Below the pieces are notes generated by a model, which saw only the letters and a list, made by a program, of their open reading frames with translations, did not search any database and was not told where the DNA came from. Shown piece after piece: positions 1 through 51,788 of a stretch of 51,788 nt of DNA. Numbering within the stretch: the stretch's first letter is position 1; each line of letters begins with the position of its first letter. Position numbers and translations under genes: made by a program. The DNA is from Microbacterium resistens NBRC 103078 (GTDB lineage Bacteria > Actinomycetota > Actinomycetes > Actinomycetales > Microbacteriaceae): contig NZ_BCRA01000034.1 of assembly GCF_001552355.1 (NCBI RefSeq), forward strand, positions 1 to 51,788. Direction: 5' to 3'.

Positions 1-1
1 C

Positions 2-367
2 CCGTCGGCATACGGCGGGCCCGGGGCGCACGGCACGCCGCCCGCGTACGGGTACGCGGCGCCGTATGCTCCGCCCGCGCCGACCAGCGGGCTCGCCGTG
101 ACCTCGATGATCCTCGGCATCGCCGGCCTCGTGCTGATCTGGGTGGTCGTCCCGCTGCTCGCCTCAATCGCGGCCGTCATCACGGGACACATCGCCCTGG
201 GCCAGTGCAAGCGCAACCCGCAGCTGGGCGGACGGGGCATGGCGATCGCCGGGCTGATCCTGGGCTACATCGGGGTGGCGGGACTCATCGTGATCGTGGC
301 CCTGTCGATCATCAGCTTCCTCTTCTTCGGCGCGTTCTCGCTGTCGATGATCCCGCTCATGTCGTGA
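2..367 (+). CDS. DUF4190-type small membrane protein, 5' end cut by the window
   Basis: The reading frame is open from the first bases of the window, so the N-terminus is missing. The visible N-terminal part (about 32 residues before GTG 98) is rich in Pro, Tyr, Gly and Ala, a low-complexity cytoplasmic segment common in this family. It is followed by two hydrophobic segments: MILGIAGLVLIWVVVPLLAS-like, and a C-terminal one around GLILGYIGVAGLIVIVAL. Between them lies a conserved-looking loop with GHIALGQCKR and GRGMAIAGLILGY, which is the DUF4190 signature. Function is unknown for the family. A start at GTG 98 would discard the Pro/Tyr-rich segment, so a start outside the window is more likely. 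The family call is fairly firm; the role is not known. Confidence 0.75.
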   Translation, partial: PSAYGGPGAHGTPPAYGYAAPYAPPAPTSGLAVTSMILGIAGLVLIWVVVPLLASIAAVITGHIALGQCKRNPQLGGRGMAIAGLILGYIGVAGLIVIVALSIISFLFFGAFSLSMIPLMS

Positions 368-388
368 TCCGAGAGCGGTGCGGCGGCG

Positions 389-394
389 TAGGCT
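389..394 (+). promoter_or_regulatory. -10 box (TAGGCT) of the DUF3099 gene
   Basis: TAGGCT lies 9 nt upstream of GTG 404. No Shine-Dalgarno sequence is visible between the box and the start, so transcription would begin within about 0-3 nt of the start codon. No good -35 hexamer was seen. This is inferred from the same pattern at several other genes here. Confidence 0.5.
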
Positions 395-403
395 GGACTC
401 ACC

Positions 404-781
404 GTGAGAAAGTCCCGCACCGCCCCCTCGCTGACCTCCTTGCCGCGCGCGCCGCGCGATGAGGCCAAGGGGCGAGCCCGCCAGTACATCGTCACGATGT
501 CGATCCGCGTGGCCTGCCTGCTGCTCATGGTGGTCGTGACCCCGTACGGCTGGTACACCTGGCTCTTCGCGCTCGCCGCGATCGTGCTGCCCTACATCGC
601 CGTGGTGTTCGCCAATGCCGGGGACGATTCGACCGAGACCGTCATCGAGTCGCCCCAGCTCGGGATCACCGCCGCGCCGACCGAGCCCGCTCCCCCGGCT
701 TCGGACGAGGGCCGCCCCACGCTGAGGATCCAGGAGACCGGATCGACGCCGGCGGACCCCGATCCCGGAGCCGCCCGATGA
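404..781 (+). CDS. DUF3099 family membrane protein
   Basis: This 125-residue protein has a basic N-terminus (residues 1-30), two closely spaced hydrophobic segments (about 32-52 and 55-70, separated by the PYGWYTW turn) and a hydrophilic, Pro/Glu-rich C-terminal tail of about 50 residues. This is the standard layout of DUF3099 proteins of Actinobacteria. No enzymatic motif is present, and no function is established for the family. The GTG start is chosen because a TAGGCT -10 box sits just upstream and the ITSLPRAPRDEA-like N-terminus is typical. The gene overlaps the next one by 4 nt (ATGA), so translational coupling is likely. Confidence 0.75.
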   Translation: MRKSRTAPSLTSLPRAPRDEAKGRARQYIVTMSIRVACLLLMVVVTPYGWYTWLFALAAIVLPYIAVVFANAGDDSTETVIESPQLGITAAPTEPAPPASDEGRPTLRIQETGSTPADPDPGAAR

Positions 782-975
782 CGGACCCCGCCCCCGAGTG
801 CTCGCGCGCGGGGTGCCGCTCCGTCGCCACCCACCGCGTGCTCTGGCGCAATCCGCGCATCCACGCCCCGGATCGGCAGAAGGTGTGGACGGCCTGCGAC
901 GAACACGTCGCGTTCCTCAGCGACTACCTGCGTGCCCGGGACTTCCCGGTGGACGTGCGGAAGGGGTTCTCATGA
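778..975 (+). CDS. small conserved actinobacterial protein with Cys/His pairs
   Basis: This 65-residue protein begins with an ATG that overlaps the end of the DUF3099 gene. It contains a C-X4-C pair near the N-terminus (CSRAGC) and a later C-X2-H pair (ACDEH), plus the conserved block RVLWRNPRIHAPDRQKVW. The spacing could form a small metal site, but this is inference. Homologues in Microbacteriaceae databases are sometimes labelled 'acetone carboxylase', which the sequence does not support because that enzyme is far larger. It sits in a run of overlapping genes ending in SURF1, so co-expression is likely. Function unknown. Confidence 0.7.
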   Translation: MTDPAPECSRAGCRSVATHRVLWRNPRIHAPDRQKVWTACDEHVAFLSDYLRARDFPVDVRKGFS

Positions 976-1817
976 TGCGCCGTCGGCTCCTGCGATGGGC
1001 GGGGTACGTCGCCGTCGCCCTCGTCTTCGCCGTCGTCTGCGTCCTGCTCTCCCAGTGGCAGTTCGCGCGCAACGAAGGGCGAGAGACGCAGATCCGCCTC
1101 GTCGAGGAGAACTATGACGCCCCGGCGGTGCCCCTGGGTGACCTGCTGCCGGCCGGCGCCGCCCTCGACCCCGAGGACGAGTGGCGCCCGGTGCTCCTGC
1201 GCGGCGAGTACGTCCCCGAGGGTCAGCTCCTCGTCCGGAACCGTCCGCACGGCGGCACCAGCGCGTTCGAGGTGCTCGTGCCGTTCCGCACGGACGACGG
1301 CCGGACCCTCATCGTGAACCGCGGGTGGGTCGCCCCCGGCGAGGGCGAGGTTCCCGACGTCGTCCCCGCCGCCCCGACGGGCCCCGTCGAGGCCGTCGTG
1401 CGTCTGCGCCCGCAGGAGCCCCTGCCGCCCTCCGGCCGCGGCGCGCCGGAGGGGCAGGTCCCCAGCATCAACCTCGGCTTCGTCGCCGACCTCCTGGAGT
1501 CGGAGGGCCTTCAGGACCCGTCCGCCCCGGTCGACGCCGGCGCATACGGAGCGCTCGTGTCGGAGGACCCCGCACCGTCCGCACGACCGCACGGCTTCGA
1601 TGCGCCGTCCGAGGACCCGGGACCGCATCTGTCCTACGCGATCCAGTGGATCCTGTTCGCCCTCATGGGCTTCATCTTCATCGGGTACATCATCCGCACC
1701 GAGGTCGTGAAGCACCGCGAGGAGGCGGAGGGGCGGCCCGCCCGCGAGCCGCGCCGCCGACGCGATCGCGACATGCACGACGAGGACGAGCTCCTCGACG
1801 CGGCCGGCCACCGCTGA
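972..1817 (+). CDS. SURF1 family cytochrome oxidase assembly protein
   Basis: This 281-residue membrane protein has the SURF1 architecture: an N-terminal transmembrane helix (about 9-28) ending in SQWQFARN, a large extracytoplasmic domain with the LLVRNRP and VNRGWVAPGEG signatures, and a C-terminal transmembrane helix preceded by GPHLSYAIQWILFA. SURF1 proteins assist insertion of heme A into cytochrome c oxidase. The tail after the last helix is strongly basic then acidic and probably cytoplasmic. The start is ATG 972, which overlaps the stop of the preceding gene; the next codon is also ATG. The frame is open further upstream but that part shadows the neighbouring gene. It fits functionally with ctaA and ctaB elsewhere in this window. 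Confidence 0.88.
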   Translation: MMRRRLLRWAGYVAVALVFAVVCVLLSQWQFARNEGRETQIRLVEENYDAPAVPLGDLLPAGAALDPEDEWRPVLLRGEYVPEGQLLVRNRPHGGTSAFEVLVPFRTDDGRTLIVNRGWVAPGEGEVPDVVPAAPTGPVEAVVRLRPQEPLPPSGRGAPEGQVPSINLGFVADLLESEGLQDPSAPVDAGAYGALVSEDPAPSARPHGFDAPSEDPGPHLSYAIQWILFALMGFIFIGYIIRTEVVKHREEAEGRPAREPRRRRDRDMHDEDELLDAAGHR

Positions 1818-1833
1818 CCGTACCGACGGTGAA

Positions 1834-1861
1834 AGGGGCGGACCCGAGCGGCCACGCCCCT
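1834..1861. terminator. possible bidirectional terminator between SURF1 and the ABC-F gene
   Basis: AGGGGCG (1834-1840) pairs with CGCCCCT (1855-1861) over a 14-nt loop in the gap between two convergent genes. The right arm runs into the stop codon of the ABC-F gene. There is no clear T-tract, so this is a weak call. Confidence 0.35.
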
Positions 1862-3458
1862 AGGCGAGCTCGATGAGGTCCTGGTACTCGCGGCTCCAGA
1901 TGTCCTCCACGCCGTCCGGGAGGATGAGCACCCGCTCGGGGTTCAGGGACTCCACCGCACCGGGATCGTGGGAGACGAGGACGACGGCTCCCTCGTAGTG
2001 GGCCAGGGCGCCGAGGATCTCCTCGCGGGACGCGGGGTCGAGGTTGTTCGTGGGCTCGTCCAGCAGCAGCATGTTCGCCGAGGAGACGACGAGGGTCGCG
2101 AGGGACAGCCGCGTCTTCTCCCCTCCGGAGAGGACGCCCGCGGGCTTGTGGACGTCGTCTCCGGTGAAGAGGAACGACCCGAGCACCTTGCGCGCCTCGG
2201 TCTCCGTCAGGTCCGGCGCGGCCGACACCATGTTCTCCAGCACGGATCGCGACACGTCGAGGTTCTCGTGCTCCTGGGCGTAGTATCCGATCTTCAGGCC
2301 GTGCCCGGGCTCCAGCTGACCGGTGTCGGGCTGATCCACCCCGGCGAGGATCCGCAGCAGGGTGGTCTTTCCCGCACCGTTGAGCCCCAGGACGACCACC
2401 TTGGACCCGCGGTCGATCGCCAGGTCCACGTCGGTGAAGATCTCGAGCGACCCGTAGGACTTCGACAGCCCCGAGGCCTTCATCGGGGTCTTGCCGCAGG
2501 GCGCCGGCTTCGGGAACCGGAGCTTGGCCACGCGGTCCACCTGCCGGACCTCCTCCAGCCCGGACAGCAGCTTCTCGGCGCGGGCGACCATCTGGTGCGC
2601 CGCGGCGGCCTTCGACGCCTTGGCGCCGAACCTCGCCGCCTGCAGCTGCAACTGGGTCGCCTTCTTCTCGGCGTTGGCGCGCTCCTTCTTGCGCCGTTCC
2701 TCGTCGGCGACGCGCTGACGCAGGTAGTTCTTCCAATTCATGTTGTAGATGTCGATGACCTGGCGGTTCGCGTCGAGGTAGAACACGCGGTTGACGGTCT
2801 CGCCGACGAGCTCCACGTCGTGGCTGATCACGATCAGGCCGCCCTTGTAGCCCTTGAGGAACTCGCGCAGCCACACCACGCTGTCGGCGTCGAGGTGGTT
2901 GGTCGGCTCGTCGAGGATCATGGTGTCGGCGTCCGAGAACAGGATCCGTGCGAGCTCGATGCGCCGCCGCTGTCCGCCGGAGAGGGTCTTCAGCGGCTGG
3001 TCGAGGATGCGGTCCGGCAGAGAGAGGTTGTGTGCGATGGACGCGGCCTCCGCCTCCGCGGCGTAGCCGCCGAGGGACTCGAACCGCTCGGTGAGGTTCC
3101 CGAAGCGACGCATGGCCTTCTCCGCCACCGCCGGGTCGTCCGAGCCCATCAGCTCGGAGGCCTCACGGATGCCCAGGGTCAGCGATCCCAGCCCGCGGGC
3201 GTCCAGGATCCGGGTCCGCGCGAGCATCTCCGGGTCCCCGGAGCGCGGGTCCTGGGGCAGGTAGCCGATCTCGCCGCTGCGGTCCACCCGGCCGTCGGAC
3301 GGCAGCGTGTCCCCGGCGAGGACCTTCGTCAGCGTGGTCTTGCCGGCGCCGTTGCGGCCGACGAGGCCGATCTTGTCGCCGTCGGCGACGCGGAAGGAGA
3401 CGTTCTCCATGAGCAGGCGCGCTCCGACGCGGATCTCGAGGTCGTGCACGGCGAGCAC
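1860..3458 (-). CDS. ABC-F family ATPase (duplicated ATP-binding cassette)
   Basis: The 532-residue protein carries two complete ABC cassettes and no membrane segments, as in ABC-F proteins that act on ribosomes. Cassette 1 has Walker A GRNGAGKTT (34-42), signature LSGGQRRRIELARIL and Walker B MILDEPTNHLD. Cassette 2 has GLNGAGKTT, LSGGEKTRLSLATLV and MLLLDEPTNNLD. The linker between them is long, basic and helical (RQRVADEERRKKERANAEKK), as expected for the domain that reaches into the ribosome. The start is placed at GTG 3458, giving LAVHDLEIRVG at the N-terminus; the frame stays open upstream but that part has no family similarity. A TATACT hexamer (3509-3514) could be its -10 box. Whether it is a translation factor or a resistance protein cannot be told from sequence alone. 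Confidence 0.88.
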   Translation of the reverse strand: MLAVHDLEIRVGARLLMENVSFRVADGDKIGLVGRNGAGKTTLTKVLAGDTLPSDGRVDRSGEIGYLPQDPRSGDPEMLARTRILDARGLGSLTLGIREASELMGSDDPAVAEKAMRRFGNLTERFESLGGYAAEAEAASIAHNLSLPDRILDQPLKTLSGGQRRRIELARILFSDADTMILDEPTNHLDADSVVWLREFLKGYKGGLIVISHDVELVGETVNRVFYLDANRQVIDIYNMNWKNYLRQRVADEERRKKERANAEKKATQLQLQAARFGAKASKAAAAHQMVARAEKLLSGLEEVRQVDRVAKLRFPKPAPCGKTPMKASGLSKSYGSLEIFTDVDLAIDRGSKVVVLGLNGAGKTTLLRILAGVDQPDTGQLEPGHGLKIGYYAQEHENLDVSRSVLENMVSAAPDLTETEARKVLGSFLFTGDDVHKPAGVLSGGEKTRLSLATLVVSSANMLLLDEPTNNLDPASREEILGALAHYEGAVVLVSHDPGAVESLNPERVLILPDGVEDIWSREYQDLIELA

Positions 3459-3550
3459 AGCAGACGTCCGTTCTGGAAGAGGGTGAGCGGCCGGATGGCC
3501 AGCCTCCCAGTATAGGGCGCCGCGCCGTGCGGACGCCGACCGGTCCGCGG

Positions 3551-4147
3551 TCAGGGGGCGAGGCCGCGCGCCGTCAGCGCCTCCCCCACCGCGTCCGCAT
3601 GCCGCAGGGTCCGCACCAGGATCGGCACCGCACCGCGCGGACCCATCCGCACGCCCCGCGCCCGGTGGGCGTCGCGCGTCTGCTGGACGAATCCGGACAC
3701 CACCGGCACCGTCGCGATCGTCAGGGCGAGAACCAGGGCGGCCGCATCGGGGTCGACGCCCATGGCCCGGAGCGGCGTCAGCACGCTGCGCAGCACCTCG
3801 GTCACGGCCGCCATCGTCGTGGTCGCCGTGACCAGCTCCGCAAGGAGCATGAGCGCGACCACTCGGCCGGTGCTGACGGCGGCCGCCTCCCAGGAGACGA
3901 GCAGACCGAGCGCGCCGCCGAGCACCACGACGATCCAGCGCAGCCGCCACCACGCCGCGCCCAGCGCCGACAGCGGAAGCCGGGCGAGCGGGTACAGCAG
4001 CGAGACGAGCACGAGGACGCCGCCGACGCCGACGGCGCTCAGCGGGACGAGAGCGAGCAGGAGCGCCGCGCCGGCGAGCAGCGCGATCTTGGCCCCGGCG
4101 GGCGTCCGGTGCACGATGCTCCGCCCCGGGCGATAGAGCTGTCTCAC
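3551..4147 (-). CDS. bioN: energy-coupling factor transporter transmembrane protein (BioN/EcfT-like)
   Basis: This 198-residue protein has several hydrophobic segments and a C-terminal cytoplasmic region with two Ala-Arg-Gly motifs (RARG in AHRARGVRMG, and TARG near the end). These are the coupling-helix motifs by which EcfT/BioN proteins contact the ATPase. It would form the biotin ECF transporter with the BioM ATPase and BioY substrate-binding protein encoded just upstream. The start is GTG 4147, preceded by a GGAGG ribosome-binding site 7-8 nt away; the frame extends upstream into bioM but lacks a signal there. It is the last gene of the bioY-bioM-bioN operon. Confidence 0.87.
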   Translation of the reverse strand: MRQLYRPGRSIVHRTPAGAKIALLAGAALLLALVPLSAVGVGGVLVLVSLLYPLARLPLSALGAAWWRLRWIVVVLGGALGLLVSWEAAAVSTGRVVALMLLAELVTATTTMAAVTEVLRSVLTPLRAMGVDPDAAALVLALTIATVPVVSGFVQQTRDAHRARGVRMGPRGAVPILVRTLRHADAVGEALTARGLAP

Positions 4148-4172
4148 GGGCGGTCCCTCCTCTCGCCGGTGC

Positions 4173-4850
4173 TCATGCGCACTGGGCGACGTAGGCGGAC
4201 ACGACGGCATCCGGCGACCCGACGGCGACGACCCGCCCGTCCTCGAAGAGGACCGCCTCGTCGCACCGGAGCGCCAGGTCCAGGTCGTGCGTGACCAGCA
4301 CCAGGGGCTGGCGCAGCCCGAGGAGCAGCTCGGCGATCCGACGGGTGTTGCGCAGATCGAGACGCGTCGTGGGCTCGTCGGCGACGACGAGGTCCGGCTC
4401 CGTCGCGAGCACCGCCGCCAGCGCGAGCAGCTGCTTCTCGCCGCCCGACAGCTCGGCCGCCGGGGCGTCGGCCAGGCCCCCGAGGCCGTAGCGGTCGAGA
4501 ACGGCGCCGACGCGGGGATCGGCGGCCCCTCGCCGTCCGGCGCGCAGGGACAAGGCGACGTCCTCCGCGGGCGTGGGCATGAGGATCTGCGCCTCCGGAT
4601 CGGCGAAGACGAATCCCACCCGACGCCGGACCTCCCGCGCGTCGCGGACGGGATCGAGCCCTCCGACGCGCACCGACCCGGTCGTGGCGTGCTGCAGACC
4701 GTTCAGCAGGCGGGCGAACGTCGACTTGCCCGATCCGTTCGCGCCGAGGACGGCGGTGCGCGGTGCGGTCACGCGGAGACTCACGTCCTGGAGGATCCAC
4801 CGGCCGTCCGCGCGGACCCCGACCCCGTCGAGCCGGATGTCAGCCGACAT
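4173..4850 (-). CDS. bioM: biotin ECF transporter ATP-binding protein
   Basis: This 225-residue single ABC cassette has Walker A GANGSGKST (36-44), Q-loop region FVFADPEAQI, signature LSGGEKQLLALAAVL, Walker B DLVVADEPTTRLD and H-loop LVTHD. The Q-loop style FADPEAQ and the short length match the ATPases of ECF vitamin transporters. Position between bioY and bioN makes it BioM. The ATG at 4850 lies inside the end of bioY (11-nt overlap), which implies translational coupling. A longer N-terminal extension is possible in the open frame but shadows bioY. Confidence 0.88.
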   Translation of the reverse strand: MSADIRLDGVGVRADGRWILQDVSLRVTAPRTAVLGANGSGKSTFARLLNGLQHATTGSVRVGGLDPVRDAREVRRRVGFVFADPEAQILMPTPAEDVALSLRAGRRGAADPRVGAVLDRYGLGGLADAPAAELSGGEKQLLALAAVLATEPDLVVADEPTTRLDLRNTRRIAELLLGLRQPLVLVTHDLDLALRCDEAVLFEDGRVVAVGSPDAVVSAYVAQCA

Positions 4851-5427
4851 GGGCGGGCGCGTCCGGGCGCCTCGGCGAGGGAGCGAAGGCACGGGGGTAC
4901 GCCCGGCGGAGCGCGAGCGCGAGCGCCGTCGCGGCCACCGCCTTCAGCAGATCGCCCGGGAGGAAGGCCAGCGACGCCAGCGCCGTCGCCCCGAGCGGCA
5001 CCCCCGTGACCAGGGCCTGGACGGGGATCCCGAACAGATACACCACCCCGACGCCGCCGACGAGCGTCGCGAGGGCCGTCCGCCAGACGCTCCGCCGCCC
5101 CGTTCCGGCGATGAGGCCGATCGCGACCACGCCCGCGACCCACCCGAGCAGGTATCCGGCGCTCGGGCCGACGAACACGCCGAGTCCCCCTCGTCCTCCG
5201 GCCAGCACCGGGAGGCCGACCGCAGCCAGGGCGAGGACGGTCAGCACCGCCAACGGTGCGACCCGCGGACCGAGCACCAGCCCGGCGAGCATGACGCCGA
5301 GCGTCTGTCCCGTTATCGGCACGCCTGCCGGCAGTGGCACGATGACCAAGCCGAGCGCGACGATCAGAGCGGCGAACACCGCGATGCGTGCGGCCTCGGC
5401 CCCCAGCGGACGGGTGGGTGAGGTCAT
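4840..5427 (-). CDS. bioY: biotin transporter substrate-binding protein BioY
   Basis: This 195-residue polytopic membrane protein has the BioY signatures: PLPAGVPITGQTLGVMLAGL, LGPRVAPLAVLTVLALAAVGLPVLAGGRGGLGVFVGPSAGYLLGW-like block and LPGDLLKA near the C-terminus. BioY is the biotin-binding S-component and works here with BioM and BioN. ATG 5427 follows an AGGAGG site (CGAGGAGGAATCATG) with good spacing, which fixes the start. It is the first gene of the operon and is divergent from a TetR regulator across two BioQ-type boxes, so biotin-dependent repression is the likely control. Confidence 0.92.
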   Translation of the reverse strand: MTSPTRPLGAEAARIAVFAALIVALGLVIVPLPAGVPITGQTLGVMLAGLVLGPRVAPLAVLTVLALAAVGLPVLAGGRGGLGVFVGPSAGYLLGWVAGVVAIGLIAGTGRRSVWRTALATLVGGVGVVYLFGIPVQALVTGVPLGATALASLAFLPGDLLKAVAATALALALRRAYPRAFAPSPRRPDAPAHVG

Positions 5428-5470
5428 GATTCCTCCTCGACTCGGATGCGGATCGCGAGACGCGATCTCC

Positions 5471-5498
5471 TGAACAGCGTTCACTAGAACGCTGTTCA
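5471..5498. promoter_or_regulatory. two BioQ-type operator boxes between bioY and bioQ
   Basis: The box TGAACAGCGTTCA at 5471-5483 is a 13-nt palindrome (odd centre). A second copy in opposite orientation, AGAACGCTGTTCA, lies at 5486-5498 with one mismatch in symmetry. Taken together they form a perfect 12-bp inverted repeat around ACTA. The known Corynebacterium BioQ consensus is TGAAC-N3-GTTAC, so the match is close. The AGTATA/TATACT region at 5498-5503 touches the right box and could be the -10 region for both directions, so a bound repressor would block both genes. Confidence 0.85.
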
Positions 5499-5499
5499 G

Positions 5500-5505
5500 T
5501 ATAGT
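5500..5505 (+). promoter_or_regulatory. -10 box (TATAGT) of the bioQ-like gene
   Basis: TATAGT lies 7 nt upstream of ATG 5513, so transcription should start at or next to the start codon, giving a leaderless mRNA. The box abuts the operator at 5486-5498, which predicts autoregulation. Confidence 0.6.
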
Positions 5506-5512
5506 GAGGGGC

Positions 5513-6121
5513 ATGACCCCTCCCTCCCCCGGGCGGCACGACCGGGAGCGCATCGTCTCGGTCGCCGTCGACCTCCTCGACCGGGTGGGACTCCCCGACC
5601 TCACCATGCGGAGACTCGCCGGAGAGCTGGACGTTCAGGCCAGCGCGCTGTACTGGCACTTCTCCAGCAAGCAGGACCTGCTCGCTGCGGTGGCGGACCG
5701 CATCCTCGAACGGCCGCTTCCGCCGTCGCCTCCGGGCGCAGGGCCCGACGACCGGCTCCTCACGGTCGCCCGGGGCATCCGTGACGCGCTGCTCGCCTGT
5801 CGCGACGGCGCCGAGGTCGTCCTCAGCACGGCGGCGATGCGACGGGGAGCCTCCCGCGCGCACGACGCCATCGTCGACGCCCTCCCGGGGGTCGACGCCC
5901 GAAACGCTCCGGCCGCGACGGCGATCCTGCAGTTCATCCTCGGGCACACCAATCTCGTGCAGCAGCGCATGCACGCCGAGAGCCACGGTGCGGCGGCGGA
6001 GCACGACGGCGCCGCCGCCGACGCCGTCGTCTTCGACCTCGGGATCCGGATGCTCGGCGCGGGCCTCCGAGGCGAGGCGGCTTCGGCGGTCAGTCCCGCA
6101 ACGGCGGATTCCCGAGCCTGA
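5513..6121 (+). CDS. bioQ: TetR-family regulator, probable biotin regulator BioQ
   Basis: This 202-residue protein has an N-terminal TetR helix-turn-helix (residues about 8-55): RERIVSVAVDLLDRVGLPDLTMRRLAGELDVQASALYWHFSSKQDLL. The remainder is a helical ligand-binding domain (TetR_C-like). It is divergent from bioYMN, and the intergenic region holds two boxes closely matching the BioQ operator of Corynebacterium and Mycobacterium. In those genera BioQ senses biotin sufficiency indirectly and represses biotin synthesis and uptake. Start ATG 5513 is chosen over the in-frame GTG 5504 because of the TATAGT box 7 nt upstream. Its 3' end overlaps the convergent MFS gene by 32 nt. The family call is firm; the BioQ name rests on context and operator. 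Confidence 0.85.
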   Translation: MTPPSPGRHDRERIVSVAVDLLDRVGLPDLTMRRLAGELDVQASALYWHFSSKQDLLAAVADRILERPLPPSPPGAGPDDRLLTVARGIRDALLACRDGAEVVLSTAAMRRGASRAHDAIVDALPGVDARNAPAATAILQFILGHTNLVQQRMHAESHGAAAEHDGAAADAVVFDLGIRMLGAGLRGEAASAVSPATADSRA

Positions 6122-7463
6122 GCCCGGGGAGGAGCGCGATCAGGAGCATCGCGATCGACAGCAGGAACACGGCCGAGAACGCGGCAGCGCCGGCCGCGGC
6201 AGCCCCGAACAGCAGGCCGGCGACCGCCAACGCCACCGCCGATCCCGTCGAGTCGGCGATGGACAGCGCCGAGGAGTGGAAGCCCTCGTTCCCTCGGGTG
6301 GAGTACGCGAGCATGAGCACGTTGAGGCGCGGATAGACCAGGCCCATGCCTCCGCCGGCGAAGGTCCAGCCCACGACGATGAGCCACGGCGGCAGCGGTA
6401 CGCTCACCGTCGCGAGAACGATGAGGACGCCCGCAAGCACGGCGGCGAGGCTGATCACCGCGATGCGCGTGCTGCCCAGCCGATCCCCGATCCGCCCCTG
6501 GAGCCAGGACGCCCCCGACCACGCGAGCGCCGCCCCGGTGAGCGCGAGCCCGGCCAGGGTCGGTGGGAACGCGAAGCGGTCCATCAGGGCGTACGGGATG
6601 TAGGCCTCCGCGGCGAAGAACGCCCCGGCGACGAGCCCGCGCATGAGGATCACGCTGGGGAGTCCCTTCCCGGCTCGCAGGGTCCCCCGCGGCAGGAGGG
6701 GAAGGATCGCGACCCCGATCACGGCGACGGCGAGGACGGCCCCGGGCCAGCGCCACTGCGGCGGCGCGTCCACGGCCAGCCCGACCGCGACGGCGGCGAC
6801 CGCGACGACGACCGCGAGCATCAGCCGGGACCCGATCCCTCGGGTGCCCTCCGCCTCCCCCTGCCCGAGGTCCACGCCGTGCAGGCGGAGCGCCACCAGG
6901 AGCAGCGCCAGCAGCGCGAGGACCGCGACGCCGAGGAACATCCAGCGCCAGTGCAGGTACTCGGTCACCGCGCCCGCCAGGAAGGGACCGATCATGGAGG
7001 GGACCACCCACGCGGCGGCGAAGGCGCCGAAGATCGCCCCGTGCAGTCTCGACGGGTACAGCCGCGCGACCACCACGTACAGCGCCACGGTCTGGCCTCC
7101 GGCGCCGAGCCCCTGCACGAGGCGGCCGATCAGGAACACCGTCATGTCCGTCGCGGATCCGGCGATCACGAGCCCGACGACGAACAGCGCGGTCGCCGTG
7201 TACACCGGGAGCCGGGGACCGGCGCGATCGCACCAGGCGCCCGTGGCGACCATGCCGATCACCCCGGTCGCGAGCGTCCCGGCGAACGCGACGGCGTAGA
7301 GCGACTCGCCGTGCAGCTCGGCGCTCACCACCGGCATCACCGTCGTGACCGCGAGCGCCTCGATCGCGGCGAGGAAGATCAGTGCGACGGCCCCGAGCGT
7401 GACGCCGGCGTATCGCGCGCTCCAGATCGAGTCCGCGCGGGGCGCGGCCTCGGCCGCCGTCAC
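6090..7463 (-). CDS. MFS transporter, DHA2-like 14-helix drug/proton antiporter type
   Basis: The 457-residue protein has about 14 hydrophobic segments. It carries MFS features: an acidic residue in helix 1 (AAIEALAVTTVMPVV), the loop 2-3 motif as GAWCDRAGPRLP, and the GRLVQGLGAGG motif of helix 4. Fourteen helices and these motifs point to the DHA2 exporter group; the substrate cannot be predicted. The GTG start at 7463 has a GAGGG site 5 nt upstream and lies 13 nt after the stop of the patB-like gene, so the two are probably co-transcribed. Its end overlaps the convergent regulator gene. Confidence 0.8.
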   Translation of the reverse strand: MTAAEAAPRADSIWSARYAGVTLGAVALIFLAAIEALAVTTVMPVVSAELHGESLYAVAFAGTLATGVIGMVATGAWCDRAGPRLPVYTATALFVVGLVIAGSATDMTVFLIGRLVQGLGAGGQTVALYVVVARLYPSRLHGAIFGAFAAAWVVPSMIGPFLAGAVTEYLHWRWMFLGVAVLALLALLLVALRLHGVDLGQGEAEGTRGIGSRLMLAVVVAVAAVAVGLAVDAPPQWRWPGAVLAVAVIGVAILPLLPRGTLRAGKGLPSVILMRGLVAGAFFAAEAYIPYALMDRFAFPPTLAGLALTGAALAWSGASWLQGRIGDRLGSTRIAVISLAAVLAGVLIVLATVSVPLPPWLIVVGWTFAGGGMGLVYPRLNVLMLAYSTRGNEGFHSSALSIADSTGSAVALAVAGLLFGAAAAGAAAFSAVFLLSIAMLLIALLPGLRLGNPPLRD

Positions 7464-7476
7464 GACGCCCTCGTGC

Positions 7477-8637
7477 TCATGACGACCGCAGCGCGGCGAT
7501 CCGCGTGACGGCCTCCGTCAGCACCTCGGGAGAGCAGGCGATGTTGATCCGGACGTGTCCGGCGCCCTCCGCGCCGAAGGTCGGGCCGCGGTTCAGGGCG
7601 ACCTTCGCCTCCCGCAGGATCCGTCCGGCCGGGTCGTCGCCCCAGCCGAGCGGGCGCAGGTCGACCCAGGCGAGATAGCCGGCATCGGGGATGCGGTACT
7701 CCGCCTCGGGCAGCAGCTCGGTCAGCAGGCGCGCGAGGAGTCGGCGGTTCTGATCGAGCGCCGCGAGGAGTCCGTCCAACCAGGCGTCGCTCTCCGGCGC
7801 CCACGCCGCGACGGCGGCCAGCGCGCCGAACAGGCCGGTCCGCCACTCGACCTCGGCGGGAAGACCCCGGACGACGGCTGCGGGGCGCTCCCCCGCGGTC
7901 ACCATCACGGCGCACTTGAGTCCTGCGAGGTTGTACGCCTTGCTCGCGCTCGTGACGGTGAAGCCGACCTCCGCCGCCTGCGCGGAGGCGGCGAGGAACG
8001 GTGTGAACGCGACGCCCGGCTGCACCAGCGGCGCGTGGATCTCGTCGCTCACGACGATCGCACCGTGCGCGGCCGCAATCTCAGCCACCCGTGCGAGCGC
8101 CTCCCGCGCGTGCACGGTGCCGGTCGGGTTGTGCGGATTGCTGAGCAGCACCGCCCGCGCGCCGCCGGCGAGGGCGCGTTCGATGCCCGCCGTGTCCAGC
8201 TCCCATCCGTCGCCCGTGTCGCGCAGCGGCACCGGCTCGACGACCGCCCCCGATTCCTCGATGCAGTCGACGAAGGGCGGGTAGACCGGCGGTGCGATCA
8301 CGACGCGGTCGCCCGGCTGCAGCGCCGCGCGGAGGATCTCGACGACGCCCATCATCACGTCGCCCGTGGTGCGGACCTGCGTCGGGTCCACGGTCCAGCC
8401 GAATCGGCGCGCCGCGAACGCGGAGAACGCGGAGCGGACGCCCGGGTCCGGCGGCGTGTAACCCGTGTCGCCCAGCTCCACCGCGCGCATGAGGCGTTCC
8501 GTGATCGCCGGGGCGAGGGGGAAGTCGGACTCCGCGACGAACAGCGGCAGGACGTCATCGGGATACGTCCGCCATTTGGTGCTGGATCGTTGACGGAGCT
8601 GGTCGATCGGCAGGGCCTGGAGCGGAGCGGACGTCAT
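7477..8637 (-). CDS. MalY/PatB-type PLP-dependent aminotransferase / cystathionine beta-lyase
   Basis: This 386-residue fold-type I PLP enzyme shows LFVAESDFPLAPAI near the N-terminus (the MalY/PatB version of the substrate loop), the PPVYPPF aromatic motif, SNPHNPTGTVH, VSDEIHAPLV (Asp 198 to the pyridine nitrogen) and the PLP-binding lysine in TSASKAYNLAGLK (Lys 233). C-terminal RINIACSPEVL supplies the carboxylate-binding Arg. MalY/PatB enzymes cleave cystathionine and related C-S substrates and some have transaminase activity. ATG 8637 is preceded by TAGGCT with a 6-nt gap, so the mRNA is likely leaderless. A downstream MFS exporter is in the same orientation and may share the transcript. 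Confidence 0.87.
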   Translation of the reverse strand: MTSAPLQALPIDQLRQRSSTKWRTYPDDVLPLFVAESDFPLAPAITERLMRAVELGDTGYTPPDPGVRSAFSAFAARRFGWTVDPTQVRTTGDVMMGVVEILRAALQPGDRVVIAPPVYPPFVDCIEESGAVVEPVPLRDTGDGWELDTAGIERALAGGARAVLLSNPHNPTGTVHAREALARVAEIAAAHGAIVVSDEIHAPLVQPGVAFTPFLAASAQAAEVGFTVTSASKAYNLAGLKCAVMVTAGERPAAVVRGLPAEVEWRTGLFGALAAVAAWAPESDAWLDGLLAALDQNRRLLARLLTELLPEAEYRIPDAGYLAWVDLRPLGWGDDPAGRILREAKVALNRGPTFGAEGAGHVRINIACSPEVLTEAVTRIAALRSS

Positions 8638-8643
8638 CCTCCG

Positions 8644-8649
8644 AGCCTA
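8644..8649 (-). promoter_or_regulatory. -10 box (TAGGCT) of the patB-like gene
   Basis: TAGGCT on the minus strand is separated from ATG 8637 by exactly 6 nt (CGGAGG). The GGAGG touching the start codon is too close to act as a Shine-Dalgarno site, so the mRNA is probably leaderless. Confidence 0.6.
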
Positions 8650-8686
8650 GCGATCCGGGAGCGGTCGCGACCGCGCGGACGGAGCA

Positions 8687-8727
8687 TGACGAAGGCCCGA
8701 CGCCCAGGCGGCGTCGGGCCTTCGTCA
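8687..8727 (-). terminator. strong intrinsic-type terminator of the suf operon
   Basis: An 18-bp perfect stem (8687-8704 with 8710-8727) closes a 5-nt loop, just after the last suf gene. The core is GGCCCGACGCC / GGCGTCGGGCC. There is no long T-tract, as is usual in high-GC actinobacteria. Confidence 0.85.
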
Positions 8728-8735
8728 GGGCCGGG

Positions 8736-9065
8736 TCAGATCGCGAAGCCGAGCGCGCGCATCATGTCGCGCCCGTCGTCGGTGATCCGCTCCGGACCCC
8801 ACGGCGGCATCCACACCCAGTTGATGCGGAATCGCTCGACGACGGAGTCCAGCGCCTGCGCGGTCTGCTCCTCGAGCACGTCCGTGAGCGGGCAGCCGGC
8901 GCTCGTGAGCGTCATGTGGATCACGAGGGCGTCGTTCTCGTCGTCCCAGGCGAGGTCGTAGATGAGTCCGAGGTCGACGACGTTGATCCCGAGCTCCGGA
9001 TCCATGACGTCCTTGAGCGCCTCGGTGACCTCGTCGTACTTCTCCTCGGTGAGGGTCGCGGTCAT
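8736..9065 (-). CDS. sufT: SufT/MIP18-like metal-sulfur cluster assembly factor (DUF59)
   Basis: The 109-residue protein is a single DUF59/MIP18 domain: VTEALKDVMDPELGINVVDLGLIYDL at the N-terminus and the conserved cysteine in LTSAGCPLTDVLEEQ. Members help maturation of Fe-S proteins. It is the last gene of the suf cluster and is followed by a strong terminator. The ATG at 9065 lies 9 nt after the sufC stop. A TAGGCT box 6 nt upstream includes that stop codon, so the gene may also have its own leaderless promoter. The suf context leaves little doubt about the pathway; the exact step is less certain. Confidence 0.88.
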   Translation of the reverse strand: MTATLTEEKYDEVTEALKDVMDPELGINVVDLGLIYDLAWDDENDALVIHMTLTSAGCPLTDVLEEQTAQALDSVVERFRINWVWMPPWGPERITDDGRDMMRALGFAI

Positions 9066-9071
9066 GGCTTC

Positions 9072-9077
9072 AGCCTA
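9072..9077 (-). promoter_or_regulatory. possible internal -10 box for sufT, overlapping the sufC stop codon
   Basis: TAGGCT on the minus strand starts with the TAG stop codon of sufC (9075-9077) and is 6 nt upstream of ATG 9065. It matches the leaderless pattern seen at other genes here. Confidence 0.45.
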
Positions 9078-9845
9078 CGCCTCGATCGGCGCGGAGGGGT
9101 CGAGGAACCGGTCGTAGCCCTCGTCCTCGAGCCGGTCGGCCAGCTCGGGGCCGCCCTCCTCGACGATCTTGCCCGCGACGACCACGTGCACGAAGTCCGG
9201 GCGGATGTAACGGAGGATCCGGGTGTAGTGCGTGATGAGCAGCACACCGAGGTTCGTCTCCGCCTTGGCGCGGTTGACGCCCTCCGACACGATCTTGAGC
9301 GCGTCGACGTCGAGGCCCGAGTCGGTCTCGTCGAGCACGGCGATCTTCGGCTTGAGCACCTCGAGCTGAAGGATCTCGTGGCGCTTCTTCTCGCCGCCGG
9401 AGAAGCCCTCGTTGACGTTGCGCTGCGCGAACTTGCCGTCCATGCGCAGGTTCGCCATCGCGGCCTTGACGTCCTTGGTCCACTGCCGGATCGACGGCGC
9501 CTCGCCGTCGAGGGCGGTCTTGGCCGTGCGCAGGAAGTTCGTCACGGTGACGCCGGGGATCTCCACCGGGTACTGCATCGCGAGGAACAGGCCCGCGCGG
9601 GCGCGCTCGTCCACGCTCATCTCCAGCACGTCCTCGCCGTCGAGCGTGATCGATCCGCTCGTGACGGTGTACTTCGGGTGGCCTGCGATCGTGTAGGCCA
9701 GCGTGGACTTCCCGGAGCCGTTGGGGCCCATGATCGCGTGGGTCTCGCCCGTGCGCATGGTCAGGGTGATCCCGTTGAGGATCGGGGTGGTCCCTGCATC
9801 GGTCTCGACCGTCACGTGGAGGTCGCGGATCTCGAGGACAGACAT
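9075..9845 (-). CDS. sufC: Fe-S cluster assembly ATPase SufC
   Basis: This 256-residue ABC-type ATPase has Walker A GPNGSGKST (40-48), Q-loop FLAMQYPVEIPGV, signature FSGGEKKRHEILQL, Walker B IAVLDETDSGLD and H-loop LLITHYTRIL. The DETDSGLD Walker B and ITHY H-loop are SufC-specific variants. SufC drives the SufBCD scaffold on which Fe-S clusters are built. It lies downstream of sufB, sufD and the Rieske ferredoxin gene with a gap of 54 nt, and the ATG is preceded by AAGGAGAA. Confidence 0.95.
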   Translation of the reverse strand: MSVLEIRDLHVTVETDAGTTPILNGITLTMRTGETHAIMGPNGSGKSTLAYTIAGHPKYTVTSGSITLDGEDVLEMSVDERARAGLFLAMQYPVEIPGVTVTNFLRTAKTALDGEAPSIRQWTKDVKAAMANLRMDGKFAQRNVNEGFSGGEKKRHEILQLEVLKPKIAVLDETDSGLDVDALKIVSEGVNRAKAETNLGVLLITHYTRILRYIRPDFVHVVVAGKIVEEGGPELADRLEDEGYDRFLDPSAPIEA

Positions 9846-9899
9846 TCTGTTCTCCTTCGTCGGTTCTTTACGTCGTGGTGCGTCGGGACGGCGCGCTGG

Positions 9900-10235
9900 T
9901 CAGAGCGCGGAGACGTCCTTCGTGACGGCGGGGTCGATGAGCACGTCGTCGCCATCGATCTCGACGACGTAGACGGGGACGGGCTCGTAGGCGGGGAGGT
10001 TGAGCGGCTTGCCCGTGCACAGCGAGAACGCCGAGCCGTGCGCCCAGCACTCGAGGGTCTGCCCCTCGACGAACCCCTCGGACAGCGAGATGTCGCCGTG
10101 CGTGCAGGTGTCGCCGATCGCGTGGATCGTGCCCTCCGCGTCGAGCACGACGGCGATCGGGACGCCGTCGAGCTCGACCCGCAGCGGGGTGTCCTGTTCG
10201 AGGTCGCTCACTCCGCAGGCGCGCTGGGCGCTCAT
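9900..10235 (-). CDS. Rieske [2Fe-2S] ferredoxin-like protein of the suf operon
   Basis: This 111-residue protein is a Rieske domain with both cluster motifs present, C-X-H (CTHGDISL) and C-X2-H (CWAHGSAF). It matches the 'non-heme iron oxygenase ferredoxin subunit' proteins that sit between sufD and sufC in many actinobacteria. The likely role is electron supply during cluster assembly, but this is inference from position. The ATG overlaps the sufD stop by 4 nt, so translation is coupled. Confidence 0.88.
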   Translation of the reverse strand: MSAQRACGVSDLEQDTPLRVELDGVPIAVVLDAEGTIHAIGDTCTHGDISLSEGFVEGQTLECWAHGSAFSLCTGKPLNLPAYEPVPVYVVEIDGDDVLIDPAVTKDVSAL

Positions 10236-11434
10236 GCGGAGACCTCGGCGAGCTCCGCCTCGATCGCGGCGAGCAGCTCCTCCTCAAGGGCGGGGATGCG
10301 CAGCCGCTGCACGATGTCGCTCAGGAAGCCGAGCACGACCAGCCGGCGCGCCTCCTCTTCCGGAATGCCCCGGGCCTGGAGGTAGAACAGCTGCTCGTCG
10401 TCGAAACGCCCCGTGGCGCTCGCGTGCCCCGCACCGAGGATGTCGCCGGTCTCGATCTCGAGGTTCGGGATCGAGTCCGCGTGGGCGCCCTCGGTGAGGA
10501 CCAGGTTGCGGTTCGCCTCGTACGAGTCGGTGCCGGTCGCGTCCGGGCCGATCAGGACGTCACCGATCCACACGCTGTGGGCGCTCTCCCCCTGGAGGGC
10601 GCCCTTGTAGAGGACGTCGCCGGTCGTGTGCGGGCCCTTGTGGTGCAGGTACACCTGGCTCTCCAGGTGCTGACCGGCGTCCGCGTAGGAGAGCCCGTAC
10701 ATACGGCCCTCGGAGCCCGCGCCGGCGAGCTCCAGGCTGGGGTTGACGCGCACGACGCCCCCGCCGAAGCTCACCACGAAGTGCGTGAGCGCCGCATCGC
10801 GGTCCACCCGCGCCTGGTGCGCCGCGGCGTGGATCGCGTCGTCCGCCCAGCGCTGCACGGAGACCACCGTGAGGCGGGATCCCTCCCGCGCGATGATCTC
10901 GACGTTCTGCGCGTACTGCGCCGACCCGTGGTGGTCGAGCACGACCGTGGCCTGCGCGTTCGGCATCGCCTCGATGAGGAGCTGGCCGAAGGCGCGCTTG
11001 CCGGCGCCCGTCCCGTCGATGCGGAGCACGATCGGCTCCGCCACCTCGTCGCTCTCCTCGATGCGCAGGTGCAGACCGCGGCGGGCGTGCTTCCAGGCGA
11101 GGGCGCTGACACGGTCCTCCGGACGGAAGAACTGCCCGTATGCGTCCTCCTCGTCGGGGACGAGGAAGGCCTCCGCCGCGTCGAGGTCGATCGAGACCGC
11201 GTCGTCGTCACCCGGCTCGTCCGCGAGCAGCGCGCGCAGGCGCTCCACCGGCGTGTGCTTCCAGTTGACCTCGCGGCCCGTCGGAGCGTCGAAGTCCGCG
11301 GGATCGAACGAGTGCGGGCGCTCCGAGCGGGTCTGGACGGGGACGAAGCTCCCCGCCGCGGCGACCTGTGCCGCGGGGTCGATGTGGGCGTGCGTGTCCT
11401 GCGCCGCAGAGGGCGCCGTCGTCGAGGCCGTCAT
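10232..11434 (-). CDS. sufD: Fe-S cluster assembly protein SufD
   Basis: The 400-residue protein has the SufB/D beta-helix core with the diagnostic C-terminal blocks YKGALQGESAHSVWIGDVLIG, YEANRNLVLTEGAHADSIPNLEIETGDILGAGHASATGRFDDEQLFYLQARGI. The latter includes the conserved His of GHASATGRFD. SufD pairs with SufB and SufC in the scaffold complex. The ATG directly follows the TAG of sufB with no gap, so the ribosome-binding site lies within sufB and coupling is expected. Confidence 0.94.
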   Translation of the reverse strand: MTASTTAPSAAQDTHAHIDPAAQVAAAGSFVPVQTRSERPHSFDPADFDAPTGREVNWKHTPVERLRALLADEPGDDDAVSIDLDAAEAFLVPDEEDAYGQFFRPEDRVSALAWKHARRGLHLRIEESDEVAEPIVLRIDGTGAGKRAFGQLLIEAMPNAQATVVLDHHGSAQYAQNVEIIAREGSRLTVVSVQRWADDAIHAAAHQARVDRDAALTHFVVSFGGGVVRVNPSLELAGAGSEGRMYGLSYADAGQHLESQVYLHHKGPHTTGDVLYKGALQGESAHSVWIGDVLIGPDATGTDSYEANRNLVLTEGAHADSIPNLEIETGDILGAGHASATGRFDDEQLFYLQARGIPEEEARRLVVLGFLSDIVQRLRIPALEEELLAAIEAELAEVSA

Positions 11435-12853
11435 CTAGCCGACCGATCCTTCCATGCCCATCTCGATGAGCTTGTTCAGTTCCATCGCGTACTCCATGGG
11501 CAGCTCCCGCGCGATCGGCTCGATGAAGCCGCGCACGATCATCGCCATCGCCTCGTCCTCGGGCATGCCGCGGGACTGCAGGTAGAAGAGCTGCTCCTCA
11601 CTGACCTTCGACACCGTGGCCTCGTGCCCGAGCTGCACGTCGTCGACCCGGATGTCGATCGCCGGGTAGGTGTCGGAGCGGGACTTCGTGTCCACGAGCA
11701 GAGCGTCGCAGCGCACCGTGTTCGCCGAGTGGTGGGCGTTCGCGTCCACACGGACCTCGCCGCGATACCCCGCGCGTCCGCCGCCGCGGGCGATCGACTT
11801 CGAGACGATCGACGACTGCGTGTAGGGCGCCATGTGGATCATCTTCGCGCCAGCGTCCTGGTGCTGGCCCGGGCCCGCGAACGCGACCGAGAGGGTCTCG
11901 CCCTTGGCGTGCTCGCCCATCAGGTAGATGGACGGGTACTTCATGGTGACCTTGGAGCCGATGTTGCCGTCGACCCACTCCATGGTCGCGCCCTCGTGGG
12001 CGACCGCACGCTTGGTGACGAGGTTGTAGACGTTGTTCGACCAGTTCTGGATCGTCGTGTAGCGCACGCGGGCGTTCTTCTTCACGATGATCTCGACGAC
12101 GGCCGAGTGCAGCGAGTCGCTCTTGTAGATCGGCGCGGTGCAGCCCTCGATGTAGTGGACGTAGCTGCCCTCGTCGGCGATGATGAGCGTCCGCTCGAAC
12201 TGGCCCATGTTCTCCGTGTTGATGCGGAAGTAGGCCTGCAGCGGGATCTCCACGTGCACGCCCTTCGGCACGTACACGAACGAGCCACCCGACCAGACGG
12301 CCGTGTTCAGCGCCGCGAACTTGTTGTCGCCGGCCGGGATGACGGTCCCGAAGTACTCCTCGAAGAACTCGGGGTGCTCCCGCAGCGCCGTGTCGGTGTC
12401 CATGAAGATGACGCCCTGCTGCTCCAGGTCCTCGCGGATCTGGTGATAGACGACCTCGGACTCGTACTGTGCGGCGACGCCCGCGACGAGGCGCTGACGC
12501 TCCGCCTCCGGGATGCCGAGGCGCTCGTAGGTCTCACGGATGTCCGCGGGCAAGTCCTCCCAGGACTGGGCCTGCTTCTCGGTGGAGCGCACGAAGTACT
12601 TGATGTTGTCGAAGTCGATCTCGCTGAGGTCGGCGCCCCAGGTCGGCATCGGCTTGCGCCCGAAGAGCTGGAGCCCCTTGAGACGGGTCTTCAGCATCCA
12701 CTCGGGCTCGTTCTTGAGGGCCGAGATGTCCCGGACGACCGCCTCGCTCAGACCGCGTTTCGCGCTGGCGCCGGCGGCATCGGGGTCGTGCCAGCCGAAC
12801 TCGTACACCCCCAGACCATCGAGCTCCGGGCGATCGATCAGCACATCCGACAT
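11435..12853 (-). CDS. sufB: Fe-S cluster assembly scaffold SufB
   Basis: The 472-residue protein has the complete SufB pattern: [47 protein letters not shown] with the conserved Cys of [34 protein letters not shown], and the C-terminal [22 protein letters not shown]. It is the first gene of sufB-sufD-Rieske-sufC-sufT. No sufR-like repressor gene precedes it, unlike in mycobacteria. ATG 12853 is preferred over the GTG one codon upstream because a GAGGAG site lies 9-10 nt before it. It is divergent from ctaA. Confidence 0.95.
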
Positions 12854-12905
12854 CACACACTCTCCTCATCGGGCCGCAACGGTGTCATCCGCCCCGGCAC
12901 GCCGC

Positions 12906-12930
12906 ATCCCCGTCGTGTCTGCGGGGATGG
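12906..12930 (-). promoter_or_regulatory. hairpin in the sufB upstream region
   Basis: CATCCCCG (12906-12913) and CGGGGATG (12923-12930) form an 8-bp perfect inverted repeat with a 9-nt spacer in the divergent sufB-ctaA gap, about 55 nt upstream of sufB. It could be an operator or a leader hairpin; no regulator is encoded next to it. Confidence 0.4.
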
Positions 12931-13083
12931 GGGTGCCGCTGGTGGGCCCTCTCATGGACGCTTCGCGCCTAGACTGTTCTCGATGTCACGCGCACGAGCG
13001 CGCGCATCGCAACACCCCCGATTCTACAGGTTCCCTCCGACATGCGGACCGTTTCCGTCCCGCCGGCGGGATCCGGAGGACCC

Positions 13084-14235
13084 ATGCCCGAGAGCACCGT
13101 TTCGCCTGCCGCCCCGCACCGCCTCCGCGAGGCTCCTCCCCGTCCCGGCGGCGGCGCGGAGGCCGCACCGTTCCCGGCCAGGCCCCTGCGCGTGTTCGCA
13201 TGGCTCTCGTTCCTCGCGGAGGTCATCATCATCGGGACCGGCGGCGCCGTGCGGCTCAGCGGTTCCGGCCTCGGCTGCTCGGAGTGGCCGATGTGCACCC
13301 CGGACTCGCTCGTGCCGACGCCCGAGCAGGGCTATCACGGGATCATCGAGTTCGGGAACCGAACCATGACGGGCGTCGTGGGCCTGCTGGCGCTCGCCGT
13401 CCTGCTGCTGCTCCTGCACGCGGTCGGTGGCCGCCGCGCGGTGCGCTCCACCCTCTGGTTCGCCGGCGGCGGCATCGTCGCCGCACTGATCGCCTACGGG
13501 ATCGGCACCGCGGCGGGCCTTCCCGGTTTCATGTTCCTCAACGCGACCCTGCTCCTCGCCGTCGTGGTCGCGGCAGTCTTCTCGCTCCGCGCGAACGGCA
13601 CCCGACGCGACCTCACCGCCCTCGCGTGGCTCACGGTGATCGGCATCATCGCCCAGGCCTTCGTCGGAGGCATCACGGTCGTCACGGGACTCAATCCCTT
13701 CATCGTCGGCTTCCACTACGCCTCCTCCCTCGTCCTCGTCTGCATCACCGCCGCGTTCCTCGTCCGGATGCGCGAACCGGCCGGGCCGCGAGAGCGGGTC
13801 GTCCCGTCCTGGTTCGCCGCGCTCACCCACGTCACGGGGCTCGTGCTCGCCGTGACGATCGTCGTGGGAGTCCTCACCACCGGATCCGGACCCCACTCCG
13901 GCGATGCGGACATCGTCCGGCGCGGGTTCGACGCGTCCGTGATGGCGCACGTGCACTCCTGGCCCGGGTACGTGCTCGCGGCGCTCGTGCTGCTCCTGGC
14001 GGTGATCGCCGGGGTCCGCCGGCTCCGGCCCCGCGCCTGGCTCCTGGCCCTGATCGTCGCGATCGGCGTCCAGGTCGCCGTCGGCGTGATCCAGGCGCGG
14101 ACGGGGCTGCCCGAGGTGCTCGTCGGGACCCACATGGTGCTCGCCGCGCTGTCCGCCGCCGCCTACACCGTCGTCGTCCTGCGCCTGAAGCGCCCCGTCG
14201 CTTCCACCGCCCCGGACGCCCCTGCCGCCCCCTGA
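13084..14235 (+). CDS. ctaA: heme A synthase CtaA (COX15 family)
   Basis: This 383-residue membrane protein has about eight transmembrane segments in two repeats. Heme-ligand histidines sit in GYHGIIEFGNR and GFHYASSLVL of the first half, and in AHVHSWPGYVL and VGTHMVLAAL of the second. The extracytoplasmic cysteine pair is Cys 65 and Cys 71 in GLGCSEWPMC, as in the Cys-containing bacterial class. CtaA oxidises the heme O methyl group to heme A for cytochrome oxidase. Start ATG 13084 is chosen because GGAGGA lies just before it, though the spacing is short; the in-frame ATG 13042 has no such site. The N-terminal 30 residues are Pro/Ala-rich and cytoplasmic. Confidence 0.92.
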   Translation: MPESTVSPAAPHRLREAPPRPGGGAEAAPFPARPLRVFAWLSFLAEVIIIGTGGAVRLSGSGLGCSEWPMCTPDSLVPTPEQGYHGIIEFGNRTMTGVVGLLALAVLLLLLHAVGGRRAVRSTLWFAGGGIVAALIAYGIGTAAGLPGFMFLNATLLLAVVVAAVFSLRANGTRRDLTALAWLTVIGIIAQAFVGGITVVTGLNPFIVGFHYASSLVLVCITAAFLVRMREPAGPRERVVPSWFAALTHVTGLVLAVTIVVGVLTTGSGPHSGDADIVRRGFDASVMAHVHSWPGYVLAALVLLLAVIAGVRRLRPRAWLLALIVAIGVQVAVGVIQARTGLPEVLVGTHMVLAALSAAAYTVVVLRLKRPVASTAPDAPAAP

Positions 14236-14255
14236 TCCTCCGGCGTCCCCTTCCT

Positions 14256-14333
14256 CGAAACCCCCTCTCCCCGTCGAGACCCCCTCGGGCACACGTATCC
14301 CAGAGGGGGTTTCGACGGGGAGAGGGGGTTTCG
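14256..14333. repeat. 31-bp arm inverted repeat between convergent genes
   Basis: Arms at 14256-14286 and 14303-14333 are inverted copies with one mismatch around a 16-nt spacer. Each arm itself holds a direct repeat of the unit CGAAACCCCCTC (one copy reads CGAGACCCCCTC). It sits between convergent ctaA and the ABC permease, so it would make a very stable bidirectional terminator hairpin. It is much longer than the ordinary terminators in this window, which suggests a dispersed repeat element. Confidence 0.75.
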
Positions 14334-14365
14334 GCGGTGTGGAGGAGCGAGGATCCGGGCTGCCG

Positions 14366-15709
14366 TCACTCAGCGGCGAGCACCCGCGACACCGGCATGC
14401 GCAGCGCGGCGGCCGTCGGGACGAGCGTCGCGAGCGTGATCAGCCCGGCGCCGACCGCGCCGACCAGCAGGATCGGTCCCCACGCCACGACCGGGGCCGA
14501 CAACCCCAGGCCCGCAGCCAGGAACCCGCTGCCGATCACCGTCGCCGCCGCGCCGAGGAGAACCGCCGTCGCCGCGTGGATCGTCGCCTCCCCCCACGCC
14601 GCCCGCAGAATGACGCCGCGGTCGGCGCCGGCCGCCTGCAACAGCGCGACCTGGCGCTCGCGGGCCCCGGAGGCCATGAACACCGCGACCGCCGCCCCCG
14701 TCGTCCCCACCAGCAGCGGGCCGCCCAGCATCACGGCGACCGCCTCGGTCTGGATCGTCCAGTCGCCCTGCTGCCCCGTCCACGTCGGCGCCGCCGCCCC
14801 GAGCGTCGCCGCTCCGCTGTAGAGCCCGCCGACCAGGGCGATCGCGACCATCAGCGGTGCGATCACCGCGGTGCTCTGGCTCACGCGGGAGCGGGCATCG
14901 TGCCGGGCGAGGAACCACGCCCCCGACATCCGGGCCGGCACCAGCGCCGACCAGATCCGCTGGGCCGCGGGATACAGCACGGGCCCCCACGCCGCCATCA
15001 GCGCGACGACGGCAGGCGTCAGGAACATCCCTCGGTTCACGATCGATGAGAAGTCCCCGTCGCCGAGCCGCCAGGCAAGGGCGGTCACCCCGCCGAGGGT
15101 CGCGACGACCAGCACTCCACGCAGGACGCCCATGCGGATCCGGGGCGGTTCGGGTTCGCGCAGCGCCTCGACCGGCGGGACACGGCTCGCCCGGCGCGCC
15201 GCGCCGTGCCCTCCGGTCATGCAGAGGACGCCGACGCCGACCCCGACGCAGAGGAACGAGACCGGCCCCAGGCGCAGCGGGGTCGACAGCACCTCGTCGC
15301 CCCAGGTCTGGAAGAAGTACGCGAACAGCGGCCGCATGACCGTCGTCGTGAGCGCGCAGCCGAGAAGACCGCCGCCGATCCCGACGAGGCCGAGCTGGGC
15401 CCGCACCACGACGCCGACGCGCGAGGGTGACACCCCGACGACCTGCCAGAGGGCGTAGCCGCGCTGCTGGAGGGCCACGGTCAGGTTCGCCGCGCCCGCG
15501 ATCACGACGACGGCGCTGATCCCGGTGAAGACCAGAACCATGCTGCTCGCGCCCTCCAGGGTCTGCCTGACCGCGCCGCCCTGGACCAGCCCGGTCTCCA
15601 CCAGCATCGCGGCGAAGCCGGCCACGAACCCCACCACGACGGCCAGGAGCAACAGCCCGCTCCAGATCCGTGCCTGACGGACGAGGTCCGCCGCCATGAG
15701 CCGGATCAT
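14366..15709 (-). CDS. FtsX/MacB-type ABC transporter permease
   Basis: This 447-residue membrane protein has the FtsX-like arrangement twice: a helix at the N-terminus (IWSGLLLLAVVVGFVAGFAAMLV), a group at about 60-180 including LQQRGYALWQVVGVSPSRVGVVVRAQL, then a second group at the C-terminus with ARERQVALLQAAGADRGVILRAAWGEA. The 'R-x-R-Q-x-A-L-L-Q-A-x-G' block is the permease signature contacting the ATPase. It partners with the ATPase encoded immediately upstream (4-nt ATGA overlap). The family exports antimicrobial peptides, lipids or signals; the substrate is unknown. The divergent HK-RR pair likely controls it. Confidence 0.85.
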   Translation of the reverse strand: MIRLMAADLVRQARIWSGLLLLAVVVGFVAGFAAMLVETGLVQGGAVRQTLEGASSMVLVFTGISAVVVIAGAANLTVALQQRGYALWQVVGVSPSRVGVVVRAQLGLVGIGGGLLGCALTTTVMRPLFAYFFQTWGDEVLSTPLRLGPVSFLCVGVGVGVLCMTGGHGAARRASRVPPVEALREPEPPRIRMGVLRGVLVVATLGGVTALAWRLGDGDFSSIVNRGMFLTPAVVALMAAWGPVLYPAAQRIWSALVPARMSGAWFLARHDARSRVSQSTAVIAPLMVAIALVGGLYSGAATLGAAAPTWTGQQGDWTIQTEAVAVMLGGPLLVGTTGAAVAVFMASGARERQVALLQAAGADRGVILRAAWGEATIHAATAVLLGAAATVIGSGFLAAGLGLSAPVVAWGPILLVGAVGAGLITLATLVPTAAALRMPVSRVLAAE

Positions 15710-16446
15710 GGCCGCTCCCCCGCGGCGGCGAGAGCGTCGAGAACCTCATCCGGCGTCGCGCGCCCGAGCTCGCGATGGATCTCGCCGTCCCGGAGCACCA
15801 GGACGCGATCGGCCTGGGCGGCGGCCTCCAGGTCGTGCGTCACGAGGACGACGCTCCGCTCCTCTGCCGCGGCCGTCCTCAACAGCCGCAGAACCGACGC
15901 GCCCGTGCGCGTGTCGAGCGCGCCGGTCGGCTCGTCGGCGAAGACGACGTCGGGACGCTGCGCGAGGACGCGGGCCAGGGCCACCCGCTGCTGCTGCCCT
16001 CCGGAGAGGCGGCCGGGAAGGACCGAGGAGCGGCCGGCGAGCCCGACCTCCTCCAGCGCGCGATCCACCTCCGCCGCCCGGACGCCGCGCCGGGCGAGGC
16101 GCGCCGGCAGCGCGACGTTGTCCCCGGCGCTCAACGACGGGATGAGGTTGTACGACTGGAACACGAATCCGACGTGCTCCCGGCGCAGCGCGGCCAGCGC
16201 TCGGCGACGCAGCCCGCCCAGCTCGGTCCCGAGGAGGCGGACCGACCCGCCGTCGTACGGCTCCAGCCCGGCGAGGCAGTACAGCAGCGTGCTCTTGCCG
16301 GATCCGCTCGGGCCCACGATGCTCACCATCTCCCCCGGCGCCACCGTGAGCGAGACCCCGCGGAGCACCTCTGTGGCCGTCGCGCCGCGGCCGGCTCCCG
16401 GGAAGGACTTGCGGAGGTCGTGCGCCTGGACGAGGTGTCGGTTCAT
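15706..16446 (-). CDS. MacB/LolD-type ABC transporter ATP-binding protein
   Basis: This 246-residue cassette has Walker A GPSGSGKST (45-53), Q-loop FVFQSYNLIPSLSAGDNVALP, signature LSGGQQQRVALARVL, Walker B DVVFADEPTGALD and H-loop LVTHD. FQSYNLIP and DEPTGALD are typical of the MacB/LolD group. It forms a transporter with the overlapping downstream permease. It is divergent from a sensor kinase gene 125 nt away, an arrangement typical of sensor-controlled peptide-resistance modules. Confidence 0.88.
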   Translation of the reverse strand: MNRHLVQAHDLRKSFPGAGRGATATEVLRGVSLTVAPGEMVSIVGPSGSGKSTLLYCLAGLEPYDGGSVRLLGTELGGLRRRALAALRREHVGFVFQSYNLIPSLSAGDNVALPARLARRGVRAAEVDRALEEVGLAGRSSVLPGRLSGGQQQRVALARVLAQRPDVVFADEPTGALDTRTGASVLRLLRTAAAEERSVVLVTHDLEAAAQADRVLVLRDGEIHRELGRATPDEVLDALAAAGERP

Positions 16447-16503
16447 GCCGCCATTCGATCCCGGGCGCCTCCGGCGGGGCCACCGGGCAGGCTCCTCCCT
16501 CGG

Positions 16504-16529
16504 GGTAGAGCAGGTTCTACCTTCTGCTC
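16504..16529. promoter_or_regulatory. overlapping inverted repeats between the ABC and HK genes
   Basis: GGTAGA (16504-16509) with TCTACC (16516-16521), and GAGCAG (16508-16513) with CTGCTC (16524-16529), are two interlocked 6-bp inverted repeats. They are the only strong dyads in the divergent gap and are a candidate site for the NarL-type regulator encoded at 17836. Confidence 0.4.
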
Positions 16530-16559
16530 GACGGGACCGCTCCCGACCAGCGCCATCCG

Positions 16560-16565
16560 TAGGCT
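16560..16565 (+). promoter_or_regulatory. -10 box (TAGGCT) of the sensor kinase gene
   Basis: TAGGCT is followed by 6 nt (GATCGC) and then ATG 16572, matching the leaderless pattern seen at other genes in this window. Confidence 0.55.
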
Positions 16566-16571
16566 GATCGC

Positions 16572-17855
16572 ATGAACGGACCCCGGCTGTGGAGCGCGCT
16601 GGTGCGCTCGCCCTGGCGGTTCCTGGGGAGCGCCTGGCCGTGGCGCGCGCTGCTGTACCTGCTGACCAGCGCCGCGCTCGCCGTGATCCTGCTCCCCGTG
16701 GTCGTCCTCACCCTCCTGCTGGTGCCGCTCTGGGCCCTGCCGCTCGGGGCGCTCGAGCGCCGGAGGACCCGGATCCTCGGCTTTCCCGTGCAACGCTCCG
16801 CGCATGTGCGCCTCGAGCCGGAGCAGCGCCACATCTGGCTGTCCGTACGGCTGTCCGAGGCCGCCACCTGGCGGGAGGTCGGCGCGCTGTTGCTGGACGT
16901 GCTGCTGGGCGGCGTCTCCCTCGCGCTTCTCTTCGCCGAGGCCGTCGCCCTCGTCCTCCTCGTCGCCGTCGGCGCGACCGGGATCCGCCGCGAGACGACC
17001 ATCACCCTGTGGGAGGGCGGCGTCGTCTCGCCCTCGCCGAGCACCTGGTGGCTGACGATCCCTCTCGGCCTGGCGGCGCTCGGGCTGTTCGGCTATCTGA
17101 ACGCCGCGCTCGCCGGCGGCCATGCGTCGCTGCTGCGGTTCCTCTGCGGTCCGCGCGAGGAGGAGCTGACGCGGAACGTCGAACGGCTCACCCGCTCCCG
17201 GATCGTGCTGGTGCAGGCCCTGGAGGACGAGCGCCGGCGGATCGAGCGCGACCTCCACGACGGCGTGCAGCAGGAGCTCGTCACCGTCGCCGCCCGGCTC
17301 GGGATGGTCGGCCTGGAGCTGGAACAGCTGCAGACCGCGGGAGCGGACGCCGACGCGGCGCTCCAGGCCTTGACGGCGGCGCAGCAGCAGACCGAGCACG
17401 CACTGGGGACGCTGCGCCGGACCGTCCGAGGGATCCATCCCGCCGTCCTCACCGACCACGGGCTCCGCGCGGCGTTGTCGGAGCTCGCGGACCGCACCCC
17501 GGTCCCGATGACCCTCGACCTGACCGGCCTCGATGCGCGGCGGCTCCCGGCGCCGGTCGAGACCGCCGCCTACTACCTCGTGACGGAGGCCGTCACCAAC
17601 GCCGCCAAGCACACCGCATCCGCCCGGGTGGACGTGACCGCTCGATGGGACGCCGCCGTGTTCGCGCTCGACGTGGTGGACCAGGGGCCCGGCGGGGTCG
17701 CCGAGGACGCGGGGACGGGGCTGCGGGGACTCCGCGAGCGGGTGGAGACGATCGGCGGCGAGTTCCAGGTGAGCAGCCCTCGCGGCGGGCCGACGCGGGT
17801 GGGGATGCGGATCCCGACAGCGGGAGAGGACACGCATGCGCATCCTGTTCGCTGA
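16572..17855 (+). CDS. two-component sensor histidine kinase (HisKA_3 / NarX-DesK type)
   Basis: This 427-residue protein has an N-terminal sensor region with hydrophobic segments at about 27-60, 105-135 and 160-182, then a cytoplasmic kinase. The phosphoacceptor is His 229 in ERRRIERDLHDGVQQ, the HisKA_3 form. The ATPase domain has the N-box TEAVTNAAKH (Asn 343) and the G-box GTGLRGLRERV. The first membrane region resembles the 'putative sensor' domains found next to such kinases in actinobacteria. It phosphorylates the regulator encoded by the overlapping next gene (20-nt overlap). Divergent ABC genes suggest an envelope or antibiotic signal. Confidence 0.88.
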   Translation: MNGPRLWSALVRSPWRFLGSAWPWRALLYLLTSAALAVILLPVVVLTLLLVPLWALPLGALERRRTRILGFPVQRSAHVRLEPEQRHIWLSVRLSEAATWREVGALLLDVLLGGVSLALLFAEAVALVLLVAVGATGIRRETTITLWEGGVVSPSPSTWWLTIPLGLAALGLFGYLNAALAGGHASLLRFLCGPREEELTRNVERLTRSRIVLVQALEDERRRIERDLHDGVQQELVTVAARLGMVGLELEQLQTAGADADAALQALTAAQQQTEHALGTLRRTVRGIHPAVLTDHGLRAALSELADRTPVPMTLDLTGLDARRLPAPVETAAYYLVTEAVTNAAKHTASARVDVTARWDAAVFALDVVDQGPGGVAEDAGTGLRGLRERVETIGGEFQVSSPRGGPTRVGMRIPTAGEDTHAHPVR

Positions 17856-18498
17856 GGACTCCGGCCTGCTCCGCGAGGCGCTGGTGGCTCTGCTGGAACG
17901 CCTCGGTCACCGGATCGTGGCGACCGCGGCCTCCGCCACCGAGCTCCTGGACGCCTATCTCTCGCTGGAGCGGGACGGGTCCCCTCCCGAGCTCGTGCTC
18001 ACCGATGTCCGGATGCCGCCCGGCGACCGCGACGACGGCCTCGCCGCCGCCCTGCGGATCCGCGGGCGGAACCCGGGGCAGCCGGTGCTCGTGCTGTCTC
18101 AGTACATCGCGGACACGTACGCGCGGGAACTCCTCACGCTGCCCGAGGGAGCGGTGGGGTACCTCCTCAAGGACCGGGTGAACCGCGTCCGCGACTTCGA
18201 CCGGTCTCTCGAGCGTGTCCGCAGCGGCGGCACCGTGATCGACCCGGAGGTGGTGCAGCATCTTCTCCGGCCGCGCCGCGAGGGACCGCTGACCCGGCTG
18301 ACGCCGCGCGAGCGGGAGGTCCTCGCCCTCATGGCGGACGGCCTGTCGAACGCCGAGATCGCCGGCAGGCTGGTCCTCAGCGACGCGGCCGTGAGCAAGC
18401 ACGTCGGCAACGTGTTCCGCGGACTCGACCTGACCCCCGTCGATGAGAACCGCCGCGTCAAGGCCGTCCTCGCCTACCTGCAGTCCACGACGGGCTGA
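17836..18498 (+). CDS. NarL/FixJ-type response regulator
   Basis: The 220-residue protein has a receiver domain with the acidic pocket at Glu 7-Asp 8, phosphoacceptor Asp 57 (ELVLTDVRMPP) and the conserved Lys in YLLKDRV. A LuxR-type helix-turn-helix follows: LTPREREVLALMADGLSNAEIAGRLVLSDAAVSKHVGNVFRGL. It starts inside the end of the kinase gene, so expression is coupled. The likely target is the divergent ABC operon. Confidence 0.9.
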   Translation: MRILFAEDSGLLREALVALLERLGHRIVATAASATELLDAYLSLERDGSPPELVLTDVRMPPGDRDDGLAAALRIRGRNPGQPVLVLSQYIADTYARELLTLPEGAVGYLLKDRVNRVRDFDRSLERVRSGGTVIDPEVVQHLLRPRREGPLTRLTPREREVLALMADGLSNAEIAGRLVLSDAAVSKHVGNVFRGLDLTPVDENRRVKAVLAYLQSTTG

Positions 18499-18523
18499 CG
18501 GACAGGAGGGCCTCCCGTGCCCC

Positions 18524-19501
18524 TCACCGAGGCGTCGCGCGCACCGGCGCACCGGGACAGCCGTCCTCCGCCCAGGCGACGCCGAGGGCGAACAGCGTCT
18601 CCACGCCGTACCGCTCCATCGCCGCGGCGATCCGGCGGCGTCCGGTGCGGGGAGTGATCCCCAGGGATCGGGAGGCCGCGTCCAGCGTCATCCCCCGCCG
18701 CATGCGGTGCAGCAGCGTTCCGTATCCGGCGGTGTCGGCTGCGACGGGCTGCGCCTGCTGCCAGAGGCGCGCGAAGTAGTCCTGCGCGAGTCCCGCGATG
18801 ACGGGACTCGACACGGCCAGCACGCTCTGCGGCGCGGTCTCGCCCCAGACGAGCGGAAGCGCCGTGACGCCCTCGTCGTCGACCCAGAACCAACCCGGCG
18901 GGCTCGGCAGCACCCGGAACTCGACGTCCGATGCCCGGAAGGCCTCGACCATCGCGGTGAGGCGGTCGTCCAGCTCGACGGCGGGGATGATCGCGCGCAC
19001 CGACGCGTACGCCCCCATCGCCTGGGCGAACGCGCGAGAGCGCTCCGGACTACTGACCCGGTACCGGTCGATGTCGGTGAGGACCGCACTGACCCTCCCA
19101 CCGGGGGCCACGCGCGACGCCTGCACGGCGAACCACAGGTCCTCCGCCGCGTGCGGGCCGTGCGCCGTCTGGATCGGGAGCCGCCCCCGCGCCACGGCCT
19201 CGCCGAACGTCCACGACGCCGTCCGGCGAGCCACGCCGTCCACGATCGACGCCAGGCGCATGCTGCGCGCCTCGGCCTCGGCCCGCTCGCGGTGGAGCAG
19301 TCGTTCGATCGCGAGCGCGGCGGCCTGCGCCGGCGCGTGCAGGAGGATCACGCCCTCCTGGAGCGTCAGGTGCCCTTCCGCGGACAGCCGGCGCAGCGCC
19401 TGCACCGTCCGTTCCGTGTCCATCCCGGTGCGTGCCGTCACCGTCGGCACGTCGGGAAGCCGATCGCGGTGGAGCAGATCGAGGAGGTCGTCGTCCGACA
19501 T
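18524..19501 (-). CDS. putative transcriptional regulator with C-terminal LuxR-like helix-turn-helix
   Basis: This 325-residue protein has an N-terminal region resembling a TrmB/MarR-like winged helix (DDDLLDLLHRDRLPDVPTVTARTGMDTERTVQALRRL). A central domain carries PIQTAHGPHAAEDLWFAVQASRVA and VRAIIPAVELDDRLTAM. The C-terminal helix-turn-helix reads YGTLLHRMRRGMTLDAASRSLGITPRTGRRRIAAAMERYG. The central part resembles the regulatory half of TrmB/PLD-like regulators, but I cannot name the ligand. ATG 19501 has a GAGGA site 6 nt upstream; the TTG at 19513 is a less likely start. It is divergent from the serine hydrolase gene, which is a plausible target. Confidence 0.6.
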   Translation of the reverse strand: MSDDDLLDLLHRDRLPDVPTVTARTGMDTERTVQALRRLSAEGHLTLQEGVILLHAPAQAAALAIERLLHRERAEAEARSMRLASIVDGVARRTASWTFGEAVARGRLPIQTAHGPHAAEDLWFAVQASRVAPGGRVSAVLTDIDRYRVSSPERSRAFAQAMGAYASVRAIIPAVELDDRLTAMVEAFRASDVEFRVLPSPPGWFWVDDEGVTALPLVWGETAPQSVLAVSSPVIAGLAQDYFARLWQQAQPVAADTAGYGTLLHRMRRGMTLDAASRSLGITPRTGRRRIAAAMERYGVETLFALGVAWAEDGCPGAPVRATPR

Positions 19502-19593
19502 GTCTGTCCTCAAGCGGACAATGCACGAAAGGGTCCTTGCATCGTCCTGTTCCGGTCACTTGGATGAGTCTGGACGCTAGCAGGAGGATCGAG

Positions 19594-21267
19594 ATGGGGA
19601 TAGGGCTCCGACGGCATCCGCTGGGGACGCAGGTCCCGGCACTCCACCGCCGGGACCACGCGTCGCGGCGACCGCGACGGACCCTCAGCGCCGCCCTCGT
19701 CCTGGTGATCCTCACGAGCGGAATGACCGCGTGCACCGCTCCCGTCACGGGCCCTGCGGTCGCGACCGGCGACAGCCCCGCCCAGGACGCGGTGTCCCTG
19801 GGGGCGCCGCTCGAGGAGCGCATCGCCGACGCTGTGCGGGCGTTGCCCCAGCTCGCCAGGGACGGTCTCGACCGCACCGGTGTCCCCGGGATGTCGATCG
19901 CCGTCGTGCACGACGATCGACTGCTCTTCTCGGACGGCTACGGCCTCATCGAGAAGGGCGGCGAACAGCCCGTCACCGCCGACACCGTGTTCCAGATCGC
20001 CTCGATCTCCAAGCCGCTCTCGGCCACCGCCGTCGCCGCGGTGGGACGCGAGATCGGCGTGGACTGGTCGACGCCGATCTCATCCGTGCTCCCCGACTTC
20101 GAGCTGTCCGATCCCGTCGTGTCCGAGCGGGCGACGATCGGCGACGCGTTCAGCCACCGCATGGGCCTCGCGACCGGATCCGGCGACGACCTCGAGGACA
20201 TCGGCTACGACCGCGACACCATCCTGTCGCGCCTCCGCCTGCTTCCCCTGGCCCCGTTCCGCTCCTCGTACCACTACTCCAACTTCGGCCTGACGGTCGG
20301 CGCCGAGGCGGTGGCCGAGGCCGCCGGCGAGCCGTGGGAGGACCTCATCGACCGAGCCGTCTTCGAGCCGCTCGCCATGACCTCGAGCAGCGCCCGCCAC
20401 GAGGACTACCTCTCGCACCCGGATCGCGCCCGGCTCCACGCCCTCGTGGACGGCTCCTTCGAGCCGCTGTACGACCGTGACCCGGACCCGCAGTCGCCCG
20501 CCGGCGGGGTCTCCTCGACGGCGAACGACATGAGCGCCTGGATGCGCCTGCTGCTCGCCGGCGGCTCGTTCGGCACCCGCACCGTGGCCGATCCGGATCT
20601 GCTCCGAGAGGCCATGACGCCGCAGATCGTCAATTCCCCCTCCGGGTCGACCGATCAGCGGCCCGGGCACTACGGCTTCGGCTTCAACGCCTCGCCGCTC
20701 GTCAGCGGCCGCATGGCGGTGTCCCACTCCGGAGCCTTCTCGCTCGGCGCCGCCACCGCCTTCCAGGTGGTCCCGGACCTCGACCTCGGGATCGTCGTGC
20801 TCACGAACGGCGCTCCGGTGGGCCTGCCGGAGGCCGTCGCCGCCGCGTTCCTCGATCTCGTGCAGTTCGGCAAGGTCACCCGCGACTGGGTTGCCGACGC
20901 CGAGGCCGCGTTCGCCCCGTACACGGCGCCCGACGGTGATCTCGTGGGCGTTCCGCGCCCCGCGGATCCCGCACCGGCCGCCCCGGACTCCGCCCTCGTC
21001 GGTCGCTACCTCAATCCGTACTTCGGGGAGGCGACGGTCCGTCGCACGGACGACGGCCTGGTGGCGTCGATCGGCCCGGACGGCAGGGCTCGGCTCCTCC
21101 TCGAGGACTGGGACGGCCCCGTGTTCGCATACTCCCCGTCCGCCGAGAACGAGCCGGCGGGATCGCGGGCGTCCGCCGAGTTCGTCCTCGACGGGGGCAC
21201 GGCCCGCACCCTGCGTCTGTCGTCCTTCGACGCGCAGGGCTTCGGGACGTGGACCAGGGCCGGCTGA
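19594..21267 (+). CDS. lipoprotein serine hydrolase, class C beta-lactamase / penicillin-binding type
   Basis: The 557-residue protein begins with a basic region and a hydrophobic signal ending in TSGMTAC, a lipobox with Cys 47, so it is probably a membrane-anchored extracellular lipoprotein. The catalytic motifs of the beta-lactamase family are all visible: S-x-x-K as SISK (Ser 137, Lys 140), Y-S-N (228-230), and H-S-G (378-380) in place of KTG. A C-terminal domain of about 130 residues follows. Members include peptidases and esterases as well as lactamases; the HSG motif favours an esterase or D-aminopeptidase-like role over drug resistance. Start ATG 19594 is set by CAGGAGG 7 nt upstream; ATG 19564 is an alternative. 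Confidence 0.83.
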   Translation: MGIGLRRHPLGTQVPALHRRDHASRRPRRTLSAALVLVILTSGMTACTAPVTGPAVATGDSPAQDAVSLGAPLEERIADAVRALPQLARDGLDRTGVPGMSIAVVHDDRLLFSDGYGLIEKGGEQPVTADTVFQIASISKPLSATAVAAVGREIGVDWSTPISSVLPDFELSDPVVSERATIGDAFSHRMGLATGSGDDLEDIGYDRDTILSRLRLLPLAPFRSSYHYSNFGLTVGAEAVAEAAGEPWEDLIDRAVFEPLAMTSSSARHEDYLSHPDRARLHALVDGSFEPLYDRDPDPQSPAGGVSSTANDMSAWMRLLLAGGSFGTRTVADPDLLREAMTPQIVNSPSGSTDQRPGHYGFGFNASPLVSGRMAVSHSGAFSLGAATAFQVVPDLDLGIVVLTNGAPVGLPEAVAAAFLDLVQFGKVTRDWVADAEAAFAPYTAPDGDLVGVPRPADPAPAAPDSALVGRYLNPYFGEATVRRTDDGLVASIGPDGRARLLLEDWDGPVFAYSPSAENEPAGSRASAEFVLDGGTARTLRLSSFDAQGFGTWTRAG

Positions 21268-21273
21268 GCGGAT

Positions 21274-21293
21274 CGGGCCGATGGCACGGCCCG
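21274..21293. terminator. weak hairpin between the hydrolase and ctaB
   Basis: CGGGCC (21274-21279) pairs with GGCCCG (21288-21293) over 8 nt between two convergent genes. The stem is only 6 bp with no T-tract, so this is tentative. Confidence 0.3.
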
Positions 21294-21300
21294 GCCCGCG

Positions 21301-22203
21301 TCAGAACGGCAGGAGCGGATCGACGGCGACAGCCAGGAAGATGAGCGTCAGGTACGTGATGGAGGCGTGGAAGACGCGCATCGGCTTCGGGGAGGTGCCC
21401 CGCACGGCCTGGGCGTAGAGCCTGTGCGACTCATAGATGAACCAGCCGCCGAAGACCGCCGCGGACACCGTGTACACGAGGCCCATGCCGGCGACCGGGA
21501 CCAGCAGCAACGAGCAGGCGACCGTCGCCCACGCGTAGAGGATGACCTGCAGCCCGACCTGCGGGGCCGAGCGCGTGACGCCCAGCATCGGCACGTCGAC
21601 GTCGTCGTAGTCGTTCTTGTACTTCATCGACAGCGGCCAGTAGTGCGGCGGCGTCCACAGGAACACCAGCATGAACAGCACGAACGGCGGCCAGTCCAGC
21701 GAGCCGGTGACCGCGCTCCACCCGATGAGCACCGGGAAGCAGCCCGCGATCCCGCCCCAGACGATGTTCTGCTCCGTGCGCCGTTTGAGGATCATCGTGT
21801 AGATGACGACGTAGAAGAAGATCGCGGTCGCGGACAGCGCCGCCGTGAGCAGGTTCGTCGTCAGCCACAGCCAGACCGTGGAGACGATGGCGAGGGCCCA
21901 CGAGAAGATGAGCGCTCCGCGCGGCGAGACCTCCCCGGTGACCAGCGGTCGGTTCTCCGTGCGCTGCATGTGGGCGTCGATGTCCCGGTCGAGGTACATG
22001 TTGAAGGCGGCCGCCGAGCCGGCGCTGAGCGAGCCGCCGATGACGGTCGCCGCGACGAGCCAGAGGTTCGGCAGGCCGCCCTGGGCGAGGAACATCACGG
22101 GCACCGTGGACACGAGCAGAAGCTCAAGGACGCGCGGCTTGGTCAGAACGATGTACGCCTTGATCGTCCGCTTCAGTGAGCGATCTGCACCGACCGGCTT
22201 CAT
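21301..22203 (-). CDS. ctaB: protoheme IX farnesyltransferase (heme O synthase) CtaB
   Basis: This 300-residue polytopic membrane protein has the UbiA-type prenyltransferase motifs: [20 protein letters not shown] (first N-x3-D-x-x-x-D region) and [12 protein letters not shown] (second Asp-rich motif). [16 protein letters not shown] near the N-terminus is characteristic of CtaB. It adds farnesyl to heme B, giving heme O for CtaA. The start is uncertain. ATG 22203 gives the usual length, but the nearest AGGAGG is about 21 nt upstream. GTG 22242 lies only 11 nt after a TAGACT box and would add 13 residues. It is divergent from the tkt operon. Confidence 0.93.
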
Positions 22204-22253
22204 GATCGTCGAGATGCTGATCGCCTCCTCCTGCGCATACACGGAACATTCCC

Positions 22254-22282
22254 AGTCTAGGCCACCGGAATGCGGGGTCGAA
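22254..22282 (-). promoter_or_regulatory. probable sigma-A-type promoter of ctaB
   Basis: On the minus strand TTCGAC (22277-22282) and TAGACT (22254-22259) are separated by 17 nt. This predicts a start near 22247, only a few bases before GTG 22242. Confidence 0.5.
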
Positions 22283-22331
22283 CCGCCGAAACAGTTCGCG
22301 TCGCACCGGCGACCGCCGGATCCATCCGCAC

Positions 22332-22337
22332 TATGCT
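22332..22337 (+). promoter_or_regulatory. possible -10 box of the tkt operon
   Basis: TATGCT is the best -10-like hexamer upstream of tkt; it would leave a leader of about 100 nt. No convincing -35 was found and no riboswitch-like fold was recognised, so the call is tentative. Confidence 0.3.
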
Positions 22338-22440
22338 GAGAACCGCTTGCGCGCCCGATGATCGTCCCCAGGCCATTCCGTGATGTCGCGGAACGCGCAG
22401 GGACGCGGGTGCTCTCGAAACTCTCAGAAAGGGCTCTGGC

Positions 22441-24537
22441 GTGTCGGAACTGCAGTGGGATGAGATCGATCGGCGCGCGGTGGACACCGCCCGCGTGCTG
22501 GCAGCGGACGCCGTGGAGAAGGTCGGCAACGGCCACCCCGGAACGGCGATGAGTCTCGCCCCCGCCGCGTACCTGCTGTATCAGCGGGTGATGCGCCACG
22601 ATCCCGCCGACACCGGCTGGATCGGCCGGGACCGGTTCATCCTCTCCGCGGGGCACTCCTCCCTGACGCAGTACGTGCAGCTCTACCTGGGCGGCTTCGG
22701 GCTCGAGCTCGACGACCTCAAGGCACTGCGCACGTGGGGGTCGAAGACGCCCGGCCACCCGGAGTACGGACACACCGCCGGTGTCGAGATCACGACCGGA
22801 CCGCTCGGTCAGGGGCTGGCCTCCGCGGTCGGGTTCGCCTACGCCGCCCGTTACGAGCGCGGCCTGTTCGACCCGGAGACCCCGGCCGGGCAGAGCCCCT
22901 TCGACCACCGCGTCTACGTCATCGCCGGCGATGGCGACCTCCAGGAGGGCGTGACGAGCGAGGCGTCGTCCCTCGCCGGCCACCAGCAGCTCGGCAACCT
23001 GATCGCCATCTACGACTCCAACCAGATCTCGATCGAGGACGACACGAACGTCGCCTTCACCGAGGACGTCGCCGCGCGCTACGCCGCCTACGGCTGGCAC
23101 GTGCAGGTCGTGGACTGGAAGAAGTCCGGCGAGTACGTCGAGGACGTCGCCGAGCTGCACGCCGCGATCACGGCGGCCCAGGGCGAGACCGACCGCCCGT
23201 CGCTCATCATCCTCAAGACGATCATCGGCTGGCCCTCCCCCGGCAAGCAGAACACGGGCAAGATCCACGGCTCCGCCCTCGGCGCCGACGAGCTCGCCGC
23301 TACGAAGAAGGTGCTCGGCTTCGACCCGGAGAAGACGTTCGTCGTCGCCGACGACGTCCTCGCCCGCACGCGCGGCCTCGCCGAGCGGGCGGCCGAGGAG
23401 CGGGCGCAGTGGCAGCGCTCCTTCGACGCATGGGCGGCGGCCAACCCCGAGCGCAAGGCGCTCCTCGACCGGCTCGAGGCCCACGCCCTGCCGGACGACG
23501 TGTCCTCCGCGCTCCCGGTCTTCGAGGCGGGCAAGGACGTGTCCACGCGCGCCGCGTCCGGCCAGGTGATCAACGCCCTGGCCGCACGCCTGCCGGAGCT
23601 CTGGGGCGGTTCGGCGGATCTCGCCGAGTCGAACCTGACGACCATCAAGGACGCCCCGTCCTTCATCCCGGAGCAGTGGTCGACCCACGAGTGGTCGGGG
23701 AACCCGTACGGCCGTGTGATGCACTTCGGGATCCGCGAGCACGCCATGGGCGCGATCGTGAACGGCATCGTCCTGCACGGCCCCACCCGGCCCTTCGGCG
23801 GCACGTTCCTCATCTTCAGCGACTACATGCGCCCGGCGGTGCGTCTGGCCGCGCTGATGAACGTGCCGAGCATCTTCGTCTGGACGCACGACTCCGTCGC
23901 GCTCGGCGAGGACGGCCCGACCCACCAGCCGATCGAGCAGCTCGCGACGCTCCGCGCGATCCCGAACTTCACGGTGGTGCGTCCGGCGGACGCCAACGAG
24001 ACGGCAGCCGCCTGGCTGGAGATCCTCCGCCGACACGAGGGGCCGGCCGGCATCGCCCTGACGCGCCAGAACATCCCCGTGTTCGAGCGCGGCGACGGTG
24101 AGGCGAGCGGCGACGTCCTCGCCTCCGCCGATCACGTGGCCAAGGGCGCCTACGTCCTCGCCGAGGCGCCGAGCGGCACCCCCGACGTGCTGCTCATCGC
24201 CACGGGCTCCGAGGTCCAGCTGGCCCTCAGCGCCCGCGAGACGCTGGCCGCCGAGGGCGTGAACGCCCGCGTGGTGTCGGCGCCGTCGCTGGAGTGGTTC
24301 GCCGAGCAGGACGAGGCGTACCGCGAGTCGGTCCTCCCCGCCGCCGTCACGGCCCGCGTCTCCGTCGAGGCCGGCTCTCCGCTCAGCTGGCGGGGCATCG
24401 TGGGCGACCGCGGTCGCTCGGTCGGCATCGATCACTTCGGCGCCTCGGCGGACTACAAGACCCTGTTCCAGAAGTTCGGCATCACCGCCGACGCCGTCGT
24501 CGAGGCGGCCCGCGAGACCCTCAAGGAGAACGCATGA
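22441..24537 (+). CDS. tkt: transketolase
   Basis: The 698-residue protein has the full-length transketolase layout. The thiamine-diphosphate domain contains [13 protein letters not shown], the [12 protein letters not shown] block and the ThDP/Mg2+ motif GDGDLQEGV...NLIAIYDSN. The pyrimidine domain has [15 protein letters not shown] with the catalytic Glu, and the C-terminal domain follows. It transfers two-carbon units between sugar phosphates. GTG 22441 is preceded by AGAAAGG. It is the first gene of tkt-tal-pgi-zwf-opcA-pgl, in which neighbours overlap by 4 nt or are nearly adjacent. Confidence 0.96.
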
Positions 24538-25646
24538 GCACCCCCACCTCCGAGCTCGCCGCCGCCGGCGTCAGCATCTGGCTGGACGACCTGTCCCGGA
24601 CCCGCATCACCTCCGGGAACCTCGCGGAGCTGATCGCGTCCCGCAACGTGGTCGGCGTCACGACCAACCCGACGATCTTCGCCGGCGCCATCACCAACCC
24701 TGACGACACCTCGTATGACGCGCAGGTCGCCGAGCTGGCCGGCCGCGGCGCCACCGCCGAGGAGGCCATCTTCGAGGCGACGACCCAGGACGTCCGGGAC
24801 GCGCTGGACGTCTTCCGCCCCGTGTGGGAGTCCACCGGCCGCGTCGACGGACGCGTCTCCATCGAGGTCTCCCCCGACCTGGCCCACGACACCGAGGGCA
24901 CGATCGCCCAAGCCGAGCAGCTGTGGGCCAAGGTGGACCGTCCGAACCTCCTGGTGAAGATCCCCGCCACCAAGGCCGGGCTCCCGGCGATCACCGCCGC
25001 GACGGCGGCGGGCATCAGCGTCAACGTGACCCTGATCTTCAGCCTCGAGCGCTACGCCGAGGTCATCGATGCCTACCTGACCGGCCTGGAGCAGGCCAAG
25101 GCCGCAGGCATCGACCTGTCGACGATCCACTCCGTCGCGTCGTTCTTCGTCTCCCGTGTGGACACCGAGACCGACAAGCGCCTGGACGCGATCGGGACCG
25201 AGGCGGCGACGGCCCTGCGCGGCAAGGCGGGCCTGGCCAACGCACGTCTTGCCTACGAGCTCTACGAGAAGACGTTCGCCGGCGACCGTGCCACCGCGCT
25301 GCTCGAGGCGGGGGCCAACGCCCAGCGCCCTCTGTGGGCCTCCACGGGCGTCAAGGACCCGTCGCTGCCCGACACGCTGTACGTGACCGGTCTCGTCGCC
25401 GAGGGCGTGGTCAACACCATGCCGGAGAAGACGCTGGAGGCGACGTTCGACCACGGCGAGGTCGTGGGCGACACGATCACCGGCGAGTACGAGGCCTCCC
25501 GCGAGGTCTTCGCCGCCCTGGCGGAGGCGGGCATCGACTTCGCCGACGTCACGCAGGTGCTCGAGGACGAGGGTGTCGCGAAGTTCATCGACTCCTGGCA
25601 CGGTCTGCTCGCCCAGGTCGAGCAGGGCCTGGAGGCTCAGCGATGA
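24534..25646 (+). CDS. tal: transaldolase
   Basis: This 370-residue protein matches the actinobacterial (subfamily 2) transaldolases, with [11 protein letters not shown] at the N-terminus and [29 protein letters not shown] and the Schiff-base lysine near residue 142 in [13 protein letters not shown]. It interconverts sedoheptulose 7-phosphate and glyceraldehyde 3-phosphate with erythrose 4-phosphate and fructose 6-phosphate. Start ATG overlaps the tkt stop (ATGA), so the two are translated in tandem. Confidence 0.95.
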
Positions 25647-27259
25647 GCTTCGAGATCCACACGACCGGCGCCCCGGCCGAGGCGATCGAGACGGTCGTCC
25701 CCGGCCTCGTCGGCGACCTGATCGCGTCGCGGATCACGAGCGGGGACGCGACGATCTGGGGCGCGGCCGCCGAGGAGGAGGCGAGCAAGCGGCTCGGCTG
25801 GGTGGACGCGGTGAGCGTGTCCCGCCCGCTCGTCGCCGAGATCGTCGCCCTGCGCGACGAGCTGCGCGCCCAGGGCGTCGACCGCGTCGTCCTCGCCGGG
25901 ATGGGCGGCTCCTCGCTCGCGCCCGAGGTGATCTCCCAGACCGCCGGCGTCGAGCTCACGATTCTCGACTCGACGTCCCCGGGGCAGGTCCTCGCCGCGC
26001 TGGACGCGGGGCTGGACCGCACCGTCCTGGTGGTCTCGTCCAAGTCCGGCTCGACCGTCGAGACCGACTCGCAGCGGCGCACCTTCGAGGCCGCGTTCCG
26101 CGACATCGGCATCGACCCGCGCGGCCGCATCGTGGTCGTCACCGATCCGGGCTCGCCGCTCGACGAGTCGGCGCGCGCCGCCGGCTACCGGGTGTTCAAC
26201 GCCGATCCGAACGTGGGCGGGCGCTACTCGGCGCTCACCGCCTTCGGCCTCGTGCCCTCCGGCCTCGCCGGCGCGGACATCGCCGAGCTGCTGGACGAGG
26301 CCGAGGCCACGCTCCTCCAGGTCGCCGTGGACTCCGCCGAGAACCCCGGACTCCGCCTCGGCGCGGCGATCGCCCGCACCGTCGGCGCCGGCGGCGCCCG
26401 GCGCGACAAGATCGGCCTGATCACCGACGGCACCCACATCGTCGGGCTGCCGGACTGGATCGAGCAGCTCGTCGCCGAGTCCACCGGCAAGGAGGGGACC
26501 GGCGTCCTGCCGGTCGTGCTCCTCCCCGTCTCCCCGGAGGTCGAGGAACGCCCCGACGACCTCCAGATCGTCCGGATCGTCGACGAGGCGGACGAGTTCC
26601 ACCTGCGCGAGCGTCATCCCGGCGAGATCCTCGTCTCGGGCACGCTCGGCGCCCAGTTCGTCGTGTGGGAGTACGCGACGGCGGTCGCCGGCTTCCTGCT
26701 CGGGATCAACCCGTTCGACCAGCCCGACGTGGAGTCCGCGAAGATCGCTGCCCGCGGCCTGCTGGACGCCCGCCCCGAGCCGGCCGCGCCGGCGTTCACG
26801 GTCGACGGCGTCGAGGTCCGCGTGACGGATCCCGCCCTCGCCGCGTCCGGGACGATCGCCGGCGTGCTCGACGCGCTGTGGGCGCAGCTCCCGGCGGACG
26901 GCTACGTCTCGATCCAGGCCTACGTGAACCGCCTCGAGATGCCGCAGCTGCAGGGGCTGCGCGAGATGGTCGCCGCCGACTCCGGCCGGCCCACCACCTT
27001 CGGCTGGGGCCCGCGGTTCCTGCACTCCACCGGTCAGTATCACAAGGGCGGTCCCGCGCAGGGCGTGTTCCTGCAGATCCTCGAGCGCACCGACGTGGAC
27101 CTGGAGATCCCCGAGCGGCCGTTCACCTTCGGCCAGCTCATCGAGGCCCAGGCCGCCGGCGACGCCGCGGTCCTGGCCGACCACGGCCGCCCGGTGGTGA
27201 CCCTCACCCTGACCGAGGCGCAGGACGACGTGCTCGACCTGTTCGAAGCAGCCCAGTAG
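25643..27259 (+). CDS. pgi: glucose-6-phosphate isomerase
   Basis: The 538-residue protein has the SIS-domain isomerase features: [26 protein letters not shown] (sugar-phosphate binding), VTDPGSPL, and the C-terminal signature region with [19 protein letters not shown]. It matches the divergent isomerase form found in actinobacterial pentose-phosphate operons rather than the classical E. coli type. It starts at ATG 25643 with a 4-nt overlap with tal. It links glucose 6-phosphate made available to zwf with fructose 6-phosphate. Confidence 0.9.
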
Positions 27260-27272
27260 GAGAAGCCTCCCG

Positions 27273-28820
27273 ATGACCGTCCCCATCTCCGCCGGGAACA
27301 ACCCGCTGCGTGATCCCGACGACCGGCGGTTGAGCCGCATCGCGGGCCCGAGCGCGCTCGTGATCTTCGGCGTCACCGGCGACCTGTCCCGCAAGAAGCT
27401 GATGCCGGCGGTTTACGACCTCGCGAACCGGGGGCTCCTGCCCCCCGGTTTCGCGCTGGTCGGGTTCGCCCGGCGCGACTGGGAGGACCAGGACTTCGCC
27501 CAGGTCGTGTACGAGGCCGTCAAGGAGCACGCGCGCACGCCGTTCCGTGACGAGACCTGGCAGCAGCTCCTGCAGGGCATCCGTTTCGTGCAGGGCGAGT
27601 TCGGCGACCAGGACGCGTTCCGGCGCCTGCGCGAGACCGTCGAGAAGCTCGACGTCGAGCGCGGAACGATGGGCAACCACGCCTATTACCTGTCCATCCC
27701 GCCGAAGGACTTCCCCCTCGTGGCCAAGCAGCTGCGGGACTCCGGCCTGGTGGACGAGAGGCGCGGGACCCAGGGATGGCGCCGCGTGGTCATCGAGAAG
27801 CCGTTCGGGCACGACCTCGCCTCCGCGCGCGCTCTCAACGACGCGCTGGAAGGGACGTTCCCGGCCGACTCCATCTTCCGGATCGACCACTATCTGGGCA
27901 AGGAGACGGTCCAGAACATCCTGGCTCTGCGCTTCGCCAACGAGCTGTACGAGCCGATCTGGAACCGCAACTACGTCGATCACGTCCAGATCACCATGGC
28001 CGAGGACATCGGCGTGGGCGGCCGCGCGGGCTACTACGACGGGATCGGCGCCGCCCGCGACGTCATCCAGAACCACCTGCTGCAGCTGCTCGCGCTGACC
28101 GCCATGGAGGAGCCGATCAGCCTGGGCGCCGATCACCTGCGCGCGGAGAAGGAGAAGGTGCTCGCCGCGGTGAGCCTTCCCGACGACCTCGCCGAGGCCA
28201 CCGCCCGCGGCCAGTACGCCGGCGGATGGCAGGGCGGCGAGAAGGTCGCCGGCTTCCTCGCCGAGGAAGGGATGAACCCCGACTCCACGACGGAGACGTA
28301 TGCGGCCGTCAAGCTGGAGATCAACACCCGCCGGTGGGCCGGCGTCCCGTTCTACCTGCGCACCGGCAAGCGGCTCGGGCGCCGAGTGACGGAGATCGCC
28401 GTCGTCTTCAAGCGCGCGCCGGAGCACCTGTTCGGCCGCTCCCAGACCTCCGAGCTGGGGCAGAACGCGCTGGTGATCCGGGTGCAGCCCGACGAGGGCG
28501 TCACGATCCGGTTCGGCTCCAAGGTTCCCGGCGCGGGTTCCAACGTCCGCGACGTCACGATGGACTTCGGCTACGGCCACGCCTTCACCGAGGCCAGCCC
28601 CGAGGCGTACGAGCGTCTCATCCTCGACGTGCTGCTCGGCGACCCGCCGCTGTTCCCGCGGCACGAGGAGGTCGAGCTGTCCTGGAAGATCCTCGACCCG
28701 GTCGAGGAGTACTGGGCCGCGCAGAGCGGCCCGCTCGAGCAGTACGCCCCCGGGTCCTGGGGCCCCGCCTCGGCGGACGCCCTGCTGGCCCGCGACGGAC
28801 GAGTCTGGAGACGACCGTGA
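27273..28820 (+). CDS. zwf: glucose-6-phosphate 1-dehydrogenase
   Basis: The 515-residue enzyme has the nucleotide-binding FGVTGDLSRKKLMPA near residue 31, the active-site signature RIDHYLGKETVQN (about 203-215) and the conserved block DHVQITMAEDIGVGGRAGYYD. It makes 6-phosphogluconolactone and NADPH. The ATG lies 14 nt after the pgi stop with AGGAG upstream. The 3' end overlaps opcA by 4 nt, and OpcA is the known assembly partner of actinobacterial G6PDH. Confidence 0.96.
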   Translation: MTVPISAGNNPLRDPDDRRLSRIAGPSALVIFGVTGDLSRKKLMPAVYDLANRGLLPPGFALVGFARRDWEDQDFAQVVYEAVKEHARTPFRDETWQQLLQGIRFVQGEFGDQDAFRRLRETVEKLDVERGTMGNHAYYLSIPPKDFPLVAKQLRDSGLVDERRGTQGWRRVVIEKPFGHDLASARALNDALEGTFPADSIFRIDHYLGKETVQNILALRFANELYEPIWNRNYVDHVQITMAEDIGVGGRAGYYDGIGAARDVIQNHLLQLLALTAMEEPISLGADHLRAEKEKVLAAVSLPDDLAEATARGQYAGGWQGGEKVAGFLAEEGMNPDSTTETYAAVKLEINTRRWAGVPFYLRTGKRLGRRVTEIAVVFKRAPEHLFGRSQTSELGQNALVIRVQPDEGVTIRFGSKVPGAGSNVRDVTMDFGYGHAFTEASPEAYERLILDVLLGDPPLFPRHEEVELSWKILDPVEEYWAAQSGPLEQYAPGSWGPASADALLARDGRVWRRP

Positions 28821-29752
28821 TCATCGACCTTCCCGACACCACCGTCAGTCAGGTCGCGAAGCAGCTCGTCAAGGTGAGGGAGGAGGGCGGCGCCGTCGCC
28901 CTCGGCCGCGTGCTCACCCTGGTGATCTCCGCGCGCAACGGCGTGGCAGAGGCCGCGATCGACGCCGCCAACGACGCCTCCCGCGAGCACCCCATGCGCG
29001 TGATCGTGCTGACCACGAGCGACGGCGACGCGCACCTCGACGCGCAGATCCGCGTCGGCGGCGACGCCGGCGCCAGCGAGGTGGTCGTCCTCCACGCCTA
29101 CGGCGACGCCGCGAGCAACCAGGAGAGCCTGGTCACGGGCCTCCTGCTCCCGGACGCGCCCGTCGTGGCCTGGTGGCCCGAGGAGGCGCCCACCGACCCG
29201 GCTGCCTCGCCCCTGGGACGCATCGCCCAGCGCCGCATCACGGATGCGGCGACGACACCCGACGTGCGCGATCGCCTCGCGCTGCTGGGCCGCACACACG
29301 CCCCCGGCGACACGGACCTGGCCTGGACCCGGCTCACCCACTGGCGCGAGCAGCTGGCCGCCGTGCTCGATCAGCCGCCTTTCCAGGAGGTCACGGCGGT
29401 CGAGGTCCGGGGCGCGGCGGCGTCTCCCTCGACCGCGCTGCTGGCCGGCTGGCTCCAGCTCGCGCTCGACGTCCCCGTCCGCTGGTCCTACGAGGATCCC
29501 GAGCACTGGCAGGAGGGGATCAAGTCCGTCCGTCTGACGCGCGCGGGCGGCGACATCCTCCTGGAGCGCCCCATTCCCGGGACGGCGGTCCTCACGCAGC
29601 CCGGGCAGCCCGACCACGAACTGCACCTGCCCCGGCGGACGCTTCGTGAGTGCCTCGCCGAGGAGCTGCGCCGGCTCGACCCCGACCTGCTCTACGGCCG
29701 GGTCATCACGGAGGGCTGGGAGCGTCTCGCTCCGCCGGAGTCGGGGGCCTGA
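28817..29752 (+). CDS. opcA: glucose-6-phosphate dehydrogenase assembly protein OpcA
   Basis: The 311-residue protein matches OpcA: VIIDLPDTTVSQVAKQLVKVREEGGAVALGRVLTLVI at the N-terminus, a central LPDAPVVAWWPEEAP block, and LTRAGGDILLERP near the C-terminus. In cyanobacteria and corynebacteria OpcA is needed for full activity and redox control of G6PDH. The GTG at 28817 overlaps the zwf stop (GTGA). The frame is open further upstream but that region is the shadow of zwf. Confidence 0.93.
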   Translation: MIIDLPDTTVSQVAKQLVKVREEGGAVALGRVLTLVISARNGVAEAAIDAANDASREHPMRVIVLTTSDGDAHLDAQIRVGGDAGASEVVVLHAYGDAASNQESLVTGLLLPDAPVVAWWPEEAPTDPAASPLGRIAQRRITDAATTPDVRDRLALLGRTHAPGDTDLAWTRLTHWREQLAAVLDQPPFQEVTAVEVRGAAASPSTALLAGWLQLALDVPVRWSYEDPEHWQEGIKSVRLTRAGGDILLERPIPGTAVLTQPGQPDHELHLPRRTLRECLAEELRRLDPDLLYGRVITEGWERLAPPESGA

Positions 29753-29756
29753 CCGC

Positions 29757-30533
29757 ATGGCCGACTCCACCGCGCGCCGCGTCGTGATCGCGGACGACCC
29801 CGCCGAGCTCGCTCGCCTCGTCGCCGAACGCTTCCTCGTCCGCATCCGTGCCCGCACCAAGGACGGACGCCTCGCGCACGTCGCCCTCACCGGCGGATCC
29901 ATGGGCGCCGCCGTCCTGCGCGAGGTCGCGGAGCGTCCCGACGCCGGCGAGATCGACTGGTCACTCGTCCACTTCTGGTGGGGGGACGAACGGTACGTCC
30001 CCGCGGACGACCCGGAGCGCAATGCCGGACAGGCGCGGGCCGCGCTGCTGGATCGCATCGAGGTCCCCGCCGCCAACATCCACGAGATCGCGGCGAGCGA
30101 CTCCGGGCTCGGCCTCGACGAGGCCGCCGAGGCCTACGCCGCCGAGCTCGGCCGCTTCGGCACCGACGAACAGCGCTGGCCCTCGTTCGCCGTCTGCTTC
30201 CTCGGCGTCGGTCCGGACGGGCACATCGCCTCGCTCTTCCCGGATCGGGAGGAGATCAACGAGACCGACCGCGCCGCCCTCGCCGTGCGGGACTCCCCCA
30301 AGCCGCCGCCCGAGCGCGTCACCCTGACCCGCCCGGTGATCAACGCCTCGAAGCGGATCTGGCTCGTCGCGACCGGGGCGGAGAAGGCGTCTGCGCTGGG
30401 ACTCGCCCTCGCCGGCGCCAACTACGCGAACGTGCCCGCGGCCGGAGCCAAGGGGCGCAAGCGCACGGTCTTCTTCATCGACGAGGCGGCGGCCAGCGAG
30501 GTCTCCCCCGACCTCATCGACCCGAGCTACTGA
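29757..30533 (+). CDS. pgl: 6-phosphogluconolactonase
   Basis: The 258-residue protein belongs to the NagB-like lactonases: LTGGSMGAAVL (phosphate loop), WWGDERYVPADDPERNAGQARAALL and LGVGPDGHIASLFPD. It hydrolyses 6-phosphogluconolactone, completing the step after zwf. ATG 29757 lies 4 nt after the opcA stop. Its last 7 nt overlap the convergent DMT gene. No gnd gene follows, so 6-phosphogluconate dehydrogenase must be encoded elsewhere. Confidence 0.94.
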   Translation: MADSTARRVVIADDPAELARLVAERFLVRIRARTKDGRLAHVALTGGSMGAAVLREVAERPDAGEIDWSLVHFWWGDERYVPADDPERNAGQARAALLDRIEVPAANIHEIAASDSGLGLDEAAEAYAAELGRFGTDEQRWPSFAVCFLGVGPDGHIASLFPDREEINETDRAALAVRDSPKPPPERVTLTRPVINASKRIWLVATGAEKASALGLALAGANYANVPAAGAKGRKRTVFFIDEAAASEVSPDLIDPSY

Positions 30534-31726
30534 CCTCCGCGGGTGCCCGACCCGCGTCCGGGATCGTCGGAGTACCCGCTCTGCTCGGTCCGACGGAGCG
30601 GTGCGACGTTGTTCGGCCAGGCACCGGCGTCGGTGTGCCCCCCGGGCGGGCGCCCCTCCCCGTCGCCCTCCGGGGCGGAGGTCTCGATCGGCGACTCGGG
30701 CGACAGCGGCGCCCGCGACGACGACGTCGTCCCCGTGGCTCCTCCGGCGGAGCCGCCTCCGCGCTCGATGGGCAGTTCCTGGCTCTCGCTGAGGACCTGC
30801 GGATGGTATCGGGCGAGGCTCACGACGCCCCAGGTGGCGACCGCGCCGAAGATGCCGAAGGCGATCAGCGCCCACAGCGGCGCGGCGGAGGCCTCGCCGA
30901 GCACCAGCAGACCGATGAGGACAGCGATCATCGGGTCGATGACGGTGAGCCCGGCGATCACAAGATCCGGCGGGCCGGAGCTGTACGCGGTCTGCACGAA
31001 GTAGGCGCCCACGGCGCCGGCCGCGAGGAGCGCGATCACGCACACCACCGTGAGCCAGTCGAAGTCCTGGTCCTTGATCCGCGTGATGACGACCTTGGCG
31101 AGGGTCGCGACGAAGCCGTACAGGATGCCGGCGCCCGTGATGTAGAACAATGCCCGCATCCGTCGGCGCAGGACCAGGAAGCACGCGCCGAGCAGGATGA
31201 TGACCAGCAGCAGGATCGTCAGGATCACGAAGAGCTGGGTCTGGGTGATCTGGTGCTCGGTGGCGAACAGCGCGGCCACCATCACGAAGAGGAAGATCCC
31301 GCCGACACAGGCGGCGATCGCGATCAGGGACTTCTTCGTGGGCGAATGCCCGGACACCCGCGCGTTCAGCAGCGTGGTCATGACCAGGGCGATGGCGCCC
31401 AGCGGCTGGACGACGATCAGCGGGGCGACGGAGAGCGCCGCGAGCTGGCAGACGATCGCGAACCCGAGCATCAGGGTGCCGATGATCCACGACGGGCGCG
31501 TGAGCAGACCCTTGATCTGGGTCATCGAGAGTCCGGTCGCGCCGTCGGCGCCGCTGAGGCGCTCCACCTTCTCGACACCGCGGTGCTGGTACTGCGCGCC
31601 CAACGACATGAACACGGCCCCGGCCAGCGCGAGCGGGATGCCCATCAGCAGGCCCGGGTTCTGGAAGGCGCCGACGAGCTGCTCCCCGACGTCTTCCGTC
31701 ATCATCCGTGTCGCGTCCCAGTGCAC
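30527..31726 (-). CDS. DMT-family (EamA-like) membrane protein with long C-terminal tail
   Basis: This 399-residue protein has about ten hydrophobic segments and the DMT duplication: PLALAGAVFMSLGAQYQHRGVEKVE at the start, APLIVVQPLGAIALVMTTLLNAR in the middle, and ILYGFVATLAKVVITRI followed by VIAGLTVIDPMIAVLIGLLVLGEA. It resembles actinobacterial DMT transporters of the NIPA-like group. The last 80 residues are hydrophilic, Ser/Gly/Pro-rich and probably disordered. GTG 31726 is 6 nt downstream of TAGGCT, fitting a leaderless start; ATG 31705 is an alternative. It is divergent from def. Confidence 0.8.
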   Translation of the reverse strand: MHWDATRMMTEDVGEQLVGAFQNPGLLMGIPLALAGAVFMSLGAQYQHRGVEKVERLSGADGATGLSMTQIKGLLTRPSWIIGTLMLGFAIVCQLAALSVAPLIVVQPLGAIALVMTTLLNARVSGHSPTKKSLIAIAACVGGIFLFVMVAALFATEHQITQTQLFVILTILLLVIILLGACFLVLRRRMRALFYITGAGILYGFVATLAKVVITRIKDQDFDWLTVVCVIALLAAGAVGAYFVQTAYSSGPPDLVIAGLTVIDPMIAVLIGLLVLGEASAAPLWALIAFGIFGAVATWGVVSLARYHPQVLSESQELPIERGGGSAGGATGTTSSSRAPLSPESPIETSAPEGDGEGRPPGGHTDAGAWPNNVAPLRRTEQSGYSDDPGRGSGTRGGQ

Positions 31727-31732
31727 GCGTCG

Positions 31733-31738
31733 AGCCTA
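31733..31738 (-). promoter_or_regulatory. -10 box (TAGGCT) of the DMT gene
   Basis: TAGGCT on the minus strand is 6 nt (CGACGC) upstream of GTG 31726. No Shine-Dalgarno sequence is visible, so a leaderless mRNA is expected. Confidence 0.55.
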
Positions 31739-31757
31739 CCGGCCTCGGGGCGCGCAC

Positions 31758-31763
31758 TAGGGT
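31758..31763 (+). promoter_or_regulatory. -10 box (TAGGGT) of def
   Basis: TAGGGT is followed by TGTGGC (6 nt) and then the GTG start at 31770. With the facing TAGGCT box 20 nt away, both divergent genes appear to have leaderless promoters within a 43-nt gap. Confidence 0.55.
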
Positions 31764-31769
31764 TGTGGC

Positions 31770-32336
31770 GTGGCCGTTCTTCCCATTCGCATCATGGGCG
31801 ATCCCGTCCTGCACTCCCCCGCCGCCCCCGTCGGCGAGATCACCGACGAGATCCGCACCCTCGTCGCGGACATGTTCGAGACCATGGACCTCGCCCCCGG
31901 GGTGGGGCTCGCGGCCCCGCAGGTGGGCGTGCCGCTGCGCCTGTTCACCTACTCCTACGTCGATGACGACGACAACCCCTGGCGCGGCGTCATCATCAAC
32001 CCCGTGCTCTGGATGGCACCGCTGGAGCCCGGCTCCCCGGACCCGGACGAGGAGTCCGAGGGGTGCCTCTCCTTCCCGGGAGAGCGATTCCCGCTGCGGC
32101 GATCGGATCGCGTGCGAGTCACGGGCACCGACCTCGACGGGCGAGACGTCGTGATCGAGGTCGACGGCTGGCGCGCCCGGATCATGCAGCACGAGTTCGA
32201 CCATCTCGACGGGGTGCTCTACATCGACCGTCTCTCCGATTCGGAATGGAAGACCGTCCAGAAGATCGCCCGCAAGCGGGGCTGGGGGCGTCCCGGAGCG
32301 AGCTGGGTTCCCGGCGTCGACGACCTCGAAGGCTGA
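31770..32336 (+). CDS. def: peptide deformylase
   Basis: This 188-residue metalloenzyme has all three deformylase motifs: GVGLAAPQVG (motif I), EGCLSFPG with the metal-binding Cys (motif II) and QHEFDHLDG with the two metal-binding His and catalytic Glu (motif III). It removes the formyl group from new N-termini. GTG 31770 is 6 nt downstream of a -10 box, so the mRNA is probably leaderless. The tail after motif III (RKRGWGRPGASWVPGVD) is typical of actinobacterial Def. Confidence 0.95.
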   Translation: MAVLPIRIMGDPVLHSPAAPVGEITDEIRTLVADMFETMDLAPGVGLAAPQVGVPLRLFTYSYVDDDDNPWRGVIINPVLWMAPLEPGSPDPDEESEGCLSFPGERFPLRRSDRVRVTGTDLDGRDVVIEVDGWRARIMQHEFDHLDGVLYIDRLSDSEWKTVQKIARKRGWGRPGASWVPGVDDLEG

Positions 32337-32431
32337 ATCTCCGTTCAACGAATTGAGTTCGCTCCCTCTCACCGGTACGGTTCTCCGGGGACATTCAGTC
32401 CTGTTTCACAGCTTTGGGAGGGGAAACTCAC

Positions 32432-32941
32432 ATGATGAAGACGCGCACGCGCCTGGCGATGGCCGGATCGGCGGCGATCCTGGCGGTCGCACTGAGCGGC
32501 TGCAGCGTGATCGACGGCATTCTCGGCGGGAAGGGCGACGCCCCGCGCGACGAGGAGAGCGGTCAGGTCACCGAGAGCTCCAACATCGACATCTTCAGCC
32601 TCAAGGTGGGCGACTGCAAGATGGCCAGCGGCACCGGCATGATCGAGGACACCGATGTGGTGCCGTGCGACCAGCCGCACGACGAAGAGGTCTTCTTCGA
32701 GTTCAAGGTCGATGACGGGGAGTACGACGACGCCGCCATCACCGCCGCGGCCGAGACGCAGTGCTACGGCCAGCCGTTCACCGACTTCGTCGGCCTCGAC
32801 TACAACTCGTCGTCGCTGGACGCGGCCTACATCTCCCCGTCCAAGGACACCTGGGAGCAGCTCAACGACCGTGTCGTGCAGTGCATCATCGCCGACCCGG
32901 CAGGGCAGACCACCGGTTCCCTGAAGGGCAGCGCCCGGTAA
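32432..32941 (+). CDS. septum-formation-domain lipoprotein
   Basis: The 169-residue protein has a signal sequence ending in LSGC (lipobox; Cys about residue 25) and a mature domain with the four-cysteine pattern of septum-formation family proteins: LKVGDCKM, VPCDQPHDEEVFFEF, QCYGQPFTDFVG and VQCIIAD. The family is linked to septation in actinobacteria but the molecular role is unclear. Start ATG 32432 follows GGGAGGGG with about 9 nt spacing. A strong hairpin follows the gene. Confidence 0.82.
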   Translation: MMKTRTRLAMAGSAAILAVALSGCSVIDGILGGKGDAPRDEESGQVTESSNIDIFSLKVGDCKMASGTGMIEDTDVVPCDQPHDEEVFFEFKVDDGEYDDAAITAAAETQCYGQPFTDFVGLDYNSSSLDAAYISPSKDTWEQLNDRVVQCIIADPAGQTTGSLKGSAR

Positions 32942-32965
32942 GAACCTGCGGTCGTCGCACCGCAC

Positions 32966-32999
32966 ACGAAGGGGACCCGCCGTGGCGGGTCCCCTTCGT
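32966..32999 (+). terminator. terminator after the septum-formation lipoprotein gene
   Basis: A perfect 15-bp stem (32966-32980 with 32985-32999) closes a 4-nt loop CGTG; the core is GGGGACCCGC / GCGGGTCCCC. It lies 25 nt after the stop codon. Confidence 0.8.
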
Positions 33000-33069
33000 C
33001 GTCCCCGCCGCCTGGTCCTCAGGGCGTGCCGGCGCGGCCACCGTGGTACCAAAGGACCATTCCGGCGGG

Positions 33070-33085
33070 CGGCGGATCCGCCGCT
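33070..33085. promoter_or_regulatory. 16-bp perfect palindrome upstream of the RND pump operon
   Basis: GCGGCGGATCCGCCGC is a perfect palindrome about 90 nt upstream of the pump start. A wider inverted pair, TGGTCCT (33013-33019) and AGGACCA (33053-33059), also lies in the gap. Either could bind the NarL-type regulator encoded at the end of the operon, but GC-rich palindromes occur by chance in such genomes. Confidence 0.35.
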
Positions 33086-33175
33086 CAGCCGATGTGCCGG
33101 GTCGCCTCCTCTCCCTAACGTGGCAGAGTCCACCCCCGCGTCCGCGTCGTCGGTGCGCCCTGCCCTGGAGGTTCC

Positions 33176-36100
33176 GTGACCCTGCTGACCAGACTCAGCC
33201 TCGCCAACCGCGCCGTCGTCGCCCTCTTCAGCATCCTCGTCGTGGGGATCGGCCTGTGGGCCACGGCCTCGACCACGCAGGAACTGTTGCCGTCGATGTC
33301 GCAGCCGGCGGCCGTCGTCGCGGTCATGAAGCCGGGCGCGTCCGCGGAGACGCTGGACCGCGAGGTCGTGGCGCCGCTGTCGGACGCGCTGTCGGCGGTC
33401 GGCGACGTCGAGGAGGTCCGCGCGAGCGCCTCGAGCGGATCCGGACAGGTGACGGTGACGTGGAAGTTCGGCGCCGACGACGAGAAGATCCTCGCGGACG
33501 TGCGCACCACGACCTCCTCCGTGATCGCCTCCGGTCCTGACGGCGTCCAGTCCGAGGTCTACGCGGGCAGCTCTTCCGACATCCCGGTGCTCAGCCTGGC
33601 CCTCACCAGCGCCGAGGATCTCGACGCCTTCGCCGAGCGCGTCGAGGCGTCCCTGGTCCCCGCGATCGAGCATGTGCCCGGGGTGCGGAAGGTCCAGGTG
33701 ACCGGACAGGTGCAGGAGCGGGTGCTCGTGACGCTGAACCCCGGCGAGCTCTCGGCGCGATCGATCGACCCGTCCGCGGTCTCCGCACTGCTGCGCACCG
33801 CCGGTGTCGTCGTCCCCGCCGGAACGAGTGACGACGGGACGACGGCCATGGCGATCGAGGTCGGTCAGGAGGGGACGACGCTGGAGGAGCTCGCCGCTCT
33901 GCCGCTGCCGACCATGGACGGTCCTGTCCCCCTCTCGGCCGTGGCGACCGTGGAGCTCGCTCCCGTGCCGCAGACCACGCTGTCGCGCGCCGACGGACGC
34001 GCGGCGCTCGGGCTGACGATCACCAAGACCCCGGATGCCAACGCCGTCCAGGTGTCGCACGCCGTCGCGGCGACGATCGACGAGGCGCTGCCCGGGCTGG
34101 GCGGCGACGCGAAGGTCACGACGCTGTTCGACCAGTCCACCATGATCGAGAAGTCCACTCACGACCTCGCTGTCGAGGGCGGTCTCGGCCTGCTCTTCGC
34201 CGTTCTCATCATCCTGGTGTTCCTGCTGTCGCCGAAGGCGACCGTCATCACCGCGGTGTCGATCCCGCTGTCGCTGCTGATCGCGGTCATCGGGCTGCGC
34301 ATGGGCGGGTTCTCGTTCAACATCTTCACGCTCGCGGCGCTGACGGTCGCGGTCGGGCGCGTCGTCGACGACTCCATCGTCGTGATCGAGAACATCGCCC
34401 GCCGGCGAGGGCCGGGAGGGCTCAGCACCGACGACGTCCGCACGGCCGTCGGGCAGGTGGCGGGCGCCGTCACCGCCTCCACGCTCACGACCGTCGCCGT
34501 GTTCCTCCCCGTCGCGCTCGTCGGCGGCGTCGCCGGGGAGCTGTTCCGGCCGTTCGCCCTCACCGTGACGATCGCGCTGCTCGCGTCCCTGATCGTCTCG
34601 CTGACGATCGTCCCGGTGCTCGCCTACTGGTTCCTGCGGCGCCCCTCGCGGCGCACGGAGCCCGCCTCGGTCCTGGAGGGCACGGAGGGCGACGCCGTTC
34701 GGACGACGGAGAACACGGACGTCCCCGATGACGCCGGCGCGAGCGCGACGGCGCCTCTCGGCGAGACCGACTCCTCCGAGCGGGTCACCCGGATGCAGCG
34801 CGCCTACCTCCCCGCGCTCCGGTTCTCGCTGCGCCGACCGGTCACGGTCCTGATGGTCTCGATCCTCGTGTTCGCGGGCACCGTCGTCGCGGCGGGCTTC
34901 CTGAAGACCGACATGCTCGGCAGCTTCGCCGACGCGCGCGCCGTCCAGGTGGAGCAGAAGATGCCGCTGGACACGACACTCGCCGTCGCCGACGAGGCCG
35001 CGGGCGCGCTGGAGAAGGCGATCGACTCCGTGGACGGGGTGGCCTCCTACCGCACCACCGCCGGCGAGCAGGGGGCATCGGTCCTGCTCGACGTCGTGAT
35101 CGCACCGGCCGCGGATCCGGATCGCACGCTCACGCGCATCCGCGAGGCCGTCCGCGGTCTCCCGGCGGCCGACGACATCACCGTGTCCACGCAGGCGACG
35201 CAGACCACCTCCTCCACCATCGACGTCATCGTGAAGAGCGCGGACGAGGCGGCGCTCACGACGGCGGCCGAGCGCATCAGCGCGGCCCTGGACGGGGCCT
35301 CGGGCGTCGGCGAGGTGCGCGACGACCTCGCGGCCGAGCTTCCGATCCTCGCCGTCTCCGTGGACCGCACCGCCGCCGCGGCGCAGGGCTTCACGGTCCC
35401 CGAGATCGGCAGCGCCATCGCCGCGGCCGTCGAGGGCGAGCGTCTCGGCGAGGTCGGGATCGACGGGAAGAACAGGGACCTCGTGCTTCGCGCCCAGTCC
35501 TCGGCGACCGATCCCGACGCGATCCGCGCGCTCACCCTGCCGGTCTCGGCCCTGCAGGCGCAGCGGACCCAGAAGGACGCCGCCGATGCCCTCCAGCGCG
35601 AGCAGGAGGAGATGTCCGCGAACGCGCGCGCCGACGCCGAGGCGAAGACCCAGGAACAGCTGGACGACCTGTATGACGCGCGCGCGCAGGGCGAACAGGA
35701 CCTCGCGGCGCTGCGCGATCAGCTCGCCGCCCTCCTCGCCTCTCCCCCGCCGTTCGATCCCCACCCCGCTGCGCAGGGAACGATCACGGCGATCGAGTAC
35801 CAGAAGGCCGTGCAGCAGCTGTCGCAGGGCGTCGCTGCCGCGGAGGGCAGCCTGACCGGGCTGGACGAGCAGATCCGCGCGGTCCGCGAGGGGATCGACG
35901 AGGGCGCCGCACAGCAGGCCGAGGCGGATCGGCTCGCGCAAGCGCAGCGCGACCTGGAGCACGTGCGTGCGACCCCGATCCGCGTCGGCGACGTCGCGAG
36001 TGTCGAGGTGGTCACCGCCCCCGCGACGATCACGCGGATCGACGGCGCGCGTGCCGTGACCGTCTCCGTCACCCCCTCGGGCGAGGATCTCGGTGCGGCG

Positions 36101-36868
36101 GCGCTCGCGGTCCAGACCGCGCTGGACGACGTAGAGCTGCCGGCCGGGGTGACCCTCGACGAGGGCGGCGCGGCCGCCGAGCAGGCCCAGTCCTTCGGCG
36201 AGCTCGGCGTCGCGATGCTCGCGGCGATCGCGCTGGTGTACATCGTCCTGGTGGCGACGTTCCGCTCCCTGATGCAGCCGCTCCTGCTGCTCGTCTCGGT
36301 CCCGTTCGCCGCGACGGGCGCCATCGGCGGGCTCCTGCTCACCGGGACGCCGCTGGGCATCCCGGCCATGATCGGCATGCTCATGCTCATCGGCATCGTG
36401 GTGACGAACGCGATCGTGCTGATCGATCTCATCAACCACTACCGCCGGGCCGGGTCCTCCCTCGACGATGCCGTCGTCCACGGCGCCCGCCTGCGCCTGC
36501 GCCCGATCATCATGACCGCGTGCGCGACGATCTTCGCGCTGCTTCCGATGGCCTTCGGGATCACGGGCGGGGGCGCGTTCATCTCGCAGTCCCTCGCGAT
36601 CGTCGTCATCGGCGGCCTCGTCTCCTCGACCCTGCTGACGCTGCTGCTCGTGCCCGCCCTCGTGGTCCTGCACGAGCGCCGGGGAGAGCGGCGCCGGCAG
36701 CGTCGGGCGCGGCGTGCGGCTCGTGGCGCCGAGGCGGAGAGCCGGGAGGACATCCCCGAAGAGCTGGCGGAGGTCGGCTTCAGGACCACGCAGACGGACG
36801 CGGCGGCCGGGATCGAGGGGGCCTCGGACGACGGGACCGACCCCGCGCGTGGGAGACTGGCGACGTGA
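33176..36868 (+). CDS. RND-family efflux pump permease with an inserted coiled-coil domain
   Basis: The 1230-residue protein is an RND transporter of the HAE type. Helix 4 has the proton-relay Asp pair (398-399) in GRVVDDSIVVIEN. The helix-10 position that is Lys in AcrB is Thr 1077 here (GIVVTNAIVLIDL), as in Gram-positive pumps such as SwrC/YerP. Residues about 791-932 form an insertion of about 140 residues. It begins with LQAQRTQKDAADALQREQEE and continues as heptad-rich helices (ALRDQLAALL, QLSQGVAAAEGSL, IRAVREGI, AQRDLEHVRA) split by a Pro-rich turn. It separates the normally adjacent LTLPV and TPIRVGDVA blocks. GTG start has GGAGG 4 nt upstream. The tail after the last helix is basic, then acidic. 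The gene is coupled to a sensor kinase by a GTGA overlap. Confidence 0.87.
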   Translation: MTLLTRLSLANRAVVALFSILVVGIGLWATASTTQELLPSMSQPAAVVAVMKPGASAETLDREVVAPLSDALSAVGDVEEVRASASSGSGQVTVTWKFGADDEKILADVRTTTSSVIASGPDGVQSEVYAGSSSDIPVLSLALTSAEDLDAFAERVEASLVPAIEHVPGVRKVQVTGQVQERVLVTLNPGELSARSIDPSAVSALLRTAGVVVPAGTSDDGTTAMAIEVGQEGTTLEELAALPLPTMDGPVPLSAVATVELAPVPQTTLSRADGRAALGLTITKTPDANAVQVSHAVAATIDEALPGLGGDAKVTTLFDQSTMIEKSTHDLAVEGGLGLLFAVLIILVFLLSPKATVITAVSIPLSLLIAVIGLRMGGFSFNIFTLAALTVAVGRVVDDSIVVIENIARRRGPGGLSTDDVRTAVGQVAGAVTASTLTTVAVFLPVALVGGVAGELFRPFALTVTIALLASLIVSLTIVPVLAYWFLRRPSRRTEPASVLEGTEGDAVRTTENTDVPDDAGASATAPLGETDSSERVTRMQRAYLPALRFSLRRPVTVLMVSILVFAGTVVAAGFLKTDMLGSFADARAVQVEQKMPLDTTLAVADEAAGALEKAIDSVDGVASYRTTAGEQGASVLLDVVIAPAADPDRTLTRIREAVRGLPAADDITVSTQATQTTSSTIDVIVKSADEAALTTAAERISAALDGASGVGEVRDDLAAELPILAVSVDRTAAAAQGFTVPEIGSAIAAAVEGERLGEVGIDGKNRDLVLRAQSSATDPDAIRALTLPVSALQAQRTQKDAADALQREQEEMSANARADAEAKTQEQLDDLYDARAQGEQDLAALRDQLAALLASPPPFDPHPAAQGTITAIEYQKAVQQLSQGVAAAEGSLTGLDEQIRAVREGIDEGAAQQAEADRLAQAQRDLEHVRATPIRVGDVASVEVVTAPATITRIDGARAVTVSVTPSGEDLGAAALAVQTALDDVELPAGVTLDEGGAAAEQAQSFGELGVAMLAAIALVYIVLVATFRSLMQPLLLLVSVPFAATGAIGGLLLTGTPLGIPAMIGMLMLIGIVVTNAIVLIDLINHYRRAGSSLDDAVVHGARLRLRPIIMTACATIFALLPMAFGITGGGAFISQSLAIVVIGGLVSSTLLTLLLVPALVVLHERRGERRRQRRARRAARGAEAESREDIPEELAEVGFRTTQTDAAAGIEGASDDGTDPARGRLAT

Positions 36869-38124
36869 CATCCGCCCCGCCGAGCCCGCTGGATCGCGCG
36901 GCCGGGCGCTGGCAGCGTCACCCCCGGGCGGTGGATGCCGTCACGGCGCTGAGCTGGGTGGTGCTGACGGTGCTCCCCGCGCTCGGAGCCGGCGTCGGCG
37001 AGGACCTGCAGCCGGGCGTCCTCGCCTATGTCCTGCTGGGCCTCGTCGTGGTCGTGTTCTCCACCGTGCTCGTGCTGTTCCGACGCCGGCGTCCGCTGCT
37101 GGTGTTCGCGGTGGCGTTCGTCTCCTCGGTGCTGCTGATGCCCTTCTGGAGCAATGCGGGCACGGTCGGCGCGGCCTACGCCGTGTTCGCGGTGGCGGTC
37201 TACGACTCGGTGCGGCGCGCCTGGGTCGCCGCCGCAGCCGCCTACGCGCTCACGGTCGCCCAGTCGGGGATCCACCTGCTGACCGGGATCGGTCTGCTGC
37301 CGGTGACCCGCGACGGGAACGTGATCGCGACCGTCGTCTCCTACCTCGTGTTCGACCTGCTCCTGCTCCTGGTCGCTCTCCTGTGGGGCCAGAACGCCGG
37401 CAATCGCCGGCGCTACGTCGAGGCGCTGCTGGAACGGGCACGGATCCTCGAGCACGAGCGCGACCAGGAGGCGCAGCTCGCGGCGCTCGCGGAGCGCTCG
37501 CGCATCGCTCGGGACGTGCACGACATCGTCTCGCACTCGCTCTCGGTCATCGTCCGGCTCGCCGACGGCGCCACGGCCGTGCTGGCTGCCGACCCCGACC
37601 GCGCCGGCATGGCCGTGACGCAGATCGGCGGCGTCGCGCGGTCCTCCCTGGACGAGATGCGGCGCGCCCTCGGGGTTCTGGAGCGTGCCGCGGACGACGC
37701 CGGATCCCGCACCAGCACCGGGATCGAGGATCTGCCGAGGCTGGTCGAGGTGTACCGCGGCATCGGTCTGCCCGTGGAGCTGTCGGTCGTCTCCGACGGC
37801 ACGGCCGAGGTCTCTGCGGGCAAGCAGATGACGGTCTTCCGCGTCGTGCAGGAGTCGTTGACCAACGCCATGCGCCATGCCGTCGCGCCGGGTGTCGTGG
37901 GTGTCGAGGTGCGGGTGGACGGAGCCGAGGTGACCGCGACGGTGCACGACGACGGCCGCCCGGTCTCCGCGCCGCCGGACGAGGAGGCGCGCGTCGGCCG
38001 TGGCCTGGTGGGGATGCGCGAGAGGGCGCTCCTCTACGGCGGTTCGCTCGACGCGGGGCCGCTGGACCCGCGCAACGGGGCCGGATGGGTCGTGCGGCTC
38101 ATCCTCCCGGGAGACGACCGATGA
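36865..38124 (+). CDS. sensor histidine kinase of the HisKA_3 type
   Basis: The 419-residue kinase has a membrane part of several helices (about 27-44, 53-72, 77-95, 100-112, 118-145, 153-175), a short coiled-coil linker (RRYVEALLERARILEHERDQEAQ), and the phosphoacceptor His 219 in RSRIARDVHDIVSHSLSV. The ATPase domain has FRVVQESLTNAMRHA (N-box) and GRGLVGMRERALLYGG (G-box). No extracellular sensing domain of size is seen, so it probably senses within the membrane, like many LiaS/VraS-like kinases. GTG overlaps the RND stop; the next gene is its regulator. Confidence 0.88.
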   Translation: MTSAPPSPLDRAAGRWQRHPRAVDAVTALSWVVLTVLPALGAGVGEDLQPGVLAYVLLGLVVVVFSTVLVLFRRRRPLLVFAVAFVSSVLLMPFWSNAGTVGAAYAVFAVAVYDSVRRAWVAAAAAYALTVAQSGIHLLTGIGLLPVTRDGNVIATVVSYLVFDLLLLLVALLWGQNAGNRRRYVEALLERARILEHERDQEAQLAALAERSRIARDVHDIVSHSLSVIVRLADGATAVLAADPDRAGMAVTQIGGVARSSLDEMRRALGVLERAADDAGSRTSTGIEDLPRLVEVYRGIGLPVELSVVSDGTAEVSAGKQMTVFRVVQESLTNAMRHAVAPGVVGVEVRVDGAEVTATVHDDGRPVSAPPDEEARVGRGLVGMRERALLYGGSLDAGPLDPRNGAGWVVRLILPGDDR

Positions 38125-38822
38125 GCGACATCCGCGTCCTGCTCGTCGACGACCAGGCGCTCATCCGGACCGGACTGGCGATGGTTCTCGGCGCGACCAC
38201 CGGGATCGAGATCGTCGGCGAGGCCTCGGACGGCATCGAGGCCGTCGCTCTGGCCGGGGTGCACCGGCCCGACGTCGTCCTCATGGACGTCCAGATGCCA
38301 CGGATGGACGGCATCGAGGCCACCCGGCAGATCACGTCCGCCGAGCTCGGTCGGGTGCTGGTGCTCACGACCTTCGACCTCGACGCGTATGCGTTCGGCG
38401 CGATCGAGGCGGGGGCGAGCGGCTTCCTCCTGAAGGACTCGGACGCTCAGGACATCATCGCGGCGATCCAGGCGGTCGCCGACGGCGACGCCGTCCTCGC
38501 GCCCCGGGTGACCTCGGAGCTGCTGCGGCGCTTCGGCGCCCTCTCCCGCGCCGCCGACGACCCCGTCCGGCGCGCCCAGAAGGCGGCGCGAGACGCCGCA
38601 TCGGACCGCCTCCGCGTGCTCACGGACCGCGAGCGGGACGTGTTCGACGCGCTGGTGGAGGGACTGTCGAACGGCGAGATCGCCGAGCGCCTCTGGCTCT
38701 CCGAGTCGACCGTGAAGACGCACGTCGGACGCGTCCTGCAGAAGCTGGGCATGCGCGACCGCGTGCAGGCGGTCGTCTACGCGTTCCGCAACGGCCTGAC
38801 GGATCCGTCGCCCGACGTCTGA
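38121..38822 (+). CDS. NarL/LuxR-type response regulator
   Basis: This 233-residue regulator has a receiver domain with Asp 10-Asp 11, phosphoacceptor Asp 56 (PDVVLMDVQMP) and Lys in GFLLKDS. The C-terminal LuxR helix-turn-helix is LTDRERDVFDALVEGLSNGEIAERLWLSESTVKTHVGRVLQKL. A linker of about 35 basic and Ala-rich residues separates the two. The ATG overlaps the kinase stop by 4 nt. With the upstream RND pump it forms one operon, so autoregulation of the pump is expected. Confidence 0.9.
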   Translation: MSDIRVLLVDDQALIRTGLAMVLGATTGIEIVGEASDGIEAVALAGVHRPDVVLMDVQMPRMDGIEATRQITSAELGRVLVLTTFDLDAYAFGAIEAGASGFLLKDSDAQDIIAAIQAVADGDAVLAPRVTSELLRRFGALSRAADDPVRRAQKAARDAASDRLRVLTDRERDVFDALVEGLSNGEIAERLWLSESTVKTHVGRVLQKLGMRDRVQAVVYAFRNGLTDPSPDV

Positions 38823-38836
38823 CACTGCTCCGGCCT

Positions 38837-38852
38837 GTCGCCGGCCGGCGAC
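38837..38852. terminator. palindrome between convergent genes, possible terminator
   Basis: GTCGCCGGCCGGCGAC is a 16-bp perfect palindrome in the 29-nt gap between the response regulator and the coiled-coil gene. It could fold as a 6-bp stem with a GGCC loop, but the fold is weak. Confidence 0.35.
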
Positions 38853-39730
38853 TACTGCTCCGGCAGCGCGGACCGTGCCGCGTCGAGGCGGTCCTGCGCC
38901 TGCGCCACCCGTTCCGCGGCGGACGCGCGTTCCGCGCTCACCCCCTCCACCGCGGCGGCGTTCGCCTCGATGTCGGCACGGACGCGGGCCAACTCCTGCT
39001 CCAGCTCCGCAGCCCGGGCCGTCAGCCGCTCCGTCCGGGTCACGGCCTCGGCGTGGTCCCGTTCCGCTCGGTCCTGCGTGCGCTGTGCCCGCTGCAGCTC
39101 CTGTTCCGCCTCACGGACCTCCCGCTCGGCCGCCTTGCGCTCCCGGCGTGCGCGGAGCTCGTCGGTCGGCGGGCCCTCCGCGGCCGCGGTGATCACAGAC
39201 GGCGCGCCGCCTCCGACGACCGACGCGGGGTCGACCGGGGTTCCCGAGGAGGCCTCGAGCTCCCGGACGAGTCGACCGGACGCCACCGCCATGGCGGCCT
39301 GCGGATCGAAGAACGCCGCGGCGATCGTCTGGCGCACCGCCTCGACGGTGGACTCCGTCACCCGCTCCCCTCGCGCGGTGGCGAGCGCGGCGGCCTCGCG
39401 CGCGAGCTGGGTCGTCAGCGCGCGGCGCTGTCTTCCCAGCTCCGCGAGCGACCTGGCGTCGAGGTCCTCCTGCGCCTCTCGCAGCTCGGCCGCCAGCTCC
39501 AGCGCGGTGGCGAGCCGGTCCGCGCGCTCCGTGGCGAAGACGTTCACCGCCCACGCCGCGACGGACGGCTTCCTCAAGGCCCGGATCCTCGCGGCGCGGT
39601 CGCGCTCCCCGTCCTCCTGCGCCAGGGAGTTGCGTCGTGCGACGAACTCTCCAGGCGGGGCGGTATAGAGCTCGACGGCGATCTCGATCAGGCGCGGATC
39701 CTCGGCACCGGCGGCGTCGTGCGCGGTCAT
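38852..39730 (-). CDS. conserved actinobacterial coiled-coil protein
   Basis: This 292-residue protein is soluble, with no signal or membrane helix. The N-terminal part has the block LYTAPPGEFVARRNSLAQEDGERDRAARIRALRKPSVAAWAVN. The C-terminal third is a long coiled coil, rich in Glu, Arg and Ala (RARRERKAAEREVREAEQEL and TRTERLTARAAELEQELARV). It is conserved in actinobacteria but I do not know its role. Database names that call such proteins 'transposase' are not supported, as no nuclease motif is visible. ATG 39730 is 6 nt downstream of TATCGT, so a leaderless mRNA is likely. Confidence 0.75.
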   Translation of the reverse strand: MTAHDAAGAEDPRLIEIAVELYTAPPGEFVARRNSLAQEDGERDRAARIRALRKPSVAAWAVNVFATERADRLATALELAAELREAQEDLDARSLAELGRQRRALTTQLAREAAALATARGERVTESTVEAVRQTIAAAFFDPQAAMAVASGRLVRELEASSGTPVDPASVVGGGAPSVITAAAEGPPTDELRARRERKAAEREVREAEQELQRAQRTQDRAERDHAEAVTRTERLTARAAELEQELARVRADIEANAAAVEGVSAERASAAERVAQAQDRLDAARSALPEQ

Positions 39731-39736
39731 GACTCG

Positions 39737-39742
39737 ACGATA
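39737..39742 (-). promoter_or_regulatory. -10 box (TATCGT) of the coiled-coil protein gene
   Basis: TATCGT on the minus strand is 6 nt (CGAGTC) upstream of ATG 39730, the same layout as at other leaderless candidates in this window. Confidence 0.5.
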
Positions 39743-39771
39743 GCGACCGGCGTCAGGAGGGCGCAGGACGG

Positions 39772-39777
39772 TAGCGT
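39772..39777 (+). promoter_or_regulatory. -10 box (TAGCGT) of the racemase gene
   Basis: TAGCGT is 7 nt (GGGCGAC) upstream of ATG 39785, with no ribosome-binding site in between. Confidence 0.5.
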
Positions 39778-39784
39778 GGGCGAC

Positions 39785-40510
39785 ATGAAGACGGTGGGCG
39801 TGCTGGGCGGGATGAGCTGGGAGTCGTCAGCGGAGTGGTACCGCCTGGCGAACGAACTCGTCCGGCGGGAGCTCGGCGGACATCACTCGGCGCGGATCGT
39901 CCTGGACTCCGTCGATTTCGCCGAGGTCGAGGCCCTCCAGTCCCGGGGTGACTGGGAGGCTGCCGGGGATCTGCTCGCGGAGCGGGCCCGCCGACTCGAA
40001 GCCGCCGGGGCCGACCTCCTCGTGCTCTGCACGAATACGATGCACCTCGTCGCCGACCGGATCGAGGAGGCGGTCGCGATTCCGTTCCTGCACATCGCGG
40101 ACGCCGCCGCGGCTGCGGTGGCCGCGGCCGGGCTCCGCACGGTGGGCCTGCTCGGCACAGCATTCACGATGGAGCAGTCCTTCTATCGCGATCGCCTCGC
40201 CCGGCACGGCATCGCCGCCATCGTGCCGAGCGCCGGCGAACGCGCCGTCGTCCACGACGTGATCTACGCCGAACTGGTGCACGGTGTGGTGCGCGAGGAG
40301 TCCCGACGGCGGTTCCAGGTCGTGATCGATCGCCTGGTCCGGGAGGGGGCGGAGGGGATCCTCCTGGGATGCACCGAGATCGAGCTCCTCATCCGGGCCG
40401 AGGACGCCCCCGTCCCGGTCTTCCCGACGACGGCCATCCATGTGGAGGCGGCGATGTCGCTCGCCCTGGACGGTCGTGAAAGGGACGCGGTCAGCAGCCC
40501 AGGCGCGTGA
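39785..40510 (+). CDS. aspartate/glutamate racemase family protein
   Basis: The 241-residue protein has both catalytic-cysteine motifs of the Asp/Glu racemase family, LLVLCTNTMHLVAD and GILLGCTEIELLI, with VGVLGGMSWESSAEWYRLAN at the N-terminus. The GGMSWESS start and HHSARIVLDSVDF block are typical of the YgeA-type group. These act on aspartate, glutamate or other amino acids in a PLP-independent way. The start is fixed at ATG 39785 by the -10 box 7 nt upstream; the open frame upstream is a shadow. The 3' end overlaps the convergent I36 gene by 20 nt. Confidence 0.86.
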   Translation: MKTVGVLGGMSWESSAEWYRLANELVRRELGGHHSARIVLDSVDFAEVEALQSRGDWEAAGDLLAERARRLEAAGADLLVLCTNTMHLVADRIEEAVAIPFLHIADAAAAAVAAAGLRTVGLLGTAFTMEQSFYRDRLARHGIAAIVPSAGERAVVHDVIYAELVHGVVREESRRRFQVVIDRLVREGAEGILLGCTEIELLIRAEDAPVPVFPTTAIHVEAAMSLALDGRERDAVSSPGA

Positions 40511-40973
40511 TCGTCGCGGAGGTGTTGGTCCAGGCGCCGGCTCCGACGGAGGCGACCGCCGACGAGCCGTTGTAGGCGACGACCACACCGGAGGAGCGGG
40601 CGTTCGCGATGCTGCGGACGGGGCTCCCCAGCGGAGCGACGGAGTTGGCCCCCGAACAGCTGGTGAAGGAGATCCGGGCGCCGGAGAGCGAGGAGCCGCT
40701 GAAGGCGCAGAACGTCCCGTCGGCGCACGAGCCCACTCCCCGCGCGAACGCCGAGTCCGCCGTCCCCGGGAGAAGCGTCAGCACGACCGCGCCATCGTCC
40801 CACGTGATCTCCCCGGGACCGGTCTGCTCGCCGCCCGGATAGGCGGCCAAGACCTGATCCACTCGTTCCTGCAGGTCGTCCGAGGACGCTTGTGCCGCCA
40901 TGGGGGCGAACAGTCCGCCGACGACGAGCAGCGCAGCCGCCGCGACGGTGAGCAGAGACCGCAACCGATGCAT
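40491..40973 (-). CDS. secreted peptidase inhibitor family I36-like protein
   Basis: This 160-residue protein has a cleavable signal peptide (about residues 1-30, ending AAQASS). The C-terminal half has the I36/SMPI pattern: CADGTFCAFSGSSLSGARISF, NARSSGVVVAYNGSSA and a terminal Cys. The fold is the beta-gamma-crystallin-like one of Streptomyces metalloprotease inhibitor. The cysteines (CADGTFC, CSGAN, terminal LGC) probably form disulfides outside the cell. Target protease unknown. It has a GGAAGG site before ATG 40973. It lies downstream of the ECF sigma and its partner, with a 36-nt gap, so it may belong to that regulon. Confidence 0.75.
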   Translation of the reverse strand: MHRLRSLLTVAAAALLVVGGLFAPMAAQASSDDLQERVDQVLAAYPGGEQTGPGEITWDDGAVVLTLLPGTADSAFARGVGSCADGTFCAFSGSSLSGARISFTSCSGANSVAPLGSPVRSIANARSSGVVVAYNGSSAVASVGAGAWTNTSATITRLGC

Positions 40974-41009
40974 ACCCGGGACCTTCCGTTCGGGCCGCCC
41001 GGCGTTCGG

Positions 41010-41996
41010 TCATCTCCAGGCCACGTATTCGATCACCGCCGGGGAGGGGATGTCCGTGCGCGAGGAGCCGATGTAGGTCGCCTCGTATGCGAGAACACCC
41101 TGAGCGGCGCTGAGCACCAGGGTATCCCGATACTCCCCCGGGGCACGAGAGTCCGTGCTGACGGAGACGCCTCGGCGTCCGAGACGGTCCGTCACGCTCC
41201 CGTCGACCGCGACATCCGGGAGCGTGGCGAGGAACTCGACGAGCGCCGCCTGCTGTTCGGCGTCGAGGGTGCGTTCCGAGAGGAGGAGGCGCACGGCCGA
41301 GAAGTACTCCCCGCTGCTCTCGCCGACGAGCACGCCGCTGGCCCGGAAGAACTCCGCCATCTCCGCCGCGGAGCCCGGAACATCGCCGAAGAAGCCCGCT
41401 CCCTCTCCCGCCGGCCGGGTGTCGGTCCACAGGACGGCGCCGGGCGCGGGCGTGGGATCCGGCACCGCGGTGCCGTCGGCGGCGGTCGGCGTCCCTGCGC
41501 GGACCTCGATCTCGACCGCCCCATCGGCCGACCGGCGGATCAGATGCTCTTCGGGGAAGATCTGGGAGGGAGGCTCGCCCGACTCCGGGTCGAACGAGAG
41601 CGCCCAGGTCTGGAAGCGGACGACGTCGCTCGCTCCGATGCCGTCGGCACGGACCGATTCGCTGATGCTCATCAGGTTCTCCCTTGCGGTTCCGGGGACG
41701 GGCTCCGCCACGAGCAGGGCGGGAGTGGCGGCGACCGCGGCCGGCGGCCGCAGCAGCGATATCCCTCCCAGGACGGCGACGGCGACCAGGATCAGCACAG
41801 AGGCCGCCGCGAACCAGACGGGCCCGCCGACCCGACCACGCGCGGGGACCCGGCCGCGTGCGGCGCCCCGGTGCTCCGTGGGGTCCGCGACGATCCGTCG
41901 CAGGACGCGCTCGGCCGCGACGGACGGCGGAGCGTTGCGGCGGGGCGTCTCGGGGCGTGCCGCGCGAAGACGCCGCGTCAGCTCGTCATCGTCCAT
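41010..41996 (-). CDS. CU044_5270-like membrane protein, partner of the ECF sigma factor
   Basis: This 328-residue protein has a cytoplasmic N-terminus of about 60 residues (MDDDELTRRLRAARPETPRRNAPPS-like), one transmembrane helix (about 60-82) and a large extracytoplasmic domain with ERTLDAEQQAALVEFLATLPDV. This layout and the position right after a sigma factor gene match the CU044_5270 family. It may serve as anti-sigma factor or surface sensor; no zinc-binding anti-sigma motif (HxxxCxxC) is present. The ATG overlaps the sigma gene by 11 nt. Confidence 0.72.
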   Translation of the reverse strand: MDDDELTRRLRAARPETPRRNAPPSVAAERVLRRIVADPTEHRGAARGRVPARGRVGGPVWFAAASVLILVAVAVLGGISLLRPPAAVAATPALLVAEPVPGTARENLMSISESVRADGIGASDVVRFQTWALSFDPESGEPPSQIFPEEHLIRRSADGAVEIEVRAGTPTAADGTAVPDPTPAPGAVLWTDTRPAGEGAGFFGDVPGSAAEMAEFFRASGVLVGESSGEYFSAVRLLLSERTLDAEQQAALVEFLATLPDVAVDGSVTDRLGRRGVSVSTDSRAPGEYRDTLVLSAAQGVLAYEATYIGSSRTDIPSPAVIEYVAWR

Positions 41997-42567
41997 CGTG
42001 CACCCCCTTCCGCTCCTCGACGGGCCCCTCGCCCGCCGTCTCGTCAGTGCCGAGCCGCCGTCGCAGCCGCTCTCGCGCCCGGTGCAGCCGCACCTTCACG
42101 GCGGCGACGGAGCACCCGAGGATCTCCGCCATCTCCTCGCGGCTCAGTTCCTCCCAGTACGCCATCCAGATGACCTCGCGGTCGTCGGAGCGCATCCGGG
42201 CCACCGCCTGGCGCACGGCGATGGCGTCGTCGTCGATGAGGACGGTCGGATGACCGGGAGCCTCCGCCGCCAGTCGCTGATAGCGACGCGACGCCCTCCC
42301 CCGGCGGCGGTACTCGCTCCCGGTCACGTTCCGCAGCGTCGTGTACAGCCACGGCAGAGTGAACACGGTCTCGTGCTCGCTCCGCCGCCGCCACGCGGCC
42401 GTGAACACCTCTGCGGCGGCGTCCTCGGCCGCCCCGAGATCGCCGAGGCGGTTGAAGCCCGCCGTCACGATCACGGCATGGTAGGCCCGGAACAGATCCT
42501 CGAACGCACGCGCGACCGCCGCCGACGCCGGCCGCGGAAGGCGTGAACCCGTGATCTCGAACCCCAC
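41986..42567 (-). CDS. ECF-type sigma-70 family sigma factor
   Basis: This 193-residue protein has sigma region 2 (FEDLFRAYHAVIVTAGFNRLGDLGAAEDAAAEVFTAAWRR) and region 4 (MAYWEELSREEMAEILGCSVAAVKVRLHRARERLRRRL), with no region 1 or 3. GTG 42567 is chosen because the mirrored promoter ends just upstream and no ribosome-binding site is needed if the mRNA is leaderless; GTG 42645 is upstream but lies inside the promoter dyad. The next gene overlaps it by 11 nt and encodes a membrane partner. It probably directs transcription from the TGTAACC-type elements on both sides of the gap, including its own. Confidence 0.85.
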   Translation of the reverse strand: MGFEITGSRLPRPASAAVARAFEDLFRAYHAVIVTAGFNRLGDLGAAEDAAAEVFTAAWRRRSEHETVFTLPWLYTTLRNVTGSEYRRRGRASRRYQRLAAEAPGHPTVLIDDDAIAVRQAVARMRSDDREVIWMAYWEELSREEMAEILGCSVAAVKVRLHRARERLRRRLGTDETAGEGPVEERKGVHDGR

Positions 42568-42571
42568 ACTT

Positions 42572-42649
42572 CTGGTTGTTGCCGGATCGGCCCGGAAGGT
42601 TACATCCGGAATCCGATGTAACCCCACCCTCTCATCCGGCAACAACCAG
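42572..42649. promoter_or_regulatory. mirror-image divergent promoter/operator region
   Basis: Outer arms CTGGTTGTTGCCGGAT (42572-42587) and ATCCGGCAACAACCAG (42634-42649) are perfect inverted copies. Inner arms GGTTACATC (42598-42606) and GATGTAACC (42615-42623) are also perfect. Read outward in each direction the order is GATGTAACC, 12 nt, CCGGCAACAACC. So each of the two divergent genes has an identical two-part promoter-like motif with identical spacing. The TGTAACC part fits an ECF -35 element by its position and GC-poor AAC core; this is inference. Confidence 0.75.
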
Positions 42650-42698
42650 GGTGAGGGCCGTCTCCCCGGCGGCGCCGTGGGTTATCCAGGAGGACAGC

Positions 42699-42881
42699 AT
42701 GCAGGCAGCCGATCGACGCGGGATCATCTGGTGGATCGCCTTCGGAGCGTTCGCCCTCGTCGCCGTCGGCGGGCTGCTCGCGGTGATGATGACGGGGCAG
42801 GGCTGGTTCGCCGCCCTGTCCGTCGTCGGCGCGGCGGGGACGGTGGGCCTGGGAGCGACCATGGCCGTGTCTGCGGTGTGA
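42699..42881 (+). CDS. small membrane protein of unknown function
   Basis: This 60-residue protein begins with MQAADRRG and has two hydrophobic segments, about IIWWIAFGAFALVAVGGLLAVMM (9-31) and WFAALSVVGAAGTVGLGATMAV (37-58). ATG 42699 follows AGGAGGA with good spacing. I do not recognise the family. It is the first gene downstream of the mirrored promoter, opposite an ECF sigma factor gene, and its stop codon shares an A with the start of the next gene. Confidence 0.7.
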   Translation: MQAADRRGIIWWIAFGAFALVAVGGLLAVMMTGQGWFAALSVVGAAGTVGLGATMAVSAV

Positions 42882-43204
42882 TGGCCGCCGTTCACCCCCA
42901 CGACGATGGCGCCGAGGACGGGACGAGCCGTGCCTGGTCGCTCTCCCTCGGAGTCATCGTCGTCGCTCCGGTCCTCCTCATGCTTCTGGCGCTGCCCACG
43001 ATCGGCGCGGGCGCCACGACCCAGAACGTCGCGATCCTCGCCGCGCTCCAGGGAGGCCTGCTCCTGCTCGCGGCGTCCGTCACAGCCCTGCTCGTCGGGC
43101 GCCGCTCGCCCCGAGCGCGAAAGGCGATCCCGCGGATCACCCTCGTCGTCGCCCTCGCCCTGGCGATCGCCTCCGCGATCGCGATGTGGGCCGCGCAGGG
43201 CTGA
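42881..43204 (+). CDS. small three-helix membrane protein of unknown function
   Basis: This 107-residue protein has a short hydrophilic N-terminus (HPHDDGAEDGTSRAW) followed by three hydrophobic segments (about 20-42, 48-68 and 82-104) with a basic loop GRRSPRARKAIPR. No family is recognised. Start ATG 42881 overlaps the preceding stop (TGATG), so the two small proteins are translated together. Both are likely members of the ECF sigma regulon. Confidence 0.7.
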   Translation: MAAVHPHDDGAEDGTSRAWSLSLGVIVVAPVLLMLLALPTIGAGATTQNVAILAALQGGLLLLAASVTALLVGRRSPRARKAIPRITLVVALALAIASAIAMWAAQG

Positions 43205-43216
43205 GACCCATCCGTC

Positions 43217-44122
43217 TTACGGTGTCGTCTCGGCCCGAGACGGCGTTCCGCGACGCGCCGCCCGTGTGGAGGCCCACCAGACCACGCCCGTGACGACCGC
43301 GCAGGCCGCCATCGCCACAAGAAGACGCGGCGACCCCGGGCCGGTCTGATCCGAGGATCCCGGTGCGCCGCCGTCGCCGATCATCCCGACGAGAGCGGCG
43401 ATGTTGTTCACGGTGTGCATCACGACCGCGGCCTCCACGCCGCCGCTGCGCCACGTCATGAGCGATGCGCACGCGCCGAACACCGCGTAGAAGGCCAGGC
43501 GCCAAGGATCCGCGGTGCCGTGGAACGAGGCGAAAAGGATGGTGGTGACGACCATGCTCATCGCGGTTCCGACGAAGGCGGGATGGAACCAGGTCGCGAC
43601 CGACCGGCCGATCAGTCCGCGGAACATGTACTCCTCGGCCGCCGCCTGGAACGGCGCGACAAGGATCCCCAAGAGGAGGGCGAGCAGGGACGAGGGCGCG
43701 ATCGGCGCGAACGCGGGTGCGCCCTCCATCAGCCAGTCCGTGCCGATCACGATGCCGAACGCGGGGACCGTGACCAGCGCCGCCGTCCGCGCGAGCCGTG
43801 CCCGAAAACGCCCGGAGACGGAGTGCAGCCACCGCCCGGGCACGCCGAAGACGAGACGCTGCGTCCCCCAGACGACGGGGAGCATGAGGGCGATCATCAG
43901 CAGGGACAGCGGTGTGCGCGCCCCCGGGAATCCCGCCGATTCCACGGTGGGGATCACGAGAGCGGATCCGGCTCCGGCCAGCGCGAAGTACGCGGCGAGG
44001 ACGACCGCGACGGCGAGCATCCCGCGACGGCCGGCATGGCGGACGCCTCGCAGACCCGCGTAGTAGCCTCGGTCCTCGCGGAGCTCCGTCCTGCGGGCGC
44101 TCCCGGTCTCGTCCGCCCGCAC
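43217..44122 (-). CDS. CPBP-family intramembrane metalloprotease (CAAX protease-like)
   Basis: This 301-residue protein has about eight hydrophobic segments and the CPBP motifs: EEYMFRGLIGR (Glu-Glu-x3-Arg), FASFHGTADP (His) and AVVMHTVNNIAAL (second His and Asn). The family includes bacteriocin-immunity and CAAX prenyl endopeptidases. Start GTG 44122 is preceded by GGAGGAG with 5-nt spacing; the open frame upstream is low-complexity shadow. The N-terminal 40 residues are basic and precede the first helix. Substrate unknown. Confidence 0.85.
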   Translation of the reverse strand: MRADETGSARRTELREDRGYYAGLRGVRHAGRRGMLAVAVVLAAYFALAGAGSALVIPTVESAGFPGARTPLSLLMIALMLPVVWGTQRLVFGVPGRWLHSVSGRFRARLARTAALVTVPAFGIVIGTDWLMEGAPAFAPIAPSSLLALLLGILVAPFQAAAEEYMFRGLIGRSVATWFHPAFVGTAMSMVVTTILFASFHGTADPWRLAFYAVFGACASLMTWRSGGVEAAVVMHTVNNIAALVGMIGDGGAPGSSDQTGPGSPRLLVAMAACAVVTGVVWWASTRAARRGTPSRAETTP

Positions 44123-44166
44123 CGCGCTCCTCCGTTCGCCGGAACCAGGATACGGCGCCCCCGGGC

Positions 44167-44244
44167 TCAGCGCGCGGGGACCAGACGACCTCCCGCGGCG
44201 GCAAGCTCGCGCGGGACGGGATCCTCGGGGCTCTTGTCGATCAC
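44167..44244 (-). CDS. possible 25-residue open reading frame coupled to the GNAT gene
   Basis: GTG 44244 overlaps the stop of the acetyltransferase gene (GTGA), and the frame runs 25 residues (IDKSPEDPVPRELAAAGGRL in its middle). The 4-nt overlap is the layout of coupled genes in this window, but nothing else supports expression. It may be chance. Confidence 0.25.
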   Translation of the reverse strand: MIDKSPEDPVPRELAAAGGRLVPAR

Positions 44245-44798
44245 GCCGTCCGGGCGCCGGAGCCGTCGGTCCGGCGCGCGAACCACTCCGCGCGGAGAAT
44301 CCCCATGCGCACGATGTCCGTGTACGCGCCGCGGACCCACGCGTGCTCACGCTGGCGACCTTCCACGACGAACCCCGACTTCTCGTAGGCGCGGATCGCC
44401 GGCGCGTTCGACCCGATCACCTCCAGGTGCACCCGGTGCAGGTTGCAGCGCACGAACGCGAACTCGAGGATCTGCGCGATGGCCTCCGTGCCGATCCCGC
44501 GCCCTCGTGCCGACGGCGTGAGCGCGATCCCCACCTCCGCATGCCCGGAGAGCCCGTCGAAGTCGAAGAGCCCGATCGTCCCGACGGCCTGGCCCGCCTC
44601 GTCGATCACGAAGCTGACGTTGCCGCCGGGCTCGGCCTCGCGCTCGGCGAGACGCGACCGCCAGGCCTCGCGCGTCACGGTCACGGGCCGGCCCGGGTTG
44701 CGCTCCTCCCAGGTGTCCAGATCCGACGCGATCTCGTAGAGCGCGTCGAGGTCCTCGTCGGTGCGGGCACGAAGACGAACGACGGGGGCAGGGGTCAT
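44241..44798 (-). CDS. GNAT-family N-acetyltransferase (RimJ/RimL-like)
   Basis: This 185-residue protein has the GNAT core: an N-terminal VVRLRARTDEDLDALYEI, the acetyl-CoA loop LTPSARGRGIGTEAIAQILEFAF (R/Q-x-x-G-x-G/A), LHRVHLEVIGSNAPAIRAYEKSGFVVEGRQREHAW. This matches RimJ/RimL-type acetyltransferases that modify protein N-termini, or related small-molecule enzymes. The substrate is not predictable. ATG 44798 lies 7 nt after a TACGGT box, so the mRNA is likely leaderless. Confidence 0.85.
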   Translation of the reverse strand: MTPAPVVRLRARTDEDLDALYEIASDLDTWEERNPGRPVTVTREAWRSRLAEREAEPGGNVSFVIDEAGQAVGTIGLFDFDGLSGHAEVGIALTPSARGRGIGTEAIAQILEFAFVRCNLHRVHLEVIGSNAPAIRAYEKSGFVVEGRQREHAWVRGAYTDIVRMGILRAEWFARRTDGSGARTA

Positions 44799-44805
44799 GG
44801 TCCGC

Positions 44806-44811
44806 ACCGTA
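44806..44811 (-). promoter_or_regulatory. -10 box (TACGGT) of the GNAT gene
   Basis: TACGGT on the minus strand is 7 nt (GCGGACC) upstream of ATG 44798; no ribosome-binding site lies between. Confidence 0.5.
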
Positions 44812-44995
44812 GCCGAGTGCCGTCCCCGCGCGCAATGGCTCCCGGACGCGGTTCTCCCCGGAACTTCGGGATCGGCTCCGCGCGCCCGCGTCGGGGCGGT
44901 CCTGTGATCGGGAGGACCGACGACGGTGCACGGTGGAAGGAACGGGAGGGCACCCGCATGGGGCCGTGGTCCGCTTCCGGGAGAAGGGAGACGAC

Positions 44996-45775
44996 ATGTA
45001 TCCTCCGACCGCGTCGCCAGCGACCGACACCGGGACACCGGATCGCATTCCGTCTGCGCCGTGGTCCCCGCGTCGTCGCCGGATCGTCGGCACCATCAGC
45101 GTGTTCGCGCTGCTGGCCGTCATCGCATTCGCGCCCGACCCGATTCTGCGGGTCATCAACACGAACAACGCCCATCGACTGGTCGACGAACTCGCGCAGG
45201 AGCAAGCGGGGCTGCTGTCGCGGCAGTCCCAGATCCGCGGCCCGATCCGAGTGCTGGGCGCGCCGGCGCGTTCCTGGACCGCAGTGTCGTGCTGGCTCAC
45301 GCCGCGGTACAGCGATGGAGACGGCGAGCAGGATCTGATCATGTTCTACTGGCAGGAGTGCGCGCTCGTGGCCTACGAGATCTACCCGCTCGCCCCCGGA
45401 GCCGGCGACGCCGCCGAGGTCGCGGCTCGTCTCGGCGGCCACACCGCCGGCACCCCCACCTGCGCGGAGACGCTCTTCGACGTTCTCTCCCCAGACATCG
45501 GGGCCGGCGGGAAGGACGATTACGCGACGAGCCTGTGGTGGACTACGCCGAGCGGCGACCCGCCGGCGCATCAACCGACTCGGTGTGCTCTGCCCTCTCC
45601 TGAGGACCCGGATTCGACCCTGGTCAGTATGGGCGTCGATGAGCCTCTGGCGGCGGACGCCTACGTCGTCTATCGGGTACGCTCACCAGTCCGCGCGACA
45701 GAAGCGGGCTGCCAACACGCCTTCACCTGGCTCGCCCCGTGCACCGGGGAGCCGCACGGGTTCCCCGTCCTCTGA
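44996..45775 (+). CDS. membrane-anchored protein of unknown function with a Cys-rich outer domain
   Basis: This 259-residue protein has a Pro/Thr-rich cytoplasmic N-terminus, a single transmembrane helix at about residues 33-50 (IVGTISVFALLAVIAFAP) and an extracytoplasmic domain of about 200 residues with six or so cysteines (SCWLTP, QECALVAYEIYPL, TPTCAETLFDVL, TRCALP, AGCQHAFTWLAPC), probably disulfide-linked. I do not recognise the family. ATG 44996 follows AAGGGAG at a good distance; GTG 44933 upstream is an alternative. It stands alone, in tandem with no partner gene. Confidence 0.65.
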   Translation: MYPPTASPATDTGTPDRIPSAPWSPRRRRIVGTISVFALLAVIAFAPDPILRVINTNNAHRLVDELAQEQAGLLSRQSQIRGPIRVLGAPARSWTAVSCWLTPRYSDGDGEQDLIMFYWQECALVAYEIYPLAPGAGDAAEVAARLGGHTAGTPTCAETLFDVLSPDIGAGGKDDYATSLWWTTPSGDPPAHQPTRCALPSPEDPDSTLVSMGVDEPLAADAYVVYRVRSPVRATEAGCQHAFTWLAPCTGEPHGFPVL

Positions 45776-45843
45776 CAGGTGCACGCGGCGCATCCGTCGT
45801 CGATCGCGCGCGTCGGATGACGGAGAGCCAGCGCTCCGACCGC

Positions 45844-46386
45844 CTACCGGAGCTCGACCGTCGCGCCAGGATCGGGCGTCAGCACCGTCGAGAGCGTGAC
45901 CCGGCGCCGACCCGATCGCGCCTCGAAGTAGGGCGACAGGAGTTCGGCCAGGCCTGCCTGGATGCGGGCGAGGTCATCCTCGTCGACGTACAGCACCGTC
46001 CGTCCGAAACCCGAGAAGTCTCGGAGACCGGGATCCGCGGCGAGGAACCGATCGAAGTCCGCCGACATCTCGCCGAGGAAGGTGAGGAACGCTGTCCTCA
46101 GCACAGCCTCGTCCACCTGACGCAGCTCCTCCCGGTCCACGTGGGCCATCCGCTCGCCCAGCGCCAGCGTGCGTTCGACCGCACCGCGCACCTTCCGTTC
46201 GTCCACGACGACGAGGATGCCCGCCTCCACCAGCGTCGCCACATGGCGGTACAGCGTGGCCTGCGTCACATCCGGCAGCGCGGCGCGCAGCTGGGCCGTC
46301 GTGAGCTGTCGTCCGCCCAGCTGCTGCACGATCCGCAGCCGCACCGGATGCAGCACGACATCGGCGATCGGGGTTGCTTCCGTCAC
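45844..46386 (-). CDS. ArsR/PadR-like winged-helix regulator
   Basis: This 180-residue protein has an N-terminal winged helix typical of the ArsR-like group: HPVRLRIVQQLGGRQLTTAQLRAALPDVTQATLYRHVATLVEAGILVVVDERKVRGAVERTLAL. The rest is a helical domain with VLYVDEDDLARIQAGLAELL. GTG 46386 is preceded by GGAGG at 8 nt. It is divergent from a gene set that ends in an ABC-type exporter, and an AT-rich palindrome lies in the gap. It probably represses those genes and itself. Confidence 0.78.
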   Translation of the reverse strand: MTEATPIADVVLHPVRLRIVQQLGGRQLTTAQLRAALPDVTQATLYRHVATLVEAGILVVVDERKVRGAVERTLALGERMAHVDREELRQVDEAVLRTAFLTFLGEMSADFDRFLAADPGLRDFSGFGRTVLYVDEDDLARIQAGLAELLSPYFEARSGRRRVTLSTVLTPDPGATVELR

Positions 46387-46401
46387 GTCGCGACCTCCAT
46401 T

Positions 46402-46418
46402 ATTATCAGCATGATAAT
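46402..46418. promoter_or_regulatory. AT-rich palindromic operator between the regulator and exporter genes
   Basis: ATTATCA-GCA-TGATAAT is a perfect 7-bp inverted repeat with a 3-nt centre, strikingly AT-rich for this genome. GATAAT appears on both strands and can serve as the -10 box for each direction, so the operator would cover both promoters. Confidence 0.7.
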
Positions 46419-46457
46419 GTTCTCGACACTGCATCGATTCTACGAAGGGAACGGATC

Positions 46458-46817
46458 ATGACCGAGGTGGAGTACACGGGACGCGCCGTTCGGGTGCTGT
46501 TCCCGGGGTGGGAGTCCGCGATGGCCGGCCGGGCGTCGTTCACCGCATCGAACGACGTCGTCCGGGACGCCGCGGCAGCGCCCGGCTGGACCTCCGAGAT
46601 CCTCGGCATGCGTTCCGGTCTCGTGGTGTCGGGGTTCCGGAAGCTCGGCGTCTTCACCCATCCGTCCGGAGTGCGGCGGCTGGTGTCGATGAAGCGGGGT
46701 CTGCCTCTGCTGCGGATCCTGCTCGACCGTGCCGAGACGGGATTCGACGAGCTGCTCGTGAGCACCCCGGACGCCGACGCCCTCGCCCGATCGATCCGTG
46801 AAGGGAGCGACCGGTGA
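46458..46817 (+). CDS. small unknown protein encoded ahead of an ABC exporter
   Basis: This 119-residue protein has no signal or membrane helix. Visible features are VEYTGRAVRVLFPGWESAM at the start, ILGMRSGLVVSGFRKLGVFTHPSGVRRLVSMKRGLPLLRI in the middle and an acidic end. I do not recognise the family; the beta-rich middle part could be a small barrel or PH-like fold, which is inference. ATG 46458 follows GAAGGGA. The last bases overlap the ATPase gene by 4 nt (GTGA), so it belongs to the exporter operon and may be a partner of it or its cargo. Confidence 0.65.
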   Translation: MTEVEYTGRAVRVLFPGWESAMAGRASFTASNDVVRDAAAAPGWTSEILGMRSGLVVSGFRKLGVFTHPSGVRRLVSMKRGLPLLRILLDRAETGFDELLVSTPDADALARSIREGSDR

Positions 46818-47530
46818 GCACCGAGATCCGCCTCGTCGGGCTGCGTAAGTCCTTCGGCGACGTCGTCGCCGTGGCAGACGTCGGCTTCGTCGCCCGCCCT
46901 GGGCGCGTCACCGGGTTCCTCGGCCCCAACGGCGCCGGGAAGTCGACGACCCTCCGCATGCTCCTCGGCCTCATTCGCCCGGATGCCGGGGCCGCCACGA
47001 TCTCGGGATACACGTATCGCGACCTCGTCGCGCCCGCTCGCACCGTCGGGGCGGTCCTCGACATCGCCGGCGCCCACCCCCGGATGACCGCTCGGGCACA
47101 CCTGCGGACGCTGTGCGCGCTCGGCGGACTGCCTCGCGCCCGCGTCGATGCGGTGCTCGGCGCGGTCGGCGCCGAACAGTACGCCGACCGGCGTGTCGGC
47201 GGCTTCTCCACCGGCATGCGGCAGCGGCTCGCGCTGGCCGCCGCTCTCCTCGGAGAGCCCGAGGCCCTCGTGCTGGACGAACCGGCCAACGGCCTCGATC
47301 CGGCCGGGGTCGCATGGCTGCGCGGCGTCCTGCGCGACTTCGCCGCACGTGGGGGGACCGTGCTCGTCTCCAGCCACCTGCTCGGGGAGGTCCAGCAGAG
47401 CGCGGATGACGTCGTCCTCCTCGACCAGGGCGCGGTCGCCTGGTCGGGGCCGATCGCGGATCTGGTGTCCGACGGTGAAACGCTCGAGAGCGCGTTCCTC
47501 CGCCTGACCGGGGCGGAGGTCGCCGCGTGA
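46814..47530 (+). CDS. ABC-2-type exporter ATP-binding protein
   Basis: This 238-residue cassette has Walker A GPNGAGKST (37-45), Q-loop ISGYTYRDLVAPARTVGAVLDIAGAHPRMTARAHLR-like region, a signature reading GFSTGMRQRLALAAALL (S-T-G-M in place of LSGGQ), Walker B ALVLDEPANGLD and H-loop SSHLLGEV. The FSTGM signature and DEPANGLD match the ABC-2 type ATPases of antibiotic and lantibiotic exporters. It pairs with the permease encoded by the next gene (4-nt overlap). Confidence 0.87.
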   Translation: MSTEIRLVGLRKSFGDVVAVADVGFVARPGRVTGFLGPNGAGKSTTLRMLLGLIRPDAGAATISGYTYRDLVAPARTVGAVLDIAGAHPRMTARAHLRTLCALGGLPRARVDAVLGAVGAEQYADRRVGGFSTGMRQRLALAAALLGEPEALVLDEPANGLDPAGVAWLRGVLRDFAARGGTVLVSSHLLGEVQQSADDVVLLDQGAVAWSGPIADLVSDGETLESAFLRLTGAEVAA

Positions 47531-48321
47531 ACGCCGTGCGCGGAGAGATCGCTCGGCTTGCGGCGACACACCTGCCTCTCTGGACCGTCCTGGCCGCGAT
47601 GGGCGTCGGCGGGGTGCTCCCCGGACTCCTCGCGCTCATCGGCCCGGAGAACGCCTCGCCGCCGATGCCCGGTCTGGACACGACGGAAGGGGCTGCTCTC
47701 CTCCTCGGCCTCGGCGGCGTGCTGCTGTTCGTCCCGGCGCTGATCGGCACTCTCGCCGTGACCGCCGAGTACCGTCATCGCACCATCGCCACGACGTTCC
47801 TGATGATCCCGCGCCGTGGCCGGGTCCTGGCCGCGAAGCTCGTCGTCTACACCGGCCTCGGCCTCCTGTACGGCGTGACCGCGTCGGTGACGGCGGGACT
47901 CGTCCTCGTCGGGGCGGCGCAACTGCGGGGCGTGCGCCTTGGAATGCCGACGGGACCGCTCGTGACGATCCTCACCCAGCTCGCCCTCGCTGCGGCCGCC
48001 TACATGCTGATCGGAGTCGCGGTCGGGGCACTGGCCCGGCATACCCTCGTCGCCATGGGCATCGTCCTGGGATACTTCTATCTGGTCGAGTACATCCTGA
48101 TGGTCATCCCGGGCGTCAACGTCCTGTACCCGTTCCTGCCCGGCGGCGCCACCGCGTCCCTCACGCGGTTCACCTTCCTGACCGACGCGATCGCGGCCGA
48201 GACGTCTCTGGGGCCGGCTCCGTTGCTTCCCCCCATGGCCGGCGCCGGCGTCCTCGTCGCCTACGCGTTGGGGGCCGCGGGGATCGCGGTCATCGCGCCG
48301 CTGCGCCGGGATCTCCGTTGA
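47527..48321 (+). CDS. ABC-2-type exporter permease
   Basis: This 264-residue protein has about six hydrophobic segments (about 15-38, 60-80, 105-128, 140-165, 173-193 and 235-258) and the TAEYRHRTIATTFLMIPRRGRVLAAKLVVY block typical of ABC-2 permeases of the NatB/CcmB-like class. The GTG start overlaps the end of the ATPase gene. Together they form a homodimeric exporter; the substrate is unknown. The divergent winged-helix regulator should respond to it. Confidence 0.85.
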   Translation: MNAVRGEIARLAATHLPLWTVLAAMGVGGVLPGLLALIGPENASPPMPGLDTTEGAALLLGLGGVLLFVPALIGTLAVTAEYRHRTIATTFLMIPRRGRVLAAKLVVYTGLGLLYGVTASVTAGLVLVGAAQLRGVRLGMPTGPLVTILTQLALAAAAYMLIGVAVGALARHTLVAMGIVLGYFYLVEYILMVIPGVNVLYPFLPGGATASLTRFTFLTDAIAAETSLGPAPLLPPMAGAGVLVAYALGAAGIAVIAPLRRDLR

Positions 48322-48356
48322 GGCGCACGGTCAACGGCTGCGGGGCGCGCCTCGGG

Positions 48357-49424
48357 TCAGGTCTCCCCCGTCAGGGCGTCGCGATACTCGCGAGAGAGCC
48401 GAGCCGGCCAGTCGGTGTGCGTGACGACGGCATCATCGGCGTGCGTGAGCTGATCGAGGGACCCCACCGGGACGAGCGCGCGCAATGACGGGTCCGAGAT
48501 GCTCCCGCGGAGGCTCTCCACGAACTCGCCCGCGTTGATCGTGAGATACGGACGGATCGCGCCGTTGATGCCGACGTCGAACGGCGCGAGGCGGGGTCGC
48601 ACCGGGGACCCCAAGGACAGGCGGCTCTGCCGCTCCCCGAGTCGGGTGAACAGCTCGTGAAGCGCAGCCGTCGCCGCCTCCTGCCCGTGCGCGGTGAGAG
48701 CGCGATCGAGAAGCGGTGCGAGCTGGGCGGCGGGAAGGAGACGGGCGAAGGCCGCCCCGAACCACTTGTCGTAGGGCCAGTACGCGCGCTCCTGCAGGAA
48801 CACGAGCTCCATGGCCAGGCGACAGAGCCTCGCGGTCAGCAGACGCGATCCGATCACGTCGCCCGTCTCGATGCACCGCCCGCGCAGCGGCTCGGCCGCA
48901 CCGATCAAGTGCCAGGTCGTGAGCATCATCCAGGCCCAGACATCGTCCGGATACCACGTGAGCAGGTCGCGGATGTCGGTGAGGGCGCCGTCGTCGTCCC
49001 GGAAGACCTCCCCGGCGGTCGCATGGAGCAACCGCTGCTGGGGCACGCCGAGCCAGTCGGCCGCATCCATGCCGCGTCTCGGGTCGAACCCGACGGTGCG
49101 GACCACCCAGTCGTCGACGGTGACCACCTCGACGTGGTGGGTCACGGTGCCCGCGGACAACGAGAACCAGCGAGTCGGGAACCCGGCGAACTCGGCGGGC
49201 AGGTCCCGCATCCGACCGTCGACCGACGAGACGTGCTCGTCCGCCACGAGGATCTGAACTCTCGGCCCCCATTCATGGTCCCGGGAACGCAGGGTGTCGA
49301 AGCCGAGCACCTCGGATCCCTCCCCCAGGAGGGCCGCGGCGTGCGGCACATCGACGAGAGGCTCGACCGCCTCGGCGTAGAACCGTCGGGCCAGATCGAG
49401 GCCGGAGACCGAGTCGTCCGTCAT
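48357..49424 (-). CDS. DUF4037-domain protein with an N-terminal nucleotidyltransferase-like fold
   Basis: The 355-residue protein matches DUF4037 proteins. The N-terminal region GEGSEVLGFDTLRSRDHEWGPRVQILV resembles a nucleotidyltransferase G-[SG]-x-x-D pattern in degenerate form, then RWFSLSAGTVTHHVEVVTVDDWVVRTVGFDPRRGMDAADWLGVPQQRLLH. The C-terminal part is helical with WAWMMLTTWHLIGAAEPLRGRCIETGDVIGSRLLTARL and YWPYDKWFGAAFARL. Function unknown; an enzymatic role is inferred from the fold only. The ATG overlaps the methyltransferase gene stop by 4 nt. Confidence 0.8.
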   Translation of the reverse strand: MTDDSVSGLDLARRFYAEAVEPLVDVPHAAALLGEGSEVLGFDTLRSRDHEWGPRVQILVADEHVSSVDGRMRDLPAEFAGFPTRWFSLSAGTVTHHVEVVTVDDWVVRTVGFDPRRGMDAADWLGVPQQRLLHATAGEVFRDDDGALTDIRDLLTWYPDDVWAWMMLTTWHLIGAAEPLRGRCIETGDVIGSRLLTARLCRLAMELVFLQERAYWPYDKWFGAAFARLLPAAQLAPLLDRALTAHGQEAATAALHELFTRLGERQSRLSLGSPVRPRLAPFDVGINGAIRPYLTINAGEFVESLRGSISDPSLRALVPVGSLDQLTHADDAVVTHTDWPARLSREYRDALTGET

Positions 49425-50182
49425 CGCCGGGGCTTCCGGGCCTCGATGAGATGGCGCGTCGCGTGCGCGACGAACGGGCCCTCTCGGCGAAGGAGGTCAT
49501 GGAGCTCGCGCAGCCGAGGGCGGAACCGCTCGACGGAGAACCCCGGAACCCACCAGACGACCTTTCTCAGCAGGTAGACGACCGCCGCGACATCGTGGAT
49601 CTCGATGCGCAGGGTCGCCGTCCTCAGATCGGTGATCTGCAGCCCGGCGGACTCCGCGTCCGCCGCCTCGTCTTCCGGACGCCGGTGGCGCCGCCCCTCG
49701 GGCTGGGGCCCGAGGAAGAACTCGATGAGCTCGAACACGCTCGCCGGCCCCACATGCTGCGCGAGATAGGTCCCGCCCGGCCGGAGAACCCGGGCGATCT
49801 CGTCCCACCAGATCGTCGCCGGATGCCGGCTGGTCACCAGGTCGAACGCCTCATCCGCGAACGGCAGCGGCGGCTCGTCCGGATCAGCGACGACGACCAC
49901 CCCACGAGGGTGCAGCAGACGCGATGCCCGAGCGACGTTCGGCGGCCAGGACTCCGTCGCGACGGCGACCGGCGGAAAGACGCCGGCCTCCGCGAGAACC
50001 TCCCCGCCGCCGGTCTGGATGTCGAGCGATGCCGTCGCCTTCGTCAGGCGTTCGGCGAGGAGCCGGGCATATCCCCACGGCGGCCGCTCCTCGCTCGCAC
50101 GACCCTCGAGCCAGGAGAAGTCCCATCCCGAGACGTCGGCCGTGTCGCCGATCTCGATCAAGGCCTCGAAGGAATCCGTCAT
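49421..50182 (-). CDS. class I SAM-dependent methyltransferase
   Basis: This 253-residue protein has methyltransferase motif I as LDIQTGGGEVL (residues about 66-76), VVVADPDEPPLPFADEAFDLVTSRH (motifs II-III) and IARVLRPGGTYLAQHVG (motif IV-V region). The LPFADEAFDLVTSRH block is typical of UbiE/COQ5-like enzymes; the substrate is unknown. Start ATG 50182 is chosen for its match to family length. The gene overlaps the DUF4037 gene by 4 nt, so the two are co-translated. Confidence 0.83.
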   Translation of the reverse strand: MTDSFEALIEIGDTADVSGWDFSWLEGRASEERPPWGYARLLAERLTKATASLDIQTGGGEVLAEAGVFPPVAVATESWPPNVARASRLLHPRGVVVVADPDEPPLPFADEAFDLVTSRHPATIWWDEIARVLRPGGTYLAQHVGPASVFELIEFFLGPQPEGRRHRRPEDEAADAESAGLQITDLRTATLRIEIHDVAAVVYLLRKVVWWVPGFSVERFRPRLRELHDLLRREGPFVAHATRHLIEARKPRR

Positions 50183-50246
50183 CCCTCGAGTCTCGCATCC
50201 GCGCGGGAGCGGGGCGTCGCCCTGTGACCTTCTCTGCGACAGGCGA

Positions 50247-50280
50247 AAGGCGCCTCGTCCCGAACGGGACGAGGCGCCTT
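50247..50280 (-). terminator. terminator downstream of tRNA-Asn
   Basis: AAGGCGCCTCGTCCC (50247-50261) and GGGACGAGGCGCCTT (50266-50280) form a perfect 15-bp stem with loop GAAC, 5 nt downstream of the tRNA end. It also separates the tRNA from the methyltransferase gene. Confidence 0.85.
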
Positions 50281-50284
50281 CTGC

Positions 50285-50360
50285 TGGCTCCCCCGGTTGG
50301 ACTCGAACCAACAACCTGCCGGTTAACAGCCGGCTGCTCTGCCAATTGAGCTACAGGGGA
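50285..50360 (-). tRNA. tRNA-Asn (anticodon GTT)
   Basis: Read on the minus strand, a full 76-nt cloverleaf is visible: acceptor TCCCCTG pairing with CGGGGGA, D-arm AGCTCAATTGGCAGAGC, anticodon stem CCGGC/ACCGG region holding GTT at the anticodon, T-loop GGTTCGAGTCC and an encoded 3' CCA with discriminator G. The anticodon GTT reads Asn codons. All main stems pair well. Confidence 0.95.
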
Positions 50361-50389
50361 ATGTTCACCGCTGCGCGGACAACTCATCG

Positions 50390-50395
50390 ATCATA
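50390..50395 (-). promoter_or_regulatory. extended -10 box (TGCTATGAT) of tRNA-Asn
   Basis: TATGAT on the minus strand is preceded by TGC, an extended -10 element, about 30 nt upstream of the tRNA 5' end. No good -35 box is seen. Confidence 0.5.
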
Positions 50396-50461
50396 GCAGG
50401 ATCCGCGTCGTGCTCCCGAACCGGGCCGCGCCTCGCGCGTGTCGTCCGCGCGGCGTCCTGC

Positions 50462-51253
50462 TCACCGCGACGATGCCCGGTCCGGCTCCGTCCCCGGCGT
50501 CCAGACGAGATCGGCACCGGCGCCCCGCGCGACCACGTGACCCTCCCGGATCATCAGGGTCTCGGCGCCCAGTTCCCGGGCGAAGGCGGCGTCGTTGCTG
50601 ACCAGGAGCGCAGCCATGCCCTCGTCCGCACGGCGCCGGGAGATGGCGTCGAAGACGACGTGACGGACCTCGAGGTCCAGGTTCGCCAGGGGCTCGTCCG
50701 CGATCAGGACGCGCGGCTCCAGCACGAAGGACCGGGCGATCGCGACGCGCTGGCGCATGCCCGCGCTCAGCTCATAGGGGAACTTCGCCGCCGCGCCGAG
50801 CGGCAGGTGCAGCTCGTCGAGGAGCGTCGCCACCCGGATCGCCAGCGCCTTCGTGTTCACGCGACGCTCCCGCTGAAGGATCGGCTCGGCGATGATCTCC
50901 TGAACGGTCAACTGCGGGTTCAGGTCCGCCCCGCCGTTCTGCGGGACGTAGCCGGTGAGGTACGTGAGCTCGCGATGCCGACGCCCGGGGCGACGGATCG
51001 AGATCCCGCACACGCGCGCGTCTCCGCCGACCACCCGCAACGAGGGGTCGGTGGAACCCGCGAGCGCCCCGACCAGGGTCGTCTTCCCGGAGCCGGTCGC
51101 ACCCGCGATGCACATGAGCTCCCCCGCCTGCAGACGGAAGCTCACCCCGTCCACGGCGCGGGTGGGCGTGCTGTGTCCCTGTCGGTCGATCACGATGTCG
51201 TCGCAGTCGATCGCGATCGACTCGTCCCCCTCGAAACGCGCCATGTCCTCCAT
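50462..51253 (-). CDS. orphan ABC ATP-binding protein with altered H-loop
   Basis: This 263-residue cassette has Walker A GATGSGKTT, Q-loop VPQNGGADLNPQLTVQEII, signature LSAGMRQRVAIARSFV (A in place of G at the second Gly) and Walker B RVLIADEPLANLD. At the H-loop the sequence is LLVSNDAAFARELG, where most family members have His (THD/SHD). No permease is encoded nearby, and the next gene is dnaG. The start is uncertain between ATG 51253 and ATG 51244; neither has ideal spacing. The cassette is complete in length. It may be a housekeeping ATPase of the DppD/OppF-like group that works with a distant permease, or a non-transport ATPase. Confidence 0.75.
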   Translation of the reverse strand: MEDMARFEGDESIAIDCDDIVIDRQGHSTPTRAVDGVSFRLQAGELMCIAGATGSGKTTLVGALAGSTDPSLRVVGGDARVCGISIRRPGRRHRELTYLTGYVPQNGGADLNPQLTVQEIIAEPILQRERRVNTKALAIRVATLLDELHLPLGAAAKFPYELSAGMRQRVAIARSFVLEPRVLIADEPLANLDLEVRHVVFDAISRRRADEGMAALLVSNDAAFARELGAETLMIREGHVVARGAGADLVWTPGTEPDRASSR

Positions 51254-51279
51254 CCTGCCTGTTCGACGGCGTCGACGCG

Positions 51280-51788
51280 TCACGACTCGACGAAACGCTG
51301 CCGTTCGAGGTCGATGTCCCGGAGGCGCACGCGCAGGGCGCGCCCGCCGTCCGAGTCCGGCGGGACCCGCTGGATCGCGCCCAGCAGCTCGTGCTTCTCG
51401 CGGTCGAGGTGCCGCTGGATCAGCCGGCGCGCGAGATCCGTCGTCGACGCCACCGCGCCTGCCTCGTCCCGAGCCGGGAACGCCCGCATCAGGAGCTCGC
51501 CGGCAAGACTCCGGTACGGCTCCCGCACCGCGTCGACCGCCGCGATGACCCACCCGGGACGAGAGCGGTCCCCGGCCGCGGCGACCGCCTCGCGGACGGC
51601 GTCGAGCGCGGGGATCTCGAACGGAGCGCTCAGCGCGCGCTGGAGAAGCTCATGGTCCACCTGATGGCCGTACTGCAGCGCACCGGTCAGAGCATCCCGT
51701 TCCAGCGAGGCGACCCCGGTGCGCGGAAGGGCCGCCAGGGTCACCGGGGCGAGGGCCTGCGGCGACGTATCGCCGCCCTGGCCGGCGC
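51280..51788 (-). CDS. dnaG: DNA primase, C-terminal part (cut by window end)
   Basis: The reading frame is open to the window end, so only the C-terminal 169 codons are seen. The region matches the DnaB-binding C-terminal domain of actinobacterial primase: LERDALTGALQYGHQVDHELLQRALSAPFEIPALDAVREAVAA, then a helical bundle ending in LRVRLRDIDLERQRF. The catalytic TOPRIM and zinc domains lie outside the window. The GTG at 51744 is an in-frame codon, not the start. Primase makes RNA primers and binds the replicative helicase through this domain. Confidence 0.75.
   Translation of the reverse strand, partial: AGQGGDTSPQALAPVTLAALPRTGVASLERDALTGALQYGHQVDHELLQRALSAPFEIPALDAVREAVAAAGDRSRPGWVIAAVDAVREPYRSLAGELLMRAFPARDEAGAVASTTDLARRLIQRHLDREKHELLGAIQRVPPDSDGGRALRVRLRDIDLERQRFVES

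Follow-up and report, generated by a model that had tools for sequence, protein, structure and literature searches.

Back-to-back promoter-like units beside an ECF sigma factor gene of Microbacterium resistens, and covariation of a sigma residue with a -10 base

Genes and features of the locus

The locus is found in a 51,788-nucleotide stretch of Microbacterium resistens NBRC 103078 (contig NZ_BCRA01000034.1, positions 1 to 51,788), hereafter called the window. A mirror-image region separates the gene of an extracytoplasmic function (ECF) sigma factor and its neighbour, on the minus strand, from two small genes on the plus strand. The features are as follows.

41010-41996, minus strand: protein resembling the CU044_5270 family, in which one hydrophobic segment is visible by eye; its gene overlaps the sigma gene by 11 nt
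41986-42567, minus strand: ECF sigma factor of 193 residues, with Pfam Sigma70_r2 and r4_2 and TIGR02937 above cut-off; GTG start 9 nt after the -10 element, predicted leaderless
42316-42318, minus strand: codon of Ser84, 11 residues after Trp73, which covaries with the second -10 base
42572-42649, no strand: mirror-image region, with 16-bp outer arms, 9-bp inner arms and an 8-bp centre
42577-42582, minus strand: predicted -10 element GCAACA of the sigma-operon promoter, 16 nt from GTAAC
42599-42603, minus strand: predicted -35 element GTAAC of the sigma-operon promoter, also present upstream of sigma orthologues
42618-42622, plus strand: predicted -35 element GTAAC of the divergent promoter
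42639-42644, plus strand: predicted -10 element GCAACA of the divergent promoter, 16 nt from GTAAC
42686-42698, plus strand: ribosome-binding-like sequence CCAGGAGGACAGC, before the ATG at 42699
42699-42881, plus strand: 60-residue protein with hydrophobic stretches (predicted membrane protein), of no known family
42881-43204, plus strand: 107-residue protein with three hydrophobic stretches (predicted membrane protein), whose start overlaps the stop of the 60-residue gene; no family above cut-off

ECF (group 4) sigma factors are proteins of about 200 residues defined by having no domains other than sigma2 and sigma4; a promoter of their own with conserved -35 and -10 elements at a fixed spacing is a typical but not a defining trait. 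The 193-residue window protein matches PF04542, PF08281 and TIGR02937 above cut-off, and GTAAC-N16-G(A/C)AA(C/T)A is found ahead of the sigma gene in the GTAAC class (17 distinct genomes), locus L013 being without it. The best NCBIfam match of the protein is the actinobacterial TIGR02983 SigE family; at 78.5 bits it remains below the curated membership score of 141.55. As proposed in a preliminary description of this DNA, the GTG at 42565-42567 is the in-frame start codon nearest the repeat.

The overlapping downstream gene codes for a protein that scores 70.7 bits against the CU044_5270 family (NF038083), below the cut-off of 100 and hence outside the family. A similar protein is encoded beside the sigma gene in 10 of the 10 relatives scanned, below cut-off in all of them and weakly so in L038. 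Gene overlap and conserved neighbourhood indicate that it is likely to be the anti-sigma factor. Behind the sigma operon, positions 40491-40973 (minus strand) encode a 160-residue protein with a signal-like start and a weak Inhibitor_I36 match below cut-off. In L003 (Microbacterium ureisolvens, genome G247) and L004, a secreted-protein gene at a similar place has its own GTAAC-N16-GAAACA site; none was found before 40491-40973.

On the divergent side, the ATG is located 54 nt after the right-hand -10 element and is preceded by AGGAGGA. A GTG in frame with it, 6 nt after that element, is a possible start but would precede the putative transcription start. The 60- and 107-residue proteins had one match each among 5.8 billion proteins (92% and 98% identical, respectively), in a search that needs shared five-residue words, so that remote relatives could escape it, and in which the matched clusters, like the window's own proteins, are listed without a source. 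The 107-residue protein was detected in no other of 247 genomes of the genus at an E value of 1e-5. A DNA search with 42400-43210 against 366 genomes of the genus gave matches in 26 of them, which outside the own genome did not exceed 124 bp and never covered the mirror region. Because homologues of the divergent genes were found only as own or near-identical proteins, conservation provides no direct test of the divergent half. The small membrane operon converges with a gene for a CPBP/Rce1-like membrane protease (43217-44350, minus strand).

Geometry of the mirror-image region

The outer arms (42572-42587 and 42634-42649, 16 bp) and the inner arms (42598-42606 and 42615-42623, 9 bp) are perfect reverse complements, with coordinates identical to those first reported. 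They surround the 8-bp centre CGGAATCC, and complementarity amounts to 77% when the arms are extended to 35 bp. The layout described earlier as facing both divergent genes, here searched as GATGTAACC-N10-14-CCGGCAACAACC, occurs exactly twice in the 3.98-Mb genome, in the two mirror halves.

None of 60 first-order Markov resamples of the window contained a perfect inverted repeat with arms of at least 16 bp and a gap of at most 200 bp, but the real window harbours four further places with such arms (at about 8687, 14256, 32966 and 50247), showing that long inverted repeats per se are not uncommon in real sequence. What sets the 42572-42649 repeat apart is its motif content rather than the long arms as such. 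One of the other perfect repeats, at 14256-14333 (22-bp arms, 34-bp gap), is placed between the convergent open reading frames 13042-14235 (plus) and 14366-15709 (minus) and is likely to be a two-way terminator.

Promoter-like units in the genome

Each strand of the mirror region carries one GTAAC-N16-GCAACA unit, and these units are likely promoters of the adjacent ECF sigma factor. The broader pattern GTAAC-N16-GVAACA yielded four matches in the genome, namely the two mirror halves, one site on contig C16 and one on contig C29; the reversed-pattern control yielded none. The C16 site (L052) precedes a gene whose product, of at least 484 residues, has a signal-like start and a weak NucA/NucB match below cut-off, and the C29 site has neither the preceding G nor a clear gene following it. 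With the preceding G required (GTAAC-N15-GGMAACA), three sites were found versus 0.19 expected from base composition, and again none with the reversed control. Other spacings from 11 to 21 gave two extra matches, both at one other spacing. The genome contains no A-type -10 site at the window's spacing, and a consensus scan of 42300-43300 detected no sigma70-type promoter.

The spacers of the two halves are alike at 7 of 15 positions, five of which adjoin an element, and the -35 and -10 elements and their spacing are exact. Outside the core, the halves agree with each other at 18 of 35 positions and with the unlinked third site at 18 and 16. As this unlinked site is about as alike, there is no case for a recent inverted duplication as the origin of the halves.

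Conservation and spacing in relatives

We compared loci obtained from a genome-contig search (32 loci), from 247 genomes of the genus (17 places) and from 398 genomes of the family. When spacers of 12 to 18 were allowed, GTAAC-N-GNAACA was found before the sigma gene in 17 of 52 loci, representing 15 distinct genomes (L036 and L037 repeat L005 and L003). All have N16, and the spacing in relatives, which the preliminary description had proposed as a check, is thus conserved. Its longer motif fared less well: the GTAAC-N16-G(A/C)AACA core is retained, but the flanking GAT before and ACCAG after it are mostly variable. The site precedes the sigma gene in 12 of the 13 relatives whose sigma factor is at least 52% identical, the one without it being L013 (53%). 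Loosening the -10 element to GNA(A/C)(C/T)A at N16 gave 19 of 72 loci, or 17 distinct genomes including the window's. Three more of these loci have GTCAC in place of GTAAC, and the remainder, mostly below 45% identity, have neither. In twenty further loci of the family, no sigma gene was itself preceded by a new GTAAC-type site; L122, which belongs to this set, has its site only on the divergent side. Among nine Streptomyces loci, five show a similar GTAAC with CCGGACACA, one base closer. A sister class, GTCAC-N16-GCAACA with ACTTC after the -35 element, was observed before paralogous sigma genes in L044, L049 and L138.

We also counted GTAAC-N12-18-GGMAACA over whole genomes. In 16 genomes, 14 of them distinct (G249 and G247 repeat G055 and G224), there are 32 sites at N15, the window's spacing, versus 10 over the six other spacings and 8 for the reversed pattern (hand count); these genomes were picked for their sigma gene, and G000, G055, G224, G148 and G192 also after a site had been seen. 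Twenty of the 32 sites are at the sigma locus, and elsewhere the count is 12 versus 9. Across the genus, 23 of 247 genomes have a site at the window's spacing (27 sites, versus 34 for the reversed control, by hand count), which is background level; 8 of the 27 belong to the four genomes that gave the best sigma matches.

An exact GTAAC-N16-GMAACA site is present in 15 distinct loci, 10 of which have an in-frame start codon 8-9 nt after the -10 element, so that this codon would stand at the very 5' end of the sigma mRNA. Locus L007 has another start codon at 2 nt. The other five (L006, L105, L106, L038 and L042) have their first usable start codon 22-49 nt off and, at this distance, do not qualify as leaderless.

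In 3 of 72 loci, those of the window, L006 and L122, a site within 500 bp of the sigma gene points away from it. In L006 (Agromyces binzhouensis) the divergent GTAAC elements start about 62 bp apart versus 15 in the window, and a lipoprotein-like gene lies behind; in L122 the divergent site precedes a secreted-protein gene, and no self-site was found. Mirror symmetry is therefore not required, since neither locus has the window's geometry. Extra sites in L003, L004, L006, L085, L105 and L122 lie before genes whose products, judged by eye, are small membrane proteins, lipoproteins or secreted proteins, which would fit an envelope-related regulon. No clear gene follows the second sites of L010 and L011 or the extra sites of L084, L086 and L087. 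The second site of L010 and L011, at 4486, has surroundings resembling those of their own sigma promoter (22 and 23 of 35 non-core positions, respectively), with a GTG 8 nt after it that opens a very short frame and no gene found behind. In the Agromyces genomes of L008, L009 and L012, the motif also occurs away from the sigma locus (L085, L096 and L098), before open frames for similar small hydrophobic proteins of ~90 residues; that of L085, the only one of the three scanned, belongs to no Pfam family.

Covariation of a sigma residue with the -10 element

Within the GTAAC class, 14 distinct genomes combine an A at the second -10 base with Asn at the eleventh residue past the conserved region 2 Trp, and three combine a C with Ser (the window) or Thr (L038 and L039) there. 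Both mirror halves and the unlinked third site carry C. In the phylogenetic tree, the window falls inside a 14-row clade (support 100/99), beside L003-L005 (84/93), and L038 and L039 are outside it (99/98). If Asn with A is taken as the older state, which is our assumption, this distribution points to two separate joint changes of residue and base. Among the GTCAC-type paralogues, L049 breaks the residue rule by pairing Asn with C; the residue paired with C in L044 and L138 is Asp. Locus L013 has Val at this position and no site. The 20 further family loci, checked for the same rule, added no self-promoter to the GTAAC class and one concordant divergent site, that of L122 (Asn with A).

A structural counterpart is available in Mycobacterium tuberculosis sigmaH, in whose crystal structure Asn92, 11 residues after Trp81, is hydrogen-bonded to the template-strand base of the -11 G:C pair, which heads the -10 element (GTT) and immediately precedes the two flipped bases, according to the account in PMC6411747. 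By position, and assuming the same Trp from its conservation, Ser84 would correspond to Asn92. The spacing (GTAA-N18-MAA in the window class versus GGAA-N18-20-GTT as given in PMC11588781) similarly suggests that the variable A/C base pair is the sigmaH -11 pair. SigmaH differs in that it reads GTT with GGAA at -35 (PMC6411747, same account), whereas the window class varies A or C with Asn or Ser/Thr. A match of the covarying residue to Asn80 of Escherichia coli sigmaE proved wrong; the position after the conserved Trp points to sigmaH Asn92 (PMC6411747, same account).

Proposed mechanism and alternative explanations

The mirror repeat very probably consists of two back-to-back promoter-like copies read by the adjacent ECF sigma factor, which would switch on its own operon and the divergent two-gene membrane operon together. 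That one sigma factor fires both ways was the main proposal of the preliminary description, and the two copies, their fixed spacing, the sites of orthologues and the covariation argue well for it at the sequence level. The sigma factor would be released by its CU044_5270-family-like membrane partner; the holoenzyme would then bind either of the two -35 elements, which face away from each other 14 bp apart, and open the -10 element. Leftward transcription would start at about 42567, giving a leaderless sigma mRNA, and rightward transcription at about 42653-42654, giving a leader of about 45 nt, so that only the sigma side would be leaderless. The repeat centre is about 43 bp upstream of both putative starts. 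Given the general footprint sizes of RNA polymerase, the footprints of two bound polymerases would overlap, because 14 bp separate the GTAAC elements and the repeat centre lies near -43 of both promoters. The two enzymes would get in each other's way and would probably bind in turn, with possible competition between the two directions.

Perfect 9-bp inner and 16-bp outer arms might form an operator at which a dimeric regulator represses or activates both operons. We consider this quite improbable, and the earlier suggestion of such a regulator on the inner dyad is not favoured: in relatives, one asymmetric site, always in the same orientation, precedes the sigma gene, with the start codon at a fixed distance in 10 of 15 loci, the divergent GTAAC starts of L006 are spaced about 62 bp rather than 15 bp, and the conserved bases are the -35-like and -10-like ones. 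A role as RNA hairpin or terminator, which a long inverted repeat between genes could bring to mind, is remoter still, as both arms are upstream of the putative starts and neither transcript would contain the repeat; moreover, the flanking genes are divergent, not convergent, and the scan of 42300-43300 found no terminator-like site.

It is also conceivable, although unlikely, that the sigma-side copy alone works and the second one is a remnant left when promoter DNA was duplicated in inverted orientation. The restriction of the divergent genes to this genome and near-identical proteins speaks for a relic, as does the identity between the halves, which runs past the -10 element to ACCAG. Nevertheless, the spacers have diverged around exact elements at an exact spacing, arguing for selection on both copies, and the right-hand copy has the C that matches Ser84, as does the unlinked third site. 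Furthermore, L006 and L122, two other loci of the 72, also have an away-facing site before a lipoprotein-like or secreted-protein gene.

Returning to two working copies, the divergent back-to-back arrangement itself is ordinary and of a known type, and the matched change of sigma factor and promoter is the most interesting part. A broader reading, to which we lean somewhat less than to its contrary, is a natural rewiring of the promoter code: Asn to Ser84 and A to C may have changed together in all three promoters, with Asn to Thr and A to C changing separately in another Microbacterium lineage, and the mirror might be a two-way switch that admits one polymerase at a time and ties self-amplification of the sigma factor to a membrane operon that is young and confined to its lineage. 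The analysis assigns a defined promoter code, predicted starts and a small predicted regulon, all directly testable, to an ECF sigma factor of actinobacteria that was uncharacterised. Asn with A versus Ser or Thr with C offers a natural minimal pair for the study of how ECF sigma factors and promoters change jointly. Subject to the positional mapping, the covarying contact would be one seen in the crystal structure of another ECF sigma factor, as presented in PMC6411747.

Comparison with known systems

Literature searches returned no paper combining 'ECF sigma factor' and CU044_5270, and among publications on ECF classification, Microbacterium ECF motifs, divergent or GTAAC promoters, leaderless autoregulation, the L3 loop and sigma-promoter coevolution, titles and the beginnings of abstracts revealed nothing on this locus. 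Divergent self-regulated ECF loci are known, for example phyR and nepR-ecfG of alphaproteobacteria, where one sigma factor drives its own gene and a divergent target. The sigma group and promoter sequence of those loci differ from the window's, and we know of no exact mirror geometry at loci of that type.

The closest promoter likeness is to SigD of Corynebacterium glutamicum, whose promoters are described with GTAAC(A/G) at -35 and GAT at -10, and whose targets range from envelope enzymes to hypothetical membrane and secreted proteins, with RsdA as anti-sigma factor (PMC6338062 and PMC11588781, in their passages on SigD). The bases GTAAC also stand in the predicted -35 elements of the window; the base after them, A or G for SigD in these passages, is C in the window and G, A or C in its relatives. 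The GAT of the SigD -10 element, as given there, has no match in the window class, which has G(A/C)AA(C/T)A. The partner of SigD is RsdA, whereas the likely partner in the window is CU044_5270-family-like, and the mirror pair of promoter-like units in the window has no equivalent in these accounts of SigD (PMC6338062, PMC11588781).
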